Source of the DNA: Dastarcus helophoroides
Lineage: Eukaryota > Arthropoda > Insecta > Coleoptera > Bothrideridae
Length of the DNA stretch: 64,000 nucleotides
Assembly (NCBI GenBank): GCA_028583605.1
Contig: CM053328.1
Span: forward strand, 846,501 to 910,500
Reading direction: 5' to 3'
Made by a program: the position numbers and the translations under genes. Shown here piece by piece: positions 1-64,000 of the stretch. Under the pieces are notes generated by a model. It did not search any database. It had not been told where the DNA came from and was given only the letters and a program-made list of their open reading frames with translations. Position 1 is the stretch's first letter. Each line of letters begins with the position of its first letter.

Positions 1-1838
1 ATTTCGACTTTTAAAGTGGGAATTTTTGAGAAAAAGAGTCAACATTTCTAGAAGAGTCCCAAAATTTCGAAATTAAAATGAATCGAAATCTTGAAACTAA
101 TTCATTAGCAATTTACTGTTCAATTTTTTTCTAGAAATTTTGAAGTTCCAGAGAAATTTCAAAAACCAAATATTCCAGCTTAAAGCCAATTTTGTGTGAT
201 TGAAATTTAAATTTTGGCAATTTTTTTGTACATAAAATTCAAGTTTTTGTTGAAAATTTGTTTTAAAACCGTGCACAGTTTTAAAAATAGAAATTTTTGA
301 TATTCGAGTGTTATTTCGAAATATTTCTCAAAAAATGTAAATTTAAAAAGAAAAACATTACCACTTTTAAAAAATAAAGCTAAAGTTATCAGAAAAGTCG
401 AATTTTTTAAAAAAAGTCAAATTTTAAAAAAATTTGAAATTTTCATAGAAAGTTAAATTTTCAAAAGAAAATAAGGATTTCGAAAAAAATTTTCAATTTT
501 TAAAATGGTCGACATTTTCATTAATTTTGAGAACGTGAGTAAAAGACGAATTTTTGGAAAAATATCGACATTTCAAATAAATTGCAGAGTATTTAATTAC
601 ATTTTTACAGAAGTTGGATTTTTCTAATATTGGAGAAAACTCAGAATTATTGAAAAATTCGTAATTATCAAAAAAGTTGAAATTTTAAAAAGGTAAAATT
701 TTGAAAAAAGTCGAGATTTTAAATAGTTCAAGTTTAAAAAAATCTTTTCTTTTAAGTCAAAGATTTAATGAAACTAATGTTTAAAAAATGTATAAATAAA
801 ATTTTTTAAAAAGTTTGAACTTTTCAAAAAAAAGGTTCAGGTCAGGTTTTCAAAAATAGTCGAAATTAAAAAAAAATCGAAGTTTTAAAAAAAGTAGAGG
901 TTTTGAAATGGAGTTAAAATTTTATGAAATATTAGTCGAAAATTTTAATAAAAGGTTTTAAGAAAATGTCTGACTTAAAAAAAATTATAATTCTTAAATT
1001 AAGGATCGACAGTTAGTAAAAAATGTCAAAATTTTAAAAATAGTTGAAATAAAAAAATAGTCAAAATTTTTAAGTTGTCCAAAAATTTTAAATTTTGGAA
1101 AATGACCAAAATTTTGAAAAAATGTCAAACATTTCATAAAATTTCAAAATTTTCAATAAAATCGAAATTTTGAAGAATTTCCAAAATTAAGAAGCAGCGA
1201 AATTTTGAACAAAAAAAAAATCAAAAAATAATCGAAACTTTCTAAAAAAAATTCGAAATTTTGAAAAAGAATTGACATTTAAATAAAAACCAGTCGAAGT
1301 TACTAAGAATCGAAATTTTCAATAAAAAAATTATAATTTTTCAGACAAAATTATAAACAAAGATGAAATTTAGAAAAAAGTCGAAAATTTAAAAGTTAAA
1401 AGTCCAGTTTTGAAAAAATTTACATTTTCAGAAAAAGTAAGAATTTTCAAATGGTAAAAATAAAAAAAAATGTAATAATTAATTTTGAAAAAAATTACAA
1501 AAAAAAAGACAGCACACCGAAAGGTCTAAATATATACGAAAATACGGACATTTTTAAAAGGGTTTTCACAGTTTTTCAGAAAAGTCAATACTTAAAATTA
1601 AAATAAGGTCGAGATTACAAGAAAAAAATCTAAATTTTGCAATACAGTAAAAATTTGGAAAAAATCCAACCTTTCAAGAAACGCGACATTATTAAAAGTT
1701 TTCATTGTAAAGTTTTCAAAGAAATCTAAAATTTTCGAAAAGTAACGTTTTGAAAATGTCGAAATTTCTAGTCGAAATCTTAAAAATTTTAAAACGCTAA
1801 GCAGCACCTCCATTAGTTTTGGCTACGAGTCGCCACTG
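1..1838 (-). mobile_element. hAT-like AT-rich element, 5' end copy cut by window edge
   Basis: Minus-strand copy of the large element seen complete at 17227-21550. Its terminal repeat ends in CGCCACTG at 1831-1838, and the adjoining text (gctacgagt, gcagcacctcc) is the reverse complement of the start of the 17227 copy. The interior is quasi-periodic AT-rich sequence with repeated GTCGAAA motifs and no coding capacity. The flanking octamer AGTAAAAC (1839-1846) would be one target duplication; its partner lies outside the window. A 71-codon frame at 1598-1813 is conserved in the 17227 copy only because the two elements are homologous DNA. Confidence 0.75.
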
Positions 1839-4467
1839 AGTAAAACATCATTGAAAATACTTTTGCCAATTATGTTACACTCTTAAGAAAATGTGGTATA
1901 TTTTTTCTTGTTTATGTTATTGTTTTTTACCACTATTAATATTAAAGAGAAAAAAAAACAATTTTCAATTTTTCAAGAGAATTTTTTTCAGTAATCGATT
2001 TATGTCACTTGATATTCGTTCATCTTTACATTCATTATTTCTTGTTTATCCATTTTAATTAATTTTTTTTTTATTTTAACTATTTTTATTTTACTTTTGA
2101 CCTGTATGGTTGTAGTTGATCATAATTCAGTGTTGTCCAAACATTTGGACATTTAAACTTCCTAAATAAATCATCTATACCTTTTTATTATTATAATTTT
2201 CCAAGCGAAAAAACGCCCACGACTGCTTGACCGTCAATTCGAAATTTAGAGAAAAAATTGAAATTTGGAGATAAAACGAGATGTTTATTAATTTTATTTA
2301 ACATTGTCGCGTATTAGAAATAAATCTAAACTTAGATTGTGTTGGCGCCATAATGAAAAAGTACTTGTTGGTGCCAACGAAAGACAGAGATTATTGCGCG
2401 GCCACCAGAGAAGGCAGTGGTAAAATTTTCGGTCGGTTAATTAATTAGTGTTTTGCTGGGGTTTTTTCCTATTTTTCCTTTCCCTTCCCTGGCAAACCCT
2501 AGGCAGAAAACACCGGTCATTCAGGTGAGTCATTTATGCATTATTTTTTGACATCATCTTTGCGGTACATACAGATTGTAAAAGTATGCATTTAGGTTCA
2601 AAGTAAATAATTTATTTGGGCCTTTAGTGATACCGAATTGCAAAAAAAAAAGTTAATGTGAAATCGTGAACAATGCGGAATACATATTTTAAAAAGGAAT
2701 TGATGCAACCGTTATAAAGTGGTTAATACCTGACAATCACTGCAAAATTTTGTGAATCTACGAGGGAAATAGTTGATGCTGTTGTGGAATTTTTTCAACA
2801 GAAGGACGAATTTTACTTTTTTCTTTCGTGGGCACCACAACCGTCAATTAATTCGGAGAAATAGGCACTCGAATATTCCTGTAGGTACACCCAGAAAAAT
2901 ATTATAAATTGCGCCGTTGGCACAAAATAAGTAACAAGGAAACAATGTAGTTCTGATAAACAAGGTAAGAGGAGTTAAAGTTGAATATACGAACAAAGAT
3001 TAAACTTTTGTCGTATTTATAACTTTTCGTTTCGTATTACTATGCGAGGAGTCTTAATGTAATAAACTTTATACGTATCACCTATGCGCTCAAAGCTACA
3101 ATCGTCTGCTCTACTCAAATCTAGAAGTAAAGATAATATTTTTTAAATTGTTTAAAGATAACAATTTACTAATTATATTTTTAATTTTGTTACAGCAAAC
3201 TTGGAGAATTTGCATGCTTTATATTCTTGTCACTGATTTCAGAAACTCTGAAATAAATTGGGTTTTCACTAAAACGACTGACACGACTGGAGTTGAAAGG
3301 GATATCGGTAATAGGGGCCTTTGATCCGCAGGGATGTTTCCAATTGATATAATTTGATTATGATACATCCGGTAAATTACAATTCTCGAAATTATTCCGA
3401 TTTGTCTAAATAGAATAAAACTGTACATTTTTGGCAACTAACGTTTCGTTGTGGCTAGGGTTCCCAAATCTCCCGTATTTTGGTCCAAAAAAACTGCTTC
3501 TAGTTTTTTTTTTAAGTTTAATCCACTCGTAAAGGGTAATCCCATTGTGCCTTCAAAGCTCTGTGAGTACGATGCGGAAAAAAGGATAGATGGCGATGAA
3601 CCACCTTCTTAAACAAGGTTGTAATTTTTGGGGAAAAATTCTTTCGGTAACGAGTTTGAGAGGAAATCTCCCGTATTTTAAAAGAGAAGCTGGAGACCGT
3701 TTTTTCAGTCATCAATTTACGTTAGCAATTGTAACTCAACTATTATTTGGAATTAATCTTTTTTTTTTTTGGTCATTAAATTGTTCCGAATGACGAAAAG
3801 TATTCCTTTTTAATAATCTCCCATAAACGCCAATCTCCCGTAAATTGGAAAGTTGCAAGTGGCTCACAACGTAAATCCAATTGAGTTTTATTTGTTCTAA
3901 AAAGGCTCATAAGCTGGAAATATGCATGTACCATAATGCAGCATCATATACAACAGTTAATTCTGTCAAAAAAGGCACAAGATAAGCACCTTATTTTCCT
4001 CTGGTACTGACACGACTAGAAATTCGTTGCGATAAATATTAATTTGTTTTAAACTACACGCAACATCGAAACCGGTGAACTTTAACTAAGCTTTCAAATA
4101 TTCATGGGGCACGTTTTGTACGCCGGAAAACACGGATTGGAATGGATGAAAATGAGCATCAAACTTTGTAGAGAAGCTTTGAAAGAAAAACGGAGAACTT
4201 ACGAGTTTGCGTTTTTCATGGCTTACTTAGATTACCTCGGGGACGTAAAAGGGATTTAAACTATATTCATTATACTTTACGTAGACCTTGCTATGATCTT
4301 TTGTTATCCCGAGATTGGTTAAAACGGATTTAAACTAGTTCACTTTTCTAAAGTTTCCTTGGAGAATTGTAAACTGCGGACGCGGACGAGGCGCATTGTA
4401 AACAAAGCACTACTCGTGGGGGGTCGACTGTAGTATTGTATTATTAGTATTAGTTGGACTATTTGGT
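1839..4467. other. Non-coding, mostly unique sequence
   Basis: No repeat family, RNA gene or convincing exon was recognised. Around 2330-2460 the sequence is less AT-rich and contains an imperfect inverted pair (ttggcgcca near 2343, ttggtgccaa near 2370). Short frames at 3219-3437, 3518-3715 and 3590-3793 overlap on opposite strands and show no recognisable domain. Confidence 0.4.
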
Positions 4468-4742
4468 TTGATTTAGTGAAACCAAAAATTGAAATACAAA
4501 TCTTGTTCCCTGAAACCAAGAAAGATTAAAAAACACAACAGAGGTTTCTCTGACGCATTTCCATAGCCAAGCTGTTCATAGAGATACTGAGTAGATACTT
4601 GAGTATCTCTTTGAAGATGATAGCTTGGCTGTTAGAGCAACCTCTGTTGTGTTTTTTAACTTTTCTTGGTTTCAGGGGACAAGATTTGTATTTCAATTTT
4701 TGAAAATAATCAAGGACCGATCCGTTCCACCAAAATTAGTGA
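4468..4742. mobile_element. Fold-back (long inverted repeat) element, copy 1
   Basis: Two arms of about 120 bp are near reverse complements: the left arm holds gaaaccaagaaagatt and caagctgt, the right arm holds agcttggctgt, gtgttttttaa and tttcttggtttcagggg. They flank a short centre with atactgagtagatacttgagtat. The outer right end reads GGACCGATCCGTTCCACCAAAA. The same family occurs at 35140-35390, 45099-45535, 50811-51030 and 63537-63770. No coding frame belongs to it; the 4625-4831 frame is a by-product. Confidence 0.75.
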
Positions 4743-4870
4743 AACCAAGAAAATTGATATATAAATATTTTCTCTTGAAATCAAGAAAGATTAAAATACA
4801 TAACAACAGTTGTTCTAACGCAGTTCAATAAGCCAAGCTATTATCTTCAGAAAGGTATTGTTTCTATATC
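4743..4870. repeat. Extra half-arm of the fold-back family
   Basis: Directly after copy 1 a further diverged left arm follows (gtgaaaccaagaaaattg, then ctcttgaaatcaagaaag, then taagccaagctattatcttcag). It has no matching right arm, so the locus carries three arms in all. Confidence 0.6.
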
Positions 4871-4929
4871 AATCTTTGAAAGTAACCGTGTATGGCTTCC
4901 AACTAATGTAGTAGAGTTACAAATATGTG

Positions 4930-5000
4930 ATCAGCGACTGGGAGCCGAACCCAGAACCGTCACAGGCTAGATTCCTAACCACGGAGGCAGCGTCATCACT
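4930..5000 (-). repeat. tRNA-like sequence, probably a SINE head or tRNA pseudogene
   Basis: On the minus strand the sequence contains a perfect T-arm (CTGGG, 7-nt loop TTCGGCT, CCCAG at 4938-4954) that doubles as a Pol III B box. Upstream is an A-box-like stretch (gcctccgtggttagga, about 4975-4990). The acceptor stem is not convincing and no CCA-adjacent end is seen, so this is called tRNA-derived rather than a functional tRNA. Confidence 0.55.
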
Positions 5001-5012
5001 ACTCTCAACTCT

Positions 5013-6215
5013 ACTCATTCACTTCACATAACGTACTCTTGGCATCTGTTGTCTGCTACACTAAGAACATTAATTTTGCATTATACATATAACGCAGCAA
5101 GCAAGAGTCTTGTTTTTTCTTCAGTAACAGTGTTAATTTCTAACATTTTTTCAATAGCGTCAAAGTTGACTTGCCACTGGAACTGCGTATTATACTAAAT
5201 TCCTGCAATATAAAACAAATTGCCCATGCCCTTTACCGTTTTTGCTTAGAATTTAAAAGTTAAAATAATCCATACGAGTCAACAATTTTCCATCAATATG
5301 CTTAAGTCATCAAGCATTTGCACACGGAATGTCGTTCGCGAAAAAAAGGCACCAGAATACAACAATGGCGTTTCTTTGAAAGGCGAAAGGGAGCCCTTGA
5401 ATGAGGTGCACTTTTTCATTAAGTTTCCATGTATATGCTGATTTTACGACGTTCTTTTTACCAAACGCATTTTCTCCTACAATAGACATCATTTCTTTCT
5501 CAAGATGTATTGTATAGATAAACAGGGAGAAATTATTTGGCTCTTTAATAGAAGCGCTTTCAGGATTTTTTTAATATACGTTATTCCTTCGCTCGTATAT
5601 GTTTTTATAGTTGATCACGTTGAACTGTTGAATGCCATGTGAAAATGACAGTGATTTAATAATACACATATTCAATTTTCCGCATCATAAATTCTTAAAG
5701 ATAAAATTTAATCACCCTTTTTCAATTCACTCTGGTCGAATTGGAGAAGATTCTAAATCGAAGAAAGACCATCTTTATTTGATGTAATTGAGGGAGATGC
5801 CGGAGCTGAAACACATACCCTCAACGTTTGATTTAATTTGATGATAGTTATGAACGACATTTAGAGAGTGAATTTAGAAATGGGGGAGTATACTAGTGAG
5901 CCATCATGCAGACCGCTCAAAGGCTAGACAGGCTGTTAAACTGTGACAGCTAGTTAGTTTCAGCGGTTGCTTTCTGTCCCATAGGACACCACTTTGCTAC
6001 TCTCCGTACTTTCTCGTTCCGTGGATTCTGACGTCGAATGCCTTTGCAATTTTCATACAAAAATCAACTGACTACAAAAATATAGATTATATAAAAATAC
6101 AGATCATTTACGTCGATATAGATATGAAATTTTGAAGTTAAAAATGATTCTGGAACAGATTTGTTTCATAACATAGAAACTTTCGCCCTTTTTTGCAAAT
6201 TGTTGGGATTTTCTA
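5013..6215. other. Non-coding, mostly unique sequence
   Basis: No feature recognised. The 60-codon minus frame at 5310-5492 has no identifiable domain. Confidence 0.35.
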
Positions 6216-7113
6216 TTGGAGTTGAAATTAGTTTTAAAGGTTTTCTAAGAGATGGCGTTGTAAACGTATGTTGCATGTGGGCACTCCAAAACTATATTCG
6301 CGCCAAAGCACTATATTATAGCTTGGATTGTCAGTATGTGTCATCTTGCGCAAGTGTAAACAAAGTGTAAACAACATACATTCCAAGACCATTCAATATG
6401 TCAACTTTCGTGCCGAATCAGCGCAATTTGCGGGAAGCTTTATTGCTCTGTTTCCATTTGAAGAGAACTGTTGCTGCGATGAAAAGTGGATCCATTACGA
6501 TAACCCCAAACGTAAAAAATCGTATGGATACCCCGGCCACACATCGTCATCAACGCCAAGACCGAATATCCATGGATCCAAGCTCATGCTCTGTGTTTGG
6601 TGGGATCAGCTGGGCATCATTTATCATGAGCTGCTCAAACCGAACGAAACCATCACCGGGGACCTTTACCGAACACAATTGATGCATTTGAGCCGCGCAT
6701 TGAAGGAAAAACGGCCGCAATTCGAGCAGCGGCACGACAAAGTCATTTTGCAACATGACAACGCTCGTCCTCATGTCACAAAACCCGTCAAAAAGTACTT
6801 GGAAACGTTGAAATGGGATGTTCTACCGCACCCGCCATATTCCCCAGATATTGCCCCGTCCGATTACTACTTGTTCCGATCGATGGCACATGACTTGGCT
6901 GACCAGCACTTAACCTCTTACGAGGAAACGAAAAAATGGATCGATACATGGATCGCATCAAAAGACGAACTGTTCTTCCGACCTGGTATCCGAAAATTGA
7001 CAAAAAGATGGGAAAAAGTAGTGGACAATATTTTTAAAAATCGATTTGTAACCATTTTTGCTCAATAAAGCCTCAAATTTAAAAAAAAAACCTTTAAAAC
7101 TAATTGCAACTCC
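6216..7113 (+). mobile_element. Internally deleted mariner element
   Basis: Terminal inverted repeats of about 28 bp bound the element: left 6216-6244 (ggagttgaaattagttttaa) and right about 7086-7113 (ttaaaactaattgcaactcc), differing at one internal base. A TA stands directly left of the left repeat; the right flank reads TGG, so a TA duplication is not intact. At about 0.9 kb the copy is shorter than a full mariner (about 1.3 kb), because the N-terminal third of the transposase gene is missing. It cannot encode its own mobilisation but could be moved in trans if the ends work. Confidence 0.85.
6398..7068 (+). pseudogene. Mariner transposase pseudogene, internal deletion with frame change
   Basis: The start at 6398 (MSTFVPNQRNLREALL...) matches the beginning of mariner transposases of the irritans-type group. 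After about 26 codons, near 6472-6478, the sequence jumps to the catalytic domain in another frame. The DNA-binding helix-turn-helix region, normally more than 100 residues, is therefore deleted. The remaining catalytic part is well kept: first Asp in DEKWIHYDN, second in LQHDNARPH, third in PDIAPSDYYLF, the D,D34D arrangement of mariner. It ends normally with a stop and aataaa-like bases at 7064-7070. An open frame exists from 6328 through the catalytic part, but it reads non-homologous residues before the junction. The transposase normally cuts and pastes the element at TA; this copy lacks end recognition and is judged dead. Confidence 0.88.
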
Positions 7114-7252
7114 TGGAAAGGATTTTTTCAGGATAACCTTGAAATTCTTTACAGAAAATGTTGGTTAATTTTTTTCAGACTAGTTTCACTTTTCGTGTGG
7201 TGGATCTACTAAGTTACTGTGCCGTTATGTCTTATCTCTTATTTTTTGTACT
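7114..7252 (+). other. Spacer leading into the 90-bp repeat array
   Basis: Between the mariner end and the first clear monomer, diverged pieces of the 90-bp repeat (ttactgtgcc, tgtactaattttcg) already appear from about 7190. Confidence 0.4.
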
Positions 7253-8480
7253 AATTTTCGTTTCAGAAGAGATTCGCTACTCAAATGGTGAACAGACTAA
7301 GTTACTATGCTCTTAGTCTTAGAAGTTACTAAGCTCTTCTATCATATCTGTCTTGTCCTTTGTACTAATTTTTATTCCAGAAGAGTTTGATCGCTGGAAT
7401 GGTGGATATACTGAGTTACTATGCTCTTCTGTCTTATTTGTCTTGTTCGTTGTACTAATTTTCATTCCAGAAGACTTTATCCTCTGGAATGGTGAACATA
7501 TTGACTTATTATACTTTTGTCTTATCTATCTTGTCCTTTGTACCAATTTTCATTTCAGAAGACTTTCGCCTCTGGAATGGTGGATATACCAAGTTGGTGT
7601 GTTTTTTTGTCTTATTTGTCGTGTCCTTTGTACTAATTTTCATTTAAGAAGAGTTTCTTCTGTGGAATGGTTGACATACTGGGAATTACTATGCTCTTCT
7701 GTCTTATTTGTCTTGTTCGTTGTACTAATTTTCATTCCAGAAGACTTTATCCTCTGGAATGGTGAACATATTGACTTATTATACTTTTCTGTCTTATCTA
7801 TCTTGTCCTTTGTACCAATTTTCATTTCAGAAGACTTTCGCCTCTTAAATGGTGGATACACCGAGTTGGTGTGTTTTTCTGTCTTATTTGTCGTGTCCTT
7901 TGTACTAATTTTCATTTCAGAAGAGTTTCTTCTGTGGAATGGTGGACATACTGAGAATTACAATACTCTTCGGTCTTATTTGTCTTGTTCTTTGTACTAA
8001 TTTTCATTCCAGAAGACTTTAGCCTCTGGAAGGGTGAACATATTGACTTATTATACTTTTCTGTCTTATCTATCTTGTCCTTTGTAACAATTTTCATTTC
8101 AGAAGACTTTCCCCTTTGGAATGGTGGATATACCAAGGTGGTGTATTTTTTTTTTGTTTTATTTGTCGTGTCCTTTATACTAATTTTCATTTAAGAAGAG
8201 TTTTTTCTGTGGAATGGTGGACATATTGGGAATTACTATGCTCTCCTGTCTTATTTGTCTTGTTCTTTGTACTAATTTTCATTCCAGAAGACTTTAGCCT
8301 CTGGAATGGTGAATATTGACTTATTATACTTTTCTTTCTTATCTATCTTGTCCTTTGTAACAATTTTCATTTCAGAAGACTTTCCCCTTTGGAATGGTGG
8401 ATATACCAAGGTGGTGTATTTTTTTGTCTTATTTGTCGTGTCCTTTGTATTAATTTTTATTTCAGAAGAGTTTGCCTTAG
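7253..8480 (+). repeat. 90-bp tandem repeat in trimeric higher-order units
   Basis: Monomers of 87-93 bp start with cagaaga at about 7265, 7377, 7468, 7556, 7648, 7738, 7829, 7918, 8011, 8100, 8190, 8287, 8373 and 8463. From 7468 on they cycle through three variants (A: tatacttttctgtctt; B: ggtggtgt or gttggtgtg; C: ggaattactatgctct). The higher-order unit is 270, 273 and 276 bp in successive copies. Open frames follow from the period on both strands: 215 codons at 7353-8000 (+), and three of 82-92 codons on the minus strand. They are judged by-products. Three exact 90-bp relatives lie at 30591-30829. Confidence 0.85.
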
Positions 8481-8482
8481 AA

Positions 8483-8810
8483 TGGTGCATTGCCGAGGAG
8501 CTCAAATGAGAGCAAAACATCGATATCCAATGCTACAACTTTTTTAAATTTTTTTACATTTTCATATTTTCATAATTTACTTTAATTCATGTCCAATTTT
8601 GGTCTTCCATGTCATATTTTTTCCTTATTCTGTGTAATAAACTAACCTATTTTTGACAGCTGTTATGAGTTGTCGTTTTAAGAATTTACATATCAATTGT
8701 AGTCATATTTTAAAAATTGTTTAAGAATGTTGTCAACTTTTATTACTAACAATTAAATATTTCCAAACTGCTGTAAAAACATGTTAAATAAAATTAATAA
8801 TGATTATATC
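8483..8810 (+). mobile_element. P1 retroelement end (sense), directly after the 90-bp array
   Basis: Starts with the hammerhead-like motif at 8485-8535 and runs through body sequence shared with the 18558 copy on the other strand (ggtcttccatgtcatatttt, taaactaacct, gtcgttttaagaattta). It ends with the family terminus ccaaactg...atgttaaataaa near 8765-8795. It is more diverged than the copies at 26236 and 27755. No coding frame. Confidence 0.7.
8485..8535 (+). ncRNA. Decayed type I hammerhead ribozyme motif (P1)
   Basis: Stem I GCATTG (8487-8492) pairs with CAATGC (8528-8533). The core reads CCGAGGA instead of CTGANGA (8493-8499). Stem II is GCTC/GAGC around the 6-nt loop AAATGA (8500-8513). 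The second core is AAAA instead of GAAA (8514-8517). Stem III is the near-palindrome ACATCGATAT (8517-8526), then C8527 as the cleavage-site base. Two core substitutions (U4C, G12A in standard numbering) should abolish activity. The fold is otherwise kept and matches the motif at 18877-18924. Confidence 0.65.
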
Positions 8811-11334
8811 TTAAAGTCAACAACTTTATATCCTAAGAACTTCCAGAAATTAAACACAGAACGGTAAGCAACGGAGGCTTTTTTGCTGAAGTGGTGTTCA
8901 GAGAGTAAAGATCAGTTTTTGCCGCAATAACCCCCGCTTTGGGTAAAAACGGGGCCGTAGGCCACTAGACAAAAACCCGTAAATGTAAAAAGTGCAAATT
9001 AATGTTAGCAAATTCGTTGGAAAAGTTCATCAATCTTTCTTTTGTTGCGCTACTTTGCGTCACAGCAAATAAGAATTAGCATCGCCGCAACAAGAAGGCG
9101 AAACTCGGAAAAGTAATATTTCAGCGGATGGAGGCAAACAACACTTCGCTTTCGAATCCCCAGTTGGCCAAACTGACAGCCGTTTAGGATTGATGAGATT
9201 GATGGATTTGACGTTCGTTTCGAAATGTCACGGGGATTTTAATTCATCAAACTCTATCTGCACGCATTCGTCAATATTAGCATTAAAAACCCTGAATGTT
9301 CTGTTCAAACATCAACGAAGCCATCCATAGTGAACTCATCAATTATAGGAAAACGGTATCAACCTGAAAACTGATTTTATAAAATTTGATATTTGGCTAG
9401 AGCTTTGACGAAAGTATAGTTTTAAAGATAATTTTAAAGTCTGAATATAGTCAAAAATAAAACAAATATTTCCTGTCCCAGCTATTACGCATTATGAAAT
9501 AATGCTTATAGTTTAAGGACAGTTAGTTACCTTAGTTATCTCCATTTTCGAAAAAGTTTTAGAGGAAAATCGTTTAATATTGTAATGAACTGTGGAGATA
9601 TAAACGCGAAGTATATGAACCCCCTTATGGAATGTATCAGACAGTTGTTATCGCGAAGTGACTCATGTGTAGGTGTCTAGGCATTTAGAACATACTAGAG
9701 GCTTTCCCCAAATGAAAACTTTCGGAGTAGATATCAGATATATGTGCACCCCTATTGTGATTGATTTAGTATTTAGCTTTAATTCAGTATTCAGTAATTG
9801 ATTCACGTTATTCGTCATTGTATTGTTTTCTGTTTCTTAGTTTAAATAAAGTGTTCAAATTTACGATAATTTATAACTGAACACGTAACAATATAAAAAG
9901 CTATTTTATTGGGCCTAATTATTGATGAATCTGTTCAAATGCGATGGGCAGTATTAGACCGACTATAGATGTTTTAATCTAGAATTTATCGAGAGATTAA
10001 AAACCCCAAGAACCCATTCAGAGTTCGTATCTGTAGCAACGTGGCATATCCATCCGCTAATTTATTACCCGAGATAATTTAAGTTATTCGAAACCATCCA
10101 AGGGTGGTTTAAAAGTAAGTGGAGACGGTATGCCAAAGCCATATATAATGAGCATTGCTGACATTCAATTGTTATTTCATGGTACTCTTTGATCAGCTCC
10201 TTTGACACTTGCCCGGAATGCTCGGTGTCACGTGTCATACGCGTGCCTCACTCTTTTGTGTAGGCTTTGTGACTCATGTGTTCGTAATTAAAATTGTTGT
10301 CTTATGTGTACAGATCATTACTTTTCTACGAAATCAGGAACATAAAAAGCTGCAAACTAATAAAAATTTTACACTTTGAATCGTTTTTTTCTAAAAAAAA
10401 AACAACTGGTAACATGCCTAAAATATGATGTGGCTTTATTTTGCTGGTTTCGCGTGTTCTAAAGCAGGAGTTTCCAAACTACGACTCAAGGGTCAATCTC
10501 ATCCACTAGTGTCATCAATCTGGTCTGCGCTAGCCAATGACTTATCGTTGTTACTATACTGTGATAATTTTGATAAAATCCTAACCTGGCAACAGTTACT
10601 GTGCATCCGAAAGTACCACTAACGCCATCTGTTAGCCTATAATTAGAGTTATTATATTTTAGCTTTTGACCACCAGATGCCCGGAAAATTAAAACGATTT
10701 TGGGCTCTAGGAATATTCAGTATGGCCCTAAGGCTGAAAAGTTTAGAGATCCCTCTTGTAGAGGATGCAATTTGAGATTTTTTTTTCTTTTGGTGGAGAT
10801 ATTTTTTGGCTATACAATGTTAGTGTCATGCTAGCTTTTTCATATATTATAGAGTATAGAGGTTTCTGGGGCATTGTTGCAATGGGCCATCGATAATCTA
10901 CAAGGGGTGGTGATCCACCCTCAGAGATTCGGTGAAGTGGAACCCCAGGGACAATGACAAATGTAAATCATTGCCGATATTCTTAAATCTCCCTAACGAT
11001 AGCTAAAAGTCTGACCTTGGACTAGTGTAACACTTTTCTATAAGCAGAGGGGTGCATAATAACCACAATTCTGCGGATTATTTACTACCCAGAGGACTAC
11101 ACAATCGATAATGCGTTAATGATTTTAAGGACGCATCTGATACAAATGACATAGTAGTATTGGGTAACGCGTCAGATTTCCAGTTGTGAATCTTCCACGT
11201 TTGTTTCCGTTTCTTTTCCTTAAAAATTGGATTTAATTTGATAGTGCACTTTTTATGTTTATTTATTTCTTTACCAGAAAATACAGAAAATGATTGGATA
11301 GATTTAATTACTACTAAAATAAAAAAATTGACTC
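8811..11334. other. Non-coding, mostly unique sequence
   Basis: No gene recognised. Contains one member of a diverged dispersed repeat (about 9590-9710). The 65-codon frame at 10425-10622 shows no domain. The stretch 8920-9200 is somewhat less AT-rich, without a recognisable product. Confidence 0.35.
9590..9710 (+). repeat. Diverged dispersed repeat, relative at 21690-21830
   Basis: Shares tatgaacccccttatggaat, cgcgaagtgactcatgtg and aggtgt with the corresponding blocks near 21710-21770 (gatccctttattgaatgtg, cgcaaagcgactcatgtg). The family is unidentified. Confidence 0.5.
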
Positions 11335-11577
11335 TTGGAGTCTGCCCACAGAAATGAAAACTTAAAACTAGGAAATATGTAGTGTTTCAGTTCGAACCCA
11401 TACTAGTAAACAAGTCAGAATATTGGAAATATTTGATTATAAATTTTATCAAACTGATTTACATTTTTATATTTATGGTTGGCGAATGCTTGTATCATAT
11501 GGAAAAATCTAATATGTATTGATGATGAAGTACACTTTAATATGCTCTAATTGTCAACATAAAGGTATGTTGGTAAC
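11335..11577. repeat. SINE-like dispersed repeat (target of the hAT insertion)
   Basis: Shares tgaaaacttaaaactagga, agttcgaaccca and a terminal atgttggtaac with copies at 46875-47060, 47925-48003 (minus) and 48975-49205. The gttcgaaccc stretch reads on the minus strand as a Pol III B box (GGGTTCGAAC), suggesting tRNA ancestry. The repeat continues after 14731 (cggtgatggtcaacg), because the hAT element at 11578-14723 is inserted near its end. Confidence 0.5.
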
Positions 11578-11643
11578 CAGGGGCGGCCTTAGCCATTGCG
11601 AGGCCCAGGGCAGGTAGATCTTTTCCAGTTATAACATAGGCGT

Positions 11644-11718
11644 CTGTTTTTTTCAATTTATTTAACATTAATTGAAAAAAACATAATATTTCCGGTCAAT
11701 AAGGGTCTACCATGAAGA
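11644..11718. mobile_element. Very short P1 insertion with 13-bp TSD
   Basis: A 75-bp insertion flanked by ATAACATAGGCGT at 11631-11643 and 11719-11731. It consists of two opposed P1 end fragments: ttcaatttatttaacatt, then aattgaaaaaaacataata and ccggtcaataagggtctac. Confidence 0.8.
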
Positions 11719-12552
11719 ATAACATAGGCGTAGCTAAAATAGGGCAGGGTAAGGCGCTTGCTTCCCCCTAGCTCATGCCGTTAAATAAAATTTATATTCA
11801 ACTGAGAAGACTTTATCTAAAAAATTTCCATTCGATAGAATTCGTTCTTCTTTAAGGTATTGACATTTTCTCGCTATTTTGACCTATTTCTCAGAATTCG
11901 TCTTTTTCATAAATTTCTTTCGAAATTTCAAACTTATTCCTAAAATTCGATTTCTTTTATCAGAATTCGACTTTAGTCAAAATTTAAAATTTTTACTTCA
12001 ACATTATTTTTCGAAATTCTACTATTTCTCAAAATTCGTTTTTTCCGGAAACTTCAACTTTTCTTTAAATTTTGATTTTCTGAAAATTTTTATTTATTTA
12101 TCAAGATTTACCCTTTTCCTCAAAATTTGGTCGATTTTTTAATAAAAATATTTATCTGGAAATTGTTATTTCTAACTTTTTTAGAAATTTGTAAACAAAC
12201 AAAAATTTCGACAAAAATTTTCTCTGGAATGGTTTATAACTAATCTACAACTTGTTTCTCAAAATGTCGACGTTTATCTCAATAGCGAATTTTCTGAAGG
12301 AGGGCAGATCAGGGCGCATGTCTGCCTCTGATTGAAGCGCTCAAAAGAAAATTCTAGAAATTACATTTTTCTCAAAATGTGTCTTTTTTCCAAAATTTTG
12401 ACAAAATTTAACTTCCTCTAAAGAATTTCGAGTGTTTACTAAATTTCGACTTTTTTCTCAAAATTTCAATCTTTTTTTTTGTTTTTCAAGGAAAAAAAAT
12501 CAAAATTTACAGTAAAATACGAATTTAAAAAAATCGAAACTTGGATACTTTT

Positions 12553-12629
12553 TTGTTTTTTTCAATTTATTTAACATTTCTTCGGCCCAGTTTGGCAATA
12601 TTTAAATTTTTATGGTTTGTTGACAATTT
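12553..12629 (-). mobile_element. P1 end fragment with 12-bp TSD
   Basis: A 77-bp antisense P1 terminus (ttcttcggcccagtttgg, ttatggtttgttgacaat) between exact duplications TTGGATACTTTT (12541-12552 and 12630-12641). Confidence 0.82.
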
Positions 12630-13071
12630 TTGGATACTTTTCTCAAAGTCTGTCTTTTTTTGCAAATTTGAAATTTATTCTAAAATCCCAATCTGAATAT
12701 TTTCCTAGAAATTTGTATCTTTCTTAAAATTTTGACTTTTTTTCAAGATTCGTTCTTTTCATAAACGTATTCTCAAAATTGTACTATTTCTTAAAGTTTG
12801 ATATTTTTCTGAAAAATTTTGGTCCTTGATGCTTCAGTTTTTCTAGAAATGTCGACTGTCAGGTTTTTCTGAAGACTTTGATCTTTTGGAATTTGATTTT
12901 TCAAAAATTTTGACAGGTTTCTTAAAATTTGTCTTTTTCTCGAAACGATCGATTTTTATATTAAAATTTGATATTCATCTTTCCTAAAAATTTTGAGTTT
13001 TTCTCTCAAAATTAGTTTAAATTTAGACTTTTTTTAAATTTGACTCCAGAAATTTAAACTTCATATTTCGC

Positions 13072-13185
13072 TCATTCTTCATGGTAGACCCTTATTGACC
13101 GGAAATATTATGTCAACAAACCATAAAAATTTAAATATTTCCAAACTGGGCCGAAGAAATGTTAAATAAATTGAAAAAAAAAACA
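13072..13185 (+). mobile_element. P1 insertion with inverted tail and 12-bp TSD
   Basis: Begins with the inverted tail (ttcttcatggtagaccc, ttgaccggaaatattatg), joined to a sense P1 end (caaccataaaaattta in shorter form, ccaaactgggccgaag, aataaattgaaaaaaa). Exact target duplication TTCATATTTCGC at 13060-13071 and 13186-13197. Confidence 0.82.
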
Positions 13186-14731
13186 TTCATATTTCGCCTT
13201 ATTTTCGAAATTTTACCTTTTATTCAAAATGCGATTATTAAAATTTAAATATTATGTCAAAATTAGAATAAAAAAGTAATAATTTCGAAAAAGTGTTTTT
13301 GGAACTTGCGAATTTTTTCAGAATATTTGACCTTTGAAATTTTTAAAATTTTCAGCATTTTTCAAGTTTTTCCAAAACGTTGGGATTATTCAGTTTTGAT
13401 TTTCTAAAAAACACTTTCACAAAATGGGGTTTTTTCTCAAAATTCGTCACTTTCGAAATTACAACTTTATTTTACTTTTTTCTCCCAAAATTGAACTTTC
13501 TTTTTTTTTAATATTCTGTTTTTTTTGAATTTTTGTTTAATTTAATTTTCCGAATATTTTATGTTTCTCAAAATTTGCCTTATTCTGGAAATGTTGAGTC
13601 GTACTTCAAATAGGGAGGTTTTATGCTTCTGGAAATCTCCACTTAAGGTGAACAATTTTTCTGAAAATTACGTCTTTTTTTCACAAAACTACACCTTGTA
13701 AAATATAATTTTTTCGAGCTTCTGACATTTTTGGAGATTTTTCGAAAGATTGGGATTTTATTTTAAACACGATTTTCTAAACATTCTAACTTTGTCCCAA
13801 AATTCGTTTATTTCTCGATATTCGTCTCTCTTAAAATTAAACTTTCTCTTGAAAATGTTCACTTTTCTTCAAGAGATTTCAACCTTTTTCTCGGGCATTT
13901 CGATGATATTTTTGAAAAATCATTATTTTTCGAAATCTTCGAGATTTTGATAGTTTTTTGAAATTTTCCAAAAGGTTAGATTTTTATTTTAGATTCAATT
14001 TTCTGACTGTTTTCGCAAAGTTTGGCTCTATTTTCAAATTTCAAGGTTATTCTGAAAATTCGAATTATCAGTTCATGTAGTTAAACGAAAATATGCATGT
14101 ACTCAATCGAAACCTTTTCAAGTTTTTTTTTATCAATTTTTCAAAATAATTCTTGCCCCTCCCTGAACGAAATCCTGCCTACGCCCATGAGTTTTAATGA
14201 TGTTGCTTGACGAGAAATGTAAAGTTATAAATAAATAAATTTAGACTTTTAAAATTGTTTATGGGAAACTAAGAAAAATTAATAAATACCAAAATAACAA
14301 ATTATTAATCATGATAAATTAAGGTGCATTAATGTTTTAAAAGAATCAGGGATTCAGAAATGATGATGGCTGCTCTAATATAAAAGCATAACCCAACGAC
14401 AGTTGACAGGTGAAATGAAAGACGGGAATTCCCCGAATTGTAAACACGAAGAAAATGGAGTACTATCAGGCTTTGTTTGGCCCTTGCAGTTGGCAGCACC
14501 TGTGGCACTGGTACGAAATTTCGTCCATGTGAAAGAGAAGGAAAGAAACATTCATTGGAGCGAAGGAGACAGATATCAGCGCGATTACTACCACACAAGA
14601 GAGCAGCGAGTCGAGTTTTATGATGCAAATAGAATTCCTACTATCGCACGAGTACGCGAGGCCCCCTGCAAGAGCGAAGCCCCGGGCGGTTGCCCTCCTC
14701 GCCACCACCAAAGGCCGCCTCTGTTGGTAAC

Positions 14732-14883
14732 ACGGTGATGGTCAACGAAACCAAAAGTTTACCCCTTATCGGGAATCGCTAAATGCACCTAAAGTTTTCA
14801 CTTCAAAACTTAGGTGTTCATAGGGGCTGCTGATAGCAATGAAAATTTAAAAAATTAAAATAAAAATGATTAATTGTAAATAT
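14732..14883. other. Short spacer before the first solo LTR
   Basis: The first bases (cggtgatggtcaacg) look like the continuation of the SINE-like repeat interrupted by the hAT element; the rest is AT-rich and unassigned. Confidence 0.4.
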
Positions 14884-15208
14884 TGTAATAAAATGTAATT
14901 ATAAAGTTTAGTTGGACATTTTCTAGAAAATTTGATAAGGGAAAGCGGCCGCGATAACAAATCAACGTTCCAGAAATTTCGGCAAACGATGAGTCCTTAT
15001 CTGCTTGTTCCTTCTAGAACCCGAAGCGGGACCTATATAAGTCGGTCGGCTTTTCCTCAGTTAGTTAGAAGTCAATGAATAAGTTAGTTAATTAAACAAT
15101 GTGTAGTTGGTCAGTAAATGAATTACAAGTGTAGTGTTCCAGAATCAGTTGGAAATAAAGTGGTTACAATTCACAAGTGTTAATCATTCGAGCTGATAAC
15201 GCGCAACA
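14884..15208 (+). mobile_element. Solo LTR 1, TSD ATAT
   Basis: Starts TGTAATAAAATG and ends CGCAACA, flanked by ATAT (14880-14883, 15209-15212). Family landmarks: AAGCGGCCGCGATAAC (14943), ACCTATATAAGTCGG as a TATA-type promoter (about 15030), TTCTAGAA, and AATAAAG as a poly(A) signal (about 15165). The 4-bp duplication and TG...CA ends fit a Ty3/gypsy-type retrotransposon. No internal region adjoins it. Confidence 0.88.
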
Positions 15209-15347
15209 ATATAAATTCACTCTAAAGTAATACTAATACGTGTTCCAGAATCAGTTGGAAATAAAGTGGTTACAATTCATAAGTGTTAATCATTCGAACT
15301 GGATAACGCCCAACAATATAAATTTCACTCTAAAGTAATACTAATAC
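15134..15347 (+). repeat. 106-bp tandem duplication across the LTR 3' border
   Basis: The 3' third of solo LTR 1 plus about 30 bp of flank (gtgttccagaatcagttgg ... actaatac) is repeated head to tail with period 106 (15134 and 15240). Because the flank is included, the duplication happened after the LTR inserted. Confidence 0.85.
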
Positions 15348-16189
15348 GTGAACTGTCCACTTTACCACGTTTGACGTTTTAGGATAATGCCCGCCTTTTA
15401 CTTGTTAACTATTATTTAATTAGTCGAGAGTAGTTTGCGATCCAAGGATGTTGACGAGGCGATCGTTTGGGTGGAGAATGTAATTAAAAGATATAAGGCG
15501 GGTGGGACCGCCGTAGTTAGTAGAAAGCTCAGAATCCGGTATGTAGGACACGACGTTGGCCGGAGGTGAGAACGGTCAAGCTTTTGCAAACTATCTCCAA
15601 CTACCCTCTAAATTGATGGTAACTGTTTGGGCTAACAGTGCAACGAACGTAGACTGAATTCTGATGCTCTTTCTTTTGCAAACTTGGAAATCTCATCTAC
15701 GGTCCTTGCGGTTAACTAAAACAGACTGTCTTGACATTCTCGGAGCGAGTATTGCACCGAAGCGAAATGACGATATTACTCGAGTTATTATTTGCTTAAA
15801 ACGACCATGGAGGCAAATTGTCGTAGAAAATTTAACGCGATCAATTAATTTAATGTACTTGATTTGAAACTACAGTTATTATCAGTAATTGTGACCGTTT
15901 TGCTTAAAAAAAAATTGAGGATTATTTACACAATTTTGATAAAACCCTGTAAACGACAGCAGCATTCGAAATTTTACTTTTAAATCAATTTTGAGCACTG
16001 AAACAATTTTGAGAGTATTTTTTCTGGCACGCTTACCCAACATTTTCGATGAAAATACTTTTAACCAGAGGTTATGTATATGTTGTAGCTGAAATAATAA
16101 ATGTCAGGCGGTAAGTTAAGGTTCTTGTATTAGGGGTTGCAAAATCACATGCACTAAATAAAAGCGCCCTCGGCGTGACATGCGTTTAG
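15348..16189. other. Non-coding, mostly unique sequence
   Basis: The stretch 15420-15850 is less AT-rich; the 67-codon frame at 15664-15867 has no recognisable domain. No repeat assigned. Confidence 0.35.
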
Positions 16190-16193
16190 GTAT

Positions 16194-16559
16194 TGTTACG
16201 TGCTTTATCGGTTCGAATTGATTAACACGTGAATTGAATAATACCCACGTTATTTTCAAATTCAACTCGGATCACCACAACTGAACAATTAACTCACTTA
16301 TTATTGCCTTCTGCTAACTCACTAACTACACTGACTCTAACTAACTTCCTCGAGGGAAAGCTGACCGCCTTATATAGTTTTGGCTCCCGGCTTCTAGAAC
16401 TTTTCGGTAGATAAGGCTTATCGTTTGCCGAAATTTCTGCTTATCTGCCGTTTGTTTCGTTATCGCGGCCGCTTTCTCCTTATCAGATCCTTCTAGAAAC
16501 TTTTCTTATGTACTAAATCCTTTTCTAAATTCTATTCTATCTATTTACATTGCGTTACA
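16194..16559 (-). mobile_element. Solo LTR 2 (minus), TSD GTAT
   Basis: Reads TGTTACG...GCGTTACA on the plus strand, flanked by exact GTAT (16190-16193, 16560-16563). Reverse-oriented landmarks: GTTATCGCGGCCGCTTTC, GCCTTATATAGTTTTG, CTCGAGGGAAAG. Same family as the other six LTRs, of the longer 360-380-bp subtype. Confidence 0.9.
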
Positions 16560-16563
16560 GTAT

Positions 16564-17226
16564 GTTAAAACAAATTGAATTTTCTGTAATGAAACAGTCG
16601 ATCGAGCTACAGTTGAAAGTATTTACAACCAGTTATCATACACCAATTTCGGCCTCAATAATGTAGTATTCTATTGTTGTAAACATTTTCAACTTTAGTC
16701 AGCCATATAATTACTCAAGAGATCTAAATCCTACACATTTGGTTTTAGAACTTTTGGTGTTTACGGTTTTTCGTTTCGTTTTTCGAGATATTATAAATAA
16801 GCTGCTGGTACCTTCTTGTCCATTTTTAAAGATTTCTTAAAAAGTACATGACATAAGTCTGGATTGTATTAAAATTATTTATCCAATTAGTAACCCATCG
16901 GTCAATGGCAATCAGTAATTTATTTCCCATTAATTTCTCAACTTAAATAACTTTTAAGAACATATTTTTTCGTATGCTTTCACAAATTGTAACTTTTCAT
17001 CTCACACAAGTATTAATGTCACTTGGCCAACGTGTGCAAGAACACATCTCACGTCTTACATTCAACTTCTCGAGAATTTCGTGTCCGGATGAAGCGTTAA
17101 TTCCAATTTACTTACAAACTAAGGTGATGAGGATTAAACACGAAACTTCTGCGGAAAGTTTGTGGCTGAAGATTATAATGTAACACTTAGTAAGTTAAAA
17201 TAATGCTATTAATTTAAGCTGGAAAA
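16564..17226. other. Unique sequence up to hAT-like element
   Basis: No feature assigned. A 69-codon frame at 16974-17183 in slightly less AT-rich DNA carries no recognisable domain. The last eight bases, CTGGAAAA (17219-17226), are the left target duplication of the next element. Confidence 0.4.
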
Positions 17227-18876
17227 GAGTGGCGACTCGTAGCCAAAACTAATGGGGGTGCTGCTTAGCGTTTTAAAATTTTTAAGATTTCGACTGAAAA
17301 TTTCGACATTTTCGAAACGTTACTTTTCGAAAATTTTAGATTTCTTTGAAAACTTGACAATGAAAATTTTTGGTAATATGGCGTTTTTTGAAAGGTTGGA
17401 TTTTTTTCCAAATTTCGACTGTATTGCAAAATTTGAATTTTTTCTTGTAATCTCGAACTTGTTTTATTTTTAAGTATTGACTTTTCTGAAAAACTGTGAA
17501 TACTCTTTTAAAAATTTCCGTATTTTCGTAAATATTTAGAATTTTCAGTGTTCTGTTTTTTGTAATTTTTTTTGAAAATTAATTATTACATTTTTTAAAA
17601 TTTTTACCATTTGGACATTCTTACTTTTTCTGAAAATGTAAATTTTTTCAAGACTGGACTTTTGACTTTTTAAATTTTCGACTTTTTTCTAATCATCTTT
17701 GTTTATAATTTTTTTCTGAAAAATTATAATTTTTTTTTATTGAAAATTATGATTCTTAATAATTTTGACTGGTTTTTATTTGAATGTCCACTATTTCTCA
17801 AAACTTCGACTTTTTTTGAAAAGTTTCGATTATTTTTTGATATTTTTTGTTGAAAATTTCGCTACTTCTTAATTTTCGAACGTCTCAAAATTTCGATTTT
17901 TTTGAAATTTTATAAAATGTTTGACATTTTTTAAAATTTTAATTTTTTTAACCTGAAATTTAAACTTCTTAAAAAAATGTTCCACCTTGATTCAAAATTT
18001 TAACTTCCAAAAATTTAAACTTTTTTCAAAATTTTAACTTCCCAATATTTCGATTTTTGAAAACCTCGATATATCAGAAATCTTCACTTATTTTCAATAT
18101 TCCGGTTTCGAAAATTTTGTTTTATATTGAAAAGTTGAGTGCCAATTTCCCAACTATTCAATTCAAAATTTAAACCTTTTTCACATTTCGAATTATTTCG
18201 TAAATTCGATAAAAATTCTCAAATCTTTTGCAAATTTTGAGATTTTTTTTATATCGACTATAAAATTTCGACCTTTTCTTTTAAGAATTTCTTCTTTTGC
18301 AAAATTTTGACTTCTTTTGGAAATTTGAAAGATTTTGAAAATTTTTGCCTTATCAACAAGTTTCGACTTCTTTATTGAAAATTTTTCTCAATGTGCATTT
18401 TTTTGAAATTTTCGACTTTTTATTTTAATTCCCACTTTGTTGAAAATTCCGACCTTTTTCAAATGTTCGAATTTTCAAAATCTTGATCATTTTCCAAAAT
18501 TTGAAAGTTTTGGAAAACTTAAAAATTTTGACTATTTTTTATTACAACTATTTTCAAATTCTTCATGGTAGACTCTTATTGACCGGAAATATTATGTTCT
18601 TTTCAATTTATTTAACAATTCTTCGGCCCAGTTTGGCAATATTTAAATTTTTATGGTTTGTTGACAATTTTATAAACAGTTTTTGAAATGCGACTACGTG
18701 ATATTTAAATTTATTGAAATCGTCACTTCATGACAGTTCACAAATTAAGAGGTTAGTTTATTTTACATAGAATAGGAATAATCAAAAATAGAAGACCAAA
18801 AATTAGATATGGAAAAATAAAAATTTGTTATTTTGATAAATTAGGAAAATATAAAAATACATAAAAAAGGCTTGTA

Positions 18877-18924
18877 GCACTGGACATCGATGTTTCGCTC
18901 TCATTTGAGCTCGTACAGCAGTGC
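18877..18924 (-). ncRNA. Type I hammerhead ribozyme motif with one inserted core base (P1)
   Basis: On the minus strand: stem I GCACTG (18924-18919) pairs with CAGTGC (18882-18877). The core reads CTGTACGA (18918-18911), which is CTGACGA with one extra T. Stem II is GCTC/GAGC with loop AAATGA. GAAA is intact. Stem III is the perfect palindrome ACATCGATGT (18093-type length, 18893-18884 on the reverse) and the cleavage-site base is C (18883). A palindromic, loop-less stem III is typical of hammerheads that act as dimers in Penelope-like elements. The inserted base in the core probably weakens or stops cleavage. Confidence 0.72.
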
Positions 18925-18939
18925 ATAACATGGAAAGGG

Positions 18940-19722
18940 AACCTAACCTAACCTAACCTAACCTAACCTAACCTAACCTAACCTAACCTAACCAACTAAC
19001 CACCTAACCTAACCTAACCTAACCTAAACTAACCTAACCTAACTAACTACCTAACTAACTAACCTAACCTAACCTAATCTACCTAATCTAACTACCAAGC
19101 TCTGAAGTCTCTTCCGGACCAAGTTGGCAAATACTTTGGAGCAATAGTCAATTACATGTTTAAGTACCTAACCTAACCTAACCAACCTAACCTAACCTAA
19201 CCTAACCTAACCTAACCTAACCACACCTAACCTAACCAACCTAACCTAACCTAACCTAACCTAACTTAATCTAACCTAACCTAACTAAACCAACCTAACC
19301 TAACCTAACCTAACCTAACCTAACCTAACCTAACCTAACCTAACCTAACTAACCTAACCTAACCTAACCTAACCTAACCTTACCTAACCTAACTTACCTA
19401 ACCTAACCTAATCTAACCTAACCTAACCTAACAACCTAACCTAACCAACCTAACCTAACCTAACCTAACCTAACCTAACCTAACCTAACCTAACCTACCT
19501 AAACCTAACCTAACCTAACCTAATCTAACCCAACCTAACCTAACCTAACTAACCTAACCTAAACTAACCTAACCTAACCTAACATAACCTAACCTAACCT
19601 AACCTAAACCTAACCTACCTAACCTAACCTAACCTAACCTAACCTAACCTAACCTAACCTAACCTAACCTAACCTAACCTAACCTAACCTAACCTACCCA
19701 ACCTTAACGTAACCTAACCTAA
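18940..19722. repeat. Interstitial telomere-type (CCTAA/TTAGG)n array
   Basis: Tandem CCTAA pentamers, i.e. TTAGG on the minus strand, the ancestral arthropod telomere repeat. There are scattered single-base variants and a unique interruption at about 19097-19167. The array lies between P1 sequence and A-rich DNA inside the hAT-like element, so it is interstitial and not a chromosome end in this assembly. Confidence 0.95.
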
Positions 19723-21558
19723 GAAGAAATACTTAAAAATTAAAAAAAAATTTGTAACATATAAAAAAGAAAAAATCAAGAAATTTTAACATTTTCAAAA
19801 TGTTGACATTTTTCAAACTGTCGATCCTTTATTTGAAAATGGTAATTTTTTTAAGCCAGACATTTCTTAAATTTTTTATTGAAATTTTCGACTATTTCGT
19901 AAAATTTCGACTCTTTCTGAAAACTCGACTTATTTTTGAAAATTAAAAAGTTGCAACTTTTTAAAAAATTTTATTTATACATTTTTTAAACATTTCCAAT
20001 TAAATCTTACGACTTAAAAGAAAAGATTTTTTTTTGAACTTGAACTATTGAAAATTTCGACTTTTTTCAAAATTTTGCCTTTTCGAAATTGAAATTTTTT
20101 CATAATTATGAATTTTTCAATAATTTTGAGTGTTCTCCAATAATTAAAGAATTCAGCTTCTTTGAAAATTTAATTAAAAACTCTGCAATTTATTTTAAAT
20201 GTCGATATTTTTCTAAAAATTTGTCTTTTATTCAAATTCCCAGAATTATTGAAAATGTCGACCATTTTAAAAATTGAAATTTTGTTTTGAAACCTTTATA
20301 TTCTTAGGAAAATTTGAAAATGTTTTGAAAATTTTGCTTTTTTTAAAAAACTCGAATTTTCTAATAGCTTTAGCTTTGTTTTTCTTTTTAAATTTACATT
20401 TTTTGAGAAAAATTTCGAAATAACACTCAAATTTAAAAAAATAATATCAACAATTTCTATTTTTAAAATTGTGTAAAGTTTCGAAACAAATTTTCAAAAA
20501 AACTTGCATTTTATCTACAAATAAATTGCCAAAATTTGAATTTTAATCACAAAAAATTGACTTCAAGCTGGAATATTTGATTTTTGAAAGTTCTCTGAAA
20601 CTTTAAAATTATTAGAAAAAAATTAAATTAGAACAGTAAATTGCTAATGAATTTTTTTCAACATTTTGATTAAATTTAATTTCGAAATTTTGAAACTTTT
20701 AGAAATATTGACTTATTTTATCAAAAATTTCAATAGTTCCCATTTGAAAAGTCAAAATTATAAATATATTTTTGACAATTAATTTACTGCAAACAATTTT
20801 TTTATTTAATTTCTAAAATTTTTTTTTTTAAATATTGTTTACAAATAACAACTTTTTCTAGAAATGTGATCTGCGTTTTCTTGAAAATTTGAGTTATGGA
20901 TTTCGTTTTTTTTAAATCGAAATTTAAATTCTAAATTTGAACTTGGAAATTTCAAGAATAAATTTAACATTTTTAGGAAAATTGGAAATTCCGATTCAGA
21001 ATTCTTTTTGGTTCTGCAGCATTAGCAATTTTTAAAGAAATATCAAATTGTAAAAAAGGTTGGAATGTACAAGCTCCATTTTTTCTTGAAATTTTAATAT
21101 TTTTCCCAAAGTTTTCTTATTTTTATACAAATTTGAAGTTTATTTTTCCTAAATTTATACCTAATAATTTTCAGTTTTTTTATCAAAATTACAAAATAAA
21201 ATGAATTTTAAAATATCAAAATTTTATTAAAAAATTTTTTAATTTCCAAATTAAGAGAAATCAAAATTTTTTCAAGAAAAAATATTTTAAAGAGAAAATC
21301 TCCAGGGAAAGTTGATATCTTAAAAAAATTCTATGTATAAACTGTTTAGAGAAAAACACAAATTTCATAGGAAAAAAAAGCAAAATTTCTTAGAGAAAAA
21401 ATCGAAATTTAAAAAAAAATTTGAAATATCTTTGCAAGAAAGTCGAAATTTTTGGTTTTTTACAAAATGTTAAAATTTTTATAGAGCTTTCAGGGTTTTT
21501 TCCAAACATTTGTTGGCAGTTCCACAGTGCTTATACGCCAGCCGCCACTGCTGGAAAA

Positions 21559-22510
21559 TAAAACTATACAAAAATAAGTTGGTTGCAACAAAACTTCTGA
21601 TTTGATAAGCAACAGAACCGTTATCATGACCATCACATTATAGAAGCTAGTACATTAAATATTTTTTTGATAATTGCGACTAAACTGGTGCGATAGAAAT
21701 CACGAAATATACGGATCCCTTTATTGAATGTGTCGGAGTGCTGTATCGCAAAGCGACTCATGTGCAGGTGTGAGTTCCCTGATCGCGCTGTGTACTCTCC
21801 CTACTAGATCTTTTCTTGGGATGGAAACTTCGCGAACAGGGAAGTTTAGGAAATCCCTAGTAGAAAATCATTAGGCAATCTCGACCTTTTTTTAAGGTCA
21901 TCATTTTTCTTTAGACAATTGTCCTTTTCTTTCAACGCTCCATCTTTCTAAGAATTCGACTCTTTCTAAAAATTTATACTTTTTTAATTCGACTATCTTT
22001 TAAGTTTAAAATTGTTTGTCAAAAATTTGCCTTTTGCTATAAATTTAAACGATCTTTTAATAAAAGGGTAAACAGTTTGAGAAAAATATTTTAAAACGAT
22101 TTCCTTTTTACAAAATTCGTCTTTTCTATTTTCAAAATTTTGACTTATTCTCAAAATGTGACTTGTTTTTAATAAATAACTTTTTCAACTTTGTTCTAAA
22201 TTGCCACTGTCTCCAAAGTGTTGCCCTTTTTCTCAAAATTTTGACCTTTATTTCAAAATTCGTCAACAGTTCACAGTTTTAAAAATTGCTTTCTTTTTAG
22301 AATCTCGCCACGTTTCTGAAATATCAATTTTGACTCAATATTTATTTAAATTCAACTTTCTGCAAAGGCTTATTTCCCAAAATTGGTGGTTTTACATTTA
22401 TGCAAATCTCCACTTTTCTTTCTAAAATTTTTGTTAGAAAGTTTGACGTTGACGTTGCTCTAAAAACTTATTTTTGTCTTAAAATTTGGCTTTATTTGGG
22501 AAATTTTAAC
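21559..22510. other. Unique sequence, dispersed repeat, then AT-rich block
   Basis: 21690-21830 holds the second member of the dispersed repeat at 9590. From 21880 to 22510 the sequence is TTTCGAC/TCAAAATT-type low complexity; frames at 22201-22425 and 22400-22588 are by-products. Confidence 0.45.
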
Positions 22511-22514
22511 TTGT

Positions 22515-23260
22515 CATTGATATATAAATCTTGTCCCCTGAAACCAAGAAAGATTAAATCAACCAAGAAAGCACGTTTAACTGTTTAATTACAGAACATT
22601 TAATTGGTCATTTGTCAAAACTAGATGAAAGTAAAGTCACGCCGAGGACGTTTATATCTATGGATGTTGCGATGCAACCCGTGATACAAGCTTTGCCTCA
22701 TCTACGTGAACTTTGCAATTGCAATCTGGTTTTCATTAGATTCTAATGAAATTAGATTTCAATTGCATCGTAATAAACTTAAATATATTCGTATATACAA
22801 GGCTTATTATCTCAGGAAGAAAGATTAAATCAAGAAACCAAAACAGATTAAAAAAATAAAATCTTTCTTGGCTTCAGAGGACAATCGAAATGAAATTTTT
22901 ATAGAGCTTTCAGGGTTTTCTCCAAACATTTTTTGTCAAAATTACAAAACAAAGTGAACTTTAAATTGTCAAAATGTCGTGAAAAAACTTGACATTTTTA
23001 AAGCAAATTATAAAAACATAAAAAAAATCTGGAGAAGTTGGAATTTCTAGAAGAAATTTTAAGAACAACATTCTTCGTATTTTTAAAATTGTGCAAAGTT
23101 TTAAAACAAATTTCCAAAAAAAGGCTTATTATCTCAGCAAGAAAGATTAATTCAAGAAACCAAAAAAGATTAAAAAAATAAAATCTTTCTTGGCTACAGA
23201 GGACAATCGATTTTTAAAAATAACCAAGGACCAGTCCGTTCCACCAAAAGTTGACACTTT
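22515..23260. repeat. Broken fold-back arms and a hAT-like element fragment
   Basis: 22520-22580 carries cttgtcccctgaaaccaag followed by agattaaatcaacc. 22810-22890 and 23110-23260 carry diverged arm pairs (aagaaagattaa ... aatctttcttggc), the second ending ccagtccgttccaccaaaa. Between them 22890-23100 matches the right part of the 17227 element (tatagagctttcagggttt, aatctggagaagttg). This is a rearranged mixture, not a complete copy. Confidence 0.6.
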
Positions 23261-24264
23261 CTCGAATTTGTGAGTTTTTTTATTTGTTTTTTGTCCATTT
23301 CACTGATTTTCCCAAATTTGATTTTTCTGATCTTTAATGCGTATTATTCTTGAAATGTGTAACTTTTTATGGCTATTTTTTTTAAACTCGAGATAATTTT
23401 CGTCAATTATCTTTTTCCTCGAAATTTATTATTTTTGAAAGGCTGACTATTTGAAATTGTGCAGTAATATTTCTAAAATTACTTTTTCCAAGCGACAGCG
23501 TAAAAAGTCTTTTACTATCCATATTTTTTATGGTCACTCAGAAGTGTATCTAAAAATTAAGCTACAATTAGATTTTGTGTCAGGAAATGCGATATGTTGT
23601 AAGTGGAGTTTAATCGTTGGCGTCTCTAATAAATTTTATCAGATACCGCCGAATGACTGCCTTGATGTCTGTTTCCTTGTTAGTACATTATAACAACCTG
23701 GCGCCGATCTATCCCTTAATAAATAGTTTAGGGTGTAGTTAAGAACAGCTCTAAATTTAACTGCGTTTGTTCCTCGCGGTCTCATTTATTATGTTTACAC
23801 TAATCTAAGTGGACCATTATCTCTAACTTCATTTGAGTACGGACAATTTAATTCTAATAAGGGATACGTATAAATTTTCGAAAGTTTAATTCTGATCTTA
23901 ATCTATAAAACGCAAATTCGCATTATAAATTTTCGAAAGTTTTATTCTGATTTTAATCTATAAAGCGCAACTTCATCACAGAATGTCAATGGTAAATTGT
24001 TGTTTATGATTACATCGATAGTCTCTACCTTCGATAGTATCGATACATTTTTTAACTTTATTTAATAAAATGAACCTTCTAATTTGACCTGCCGTTGCCA
24101 TCTAGGCTCCAACAATCGCCCCTGCGAAGGAGATAGCTGCACCAATTTGCGACTGCACGGCGAAACAAATACGAATTTTCTCAACATTGGTAAATATAGT
24201 ACGTGTAACATGCAAACAATTTTCTCATTGATTAATTTATTCTATTTCTAACGGAAGATGTAAC
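23261..24264. other. Non-coding sequence with a 55-bp tandem duplication
   Basis: The unit taaattttcgaaagttt ... ctataaa is repeated with period 55 at 23871 and 23926. The rest is unassigned; the 80-codon frame at 23451-23693 has no recognisable domain. Confidence 0.5.
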
Positions 24265-24268
24265 ATAC

Positions 24269-24627
24269 TGTTGCGGGCTTATCGGTTTGAATTGATTATT
24301 AACACGTGAATTGAATAATAACCACTTTATTACCAAACTAAACTCGGAACACTACAACTGGATAATGATCTCACTTATTACTTCTAAATACTTAGTTCAC
24401 TAATTACACTGATTGACTCTAACTGACTGACTCGAGGGAAAGGCGTCCGCCTTATATAGTTTTTGCTTCCGGGTTCTAGAAGTTTTGGGCATATAAGGCT
24501 TATCGTTGGCCGAAATTTCTGGAACGCTTATCTGCCGTTTGCTTCATTATCGCGGCCGCTTTCCCTTATCAGATCTTTCCAGATACTTTTCTTACGTACT
24601 AAATTCTACAATTTACATTTCGTTACA
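24269..24627 (-). mobile_element. Solo LTR 3 (minus), TSD ATAC
   Basis: Plus-strand ends TGTTGCGGG and CGTTACA, flanked by exact ATAC (24265-24268, 24628-24631). Landmarks: CTTATATAG, TTCTAGAA, TTATCGCGGCCGCTTTCCC. No internal retrotransposon sequence adjoins. Confidence 0.9.
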
Positions 24628-24631
24628 ATAC

Positions 24632-26224
24632 ACTTACTATTTGATATAATAGATGAAAAACGAATTTGTTTACAAATATCATATAGAATTTTTTAAGGAT
24701 TTCATATTTTATGGGGTCACTTCAGTAGCGTATCGTACATTTATAAACCGTAGAAACTGTTCAGAAAGGTGTTGTTTCGTTTTCTTTTTTTACTTCTGTT
24801 GACAGTTCCTGTAATTCCCTAAATTTTTTAACACATCTATAGTTTCGTAGACGTCATCTGCTGTGGAGGAATTCTTGTTATCTTGTTTATCACTTACGTG
24901 ATCGTAAAAAACCTACAACAAACCAAAAAGTAAGATATAATAATTCATTCGTATAGTTATTCTAGGAAGCACTAAAATGTGCATATGAGGGTCATACTTT
25001 GGAAGCATGCATAGTTGAATCCGAGTACTAAAGTCTGCACTTAATGACTGATATAATTGGCATGATTCATACATGCACCAGGGTGGACCCCTTTCGAATC
25101 GATGCCTATATGGAATAATACATTATCTAAGTCAGTGTGTCACGCCAAGTACGATAACGAAGCATTGATCTGTGATGATTTATTGCTCTGTGGAGGATTG
25201 CACTGATCCCGTATGCACGCGCAGAAACACTCAACGCCCTGGTCTACACAGCAGTTAACTTAATAAAGCGCAAATACGAAAGAGAAAAAACAGTGACAAA
25301 TATAAGCCAACAAAATTATAAAATATATTGTAAGGGGCAGGACCGGATTTAAACTTGTTGAGGCCCTAAACTCTTTGAGATATATGGGGCGAGTGTTACT
25401 TCGAGAATTTCCAGTCACTTAATGTTTTTTTTATCGACGACTGAAAAAAAAAGGTCTTGTACTCTATTTGGGGGCCCCTCAAATGATAGGGGCACGTAGC
25501 TTGTAAAGCTTATACGTAAACAATTTACATATAAGCTTATACGTAAACAATTTACATATAAGCTTTACGGTAAATTCAACACTGGCAAGGGATTGAATTT
25601 AATTTTATTTGGCTTCAGAATCTAGTAACAGGTTCTCATATCATCTTATCAAATCTCGAATGGGTTCATTTGTAGCGGTGGAGAAACATAACCACTTGCA
25701 GGCAAGCAAGACTGCTGATGGATACATTCGTGCAATCAAGGGCTGAAGTACTTATTGTAGTAATAAAAGCAGACTGAAGCTACCGTTTCCTACAAAGCGG
25801 CAACGTAAAAGAACGGCCGTCAATTGATAGCCGCTTTATGCCATGCAGCGGTCGAAGGACAGAACAGTCGCCTTGACGATGAATATTGATGTAAAGTAAG
25901 AAAAAGCGTTGCAGTAGAGTACCTATGCCGAAACTAGGGCTGTAAAATTGTCACGTTTTCAGCTGTACCGTTCTAATTTTTTAGTAGCCATAGATTATAT
26001 TTATTTGTTGTTTTCCGTTTAGTCGACAAAGACATTTTGAGACACGTGTCACTTCACTTTTAGTTGACAAGGTTTTGTGATCGGCAAAAATCATTTTTGG
26101 TCATGATATTTTTTTAATTGGCAACGAAGCTGAAAACTAAAAATCTGTCTCATCAACAGTATAAAGTGTGTTGTTTTGCAAGACAAAATTTTTCTCTAAA
26201 ATTGATAAACTCTAATGATTCACA
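24632..26224. other. Mostly unique; possible transposon end and small duplication
   Basis: 25320-25500 contains caggaccggatttaaac and gggggcccctcaaatgatag, which resemble DNA-transposon termini, but no partner end or duplication was found. At 25507-25563 the unit aagcttatacgtaaacaatt with its continuation is present twice (period 27). No gene. Confidence 0.4.
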
Positions 26225-26235
26225 ACAGATTTGTT

Positions 26236-26603
26236 CTTATTCTTCATGGTGGACCCATTATTGACCGGAAATATTATGTTTTTTTCAATTTATTTAACAT
26301 TTCTTCGGCCCAGTTTGGAAATATTTAAATGTTTTATGGTTTGTTGACAATTTTCTAATTTATCAAAAATACAAAATTTTTATTTTTTCCATATCTAATT
26401 TTTGGTCTCCTATTTTTCATTATTCCTATTCTATGTAAAATAAACTAACCTCTTAATTTGTGAACTGTCATGAAGTGACGTTTTCAATAAATTTAAATAT
26501 CACGTAGTCGCATTTTAAAAACTGTTTAGAAAATTGTCAACAAACCATAAAAATTTAAATATTTCCAAACTGGGCCGAAGAAATGTTAAATAAATTGAAA
26601 AAA
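26236..26603 (+). mobile_element. P1 insertion with long inverted tail, 11-bp TSD
   Basis: An inverted P1 end of about 110 bp (tcttcatggtggaccc ... tggtttgttgacaatttt) precedes a 5'-truncated sense body (aatttttggtctcc, gtgaactgtcatgaag, catcacg-type block) ending ccaaactgggccgaag ... ttgaaaaaa. Duplication ACAGATTTGTT at 26225-26235 and 26604-26614. No coding frame and no ribozyme, because the 5' part is missing. Confidence 0.82.
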
Positions 26604-27220
26604 ACAGATTTGTTATTATACTCTAATTGCATATTTATAACCATCAGAATCCTCGCAGGCCAAGGGATTATTATTATTGTAATTATTTCTAAATATTGTT
26701 TACATTTTATTTAAATTCTTGGAAACGAATCTGAGGTATTGAAACAATTGTTCAGAATGTAATTTTGCAATGATAATGAATAAAAACTAAAACTTCCCAA
26801 AAGGGGTACAAATTTCATAAACATCCTTTATTTCGTGGTAAAAATTCCCCCAGATTTTTTTCCTAAGACGAACGGTTTTCGATTAACATGTCCTTGAACC
26901 TTTTTTATTCAAAATAAAAGAAAAAAATCGACGCCACTGATTTTTTTTTTTCAAAATAGATAAGGTTTTCATTGAGACTTTTCATTCGTTAGTTAAAAAA
27001 TTTCTCCTTAACTTTTTTCGTCCGATGAATGGTTTTTGATTAAAAAAATAAAATGAATTTCTTTGCATTTCGATGGGTCCCTTGATACCCTTTTCTACAA
27101 ATTAAATATTACTTTAAGAGAACCTTGGTCATTGTGGTTTATTTGGGAAATTTTATGTTAGATAGCTTAGATATACATGTTTTTTTTATAAGTATTTTTA
27201 ATAATTAGTAAACCCATAGC
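26604..27220. other. AT-rich unassigned sequence
   Basis: No feature recognised; the last bases CCCATAGC (27213-27220) would be the left target duplication of the next element. Confidence 0.4.
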
Positions 27221-30200
27221 CAGTGGCGGCTCGTAGACAAAACTAATAGGGGGTGCTGCGACAATGTGTAGCGTTTTATGTGTGATCCAAAATGTCGATT
27301 TCTTCAAAATTTTAACTTTCTCTGATTTCAACTAAAAATTTCGACATTTTCAAAATGTAACTTTTCGAAAATTTTAGATTTCTTAGAAAACTTGACAATG
27401 AAAATTTTTGAATAATGTCGCATTATTTGAAAGACTGGATTTTCTCCAAATTTCGATTGTATTCCAAAATTTAGACTTTTTCTTATGATTTCAATTTTAT
27501 TTTATTTTTAGGTATTGACTTTTCTGAAAAATCTGTGTATATTCTTTCAAAAATATCCCTATTTTCGAAAATATTTAAACTTTTCGGTGTTTTCTTTTAT
27601 GATTTTTTTTAAATTAATTACATTTTTTCAAAATTTTCACCGTTTGAAAATTTTTTACGTTTTCTATAAATGTCAAATTTTGGAAAACTGGACTTTAGAC
27701 TTTTTAAATTTTCGATCTTTTTAAAATATCAAAATTTCATCCATTTCTTTTTTTATTCTTCATGGTAGACCCTTATTGACCGGAAATATTATGTTTTTTT
27801 CAATTTATTTAACATTTCTTCGGCCCAGTTTGGAAATATTTAAATTTTTATGGTTTGTTGACAATTTTATAAACAGTTTTTGAAATGCGACTACTACTAC
27901 TACTAATTTTTGGTCTCATATTTTTCATTATTCCTATTCTATGTAAAATAAACTAACCTCTTAATTTGTAAACTGTCATGAAGTGACGTTTTCAATAAAT
28001 TTAAATATCACGTAGTCGCATTTCAAAAACTGTTTATAAAATTGTCAACAAACCATAAAAATTTAAATATTTCCAAACTGGGCCGAAGAAATGTTAAATA
28101 AACTTGAAAAAAACATTTCTTTTTTTTTTTGAGAAATTATATTTTTATTGAGAATTTCGATTCTTAATAACTTCGACTGTACTTTTAGTATCAAACATTT
28201 TTCAAAATTTCGACTATTTTTGTGCAAATTTCAATTTTTTGAAATAGAGACACTTTTTGTCGACTTTTTTCACATTTTCGACTATTTTTGTTTTTTTTTT
28301 AATTTGGCTACTTTTTAATTTCCAAAATTATTTCAAAATTTCGATTTTTTTTTAAATCTTTACGTTTTATGAAAAGTTTAACATTTTTTTTTAATTTTAA
28401 TTTTGTTGACCTAAAATTTCAATTTTTAAAAAAATGTTCAACTTTGGTTCAAAATGTTAGCTACCAAAAATTTTAACTTTTTTCAAACTATTAACTTCAC
28501 AATATTTGGACTTTTGAAAACCTCGATCTATCTGATAACTTTTGTCTTGTTTTCAATATTTCGGTTTTAAAAATTTTGATTTTTATTAATAATGTGAGTG
28601 AAAATTTCCCAATTATTCAAAATTTAAACTCTTTTAAAATTTTAAATTAAAATTTAATTTAATTTAAACTTTTTTAAAATTTCGAGTTATTTTAAAAACT
28701 CGATAATAATTCTCAGATCTTTTGAATGTGTCTACTTTTTCAAAGTTTTGATATGTTTTTTAATTTCGATTATAAAATTTTTGACCTATTTGTTTGAAAA
28801 TTTCTTCATTTTCATAATTTTGACTTCTTTTGGAAAATTGAAAGTTTTTGAAAATGTTTGCCTTATCCTCAAGTTTTTATATATTTCGTATATTCCTCAA
28901 AATTTAGAAAAATCAAAGTGTCAAAAAATTTTGGCATTTTCTTGAAAATTTTAGCCTTTCCTTAAATCTGAACTTTTCTAAAATTTTGGACCTTTTTTTA
29001 ATTTCCACTTTATTGAAAATTTCCGGTTTTTCAAATGTTCGAATTTTTCAAGATTTAGGCCATTTTTCAAAATTAAAATTGTTTGGCAAACTGAAAAATT
29101 TCGTCTATTTTTTTAATTTCAACTATTTTCAAAATTTCGACATTCTTAGCAAACTGTCGATCCTTTATTTGAAAATTTTGATTTTTCTTTAAAGTGAGAC
29201 ATTTCCTTAAAACTTCGTAAAATTTGGAAATTCTTAAAATTTGGAATTTTTCTAAAAATTTCGATTTCATTTAAAAAGGTCTACTTTTTTTTCAAAATTT
29301 CAACTCTTTTTGAAAATTTGACTTTTTTTTTAAAAAGTCCGAACTTTTTTCAAAATATTATTTATAATTTTTGTTTGAACATTTCCAATTCAATCTTCAA
29401 CTTTTAAAAAAAGTGAGTTTTTATTAAAATAAAAAGCTCATTTTTTTTCTTTCAAATTTAAAAATTTGAAGTACTCAAAATTTTCGACTTTTTCCAAAAT
29501 TTTACCTTTTCAAAATTTCAACCTTTTTGATAATTAAAATTTTTTTGAGTTTTCTCCAAGATTCAAAAATTTAGCTTCTTTAAAAATTTAATTAAAAATT
29601 CTGCAATTTATTTTAATGTCGATATTTTTTCAAAATATTGCCTTTTTCCATTCGCAAAATTATTGAAAATGTTTTAAAAATTTAAAATAAATTTTTTCCC
29701 AAAATATTAACTTTTTTTAAAATCCTTATTTTCTTTTGGAAATTTCACTTTCTATGAAAATTTCGAAATTTTTAAAAATTTCACTCTTTTTCAAAATTCT
29801 CTGATAACTTTGACTGGTAATTTGTTTCTTTTTAAATTAAAATTTTTTTGTATTATTATTATGTTTATTATTTATTTATTTATTTATTATTATTATATTA
29901 AAATGAATATTACTTCCAGTAACAAAAATTTTGATTTTTAAAATTGTGCGAAGCTTTAAAACAAATTTCGAAAAAAAAACTTGCAGTTTATACATATACA
30001 AATAAAAATTTAAATTTTAATCTCAAAATATTGACTTCAAGCATTAAATTGTTGATTAATTTTTTGCAACACTTTGATTGCTTTTAATTTCGAAATTTTT
30101 GAAACTTTTCTTGAATTGGTGACTCTCTTCACTTTAGCAAAGTCGAAATTTTATGAATATTTTTGACAATTAATTTATTTTTAAAAATTGTTTTTTTTAG

Positions 30201-30480
30201 GCTTTTTTGCGAAATCATTTTTATCAAAATTAGAAAATAAATTAAACTATGAAATGTCAAAGTCTAGTAAAAAAGTTTGACAGTTGTAAAGCAATTTAGA
30301 GGAACATAAAAAAATCTGGAGAAGTTGAAATTTTCAGAAAACATTTTCATAAAAAATAGGAATTTATAAAAAAATTCTTTTAATAAAATATTTAGGAAAA
30401 AATTGAATTATAGCACAAAAAAAAATTTCTTAAATAAATCGAAATATCTAGAAGAAACTCAAAATTTTTATACAAAAAGT
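27221..30480 (+). mobile_element. hAT-like AT-rich element, third copy, right end lost
   Basis: Begins with the terminus CAGTGGCGGCTCGTAG (27221), the best kept of the three copies, and follows the 17227 copy block by block (e.g. aactgtcgatcctttatttg near 29155). The right terminus CGCCACTG is absent; homology fades near 30480, just before the 90-bp repeats. A P1 insertion (27755-28113) is nested inside. No transposase frame. Confidence 0.75.
27755..28113 (+). mobile_element. P1 insertion with inverted tail, about 13-bp TSD
   Basis: Same construction as the 26236 copy: inverted tail and end (from about 27755), a junction with a short (cta)n run at 27894-27908, then the sense body to ttgaaaaaaa. 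Flanks CATTTCTTTTTTT at 27742-27754 and 28114-28126; the T run makes the exact borders uncertain. Confidence 0.8.
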
Positions 30481-30587
30481 TGAAATTGAGATTTCAGGTA
30501 AAAACTCGGAACCAACCATCGGAAATCCTCAGGAGTGATCGCGCAGACGAATGGTATATACAGTTTCTCTTTCTTTCTTTCTTTCCT

Positions 30588-30829
30588 CTCAGAAGAGTTT
30601 TGCCTCTGGTATGGTGGACGTACTGAGTTACTGGGCTCTTCTGTCTAAACTTTCTTATCCTTTGTACCAATTTTCAATTCAGAAGAATTTCACTTCTGGT
30701 ATGGTGGACATACTGAGTTACCGTGCTCTTCTGTCTAAACTTTCTTATCCTTTGTACCAATTTTCAGTTCAGAAGAGTTTCGCCTCTGGTATGGTGGACA
30801 TACTGAGTTATCGTGCTCTGATGTTTTGA
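30588..30829 (+). repeat. Three 90-bp tandem repeats related to the 7253-8480 array
   Basis: Units start agaagag or agaagaa at 30591, 30681 and 30771, an exact 90-bp period. They keep a 92-codon frame (30551-30829) with a 30-residue repeat (QKSFASGMVDILSYRALLSK...). The frame seems a consequence of the period being divisible by three; no domain is recognised. Confidence 0.8.
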
Positions 30830-30901
30830 AATTGGCCTTTTCATTCTTTCATTTTGGCCTATTCCCTTATATTTCGCTTTTTATTTATTGTTTCGTTTCT
30901 T

Positions 30902-30946
30902 TGTTCCTGAAGAAGTCCCCTGCGATCGTGGGCGAAATGTCGAACA
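30902..30946 (+). ncRNA. Hammerhead-like motif downstream of 90-bp repeats
   Basis: GTTC (30903-30906) can pair with GAAC (30942-30945) as stem I. Core CTGAAGA (30907-30913), one unpaired A, stem II GTCC/GGGC (30915-30918, 30930-30933), GAAA (30934-30937), short near-palindrome ATGT, then C30941 at the cleavage position. The additional base between the core and stem II departs from the active consensus, so activity is doubtful. Order and spacing otherwise follow a type I hammerhead. Confidence 0.4.
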
Positions 30947-31019
30947 CTTTTAGCAGTTCTTTGACACGGTCCAATCCCGGAAGAAGTATATCCTGTATCT
31001 TTAGGTGTAATTAAAATTA

Positions 31020-33260
31020 AATATGTTAAGGGCTGAGATTGACATATTACAATGCTTGTTTAGTTGGTTTGCAGCTTGAATATTTTTTTTTCACATAGAG
31101 TAACCTTTACAAGATTAGTTGACGAATGAGGGATCATCCAAGTCTTCTAAGCAATCGCAAACATCTTGGTGTTACTAACAAGAAATGCCGAAGGGGTTGC
31201 ATCCTCGGAATAACAATGACATCCCATCGCCTTCAGGAACGCAAGCAACGATCTTTATTTTCCTTAGAAACTGAGCTATAACGTCTTCAACAAATTACAA
31301 CTCTGTTAAAGTTATAAACCGATTCGATTGTTCTCCGCTTGTAAATGAGTACATGACTCATGAGAATTCATGCATATTAATTTACCCGGTAATATATTTT
31401 CAAGTATGTGCGGTGGTGGCCACCCTCTTCTGTTACTTTTGTCTTAGAACCGACCCCTCGTCCTTGTGCAACTCTTTTATCGCTCCGGTTTTTTGCCCGA
31501 AGCACTTGTGACGCGCTCATTCGCAATCATGGTACACCCTGAGGCTCTTTCGTTCCCTTTTGTTTTACACACATTGTCGAGATTACATTTTTAATTTTTC
31601 ATATCTGTCACCAGTATTTCTTAAAAAATGAGTGTTCCCATATAAATGCAAAAATATTACTAGCCCAAAATCAAAAGGTTTCTTCGGGAAAATTCAATTC
31701 TTTCGCTAAATACCGGGTTTTTTAATTTGCCTTAAAAATTAATCGTTTTTGAAAGGTCTTTTTTTTAAGGAAAATCAAACTTTCCTTCTAAAATTTTATT
31801 TTCCCCAACATGTCAACCATTGTCCCAAAATGTCGACTGTTATTTTGAAATCTATAATTTCCTCCTGATATTTCAATTTTTCAGAACCATCCTTTCTAAT
31901 TGCCGGTTTCTCTCTATTATTATTGAAAATTCAATGTTTTTCCTATGTTTCAACTTTTCATTCAAAGGAGATTGATCTTTTTTTATTAAAAATTAATTTT
32001 TCTTCCACAATATTCATTTTCCTAAAATTTCAGTTGTGATTTGAAAATCTACAACTTGGTCACAATTAAATGCTTTTTTAACTTTCATTCGAAATTTGGT
32101 TTTTTTTCAATGAAAAGTTTCCTTCCAAAATGTTAATTTATTTCTACAGGGCGCCTATTACTTTAAAATCTAGAATTTCTAGTTGTAAATCGAGATTTTT
32201 TTTTTGAATATTTCAACATTTTATTTGAATTTGAATTTTTTCCATCGAATATTTTATTTTTTCTCAAAAATCTTGATATTTTTTTTAGAATTTGGAGGTT
32301 AACTTTAAAATCTCTAATTTTACCTTGAAATTTCGGTCTTTTTCAATATTTCAATTTTTAATTCGAAATTTAAACATTTTCCATTTAATTTCATTTTTTC
32401 TGCAAAAGGACGACATTTCTCTAAGCTATATTTTACCAGTATTTCCACTTGAATTTTACAACAAATAATTTTCTCTAGAAGTTCCATTTTTCCTTTTTTT
32501 TTCAATTTTTCATTCGAAATTTAGATATATTCCATCGAAACTTTTACCTTACGTTAACCATTTTTCTAAAACTTTGACTTGGAAATCTATTATAATTTCT
32601 TGCTGAAAATTAATTGTTTCTTTTCAATAATTCAACCTTTCTTTCTCTTCTTCCCAGAATGTTGACTATTTTTTTCAAAAATTTGACTGATTTTGAAGTC
32701 TTAAATTTCAAATATTTTTAATACCTAATTTCAACTTTTAATTTGAAATGTTGACATTTATTTGTTGAATTTTCATTATTTTGTACCAAAATAGATTATT
32801 TTTCTTATATTTCTTGATATTTTTAACCCCTCTCTGAAAATCCGAATTGTTCAGAAAAATTTCAATTTCCCAAGATGTCGATTTTCCCAGATCGATCCAA
32901 CCAAATTGATCGACCGACTGACCGTCCAACTGACTGGCCGATGGGCCGACTAAAAAAGTACCTTAAAAATGTCTAATTTGCAAAATAACCGAAATCTACA
33001 TAAAATAAATCGAGTTTTAACGAAAAATTTCGAGAAAAAAGTCAAGGTTTCTGAATTCTCTAAAAAAAGTCACAATTTCCAAAAAAATAAATTGTAGTCT
33101 TAAAACAAAAATTATGGAAAAACTCCAAATTTTGGAAAAAAATCAAATTTTTTAATTCAATTTAAAAATGTCATCTCAAAATTAAAAAAATAAGTTGAAA
33201 TTTGTATTTCAAAAAAAAATTCGAATAATTTTGTAAAGCTACGACTTCAGTTTTGTCAAA
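31020..33260. other. Unique sequence (to 31650), then AT-rich low complexity
   Basis: 31020-31650 is unassigned. From about 31660 to 33260 runs of the TTTCAAAATTT/TCGAC type dominate, turning to the reverse orientation near 32990. Frames at 32320-32505 and 32738-32929 are by-products. Confidence 0.45.
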
Positions 33261-33264
33261 ATTT

Positions 33265-33646
33265 TCCCAACGCAATGTAAATAGATGGAATAGAATTTAG
33301 AATAGAATTTGTAGAATTTAGTGCATAAGAAACGTTTCTAGAATGATCTGATAAGGGGAAAGCGACCGCGATAACGAAGCAAACGGCAGATAAGCGTTCC
33401 CGAAATTTCGGCAAACGATAAGCCTTATCTGCCGGATTGTTCTAGAACCTGGATGCCAAAACTATATAAGGCGGTCAGCTTTCCCTCGAGTCAGTCAGTT
33501 AAAGTCAGTGTAATTAGTGAGTTAGTAGAAGTCAATAATAAGTGAGTTAATTGTTCAATTGTGGTGATCCAAATTTAGTTTAGTAATAAAGTGGGTATTA
33601 TTTTTAATTCACGTGTGAATCAATTCGAACCGATAAGTCCGTAACA
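33265..33646 (+). mobile_element. Solo LTR 4 (plus), left end mutated
   Basis: Closely matches the 43714 LTR: ACGCAATGTAAATAGATGG near the start, ACCGCGATAACGAAGC, CTATATAAGGCGGTCAGC, ACCGATAAGTCCGTAACA at the end. The first bases read TCCCAACG in place of TGTAACG and no 4-bp duplication is evident. Confidence 0.85.
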
Positions 33647-34209
33647 CTACATTTCCAAAATTAAATTTTGTTTCGAAGTTTCCGATTCGTCTGTGAAAAT
33701 TCGACTGTTTTTAGAAAGTTTTAACTGTTTTTGAAATCAAATATTTCCATCGAAGATTTCCTTTCCACATCCAAACGTCGATTTTTTTTTGAAGTTGCCG
33801 ATTCAATTTTAAAATTTCAAATTTCTTTTTAAAAGTTCGGTGTTTTCAAAATTGCAATCTTTAATGTACCGTTTGAAGTTTCACGTCGAAATTTTCCTTG
33901 TTTTTCCTCAAAATGTCGATTACATTTCCAAATTTAAATTTTGTATCAAGATTTCTGTTTTTCGAAAATTGTACCTTTTCAATAAAATTTCAATTTTGCA
34001 TTTCAAACGAAGACTATTTCCATCGAAAATTTCCTTTCCTCTAGAAAATATCTTCTTGACATTTTATGTTGGAATTTACATTGTTTTTTCTCAGAATGTT
34101 GATTATCTTCCCAAAATTGAATTTAGTTTCGCTCTAATTTTCTCCAAAAATTCTATATCAAGAAAAAATGATCCCCTTAAAAATGTCTCGAAAATTCTAT
34201 TTTTTTGGA
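33647..34209. other. AT-rich low-complexity sequence
   Basis: Runs of the TTTCCAAAATT/TCGAAA type. The 128-codon frame at 33840-34226 is rich in Phe, Ser, Lys and Ile as expected from such sequence and has no domain. Confidence 0.5.
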
Positions 34210-34268
34210 ATTCAATTCTATTCTAATGCACAGACCAATAGGTTTGAACATTTATTAGATTCAAATTT

Positions 34269-34302
34269 TGGTTTCGATCTTGTTAGATCTCGTCAGTTTG
34301 GT
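34269..34302 (-). ncRNA. Truncated hammerhead motif in the inverted P2 fragment
   Basis: On the minus strand ACCAAA, core CTGACGA, stem II GATC/GATC around TAACAA, and GAAAC are intact. The sequence then skips the second half of stem III, the cleavage site and the 3' strand of stem I seen in the sister copy. It cannot cleave but confirms the stem II sequence by comparison. Confidence 0.75.
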
Positions 34303-34642
34303 ATATCCAACTCGAATGCTAACAAATGTTCCGACAAGAAAGTACTAAAATATTCACAGGCGTCCATTAGAATCCTTGTCTTCTGGGAACTTTCCTAGGG
34401 AGCAACCGCTTCGCTAGGTGGAAGTGTTTTAACTGTTTGTAGTTCAGCTACCTATGATTCACTATACTCGCTTGGAGGGCTGCATGAATTTTTAGTCTAG
34501 GTTGCATTCTACTTGCATACGACATTGTTGGCGATGGCCATAGTTTCTCTATGGACCAATAGGTGGTAGTACTAAGAGTCACTCGCTTGATGCCTGTGAA
34601 TATTTTAGTACTTTCTTGTTGGAACATTTGTCAGCATTCGAG

Positions 34643-34699
34643 TTGGATATACCAAACTGACGAGATATAACAAGATCGAAACCGGTATTTGGTTTCCAA
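34643..34699 (+). ncRNA. Type I hammerhead ribozyme, all core bases intact (P2)
   Basis: Outer stem I TTGGA/TCCAA (34643-34647, 34695-34699), internal loop TAT/T, inner stem I ACCAAA/TTTGGT (34651-34656, 34688-34693). Core CTGACGA (34657-34663). Stem II GAT/ATC (34664-34666, 34675-34677); the sister copy has a fourth G-C-type pair here. Loop TAACAA region, GAAA (34678-34681), stem III ACC/GGT (34681-34686) as a palindrome with no loop, A34687 as the base 5' of the cleavage site. Every conserved position of the hammerhead consensus is met. Known Penelope-like and retrozyme hammerheads share the minimal stem III and act best as dimers. Likely role: self-processing of the element's RNA. Confidence 0.85.
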
Positions 34700-34905
34700 A
34701 CTTCGAATCTAATAAATGTTCAAACCTATTGGTCTGTGCATTAGAATCCTTGTCTTCTGGGAACTTTCCTAGAGAGCAACCGCCTCGCTAGGTGGCAATG
34801 TTTCAACTATTGGTAGTTTAAGCTATACCTATGATTCACTATACTCGCCTGGAGGGCTGCATGAATTTGTAGTGTAGGTTGCATTCTACTTGCATTCAAT
34901 TCTAT

Positions 34906-35139
34906 GTCAAAATTTTTGTTTTTCCTCAAAATATCGATTATTTTCCCAAAATTAAATTTGGTTTTGAAATAGTCCAATTTCTCCGTGAAATTTTCGATTT
35001 TCTGAAAACAAAAATTGAACATTCATTGACAATTTAGTTTTCTTCACAGCGTGTTGTGACAAAATATTTTAGAATTTTGGTCATCAAGACTTTGTTAGCT
35101 GTAATGTTATGCAAATATTTATGGTGTATAGGAGATATT
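34906..35139. other. AT-rich spacer
   Basis: Continuation of the AT-rich block that P2 interrupted; nothing recognised. Confidence 0.4.
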
Positions 35140-35390
35140 TTGTTGGTGGAACGGATTGATCTTTGATTATGTTCGAAAATTGACATACAAATCTTGTCCC
35201 CTGAAACCAAGAAATATTGAAAGACACAACAATAATTGCTTTAACGCGTTTCGATAGCCAAGCTATCATCTTTAGAGAGATACTAAATATAGAGAGATAC
35301 ATTGAGTACTGTTGACTGTCGTTGACTGTTGACTTGTTGTTTTTTTTTTAAATTTTTCTTGGTTTTAGAGGACAAGGTTTATATTTGATA
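35140..35390. mobile_element. Fold-back element, copy 2, right arm degraded
   Basis: The left arm is well preserved (gaacggattgatctttgatt, cttgtcccctgaaaccaag, cgatagccaagctatcatc). The centre is agagagatact. The right arm is reduced to tttcttggttttagaggacaa near 35355-35375. Confidence 0.65.
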
Positions 35391-35448
35391 TATTGTCTAA
35401 TTTTGTTTTAGTTTATTAATGTCACAGTCTTCTGGTAGTAATTAATAT

Positions 35449-35781
35449 TGTTGCGCGTTATCGGTTCGAATGATTAACACTTTGTGAATTGTAACCACTT
35501 TATTTCCAACTGATTTCTGAACATTACAATTGTAATTCACTAACACTATTTAATTAACTAACTTATTCGTTGACTAACTAATTGAGGGAAAGCCGACCGG
35601 ATCGTCTATCTATAGAATCCGTTCCGGGTTCTAGAAGGAACCAGCAGATAAGACTTATCGTTTGCGGAAATTTCTGGGGCGCTTATCTCCCGTTTGCTTC
35701 ATTATCGCGGCCGCTTCCCCTTATCAAATTTTTCTAGAAACATTCCTTCGGTAATAAATTCTATAATTACATTTTGTTACA
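35449..35781 (-). mobile_element. Solo LTR 5 (minus), TSD ATAT, inserted in a LINE
   Basis: Plus-strand ends TGTTGCGCG and TTGTTACA; exact ATAT at 35445-35448 and 35782-35785. Short subtype with CCGACCGGATCG, TATCTATAGAATCC and TTATCGCGGCCGCTTCC. Its right flank is the LINE fragment below, so it interrupted that copy. Confidence 0.9.
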
Positions 35782-36090
35782 ATATCTATTTTATTGAATA
35801 TTATTTTTAGACTAGCAACTTCTAGAATCTCGAGATCCCGATTAATCGTCTGTATATGCTGTTCCCTTAGTCGATCTGAAGCTGCGATAGATAATGGTTT
35901 GTCGGAGAAAAAATATGACACAATAATACTATCATCTGCGTAGCTGTATATAGGATTGGAAGTTGAAGCTAAGAGACGTTTATGTGTAACAGAAATAGAG
36001 TAGGAGACAGAACAGACCCCTGAGGCACCCCTGCGTTAATCGCAAATGTCTCGGATGAGATGCCATCGACGACGACTTTTTGAAATATTC
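35782..36090 (-). pseudogene. Reverse transcriptase fragment of a non-LTR retrotransposon
   Basis: Minus-strand translation carries the conserved RT blocks VVVDGISSETFAINAG and GVPQGSVLSP (about 36010-36075), and then, in another frame, YADD (35931-35942), the catalytic motif. A single missing base near 35975 shifts the frame between them. Residues after YADD continue to NRDLEILE before the LTR breaks the copy. The wording resembles jockey/CR1-group LINEs, but a 100-residue piece does not fix the clade. Both ends are gone: upstream is AT-rich sequence, downstream the solo LTR. A decayed fragment. Confidence 0.85.
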
Positions 36091-37002
36091 GTACTTTTCC
36101 GAAATGTTCACCATTTTTTAAAATTAAAAATGCGCAAGTTTTGAAAACAGTGGAATATTTGAAAAAGTAGAACTCGAAAAAAATTAGAATTTTCAAAAAA
36201 AATCGAAATTTAAAGAAAGCCGAATTTTCAAAAAGTGGTTTAAATATTCGAAAATAGTCGAAACTCTCTAAAAAGTTAAAATTCTGAAAAAAATAAGATT
36301 TTCATAAAAATTTGTGTATTTGAAAATAAGCTGAAATATTCTAAGAAATTCCAAATTTTCGAAAAAATCGAAAGAAGAATGGCAAATATTAGGAAAATAA
36401 GCCGGAATATTCAAAAAATTCCAAAATTTCGATAAGGTCGAAATTTTAAAAAATAGAAGGTATTTTCAAAAAGCGTCGAAATTTTTAGATAGGGCGCGAT
36501 TCAAGAGTAGAAATTTCAACAAAAAAAAGTTTTAATTTTGACAAAAGTAAAAAGTTTTGAATAAAGTGCATATTTTCAAAAATCGAAGTTTTGAAAAATC
36601 TCCAAAAAAAAGTCGAAAATTAAAGTTTTCAAGAAATGTTAGAATTTTCAAAAAAGTCGAAAATTTGAAAAATGTGATATTAAATTAAAATTTAAAAAAC
36701 TTCGAAACCTTAAAAAATGATCGAAATATTAAAGAATATTTGAAATTCTAAAAAGTTTAAATTTTGAAAAAGCAATTTGGAAATGTTGAAAAAATAAAAT
36801 TTTCAGAAATATTTGAATATTTGACAATAAGGCAAAATATTTTAAAAACATTCAAATTTTCGAAAAAGTCGAAATTTTCAAAAATAGATGAAATTTTCAA
36901 AAAAGTAGTAATTTTATAGAAAAGTCAAAGCTTTAGGGTCGAAATTGTAAAAAAAGTTAAAGTTTTAGTCAAAGATCAAAAGTTTTTAATACACTTCGAT
37001 AT
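36091..37002 (-). repeat. AT-rich quasi-periodic block (GTCGAAA orientation)
   Basis: Repeated aaaaagtcgaaattttcaaa-type words spaced irregularly at about 15-30 bp, the reverse orientation of most such blocks here. No frame of interest. Confidence 0.6.
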
Positions 37003-37005
37003 TTT

Positions 37006-37395
37006 TGTTGGGCGTTATCGGTTCGAAGATTAATACTGCGTGAACTGTAACCACTTTATTTCCAAAGTGAACTCCGAACACCTACAATTGTAATTTACCA
37101 ACTGAATAATTAATAAACTAACTTATTTATTGACTAACTAACTGAGGGAAAGCCGACCGGATCGTCTATCTATAGAATCCGTTCCAGGTTCTAGAAGGAA
37201 CCTGCAGATAAGACTTATCGTTTGCGGAAATTTCTGGGGCGTTTATCTGCCGTTTGCTTCATTATCGCGGCCGCTTCCTCTTATCAAATTTTTGTAGAAA
37301 CATTCCTTTGGTACTAAATTCTATAATTACATTTTGTTACAATATCTATTTCATTGAATATTATTTTTAGACTAGCAACTTCTAAAATATTAATT
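37006..37395 (-). mobile_element. Solo LTR 6 plus LINE flank, duplicate of 35449-35832
   Basis: LTR at 37006-37341 (TGTTGGGCG ... TTGTTACA) nearly identical to LTR 5. The next 50 bp (attgaatattatttttag, actagcaacttct) are the same LINE fragment that flanks LTR 5. The right ATAT is present but the left flank is TTTT, so this is better explained as a copied segment than as an independent insertion. Confidence 0.8.
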
Positions 37396-37564
37396 AATTT
37401 TTCGAATGTCAGTTTATGATTTCTTTTTTTGGTTGTGTGGAATAAAGTAATATACTACAGTAGTAGTAATTGCTGTCTGTTAAGGATATATGCCTATAAT
37501 TCTTCAATGCCTGTCGGCAATCTACCCACTTTGAAATTTGTTTAAATTTTTCTTAATGAATGTT

Positions 37565-37790
37565 GAGAATATTCTGAAATATTTTTTAAAATATGACTAC
37601 GAGATATCTAAATTTATTAAAATCGTCATCTCATGACAGTTGACAAAAAATAGTTTAGTTTATTTTACATAGAATAGGAAAAAAATGAAATATAGAAGAC
37701 CAAAATTAGACGTGAGAAGATTGTTTAAATATATTATGAATATAAAAAAATGTTGTTAATTTTTTCGATATTTTAGTAGTTATTCTGCTG
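37565..37790 (-). mobile_element. Old diverged P1 fragment (antisense)
   Basis: Shares atgactacgagatat, aaatcgtcatctcatgacag, tttattttacatagaatagg and atagaagaccaaa with the 18558 copy at clear divergence. No terminus, TSD or ribozyme motif found. Confidence 0.7.
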
Positions 37791-40700
37791 CTCGAGATCG
37801 AGACAAATCCAACAAAACAAAGAACATTAAAATCCATCTAGCCGTTCTTGAGTTATAAAAGGTGTAACTAACACGACTTTGTTTTATATTTAGAAGATTT
37901 GTTATTGTTAAAGATAAATTTGCGGATATACTTTAATACAAATCGCTTCTAAACATTATCTTCTCAAATTTAATCCTTTCCGTTCTAATTGAAAGAGCAC
38001 TTATTCGCTGGTGTCACCTGAATAATACCAGGGATATAAAGAGAGAATTTGAATTTCTGGTCTGCAAAGCAGACACAATCGTACAATTTCAATAATAAAT
38101 TTATCAGCAAGTTGCTGATGGTATTAATTCGGCATTAACGGGCTAGCCTATACACGAGCAATATTATATAATTCCCTCATTGTTATGTCGTTACCGTCGG
38201 CTCTAATGAGCTAATAATATAAACTTTCGAGCAGTACATAACTTCCAGTTTCACTATATAGCTACAAGCTTATTCTGGAATAATGTACAGGACGACTTAT
38301 GAGGTATTAAGTGTTTTAAAAGTGAAAGCTTTCATTTAATTTTCTTGAAGTTTATTTGTTTCAAAGCTGGTACGCTAACACACACACAGTCATATTCATA
38401 GACAAAAATTAGAGTGTAAGACAGAGAAGTATAAAGTAAAATAAAATGGGAAACTAGGAATAAGCTCAATACAGCAAAAAATTGTAAAATTGATGAGATA
38501 AAAAACGGTTAAAAGCAGATATATCACGGCGGTTCGACGCCGGAAGTAGCGTCACAGTTTCCAATGGCAGATCCCTGAAGAAGTACTTAATATAGAGGCA
38601 TGAAAGTGTACGAAGGCTTGAACATGCAAAGAAACGTAAACTCGCCTCTAACAGAGGTAATGGGCCAACAATAGATGCAACGTTATCAAGAGTTATTACA
38701 AGAAGGAGGACCATAATACTCAAAAATTGAAACCCTGCTCAACATTCAAGAAAAAAACATAAAAAAAAGATGATGTAGTTAAAGAAAATACAAATAAAAG
38801 TGGTGCTTTTGGTTTAAAACCATAAGTTTACTCCTACAAAAATCGCTCTTAAAAAAAATTCATTTCAAAAAGAGTCAAATCTTTAGACTAAGAGAACAAA
38901 AATCAAATCTTTACTCTATTTTACAATCACTTCAATTAACGTAAATAAAAAATTGAACGAATCCGAATAAACTATTTAGCTCTGAACCTCGTATGAGTCG
39001 TGTTCGCATTTAGTCGACAATCTATTTGAAGGGCTAATAAAACACTTCATTTCAGCTGATGGAAGCGGAGACCTGAACTAGAGATCTAAGCAAATTTCAA
39101 TTTCAACTTCATCTCGTCGTAGAGAAGAGAGGACGAAATTAAAATCTCGTAATATGCGTTCGCAATCGAACGTGGTGCATATGAATCATCACAATCATCG
39201 GATTCCCTCTAGAAAACCGTCCACATGTGCACCCTGCACATTTCGCTTCATTCGAGATTATACAAAAACGACACCCTCTCGCCACCCCCTCGTCTCTCGC
39301 AGATATACCAATTAATTCGCCATTAGAATTTTAAAGCCATTGTTTTTCTGTCCACCCAAGCTCGCACGTCAGTTCAAGAGTAGTGAGGTGGTATTTACAG
39401 ATAATTAGTTTTTATCAGAAGTGTTGTTAAGCTAAAATGATGTTACATAACAGCGAAAACGAAGAGCAGATGTTGTGAACGTTTAGGATGTAAAGTATTG
39501 CACTTTTATCGTTTGGAAATAAATGAAATGATAGGAGGGAACATTTCGGAAAAACACGAATATTCAAGTATAGTCTGAATTTGAGATTACATTCAACCTT
39601 TTGAGATATCATTGTCTGATTTTCTAATTTTTGAAATTAATATACGAGCGATCCATATTACTGAGGCCAAAGAATTTTTTTTTGGTTGCGAATATTTCCA
39701 ACATTTACCACATTCGATTTTTTCATTACAGAACATTGTTAACTTTAATATACCCAAACGCATATCACGCCGAGGGCGCTTGGATGGAATCTCCTGCGAT
39801 GCAAACCCATAATACAAGAAATAAATATCACCTCACCAGTGAGCTTAAGGTTGTATCCTACTTTTGGCCGCCGGAATTATGTATTGAACCAAATTTTTGA
39901 GTTTTAAACTCAAAATATAGGCGTTCTCTCAAACGTTACACATTTCTTAATTTATTCTTTAAAACGAGGGAATTTGCGTCAGTATTTTGATTCCAACTTT
40001 TGGAATTCGTTACCGAACGGATATTCCCGGAGCTTTTGGCCCATGTCTATTCGTCTTCTTAATGCAAGTTTTACCAGTAGAGTATTATGGTGGCAAGAAT
40101 TAGAAAGTGAGAAATAATTCCAAGTGCCACTAGAACGCAAGGAAAATTCTCACCTATTGTCGGCTAGTTAAGGAGAAAAGCACAAGTTTTATCTGTTACA
40201 GGCTGGAAACCGTGGCCCCAGTGGTAACCTGCTTCACTAACGCGAGGCAAGTACCTTGTGCGAAAAAAGTAAACTAAAATTCCTATGAACTTGATAACCT
40301 TCTGATGGGTGGTTATCAAGTATCATGGAAGATCAGTGAAAAGCACCACAATGATTATAGAAATTCCGAACGAAAAAGGGGCGCCAAGTTTATTTTTTTA
40401 TATAAACATATAACACTTGACAGCCCGAGCTCATTATCAATCTAATGGCACATTTAAGGGATGAAATTGTTTTAAGGATTAGAAACATTGAAATTTCGGG
40501 AAAGCAGGGGTGGCAACCTTAAACATCGATGAGGCCTATGCAGTGCACACAATGCAGAACATTTACATAACGACAGGACTCAAATTAAGTTCGAGCAGGC
40601 TGAAATTAAATTAAAATGCGGAAAGTTTTCAACTTTTCCTGTCATAGTCGTTTCTTTTTCGTTCGAAATAGTTCATAAATCTTGCTTTAAAATAGGCAAT

Positions 40701-42889
40701 TTCGAGACTAGCTGGTGTAATTAGTTGGTCCCAATGAATTAATTTCCGCAGAATTATCATACGGAGGACATTCTTTTCTATTTTTTAGTATTTAGATTTC
40801 AAGTTGAATTGGAGTGATATTCTTTTTATTTCATGTGAATAAGAATTAGTCGAGCAATTAAAATCTCAAATTATAATTTTGTAAATATTGAAATCTAACA
40901 AGATTGACGTTTTTTGTTATTTTAATCTCGGGGGCAATACGACTGTAATATTTTGCAGCATATCCAATTATGGGCGCAGACGTATTTATTTAATATGGTT
41001 TGATATAAATCTAAAATCAATATAATATTTTGCCTGTGCGATGGTTTTAATATTATATTATGTTTTAAGTGAAAAATAATACAGGCTTTATGTTGATTTA
41101 ATTAATTGTTTAAAATTTAATAACATCATTTGTTTATTGTCGACTGAACACTAATAAAAATAATACACACTTATTGGTTAAATAATAAAAGTTTTAAAGA
41201 GTAATTAATTTACAAAATATATTTTATAAATTTTATTATTACATTATTGTTAGGTTGCATTTTACTACAGAAAAATTCAGCCAAGAATTAGTCGGGCTCG
41301 CACAAGTAGGTTCCGTACCAATTACTACAGTGAATAGTCATTAACCCAAATTAAATCATTTTTACTTATGTAAGAATTTCAAATTTTATCGAGATTTTAT
41401 TGTGTTATAATTAAAAAATTAAAAAATCGTCCATTTTCAGATCTACACACGTTTTTCTACAATAAATCCAAATATTTATGGAACTGATAACTGTATTGGT
41501 AATGTCTCTGATAAAAAGTTTTCCTTCGCAATTCGCCAAAAAAGTCGATGATTAACACAGTTTATGAGATCACCCCCGATCGCCCTAAAATGTTCGATTC
41601 CAATCGTAATTACTGCATTGCGTGAACTAGTGGTAACTCCGAAAATATTCATCTAAATGAAATTATGTAACAGACAAATTTGATCTGTATTATATCGTTC
41701 GTATAAATCAAGATTTTATTGGCAAAAAATTAATACTGTATGAATCAAAAATCCTTAGAATACAAGCATCTATTTCTCCACAAAATATTTCTTTTTCTCA
41801 ACAACTATTACGATATCGAAAACATTTGCAGTTTTCCAATGATGATGTCCAATATTTGCTAACTATTAAAATCTAAATTTTATCTTTAGAAACTTAGCAG
41901 AACAGAGTGGACGGTCATTTCTGACACATTTCAAGTTGTATCTTTAAGGCGGCGGTCTGGTACTCTTAAAACGTCGAAATTCTAGGCTTGCCATTTTACA
42001 AACTACGTCAATATTATCACTTGGAATTTAATCAAATTTGGTAATAATGTTTAGAAATGTTGGGGAATTCGGGCTTTCGAAGCGGATTTTTGAGTTTTAT
42101 CTTAGTATTCCCACAAATGGGCATACAATTTGTCTCTTTTTTGCCTGTTTTCAGAAGCGAATATCTCGCAAATTAAACGGAATTTGAACAAAATACTTCC
42201 AAAGCGCAAATTAGACATCCTTGCTTCATAAGTTCTCTAAATTTAAAAACAAAATGTTGAAAAATGAAGACACCACTTGTAAAATGGGAGAGCGGTGTTT
42301 GGCATAAAAATTGCGCTTATATTTGGGTTGTCCTCACTCAGATCAGGCAGGATACGGAGACGGACATGATGCGGAGCAGAAACATTTTTGCCTCTTTCCC
42401 AATACGTCATCAACGAACGAAGTACCTTCGGCTTCATAGCTCATATTTCTTTATCTAAGCACGGCGGATATATCATAATAATAATAAACAATATTAAACA
42501 TTTGTTCTACCAGAGTTTGAGAGTAAAATGAATTGTTTAGTATTTCTAGCTTACAATCATTTACTGAATACTTAGTGGTTTTTGTTTTGATGTATTTAGA
42601 AGAATTTTTTTTTCTCCTAATTAACATTTTTATATTACTCTTTGGAAAAATATGAATTGTTTAGCTAAATAAATGGTATGACAGATTTAAGCAAAAAAAA
42701 AGGAAAAATTGATTTTATATCATTTAAATTGGAAATGTGATATTCTACTAGCATCACTTGTAGTCGAAAATCGACCAATTATATCTGCAAAAAACAAAAT
42801 TGTTTTTCACATAATTAATTAATAGCTATTTATATGCAGATATTTAGTTCTTACCTTGACGATAGGAGAAAATGCGTGGGAACTTAAAA
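37791..42889. other. Mostly unique non-coding stretch of about 5 kb
   Basis: No repeat family or exon recognised. Frames at 38466-38723 (minus, 85 codons), 39593-39900 and 42243-42458 lie on both strands of the same DNA and match nothing I recognise. The stretch 39000-39320 is less AT-rich and could contain conserved non-coding sequence. Confidence 0.35.
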
Positions 42890-43709
42890 ATGTCAGCTCT
42901 TTGAAAATTTCGAATTCTTCGAAAATTTTGGCTTTTTTTTGAAAATCTCAACTTTTTTGACAATTTCGACGTCTTGAAACTTTGAACTGTTTTAGAAAAT
43001 TATGAATTTTTTGAGGAATATGATTTGTATGATAATTTCGACTTTTCCTTATTTAGTTTTGAAAATTTCGAGTTTTCTTGACAATTCCTATTTTTTGATA
43101 CATATTTTTAACTTTTTTTTTAAATATCTAGTTTTTCTTGAAGAATTGGACATTTTTAATTTCTACTTTTTTAATGATTTCGACTTGACATTTTAAAATG
43201 TCCACTTATTTCAAATTCTCATTAAAAAAACAGGAAAATTTTGATTTAATTAGAAAATGGTAGCAATTTTAAAATTTTCCCTTTTTCTAGGATAGTGCTA
43301 TTTTTAGAACTTCCTAATTTTTCAAAATTTCAACTTTCTCAGGAAATTTTTATTTTGTTGTAGATCTCGACTTTCTTTAAAAAATTCTGCTTTTTTGACA
43401 ATTTCGACATTTTAAAAAGGTGAACAAACGAATAATTCCGACCAGGTCAACATTTTCGAAAATTTGAATTGTTAAAAAATAAGTCGAAATTATTAACCGA
43501 AGTTTAAAAAAAAGACAACATTCCAAAAGACACGAATTCAAAGAAAAAAGGTAAACATTTTGTGAAAATTTAGAAAAAAGTTGCCTCAAAGTCAAATTTT
43601 TCGAAAAAAGTTGAATTTTGAGAGTAAAGCCGAAGTGCCAACAAAGAATTTTCAAAGAAAATTCGTAATTTCGAGAAAAGACTGTGCTTTCGTATCTTTG
43701 TAGAAAAGT
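42890..43709. repeat. AT-rich quasi-periodic block, orientation switching near 43380
   Basis: First TTTCGACTTTT-type, then GTCGAAA-type words. The 150-codon minus frame at 43377-43829 runs into the LTR and is a by-product. Confidence 0.55.
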
Positions 43710-43713
43710 ATAT

Positions 43714-44087
43714 TGTAACGCAATGTAAATAGATGGAATAGAATTTAAAATAGAATTGTAGAATTTAGTATATAAGAAAAGTTTCCAGAAAGATCTGATA
43801 AGGGGAAAACGGCCGCGATAACGAAACAAATGGCAGATAAGCGTTCCAGAAATTTTGGGGAACGATAAGCCTTATCTGCCGAAAAGTTCTAGAAGCCAGG
43901 GGCCAAAACTATAAAAGGCGGTCAGCTTTTCCTCGAGTCAGTCAGTTAGAGTCAGTGTAATTAGTGAGTTAGTAGAAGTTAATAATAAGTAAGTTAATTG
44001 TTCAACTGTGGTGATTCAAGTTAAGTTTGGTAATAAAGTGGTGTAATTCACACGTGGTAATAAATTCGAACCGATAAGCCCGTAACA
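43714..44087 (+). mobile_element. Solo LTR 7 (plus), TSD ATAT
   Basis: TGTAACG...CGTAACA with exact ATAT at 43710-43713 and 44088-44091. Landmarks: GGCCGCGATAACG, AACTATAAAAGGCGGTC (promoter), CTCGAGTCAGTCAG, GGTAATAAAGTGG (poly(A) signal), CACACGTG. The best complete example of the long subtype (374 bp). Confidence 0.92.
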
Positions 44088-44091
44088 ATAT

Positions 44092-45098
44092 GTTAATTTT
44101 AAAGGAATTAACAGAAAACAAAAAGGGTAAAAGGAAGCATTTTTAAGTCACCTATTTCTAACTATGTACTTTACCTGCTTAGAAAACTGAAAAAAGGAAT
44201 ACGTGTCAAAGGATTTTTTTATAAGTTTGCAATTCGTTAACTCAATTTCAAACGTCGACAAGAATATCGAATATTTCAATTTAAAATCAAAGTTCCTTTC
44301 ATAAATCTCATTTTTTTAAAATCTGTTGCTATTTATCAAAAATTTCAGTTTAAATATAAAATCGTTTTTTTTTGATATTTCAAGGTGCAATTCTAAAGAG
44401 AACAGTTAGAATTTTTTAAAAATTTTGGCTATTTTTTCAAAATTTTTAATTTAAATCCGAAATTGTTTTTTCTTATTTGAAATTGCAAGTCTAGAAAGAC
44501 AAATTAAAGTTTCAGCCTTTACTTTTCAGTCAAATAAAAATAGCTAAAGAAAAACTTACTTTTTTAATTTTAAAGTAAATTAGCATTTCAGGTAAAAAAG
44601 TCGATAAACAATTATTTGGATAAATTTCATGCAACGTCTTTTTTAATTTAAAAATTCCGTGAAAAATTTTTAAATTTCTGGCATAATTTTGTTCAAGGTT
44701 TTTTCCAGAATTTTAACTTAAATCCCAAATTCCGGATCCTAAATTTGAGTTTAAGAAAATATGGATTCTAAATTCAAGCTTAAGAAAATAAATAAATAAA
44801 AATAAAAATGAATAAAAATTGACATTTGTAAAATGAAAATTTTAGAAATCTTCTAATTTCGACTTTTTTTCTAGAAATTCTATTTCAAAGTCTAAGTTTT
44901 AAGAAAATAATTTGAAACATCCAATTTAAACTTTCTGACTTTTTTCAGAATTTATTTAAATATATCCTTTTTTAAGTTTAGAATTTTTACTCGTTTCTCG
45001 AAATTTTGTTTTTACAATTCTAAATTTTAACAAACTCTTTAAATAACATAAAATTTTGACATTTTAGTCGAAGTTTACCATTTTTCTCAATTTTGGTG
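44092..45098. other. AT-rich low-complexity sequence
   Basis: Loosely repetitive aaattt/tttaaa words, less regular than the TCGAC blocks. Nothing else recognised. Confidence 0.45.
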
Positions 45099-45535
45099 GA
45101 ACAGACTGGTCCTTGGTTATCTTCAAAAATTGAAATACAAAAATTGTCCCCTGAAACCAAGAAAGATTAAATACACAACAGAGGGTGCTCTTACGCGTTT
45201 CGACATCCAAGCTATCATCTTCAGAGGGATACTGACTGAAACCAAGAAGATTAAAAAACACAACAAAGGTTACTCTAACGCGTTTCGATAGCCAAGCTAT
45301 CATTTTCAGAGAGGTACTGACTGAAACCAAGAAAGATTAAAAAACACAACAAAGGTTACTCTAACGCCTTTCGACAGCCAAGCTATCATTTTCAGAGAGA
45401 TACTGAAGATGATAGCTTGGCTGTCGAAATGCGTTAGAGCAATCTTTGTTGTGTTTTTTAATCTTTCTTGGTTTCAGGGGATAATTTTTGTATTTCAATT
45501 TCTGAAGATAACCAAGGACCAATTCTTTTCACCAA
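45099..45535. mobile_element. Fold-back element, copy 3, left arm triplicated
   Basis: Outer left end TTTTGGTGGAACAGACTGG, right end ggaccaattcttttcaccaa. The left arm segment gaaaccaagaaagatta ... agagatactgac occurs three times (about 45155, 45238, 45322; period 83-84), followed by one right arm (actgaagatgatagcttggc ... tttcttggtttcagggg). Confidence 0.8.
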
Positions 45536-46874
45536 AAAAAATTGAATAGTTGGGAAATTTGCACTCAACTTTTCAATAAAAATTAAAATTTTCGAAACCT
45601 GAATTTTAAAAATCGTACTTAGCGATTTACCAGACTCCCACCTTAGGACGATTGGAATGAAAATCATTAAAAAAAATATTTTAGGTTCCTTAAAGATGTA
45701 ACTCGCTCAAATGGTATCTTACACGTTATATTAACTAAAACTTGATTTTTCGAAGACCAAATTAGTGCCCCATTTTATCATAAAATAATTTCTTTTTCTA
45801 ATCGTTGGCTGTCGATATGTGCATTGGTCATCGACTCCTGACGCTGTGCAAAATTTTAAATTTTTACGTTAGATAGTTTTAGCGGAAAACCTATTAGTGA
45901 CAGATGCGAGATAAGGGTTCCCTGTTTTCCTCTGAAGATAGGAAACTCTAAAAAAAGCAACGTTTAGGGGAAGTGCCAAGTTAAGACGAAGTTGTAAAAA
46001 TCATTTATTAAAAAAAATCGAATTTTCAAAATATAAGTCGAAATTTTGAAAAAAAGAAAAACAAATTTGGAAAATAGTGGACATCGTTTTAATAGTATAT
46101 TTCTCAATTAATGCTTATGGAAAATTTAGTTTTTTTTAATTATCTTACACTATTTTTAACTAAGTGTCTCCATATGTAGAGGGCTTTTTAGATCAGGAGA
46201 ATATGCGCATAAAATGTGTTTTCACGCGGAAAGCAGATGTGCCGAATGTACATTAAGTTACATTTCAACAAACCTCATTCCGACGCGATGTCGAAAAGTT
46301 GAATATTAAACAAGTACATTTACAACTGTAATATAAATATTTTGGTTTATATTCGTAGGTTTGCATCTGGTGATTTCCTTCCATTTCCCGGCCTTTTCCG
46401 GGACGGAAGTCGAGAGTGGAAATCGAGGGTGGTTGTGATGAAAACGAGAGTTCGCAAAGACGAGACGTAAACGCTAAAATATTAAACCCCCTCCAGCCGG
46501 CCGTCACTCTGTCGATTTCTCGTATTAAAATTTTAGTTTCCATCACTTTCGACTTTCCTTTTTGGATCGTATTGAAAGGATTTTGACTAATGGTGTTACT
46601 TTAGTCGAACTAATGTTAGATTCATTTCAACATTAATATTACAACTCAAACAGCGTCAAAAATACCCAAGGAAATAAAGTCATATTCGGTTTAACGAATT
46701 CTGAAAATTGCACAAGACACAGTTTTTAAAATGTAGGAAACATACTTAAAAACCTGAGTCGTACTATGCACAAATACGTCCATTGTATCGAGAGGAAGGT
46801 TTTAAAATATCAATAAAGAAGAAAAAAGCGAGGATTATAGTGACTGCAATTCAGATAAAAGGTCAGAAGTCATG
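45536..46874. other. Non-coding; small AT-rich part, then less AT-rich DNA
   Basis: 46360-46530 is notably less AT-rich and holds a 93-codon minus frame (46265-46546) without a recognisable domain. Confidence 0.35.
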
Positions 46875-47060
46875 AGAGCGCCGATAGAAGTGAAAACTTG
46901 GAACTAGGAAATAACAATGTCTATGTTGCAGTGTAGTTCGAACCCGCACTAGGAAACAGGTCACAATATTGGACATATCGACCCCTTTTTTACTATAAGC
47001 TAACGAAGTAGTCCGATTTGAGTAAATTATATTGTTAATATAAGAGCATGTTGGTAACGC
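46875..47060. repeat. SINE-like dispersed repeat, copy 2
   Basis: gtgaaaacttggaactaggaaa, agttcgaacccgcactagg and the end agcatgttggtaacgc match the 11335 copy. Confidence 0.55.
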
Positions 47061-47924
47061 AAATTAGCGTGATGGTGAGGCTATCAAAAATCGCCCAATG
47101 CCTCAAAAATTTCACGACGTTATTATCTTGTGTGACGTTGTCGTTGAGTTTTCGGAACGTCGAGTTGTCCACTAAACAGACAGAATACATAACGAAAGAG
47201 AGGAGGTGTTATGGCATATTGCAAACGACACTTAGTTAGGCCCCGCGGAAACATTTCCGTAATGAATTATATTAACCCGACATTCCTGCCGTTGTCCTGG
47301 GGGCATTTAAAATGATAGCATCCCAACAACAACAACTACGGTGTCAGTTGACGCAGCTGTATATTGTCACTTCTCGTTTCGTTTGTAAACTGTAGTAACC
47401 ACTCACGACCCTTTTACTCAACAGTTTATGCCGCCGCGTCGCGGCGCCGGCAGTATTAAATTTTACGTAATTAAATTTTCACATGTGTCCGGCAAACAGA
47501 AACGCACGAACGATACAAGTGACGATCGTTAGCCATCCAAATCTTGGAGGCGGAAAAGTCGAAAGAAAACTGCAACGTTTCTTTTCCCTACTTTGTATTT
47601 GACGCGTTAGAATTCAGAGCACGATTCGAGTCCGAGCAGTTTACGTTAGAAGCGACGTTATTACTCCTTGTAGCTCTCTCACTTTCGCTCATTTAGTCAC
47701 CCCCGGGTTTGCTTATTTTCATTATTACCTTCACGACCGTCCAGGCACTAATCTGTAGGTATTTCGTTGCAGTTTGGGTATTCTTATGTAAAACGTCTTG
47801 TGCGAACTTTAATGAATGCAAATAGCTCTTTCTGCCAACAATCTTCTTGTTAACTAACCAACCATTTCAAATAACGTTACAATCATTATTAACAACAACA
47901 CAATAATTCAAATATTTCCAATAT
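47061..47924. other. Unique, locally GC-richer non-coding sequence
   Basis: 47420-47460 is a short GC-rich core (gccgccgcgtcgcggcgccg). No exon or RNA recognised; possible regulatory or conserved non-coding DNA. Confidence 0.3.
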
Positions 47925-48003
47925 TCTGACTTGTTTACTAGTGTGGGTTCCACACTACATATTCCCTAGTTTTAAGTTTTCACTTCTGTCGGCAGTCTCC
48001 AAG
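47925..48003 (-). repeat. SINE-like dispersed repeat, partial copy 3
   Basis: Reverse complement of the family block: ttctgacttgtttactagtg, ccctagttttaagttttca, ggcagtctcc. Confidence 0.55.
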
Positions 48004-48974
48004 ACTCTGTTTCTTAGATAAACGTGTGACAAGTTTTCCAATGTCACCCTGTATGTACTGTCTGCTGTATCTTTCCTTGTCTTACGGATGGTATATACGT
48101 TTAACATCCGCTTAACGGAGGAAGGTAAATTACAAGGAGATTAATAGCTGCAGGTATTATCAATAAACTCCATGTGGTAACTTTAGCAGCGGAACTTATG
48201 TACCTCATCTGCGCTGTTCACAGCTGCTAATCAACTTTAAAAACTTTATTTATTAGTCAATGCTACTTTTACAGCTTCTGGCAGAGAAACGTTTGCGAGT
48301 TTCCCTAGTTGAAACGTTTTATTTCGCGACATATATCTTTTTGTTTCGGTCAATTAACTTTAATCGCTTTTAAAGTGCCAAGAGAAAATGCGATGAGGGA
48401 TGGACGAAAAGTATTCTGTGAAAAATTTCAAGTTAAACTAGAAACATTAGAATAAACAATTCGTATTCGTTTTTTCGTTGAAGGTTTCGTTATTTCGTTC
48501 TAAAGTTTCGTTTATTCGTTTAAATTTTCGTTTTTTCGTTTAAAGTTAACTCAGGATGTCTAATGAAACAAAGCTTTCCTAACAAAGGTCCGACGGACCA
48601 GCAGGATTGAATAGACATTTGGAACCCCCCCGATCCGTATTATTGCTAAAATCTATTCATGAATATCTTGAATAGTCACTTATGTCTCGTAATAATACAA
48701 TCCTTATACCTTTCAAGACCAGGATTTAAGCGATCCACTTCACCAAGTTTGTATTATGGGGTGCTCTGATGTAAGATTAAAAGATTATTTTACGAGAAGT
48801 TATTTCCTCTGTAGCTTTTGCAAACAATAGTATGTAGGACCTATTTAAGAAAAAAAACTTACAGTAAAATCACCGTTTTATTGTCGTATCCTTAATGAAC
48901 TATATTTTTCATTAGCACAACTTCGAGGTTTTAGTTTTCAAAAAGAAGGCAATATGGTAACAATAGCGTCATTG
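48004..48974. other. Non-coding sequence with a TTTCGTTT minisatellite
   Basis: At about 48463-48548 a unit of about 20 bp (ttcgttttttcgtttaaag and variants) is repeated about four times. The rest is unassigned. Confidence 0.45.
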
Positions 48975-49205
48975 GGACTGCCAACAGAGATGAAAACTTA
49001 AAATTAAGAAATAACAGCAGTTTTTTGTGCGAGTTAAAATGTAAAATTATCAACAGACGATATAGCGCAATTGGTAAGACTTTAGATTCTCGCGCGGTTG
49101 GTCCCGGGTTCAATCCCCAGTGCCGATCATGCATTTTTCATTCTATTAAACGTCTTACTCATACTTATGTATAAGGTTAACTTTAGGGCATGTTGGTAGC
49201 GCAAC
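48975..49205 (+). repeat. SINE-like repeat, copy 4, with tRNA-like block
   Basis: Starts gggactgccaacagagatg, followed by aaaacttaaaattaagaaat, and ends gggcatgttggtagcgcaac, like the other copies. At 49051-49130 it holds a tRNA-like block: A box tagcgcaattggtaag and B box gggttcaatcccc with one mismatch in the T-stem. The acceptor stem does not fold, so this is a Pol III-type SINE promoter or tRNA pseudogene. Confidence 0.55.
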
Positions 49206-49429
49206 ATTATAGTAATAGTGACACGTAGCCATAAGATTTTTCACCCTTTAACGCGCGCAAAGAACTCTTCACTTTAGCAATACTAATTAAATTAAATCCA
49301 AATTTGAAATTAATTTGTTTTCAAGAAGGAAAACAGAAAATATTAATTGATACCTAGGCCTTCGTTTTATGTGAACGAATTCTATATTTGTTAAAAACTC
49401 AGACATTTTTTTTTTAAATTTCGACATTG
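49206..49429. other. Spacer into tandem block
   Basis: Unassigned; a first partial unit (gaacgaattctatatttgtt) appears at about 49375. Confidence 0.35.
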
Positions 49430-50440
49430 TAAAAGACACATTTTTTTTTAAATGTCGACTCCTTCGACTTTCAAAATTTTGACTTTTTGAAAATGTCGAC
49501 GAATTCTATATTCATTCAAAACTTCGACATTTTTTTTGAAAATTCCGACATCATTAAAGGCGCATTTTTTTTAAATGTCGACTCGTTCGATTCTCAAAAT
49601 TTTGACTTTTCGAAAATTTCGACATTTTTCTTCGAAATGTTGTCATTTTTTTTAATGTCGACTCCTTCGACTTTCAAAATTTTGACTTTTTGAAAATGTC
49701 GACGAATTCTATATTCATTCAAAACTTAGACTATTTTTTTTGAAAATTCCGATATCATTAAAGGCGCATTTTTCTAAATGTCGACTCGTTCGATTCTCAA
49801 AATTTTGACTTTTCGAAAATTTCGACATTTTTCTTCAAAATTTTGACATTTTTTTTTAAATGTCGACTCCTTCGACTTTCAAAATTTTGACTTTTTGAAA
49901 ATGTCGTCGAATTCTATATTCATTCAAAAATTCGACATTTTTTTTTGAAAATTCCGACATCATTAAAACCATTAAAGGCGCATTTTTTTAAATGTCGACT
50001 CGTTCGATTCTCAAAATTTTAACTTTTCGAAAATTTCGACATTTTTCTTCGAAATTTTGACATTTTGTTTAAATGTCGACCTTTCGACTTTCAAAATTTT
50101 GACTTTTTGAAAATGTCGTCGAATTCTATATTCATTCAAAAATTCGACATTTTTTTTTGAAAATTCCGACATCATTAAAACCATTAAAGGCTCATTTTTT
50201 TTAAATGTCGACTCGTTCGTTTCTCAAAATATTGACTTTTCGAAAATGTCGACGAATTCTATATTCATTCAAAACTTCGACATTTTTTTTGAAAATTCCG
50301 ACATCATTAAAACCATTAAAGGCGCATTTTTTTAAATGTCGACTCGTTCGATTCTCAAAATTTTGACTTTTCGAAAATTTCGACATTTTTCTTCGAAATT
50401 TTGACATTTTTTTTAAAAACTCCAACTTTTTTAAAATTCT
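49430..50440 (+). repeat. About 205-bp tandem repeat, five units
   Basis: The landmark gaattctatattcattcaaa begins at 49501, 49704, 49909, 50121 and 50254 (spacings 203, 205, 212 and 133; the last unit is shortened). Each unit holds two to three TGTCGACTC or TTTCGACATTTTT words, i.e. an ordered form of the general AT-rich motif. Confidence 0.85.
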
Positions 50441-50810
50441 AGCTTTTGGTATTTATTTTGATTTCTATTTGTTTTTGAAAAAAATCACTTTTTTTTAATA
50501 ATCTTCGTCTTTATAAAAATTTTTGTTTTTTGAACCTTTGAACTTTGTTCAAAATTTCATTTTTTTTGAATACTTTGATTATCTTTGAATTTTTTGGAAA
50601 TTTTTAACTTTTTGCAATCTTTGATCCCCTTTTAAAAATATCCACCTTGTTACTGAAAATTTGTTTCTTTATTTTATTTTTTATTGACTCCAGAAATTTC
50701 GACTTATTAAAATTTATTAAAGTCAAATTGAAAAATTCGACTATTAATAAATTTTAATTATTTTTTAAAATTTGAATTTTTGAAAGTCTAAAACTTTTAA
50801 ATGTTCAAAT
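50441..50810. repeat. AT-rich low-complexity sequence
   Basis: Degenerate continuation of the preceding array without a clear period. Confidence 0.45.
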
Positions 50811-51030
50811 TTTAAAAATTGAAATACAGAACTTGTCCCCTGAAACCAAGAAAGATAAAAAAACACAACAAAGGTTGCTCTAACACGTTTCGACAGCCAA
50901 GCTGTCAACGCAGTTTTTCTCTGAAGATGACCTTTGTTGTGTTTTTTAATCTTTCTTGGTTTCAGAGAACAAGTTCTGTATTTCAATTTTTGAAGACAAC
51001 CAAGGACCAAACCGTTCCACCACCACCACA
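50811..51030. mobile_element. Fold-back element, copy 4
   Basis: Compact copy: left arm aattgaaatacagaacttg, tcccctgaaaccaag, cgacagccaagctgtc; right arm gaccttttg-type text to tttcttggtttcagagaac and ggaccaaaccgttccacca. The centre is shortened, so the inverted repeat is nearly closed. Confidence 0.78.
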
Positions 51031-51324
51031 AAAAAAAAATTAAAATGGACTTTACTGGAAATATTTGATTTTTAATTCGACCTTTTTTGAGATTTCGGCT
51101 TTTCCTAAAAATTTTGACTTTTTTCAAAAATCTGACTTTAATTTTAGATATTCCCTGTATGTTCTTTGCGACGTTTCTGACGAAGAAAATGCCACTCAAT
51201 AGCAATGGAGAGTTTTTAATTTTTGTTGAAAGTTTTGACTTTTTTTCGTATTTCATCTGATATTTTGAAAATTTCGAATTTCAATTTTTCCATTTTTTAA
51301 AATTTTTACAATTTCAAACTTTTG

Positions 51325-52510
51325 ACTTATTTTGACAATTTCAATCTCTTCACAATTTTGCCTTCCTTTAATTTTTTTGTTCAATCTAGTTTAGCTTATT
51401 TGCTAAATTCAATACATTCAAAATTTCGACTTTTTTGTAAATTTGATTGGAATTTTATTTTTAAATTTCAACCTTTTTTAAAACGCCCACCCTATAATTT
51501 CGACTTTTGTTTACAATTTTGATTATTTCTCAAGTTTTAACCTTTTTGAAAATCTCTATTTTTTCTAGAAGTTTAGATTTTTACGTAATAATAATAAATT
51601 TAGTTGAAATATTCGACTTTTTTGGAAAATTTTTTCTTCAAAAGTTCAAATTTTCATATTTTTTGAAGTTTTTGACCTTATTTGAGAATTTGAAAATGTC
51701 AACCTTTCGTCATCAAATGTTTGAAAACTTATTTTCAAAATACCCACTCTTATTTCGCCTTTTGTTCAAAATTTTGACTATTTCTCAAAATGTTATTTTC
51801 ATGAAAATTTCTACTTTTTCTAGAAGTTTGGTTGAAGTAGTAAATTGTACTTTTGTTTAAAAAATTCAACTTTTTTTGAAAAATTTTTTCTTCGAAATTT
51901 GCATTTTCCAAAATTTCGAGTTATTTCGACAATTTCAATCTTTTCAGAATTTTGCCTTCCTTTAATTTTTTTGTTCAATCCAGTTTGGCTTATTTGCTAA
52001 ATTCAATTCATTCAAAATTTCGACTTTTTTGTAAATTTGATTCGAATTTTATTTTTAAATTTCAACTATTTTCAAAATGCCCACTCTCTAATTTCGACTT
52101 TTGTTTACAATTTTGACTATTTCTCAAGTTTTAACTTTTTTGAAAATCTCTATTTTTTCTAGAAGTTTAGATTTTTACGTAATAACTAATAAATTTAGTT
52201 GAAATATTCGACTTGTTTGGAAAATTTTTCCTTCAAAAGTTCAAATTTTCGTATTTTTTGAAGTTTTTGACCTCATTTGAGAATTTGAAAATGTCAACCT
52301 TTCGTCATCAAATGTTTGAAAACTTATTTTCAAAATACCTACTCTCTTATTTCTCCTTTTATTCAAAATTTTGACTATTTCTCAAAATGTTATCTTCATC
52401 TATTTTTTCTAGAAGTTTGGTTGAGGTAGTAAATTGTACTTTTGTTTAAAAAATTCGACTTTTTTTTGAAAAATTTATTCTTCGAAAGTTGCATTTTCCA
52501 AAATTTCTAC
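51325..52510 (+). repeat. 594-bp tandem duplication, two units
   Basis: gccttcctttaatttttttg at 51360 and 51954; the following several hundred bases match with minor changes (e.g. tcatcaaatgtttgaaaact). Frames such as 51507-51860 are by-products. Confidence 0.82.
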
Positions 52511-52544
52511 TTTTTTTTTGAAATTCTTGGCCTTTTTTTCGAGA

Positions 52545-53255
52545 ATTTAAAAATTTCAAGATTTTATCATCAACATTTCGACTTATTTTTGAAGTTTTGA
52601 TTTTTTAAAAGTTTGACTTTTTGAAAAATTTAGTTGTTTCTGAAATTTTCGAGTTCTTTTTTAGTAGAATCTGATCTAAATTGCGAATTTTTAAAGTGTT
52701 GATCGAACGGTAAAAAACGAATTCGAGAATGATTAAATTTTTCAAAATTTTGACTTATTTTGAAAATTTTGATTTTTTTATCAAAATCCCGATTTTTTTT
52801 AAAGTATGATTTATACTGAGGATTTCCACTTTTCAGAACGTAAACTTTGTTCAAAATTTCACTTTTTTTGAAAACTTTCGCTTTTTTTTTGAAAATTTCG
52901 ATGTTTTTTCGAATTTTTGATTTTTTTGAAAATTTTGACCCTTTGTGAATTTAAAATTTTCGACCTTTTATCATCGCAATTTCGACTTATTTTCAAAGTT
53001 TTGATTTTTTAAAACTTTGACTTAACTAAAAAATTTAGTTGTTTCTGAGATTTTCGAGTTCTTTTTTTGTAGAATCTGACCTAAATTGCTAATTTTTAAA
53101 CTGTTGATCGAACGGTAAAGAACGAATTCGAGACTTCATAAAATGTTTCAAAATTTTAACTTATTATGAAAATTTCGATTTTTTTTATCAAAATTCCGAT
53201 TTTTTTTAAGTATTATTTATACTGAGGATATCCACTTTCTTTTCGAAATTTAGAC
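52545..53255 (+). repeat. 405-bp tandem duplication, two units
   Basis: gttgatcgaacggtaaa at 52698 and 53103, with ttagttgtttctgaaatttt-like and tttatactgaggat blocks in both units. About 100 bp between the shared parts is less similar. Confidence 0.8.
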
Positions 53256-54480
53256 TTTCTTTAAAAAGAAGATAGTAATTTTTTGAAAATTTCAAATGTT
53301 GATATTTTTCTCAAACTTGCTGGTTTAAATTTACAAAAACTGAAAACTGAAGATTTAAATTTGTAATACTGAAAAGAATTGAAACATTGTATCATGGATT
53401 CACAATAAAAAAGTTAGAAGTCCACTTTTAAGCTAGTATTTTGAAATTTCCAATTTTCAGAGAAATGGTGAAAAATTCTAAAAAAAAACACAATTATAAC
53501 TTCTAATTTCTTAATTCCAAACAAAAGTTTAAATTTCTGTTTCTAAAAAAAAACAGTTATAACTTCTAATCTCTAAATTTCAAACAAAAGTCCAAATTTC
53601 TGTTTAAAGATCAATTCAATTCAATTGTCACTAAAAGTTTGTCAAAAATCAATGTTATTAAAATTGGCTTTAGGAAAAAGACGAGCAGAAGTTATGAGAA
53701 AAAAATGGAACGTTTGTTTTGAAAAAAATAAAAAGAAAATGACATTTTCATTTCAATCATTCCAATTAACATAAAACCTTACGATTTCTAAAGTTGAAAT
53801 CTTTCGGAAAAAGTCGAAATAAAAAGAAAAGAAATGTTAGGTTAAACATCAAAAACTGAAAGTTTAATTATATATTTAAAAAATAATCTTAGTTTTATCA
53901 TTTCATGTTTCTTCTCAAAAGTTTGACCTAGTTTTTAAAATTCTCCAAATTTTTTTTAAAATTTTAACTTCCAAATTCAAGATTTCGATCGAAATTTTGA
54001 GAGAATGAAGTTTGTTTAACGTCGAATTTCCAGACAAATATAAAAAATTAAATCTATTCGAAAAAATTTCAGTAAAGTACCGAAATTTTAATAGAAATTC
54101 AACATGGTAAAAAAATCCAGTTTTAAGGTTAAAGAGAAATTGGTCGAACTTTATAACTTCAATTCAGGATTTTGAAGCAAAATTTTTTTTCAGTCGAAAT
54201 TTTGAGAAGAATTTCAAGACTTTCGAAATATTTCTCCTAAAAATTCGAAATTAAAATCTAAAATTTATTTATTTTATCAAAAATTTTGATGAAAAACTCC
54301 AGGTTTTTTTTAAAAACTTTGTCTTTGTTTCTAGAGAATATGATATTGATCCTAAAGTTTTCACTTTTTTTATGGAAATTTCGAATTCAAGTTCGAAATT
54401 TTAATATTTTGATTGAATTCGACATTTTGATGAGATTTTAACTGAATTCAAATTCGAAATTTTGATCCTTTTCTCTCAAT
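53256..54480. repeat. AT-rich low-complexity sequence
   Basis: Loosely repetitive aaattt/tcgaaat words; small local duplication near 53500-53600 (aaaaaaacacaattataact versus aaaaaaacagttataactt). No gene. Confidence 0.5.
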
Positions 54481-56829
54481 TTCGTGTTAAAATCGAGTTC
54501 GTAGAAATGCGTTCGGTTGTTCTGAAATTTTGCTGCACGTAAAGGTTGCAACGGCGCGATTTTTACACCCATTCGCGAGCACTCTCGTGTGGCGAATCCT
54601 TCAGGATAATCGCGGCTGTTGGCAGGTGTGACCCTCTCGGGATGCCCCTGAAGTTGGGAGAAGGCTCCACCTTTCTCATTTCAGTTTTATTAAGTATTTC
54701 CACATTGGATGCCCATTCGGTGCTGAAGAATAAAACACCGAATAATACATAGCATTGATTTAGTATAACTGTTAATAAAAAACTCAATTACCTGAATTAA
54801 ATCGCGAATTCCTTCTCTCATTGATACGTTTCCTTTTGTCCAAATTGAGGCTGCAAGATGCCGAAACGAAAGTACTGAAAGGGAAAGCCGTTATCAGAGT
54901 CAGACAGTCGTGATAAATCATTCTATTGTATGAAGTTTGCACATTTTCAATCCATCTTACACAATATCTGGAAAAGTTGAAATCCATTTACTAATTACTC
55001 CTGATTTAACCCTCTCCTCCAATAGTTGGCTAAGATTACTAATGACGCCGCTCCTTTGTTTCTCTCTTTGGAAATTGCGAGTTCCCGTCACTTTGTCCTC
55101 TTCAGATTTGACCTTTTTGATTCATTTATACAACTTAGGGATTAAGTTTAAATCCGAATTGCGGGGTGGCTTTTTTGTTTTGCTTCGTCGTTTGCTATCG
55201 ATTAGTCTGAGGAAAGTTTTTTGAATTTCTTAACACATCGAATTTATTGAAATTAATTTTCTACTTCTGCGCTGCCAAAGAGAATGATTTGTTATAGAAA
55301 AATAGTCCAGTGACGTATAAAGAAAACAACTTTAGTGGCATTTACGCTAAACAAGGGGCGAGAGTTTTCGTTCCTTGTGGAGAAAACCGATTCCCCCTTT
55401 TCTCCCTGGACTCGCAGATTTATGGGGCTATTTCCCATCTAATGAAACACCGTACGCCACGCCGGTGATTACATCCTAATGAGAATGCACTTCGATTTTT
55501 GATATCGCCCAAGTTGAGATAGTAAAGTTGGGTTGCCAGGGTGACTGCCTACCAAAAACTGCAATTAGTTACGTCTGATTTAACCCTACGGCCGTGCTTG
55601 GTAGGCAACACTTTTGGAATCTTAAGTTTATAAAGCTATTATGGTAATTCCTTGGAGATTCGGATACGAGAGATTGACTTGCCAAATTTGTATTTTATAA
55701 GTGCCTTGCTAACGGGGAAACTTGGTCTAATGATCCACTTTAAAAAGTTGTATTGAGTTCGATAAGCGGCAAATATCCAAACAATAACAATCTTTTCAAG
55801 TAAACGAGTATCTGAATTTCTGGATCTAATGATAAATTAAGTTATTTGTTACTTATAAACTTTATTAACGATAAATACAACAACAGATGTAAAAATTCCA
55901 CAATATCTCTTGTATGTATCGTTAATGCAGTTTATTAGTTACGAATACTGAAGAATTCCACACACTAAGAGTTAAAAATGTCAATTAATTGTTATTTGGT
56001 TAAAAATGTCGCTAAAGAACTGCAATTTACCTAAATAATTTATGAAACTTATTCAAGAGTAGAAAATCCTTAGAAATATCTATTTAAAGTGACTAACAAC
56101 AATTCGATATTCGTTTGTAAATGCTAACGACTCTAGATTATAAAAAATCATGTTGTGTTCACACGATACCACTTTATCATCGTTATTCCACGGGGCAAGT
56201 AATTTTGCAGAATAAATATTCGTTGAAACCTCCGGCTGAGGTATTGCGCCAGTTAAACCAAGCAAGCGAGCTACCTTGTAAACGTACAGCTTTTCCTTCT
56301 ACTTCGAAATTAATTTTATTCTTCCAGACGTTGCCAGTTGAAAAGTGATTTACGTGAGGTGCTTGCGTTATCTAAACTCGAGTGTTACCTGGAGGCTCGG
56401 GAAAAGAGAACGAAATCATGTGAAGGAGTTCGTGACTAGGAGCATCTTCTTAAGGGAAAGTAAAACCACAGCACGTACGCATTGTTGCCTGGATGAAGGC
56501 GTGTGGAGAGGCACTTTGTCTCCTTAGGCTCTAATGAGTTGCTTCTGGCTTGAGTCCTATGCGGAAAAAATGTAATAAACGCCATACATTTGCATTGTGG
56601 CGTCAAATGTGTGAACATGTTTATTTCAAATATATTGATCGTTCACAGATTTTGAATTGAATGGTCTGCAAAGATTGAAATTTATAAATATTGAATAATA
56701 ATAATTCGAACATTATCCAATGAAAGTGACGAAACTTACCCTCTTCGACTGGTTAATTCGTCTTCGCGTCCTTCAATTGTTGGTTACTCGGGAATAAGAA
56801 AATAGAAAACTATACCTGAGGTGATTTCG
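54481..56829. other. Unique, less AT-rich non-coding sequence
   Basis: No repeat recognised. Overlapping frames on both strands (54546-54752 plus, 54563-54787 minus, 54937-55224 plus, 56121-56348 plus) show no domain I can name. If the window contains an unrecognised exon or conserved element, this and 37791-42889 are the likeliest places. Confidence 0.35.
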
Positions 56830-59800
56830 CGAGAAAACTCATCAATATTGCTAAAATTTTCCATAAAATATTTTCTAAAATTAATAATTTTTCTACTGGA
56901 GATCCTCAAGCAAATTAATTTTGACTCACAAACTCGCTGGTGGATGAATCCATTAATATTGCATGTATTTGTTTGTCGCTAAATATTCTTCTATAATTCA
57001 CAATTATCCCCTTGGTGTATCCTAAACATAATAATATTTCACTAAAATGTTGTGAATTTGATAATTCATCAGTATTACGAGGTTTTTCCCACGAAATATT
57101 CTCTACAACTCGTAATTTCTTTAATGGAGATCATCAAATAAATCTTGACTCAAAAACTTGCTCATTAGATAGTTCATCAGTGTGGCAGGCATTTGGCCCG
57201 TAAACATTCTCTAAAATTCGAAATTTTCGTCTTGGAGGATCATGAATAATTTCATTTTGTTGTTTAATAATTCATCAATGTTGCGATAATTTTCGAATAA
57301 ATATTCCATAAAATTCATAATTTCTCTATTGCAAATCCTCAACCAAACCAATTTTAAATAAAAAACTTGCTTACTGGTGAGTTCATCAGTATTGCATACA
57401 TTTTGTCGTTGAATATTTATTTTTAATTCACAATTGTCCTCTTGGAGGTTCCCGAACAAAATAATATTTCACTTAAGGGTTGCGAATTCGAAAATTCATC
57501 AGTATTGCAAGGTTTTTCCCATGAAACATTCTCTACAACTCCTAATTTCTTTAATGAAAATCAATCAAATAAATCTTGTCTCAAAAACTTGATTATTAGA
57601 TAGTTTATCAGTATGGCAGGCATTTTGCCGCTAAACATTCTCTAAAATTCAAAATTTTCGACTTGGAGGATCATGGATAATACATTTTTTCACTAAAATG
57701 TTGACTGTTAAACAATTTATCAATGTTGCGTAAATTTTTCTATTAAATATTCCCTAAAATTGATAATTTCTCTATTGAAGATCGTTAACCAAAGTAATTT
57801 TAAATCAAAAACTTGGTTACTAGCGAGTTCATCAGTATTGCATGCATTTTGCCGTTAAATATTCTCTTTAATTAACGATTATCCTTTTGGAGGAACCCAA
57901 ACAAAGTAACATTTCATTTAAGTGCTGCGAATTCGATAATTCATCAGTATTGCAAGGTTTTTCCCATAAAACATTCTCTACAACTCGTAATTTCTTTAAT
58001 GGAAATCAATCAAATAAATCTTGACTCAAAAACTTGTCTATTAGATAGTTCATCAGTGTGGCAGGCATTTGGCCCGTAAACATTCTCTAAAATTCGAAAT
58101 TTTCGTCTTGGAGTATCATGAATAATTTCATTTTTTACTAAAATGTTGGCTGTTTAATAATTCATCAATGTTGCGATAATTTTCCATTAAATATTCCATA
58201 AAATTCATAATTTCTCTATTGCAAATCCTCAACCAAACCAATTTTAAATAAAAAACTTTCTTACTGGTGAGTTCATTCGTATTGCATACATTTTGTCGTT
58301 GAATTTTTTTTTAAGTCACAATTGTCCTCTTGGAGGTTCCCGAACGAAATAATATTTCGCTTAAGGGCTGCGAATTCGAAAATTCATCAGTATTGCAAGG
58401 TTTTTCCCACGAAACATTCTCTATAACTCGTAATTTCTTTAATGAAAATCAATCAAATAAATCTTGTCTCAAAAACTTGATTATTAGATAGCTTATAAGT
58501 ATAGCAGGCATTTTGCCGCTAAATATTCTCTAAAATTCGAAATTTTTCACTTGGAGGATCATGGATAATATATTTTTTCATTAAAATGTTGACTGTTTAA
58601 CAATTCATCAATGTTGCGAGAATTTTTCTATTAAATATCCCCTAAAATTGATAATTAGTGTGTTCATCAGTATTGCATGAATTTTGTCGTTAAATATTCT
58701 CTTTAATTCACGATTGCCCTTTTGGAGGAACCCAAACAAAATAATATTTCGCTTAAGTGCGGCGAATTCGATAATTCATCAGTATTGCAAGATTTTTCCC
58801 ACGAAACACTTTCTACAATTCGTAATTTCTTTAATGGAAATCAATGAAATAAATCTTGACTCAAAAACTTGATTATTAGATAGTTCATCAATATGGTAAG
58901 CATTTTATCGCTAAACATTCTCTAAAATTACATTTGGAAGGTCATGGATAATACGTTTTTTCACTAGAATGTTAACTGTTTAATAATTTATCAATGTTGC
59001 AAGAATTTCTCCAGTAAATATTTTCCAAAATTCATAATTTCTCTATTGCAGATCCTCGACTAAACTAATTTTAAATCAAAAACATGCTTACTGACGAGTT
59101 CATTATTATTGCATGCATTTTGTCGTTAAATAATCTCTTTAATTCACAATTGTCCTCTTGGAGGCTCTCGAACAAAATAATATTTTACTTAAGTGCTGCA
59201 TATTTGATCATTCATCAGTATTGCGAGGTTTTTCCCATGAAACATTCTCTACAACTCGCAAATCCGTCAACCAAAAAAATTTTGACTCAAAATTTGCTTA
59301 TTAGAGAATTCGTCGTAGAGAAATTCGAAATGGTTCTGTCCTATTTTTTCTGGATCAGGAATTCTCAACCAAGTCGTAGACAATCGAAGAAAGTTTAGCA
59401 ATGTTGCCCGTATTTTGCGGTTCAGTATTCCCTATAATACACAATTGTCCTTTTGGAGGAACCCAATCAAAATAATTTTCCACTAAAGTGCTGCGAATTC
59501 GATAATTCATCAGTATTGCTAGGTTTTTTTCACGAAACATTCTCTACAACTCGCAACTTCGTCAACCAAAAAAATTTTGACTCTAAAATTTGCTTATTAA
59601 AAAATTCGTCGTAAAGAAATTCGGAATGGTCCTGCCCTGTTTTCTCTGGATTGGAAATTCTTAACCAAGTTGAAGGCAATCGAAGGAAGTTTATCAATAC
59701 TGCCTGCATTTTGCGGTTCAATATTCTCTATAATTCACAATTGTCCTCTTGGAGGTTCCAGAACAAAATAATATTTTACTAAAGTGCTGCAAATTCGATC

Positions 59801-61700
59801 ATTCATCAGTATCGCAAAGTTTTTCCCACGAAACATTCTCTACAACAAGCAATTTCGTCAACCAAAAAAAATTTGACTCAAAAACTTGCGTATTAGAGAA
59901 TTTGTCGTAGAGAAATACGAAATGGTCCTATCCTATTTTTTCTGGATTCAAAATCCTTAACCAAGTCGAAGACAATCGAAGAAAGTTTAGCAATATTGCC
60001 CGTATTTTGCGGTTCAATATTCCCTATAATTGACAATTGTCCTTTTGGAGGAACCGAAACAAAATAATATTTCACTAAAGTGCTGTGAATTCGATAATTT
60101 ATCCGTATTGCAAGGTTTTTTTCACAAAACATTCTCTACAACTCGTAATTTCTTTAATGGAAATTAATCAAATAAATCTTGATTCAAAACCCTGATTATT
60201 AGATAGTTCATCAGTATAGCAGGCATTTTGCCGCTAAACATTCTCTAAAATTCGAACTTTTTCACTTGGAGGATTATGTATAATATATTTTTTCACTAGA
60301 ATGTTGACTGTTTAATAATTTATCAATGTTGCAAGATTTTGTTTATTAAATATTGCCCAAAATTCATAACTTCCCTATTGCAGATCCTTAACTAAAATAA
60401 TTTTAAATGAAAAACTTGCTTACTGGTGAATTCATTAGTACTGCATGCATTTTGTCGTTAAATATTCCCTTTAATTTACAATTGTCGTCTTGGAGGTTCC
60501 CGAACAAAATAATATTTTACTAGAGTGCTGCAAATTCGATAATTCATCAGTATTGATATGGATTTTCCTCAATATATTCTCTATAACTTGCTTATTAGAT
60601 GGTTCATCAGTATGGCAGGCATTTTGCCTCTAAACATTCTATAAAATTCGAAATTTTCCACTTGGAGGATCATGGATAATATATTTTTTTATTAGAATGT
60701 TGGCTGTTAAATAGTTTATTAATGTTGCGAGAATTTCCCCATTAAATATTCCCTAAAATTCATAATTTCTCTATTGCAGATCCTCAACCAAGTTAATTTT
60801 AAATCAAAAACTTGTTTACTGGCGAGTTCTTTAGTATTGCATGCATTTTGTCATTAAATATTTTCTTTCATTCACAATTGTCCTCTTGGAGGTTTCCGAA
60901 TAAAATAATATTTCACTAGTGCTGCAAATTTGATAATTCGTCAGTATTGCTAGGTTTTCCCCCGAAATATTCTCTACAACTGGTAATTTTTTTTGGAGAT
61001 CAATCAAACAAATTTTGACTCAAAAACTTGCTCATTAGACAGTTCATCAGTATTGCAAAAACTCGAAGTTTTCCTCTTGAAGGAGCGTGCATAATATATT
61101 TTTTCAGTAAAATGTTGGGTGTTGAACAATTCAAATTAATTTTAATTAAAAAAATTGCTTACTGGTGGGTTCATCAGTATTGCATGCATTTTGTCATTAA
61201 ATATTCTCTTTAATTCACAATTGTCTTTTTGGAGGTTCCCGTACAAAATAATATTTTACTAAGATGCTGTGAATTCGATAATTCATCAGTATTGCAAGGT
61301 TTTTCCCAGGAAACTTTCTCTACAACTCGCAATTTCGTCAACAAAAAAAGTTTGACTTTAAAACTTGCGTATTAGAGAATTTGTCGTAGAGAAATTCGGA
61401 ATGGTCGTCCTATTTTTCCTGGATTCGGAATCCTCAACCAAGTCGAATACAATCGAAGAAAGTGAATCAATATATTCCGTATTTTGTGGTTCAAATTCCC
61501 TATAACTTACAATTGTGCTCTTGGAGGGTTTGAACAAGATCACATATCGCCAAAATGTTAGGAATTCGATAATTTATCAGTATTGGAAGGATTTTTCCAC
61601 GAAATATTCTCTACAACTCATAATTGATTTACTGGAGATTTTTAACCAAATAAATTTGGATTTAAAAATTTCCTTATTGGAGTCTAACAGTTACATCTTG
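56830..61700 (+). repeat. Satellite: about 110-bp monomers in tetrameric higher-order units
   Basis: A landmark ttcatcagtattgca or variant recurs at about 57065, 57174, 57270, 57382, 57494, 57604, 57715, 57827 and 57940, i.e. every 96-113 bp. Four monomer types cycle: A ggtttttcccacgaaaca, B ggcaggcattttgccgct, C gttgcgagaatttttctatt, D gcatgcattttgtcgtta. The tetramer period is about 430-446 bp. From about 59280 extra monomers with ggtcctgccctgttttctc-type text break the order. Short frames (57211-57459, 59084-59398 and others) are by-products. Confidence 0.9.
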
Positions 61701-61779
61701 CAATCTTGCAAGCTCGCTAATGATATAATGACATATGGTCTGTGGATATAATAAACTAAACAATTTCAAGACAACAATC

Positions 61780-61900
61780 CTTTTAGAATGTTGTCAACAA
61801 AGAATAAAAAATTTAAAAATTTCCAAACTGGGTCGTAGAAATGTTAAATAAAATGATTAAATATAATGTTTCTGACCAATAAGAGTCCACCATGACGAAT
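61780..61900 (+). mobile_element. Diverged P1 3' end, imperfect TSD
   Basis: tgttgtcaacaaagaataa, ccaaactgggtcgtagaa, atgttaaataaaatg and tgaccaataagagtccacc match the P1 terminus and tail. Flanks ACAACAATC (61771-61779) and ACAACGATC (61901-61909) differ at one base. Confidence 0.75.
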
Positions 61901-61909
61901 ACAACGATC

Positions 61910-63536
61910 ACTGTTTTAGGCTGCACTATACAAGGTTGTCATTTTTAAAAGGTTGCACCATGGTTTCCTTTAGGAACTGCAGATAACTTCGAAAAACCCT
62001 AAAATATATCGACACTTTGTTTGCGAAGGGGACACTTGTTTGGTCTCACACGGCATGTGTGGCATTCAAACCTTAGCGGGGACGATAGTTTCACCCCTTT
62101 AATTTGATTAAGGAGGTAGGTCGAGTGGCACTTTAGACAGCTTTTGACTTATTGTCTATTCACACCTAAAATGTACCCGATGATGCATAATGCTAAGTAT
62201 TTTCCTAAATAATATCCACCACAGTTCAAAGAGCAGCTGTAAGTAATTGCATCATACGTAGCGTACTAAATCACTTAAATTACAACAATTTGAGGCTTCC
62301 CAGGAAATATGCAATTTGCCCGAAATAAAAAAAGCAAATATCATTTATTTCCTTCAGGTTTAGTCACAGCATCGCGTATATTCCGCTTATTTTTAGTTTG
62401 TTTTAATTGCCATTTATCTCTTACCCCAATTCGCCCAAGTTTCTAAGTTCGTTTCGGGCTAGCTATAAATTAGAGTAAGCTAGGGGGAAACATGCACGGC
62501 GGTTGATTTACTTACTAAATTGTGGTAACATACGCACTTTACATTTAATTCACAATCCGTTTATCATGTCATTAATGGCTGTATAAGCTGGGCCCCTAAA
62601 CCAAGATAACAAACGGTCACTCGATTTATGCACTGTAAGTTTTAAATTAGGCCCCTTTCGATTTAATTAAATTGTACACTTTATGGAAACCGTTTTTTCA
62701 TTGAAATCTCCAAATTGGAAATTTTGAAAACTTGAAACTCAACATAAATTTACTTAAAACGTTACTTACCAGGAAAATAAGCAGACTCAAGTTGCGTCAC
62801 CTTTTTTAGTTTTTTTGTCAGGAAAACTTGTGTAATATGACAAATTACTGAGTTCCTCTCGATCTATATCTCTCATCGGTTTTCCCCTACGGAAATCTAG
62901 ACATCATCTCAAGATAGTACGTACTTTGAGACTGGTTCGAGACGATAGGGGTTGCCGGAGATTCCCCGAAGAGGACGCCTTTTATAAAACTTTCTAACTG
63001 AGCGTGTAATGGAAGCTAAGATCTGCCTATCAATCACTTAGTTTATCGCGTGTCAAACACTCTGTAGCTGACGTAAAGATTGTTTGGTTACGAGTTTATT
63101 CTTCTGGGCTATAGTAATGTAACAAGTTTTTATTGAAACCTTTAGTTGTTATTTAAATACATTATCGATTATCGTGTCAAAAATCACATAAATATGATGC
63201 ACTTGTTAACTTAGAAACCAATGCAGAATATTAAACGTAAAACTTTAACCACGAAAATAACTGCCGAGTCGATGGACGCACGCTTTTGAAATTATATCGA
63301 TCATTTGCAGAGCAGATTTAAACGCATCTTCGTCTAACCCTAAACCATATTGCACATCGGTAACGTATGTTGCGGTTATATCGAACATTTTGAAGATGCA
63401 CTTTGTAGGAACGTATTTTGATTTTGAAGATGCACTTTATAGGAACGTACTTTGACATTCGATTCTAAATACGAACAATGCACATTGTTGATAAGCGTAT
63501 ATGCCAATGACGTAGATCTCAGCTTTCGTAAATTGA
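61910..63536. other. Unique non-coding sequence
   Basis: No repeat, RNA or exon recognised. A short duplication lies at 63391-63450 (ttttgaagatgcactttgta twice). Confidence 0.35.
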
Positions 63537-63770
63537 ACAAATCTTGTCCCCTGAAACCAAGAAAAATTAAAAAACACAACAAAGGTTGCTATAACGCGTT
63601 GCGATAGCCAAGCTATCATCTTCAGAGAGATACTTAAAGATGAAGATGATAACTTGGCTATCGAAATGCGTTAGAGCAAACTTTGTTGTGTTTTTTGATC
63701 TTTCTTGGTTTCAGGGGACAAGATTTGTATTTCAATTTTTGAAAATAACTAAGGATCAGTCCTTTCCATC
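63537..63770. mobile_element. Fold-back element, copy 5
   Basis: Left arm: caaatcttgtcccctgaaac, cgatagccaagctatcatc. Centre: agagagatacttaaagatg. Right arm: gataacttggctatcgaaat, tttcttggtttcaggggac, ggatcagtcctttcca. A well-kept example. Confidence 0.8.
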
Positions 63771-64000
63771 TCAAATTTCGTGATAAGAATTACAATAAGA
63801 TGTAAGGTAAACAATAAATATTTTTTTCTGAAATCGGCCTAATTTATTGGCGTAGTTTCGGGCCCCACAATACGTTATTTGAGTATTTTTGTCCGGTGCT
63901 AAGGAACCATCAGAAAAGAGGCCGAGACAGGGTCCTAGGAGAAAGCAAGTAACTTTGCGTATCGGATAAGAAATAGTGATGGTCAAGGAGACAGTTTCAT
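63771..64000. other. Unassigned right edge
   Basis: No feature recognised; the 71-codon minus frame at 63771-63986 has no domain. Confidence 0.3.

Follow-up and report, generated by a model that had tools for sequence, protein, structure and literature searches.

Architecture of the 34222-34893 insertion

The 64-kb window, the whole stretch of DNA that was analysed, contains a 672-bp insertion at 34222-34893 (forward strand) that holds about 1.8 units of a repeat of about 374 nt, in the order inverted X, Y, spacer, X', Y. Segment X (34222-34364, minus strand) aligns as an inverted copy of 34589-34745, and the first 143 bp of the insertion correspond to the equivalent upstream part of the unit, inverted where it stands. 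The remainder lies on the plus strand and consists of the first direct copy of Y (34362-34518), the single-copy 70-bp spacer of the unit (34519-34588), the direct segment X' (34589-34745), which carries an intact-looking hammerhead, and the second direct copy of Y (34736-34893), which forms the 3' end; this order was obtained from repeat analysis and alignments. X differs from X' by 6 mismatches in 143 aligned bases and one 14-nt gap, and the two Y copies, spaced 374-377 bp apart, show 11 differences over 151 aligned bases. The GC content is 40.6% in the unit and 40% in the insertion, compared with 28-29% in the flanks.

A perfect 12-bp target-site duplication, ATTCAATTCTAT, lies directly outside both ends on the plus strand (left copy, 34210-34221; right copy, 34894-34905), and it delimits the small mobile element in which the first-pass annotation had placed the hammerhead. 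Among random pairs spaced 60-700 bp apart, 200000 drawn from 32-36.2 kb yielded 7 identical 12-mers and 200000 drawn from the window yielded 69, and a liberal search round both ends of random intervals, which also catches many tandem repeats of the window, reached a duplication of at least 12 bp in 46 of 3000 cases. The fit of the duplication to both repeat boundaries is a stronger argument than these 12-mer controls. When the flanks were joined and compared with the upstream target repeats, some local alignments crossed the joint, at 63-66% identity only and in AT-rich DNA, so that the empty site is a tentative one.

The insertion contains no frame of more than 60 codons (the longest stop-to-stop frame has 60), and the reverse transcriptase plus GIY-YIG frame of an autonomous Penelope-like element (PLE) was not found within it. 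No further copies of the element were found in the window. Two exact patterns taken from it gave 0 matches among viral contigs, which weighs little because that collection is not of animals, and a pattern with 19 specified bases matched three genome contigs, all from prokaryotic MAGs, where about two matches are expected by chance. The host repeat of the insertion spans 33309-35766 and has inverted repeats at its ends (33309-33487 and 35584-35766), with three stretches that are 70-86% complementary; these ends recur at 14877-15221, 16190-16556, 24266-24630, 37005-37388, and 43717-44087.

The hammerhead motif and its predicted folds

The motif at 34643-34699 (plus strand) has a type I layout with three stems and a complete core, the open ends lying in stem I and stem III being present as a palindrome only. 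The core consists of CTGACGA (34657-34663), GAAA (34678-34681), and A34687, with no base missing. Stem I comprises 11 bp in two perfect helices, an inner one of 6 bp (34651-34656/34688-34693) and an outer one of 5 bp (34643-34647/34695-34699), separated by a 3x1 internal loop; both are Watson-Crick paired throughout, in agreement with the 6-bp and 5-bp helices described before. Stem II has 3 bp, GAT/ATC (34664-34666/34675-34677), followed by an A-G mismatch and one T-A pair. The mismatch was absent from the first-pass annotation, whose coordinates for CTGACGA, GAAA, ACCGGT, and A34687 proved correct when the sequence was read again. The palindromic, loop-less stem III reported there, ACCGGT, is present at 34681-34686. 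Both the internal loop of stem I and loop II are present, and cleavage is predicted 3' of A34687. The motif is a well-formed type I hammerhead that was probably active in the past.

A sister hammerhead half was identified by sequence comparison within the inverted segment X, at 34253-34296 on the minus strand. An earlier claim of a sister copy (given there as 34269-34302) that keeps the core and has lost the cleavage half is borne out, with the copy lying on the minus strand. The sister copy has the same core as 34643-34699 and an unbroken 5-bp stem II (GATCT/AGATC); nothing of the cleavage half is left after the 14-nt deletion, which covers the second half of stem III, the site of cleavage, and the 3' strand of the inner stem I. 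With its second ribozyme inverted and damaged, the insertion probably cannot release a monomer by itself.

The descriptor specified a type I hammerhead with zero core mismatches, a minimum of 3 bp in each of stems II and III (the latter may be a palindrome), and a core-adjacent stem I of 4 bp or more. It matched once in the 64-kb window, at 34643-34699, where the inner stem I has 6 bp. In 3696 shuffles of the window that preserved its dinucleotides, the descriptor matched 14 times; stem I reached 5 bp or more in 7 of these matches and 6 bp or more in a single one. These counts are conservative because the descriptor takes account of neither the outer helix of stem I nor the sister copy. An equally good match thus arises once in 3696 shuffled windows, which upholds the proposal that a chance co-occurrence is unlikely, and a chance origin of the motif was rejected by this test.

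A covariance-model match above the Rfam threshold, set beforehand as a test of the hammerhead, was not found, the scan giving zero matches for 34643-34699 at the gathering threshold. The best family over the element was RF02275 (Hammerhead_HH9), with 27 bits against a gathering score of 52, and membership in this family as curated was rejected accordingly. The alignment spans model positions 1-77 of 77, with E-values of 0.00023 over 850 bases and 0.017 over the 64-kb window. These E-values alone carry little weight because microRNA families that also fall below the threshold reach comparable or better values in these scans (mir-146, 0.0099 over 850 bases; MIR5048, 5.3e-07 over the window). The descriptor test is better evidence for the motif than the Rfam E-values.

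For a single strand of 34643-34699, a rival fold is favored in the predictions, with -11.5 kcal/mol compared with -7.8 kcal/mol for the hammerhead fold without stem III and -2.3 kcal/mol when stem III is closed by its single A-U pair; ACCGGU folding on itself can form one A-U pair closing CCGG and nothing more. The rival fold ties up the innermost base of stem I and the core CTG as well as some of stem III, and the pair probability of the innermost stem I pair in the single strand is 0.18. Two strands folded together reach -26.7 kcal/mol versus 2 x -11.5 kcal/mol; their ACCGGU palindromes are paired as a shared 6-bp stem III and both stems I form in trans, whereas stem II is drawn differently and core bases are taken. 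The two-strand model, in which both ACCGGU palindromes join as stem III, supports the suggestion made earlier that the ribozyme probably acts as a dimer. Amphibian hammerheads with a one-pair helix III and a palindromic tetraloop are described as poor alone and better as dimers (PMC7229834; here and below, the cited papers are represented by the portions available to us), and the dimer-favored fold predicted for 34643-34699 parallels them.

Folded as a circle, the 374-nt unit is predicted at -107.4 kcal/mol, compared with -86.1 +/- 5.4 kcal/mol in 200 shuffles, none of which was as low (z = -3.9, 68% paired). The ribozyme region of this predicted circle adopts the rival fold.

A second hammerhead family in the window

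Two further hammerhead-like motifs belong to a different repeat, here called family B. One lies at 18860-18933 on the minus strand (HH9, 30.2 bits) and has one extra core base; the other lies at 8478-8550 on the plus strand (22.2 bits), with substitutions in the core and in GAAA. Both scores are below the threshold of 52, and in the whole-window scan the former exceeds the score of 27 of 34643-34699. Each motif is situated at the upstream end of its repeat, and these are the only two copies that reach the ribozyme. Their stems I show one compensatory difference, C-G versus T-A, and a single change between one pair of copies provides slim evidence for this stem.

Nine family B loci were counted in the window (8486, 11662, 12551, 13074, 18594, 26239, 27755, 37541, and 61782). 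The query matched 22 stretches, 12 of which make up the nine loci; the ten left out comprise seven at 58-70% identity (near 491-691, 900-1119, 12137, 17660, 17757, 50514, and 51233), two stretches whose 40-45 matching bp all lie beyond the tail (1028-1072 and 29094-29133), and a 39-bp stretch at 82% (43299-43337). Opposite-strand alignments at 57-64% identity at 8486, 12551, 37541, and 61782 were not taken as second arms. Exact duplications of 12-13 bp flank five of the nine loci, namely 11662 (13 bp), 12551, 13074, 26239, and 27755, and locus 37541 has a 10-bp duplication; at 8486, 18594, and 61782, no duplication of at least 7 bp was found in the basic search radius, and none of at least 9 bp in a wider radius with one end corrected.

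Four of the loci have two arms in opposite orientation and appear as shortened insertions with 12-13-bp duplications: 11644-11718 (locus 11662, where the second arm is only 23 bp long, at 95.7% identity), 13072-13185, 26236-26602, and 27755-28113. In all four, one arm ends near position 345-354 of family B and the other at about 382-385, at the border of the duplication, leaving a tail of about 36 bases on one side only. This resembles the one-sided tail of Penelope elements, which is 31 bp long and sits on one of the inverted repeats (PMC3846280). Family B and the 34222-34893 insertion have the 12-bp duplication and the inversion in common; the latter has its inverted 5' part, and the tail, sought there by eye, was recognized in family B only. 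Family B may be a retrozyme or else the terminal repeat of a PLE.

The family B hammerhead at 18860-18933 adjoins an array of about 159 imperfect AACCT/TTAGG units (18940-19722), a 5-base repeat which we take to be the insect-type telomere repeat. A literature search combining hammerhead ribozyme, telomere, and TTAGG returned nothing on the subject, judged by title. Telomeric capping is described for endonuclease-lacking PLEs (PMC3846280). A Terminon-like, telomere-attached element at 18860-18933 was considered and dropped because the array reads TTAGG on the strand of the element's 5' end, the orientation opposite to that expected for capping by a PLE.

Origin of the insertion and its place in the window

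The sequence of the element supports the PLE- or retrozyme-like nature suggested for it earlier, and we consider it quite probable that 34222-34893 is one insertion of the non-coding, non-autonomous non-LTR retrozyme kind of animals. Retrozyme-like repeats have been published in animals, including crustaceans and insects, as repeats with type I hammerheads and units of 150-450 bp (Cervera and de la Pena 2020, PMC7229834). The insertion agrees with them in its hammerhead type and in its unit size of about 374 bp, in low GC content, the lack of a long frame, and a duplication longer than 4 bp, and the circle predicted for its unit is likewise more self-paired than shuffles. It departs from them in holding 1.8 units, an incomplete dimer whose first part is inverted in place. 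Its stem III, a 6-nt palindrome, is like that of axolotl HHR_Amex1 and unlike the two-pair invertebrate form, and its predicted circle shows the rival ribozyme fold, whereas in most of the published animal circles the hammerhead can still form (PMC7229834). This rival structure, together with the low weight of the Rfam E-values, slightly lowers our confidence in the retrozyme reading.

A different origin, which we regard as rather unlikely, is that 34222-34893 is the remnant of an autonomous PLE, consisting of two pseudo-LTRs (about 305 bp, X'Y) whose coding part has been lost and which carry a minimal PLE hammerhead. The type I hammerheads of PLEs, in which helix III is minimal or absent, may act in cleavage as dimers (PMC7761336), and the insertion shares with PLEs a nearly loop-less helix III and likely dimer action, as well as an AT-rich target and an inverted 5' part (PMC7761336, PMC11167929). 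The 12-bp duplication would suit such a remnant too, since PLEs combine direct and 5' inverted terminal repeats with short duplications of 8-10 bp (PMC3846280). Unlike in PLEs, however, no coding trace was found in the insertion, neither a reverse transcriptase nor a GIY-YIG frame, and its spacer is only 70 bp; its stem I is split by an internal loop into an inner and an outer helix, its inverted X starts differently from the direct Y, in contrast to the head-to-head inverted pseudo-LTR of PLEs, and no tail of 31-36 bp was recognized by eye.

The tandem Y copies could also suggest a satellite unit of the newt or cave-cricket type, caught locally and rearranged by recombination, and an insect hammerhead satellite is known in Dolichopoda (pDo500, in the source as available to us). 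Such an origin is very improbable: the exact 12-bp duplication borders just under two units, the 64-kb window contains no array of the unit, and a simple satellite was rejected on the strength of the duplication. It is hardly credible that 34643-34699 is a chance or decayed look-alike without a ribozyme past. The sub-threshold Rfam score, in a range that microRNA families also reach, the stem II mismatch, and the rival fold would be in keeping with a look-alike; the shuffle result, a sister copy in which the core is preserved and stem II is better formed, the position of the motif in a retrozyme-like element, and the presence of two more hammerhead-like matches in the same window all argue against it.

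Beyond the motif, the unit structure, the 12-bp duplication, the inverted 5' part, and the absence of a long frame, which are directly observed, we infer a life cycle that includes cleavage, dimer action, a circle, a moment of inversion, and a helper. A multimeric transcript would be cut 3' of A34687 by its own hammerheads, two of which, since stem III is no more than a palindrome, most likely pair via ACCGGU and cut as a dimer. The product of about 374 nt may be circularised and would undergo target-primed reverse transcription at a nicked AT-rich site by an enzyme provided in trans, for which a PLE is the most likely source. A parent RNA of the order X' Y spacer X' Y could then yield a genomic dimer with the first X' flipped in place; the flipped X and the Y after it share about ten bases (CATTAGAAT). 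In L1 biology, 5' inversions are produced by twin-priming-like, two-sided priming during target-primed reverse transcription, and by analogy the in-place 5' inversion would fit this pattern; it is also possible that the inversion was made by a later DNA inversion. The identical units expected just after copying of one circle are not seen, as the divergence of Y (11 of 151) shows, and the divergence of both the X and Y copies indicates that either the insertion is old or it was copied from a linear genomic dimer whose units already differed.

Purified PLE protein performs cleavage and extension on both target strands (PMC11167929), and PLE insertions show 5' inverted repeats with short duplications in addition to direct repeats. 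We tentatively suggest, as a possibility on the doubtful side, that the 12-bp duplication and the 5' inversion were left by a Penelope-type enzyme that primed from two sides on multimeric retrozyme RNA. If true, this insertion and family B, a non-coding hammerhead repeat, would provide direct evidence, in the form of insertion scars, for the mobilisation of animal retrozymes by PLE machinery. PLEs were proposed as helper on the basis of shared type I hammerheads, tandem copies, and co-existence in the defining paper, which in the portion available leaves the enzyme spreading animal retrozymes open, with PLEs as a strong candidate (PMC7229834), and the proposal is repeated in PMC7761336. In a limited search of the literature on hammerheads, retrozymes, and Penelope-like elements, the term "twin priming" was absent among the matches listed. 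Insertion scars (duplication length, inversion, and tail) can be counted genome-wide in retrozymes and PLEs, which makes the question of the helper directly testable; in other respects, the 34643-34699 ribozyme is unsurprising and falls within a known group.

Several other features were recorded in the window, in which ARAGORN found no tRNA genes. A fragment with a weak reverse-transcriptase match lies at 35972-36301 on the minus strand (RVT_1, 21.8 bits, under the Pfam cut-off of 29.6). Long tandem arrays occupy 7324-8487 and 56839-60152, with periods of 90/182/272 bp and 296-445 bp. A Mos1-type mariner transposase frame (6328-7068; Pfam Transposase_1) is shorter than most of its listed relatives and is close to arthropod mariners: the organisms named in the best 120 of 3425 relatives are arthropods, most entries being nameless. 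Taken with the TTAGG-type array, this makes an arthropod host the most likely one for the window, and an insect probable. Mariners cross species.
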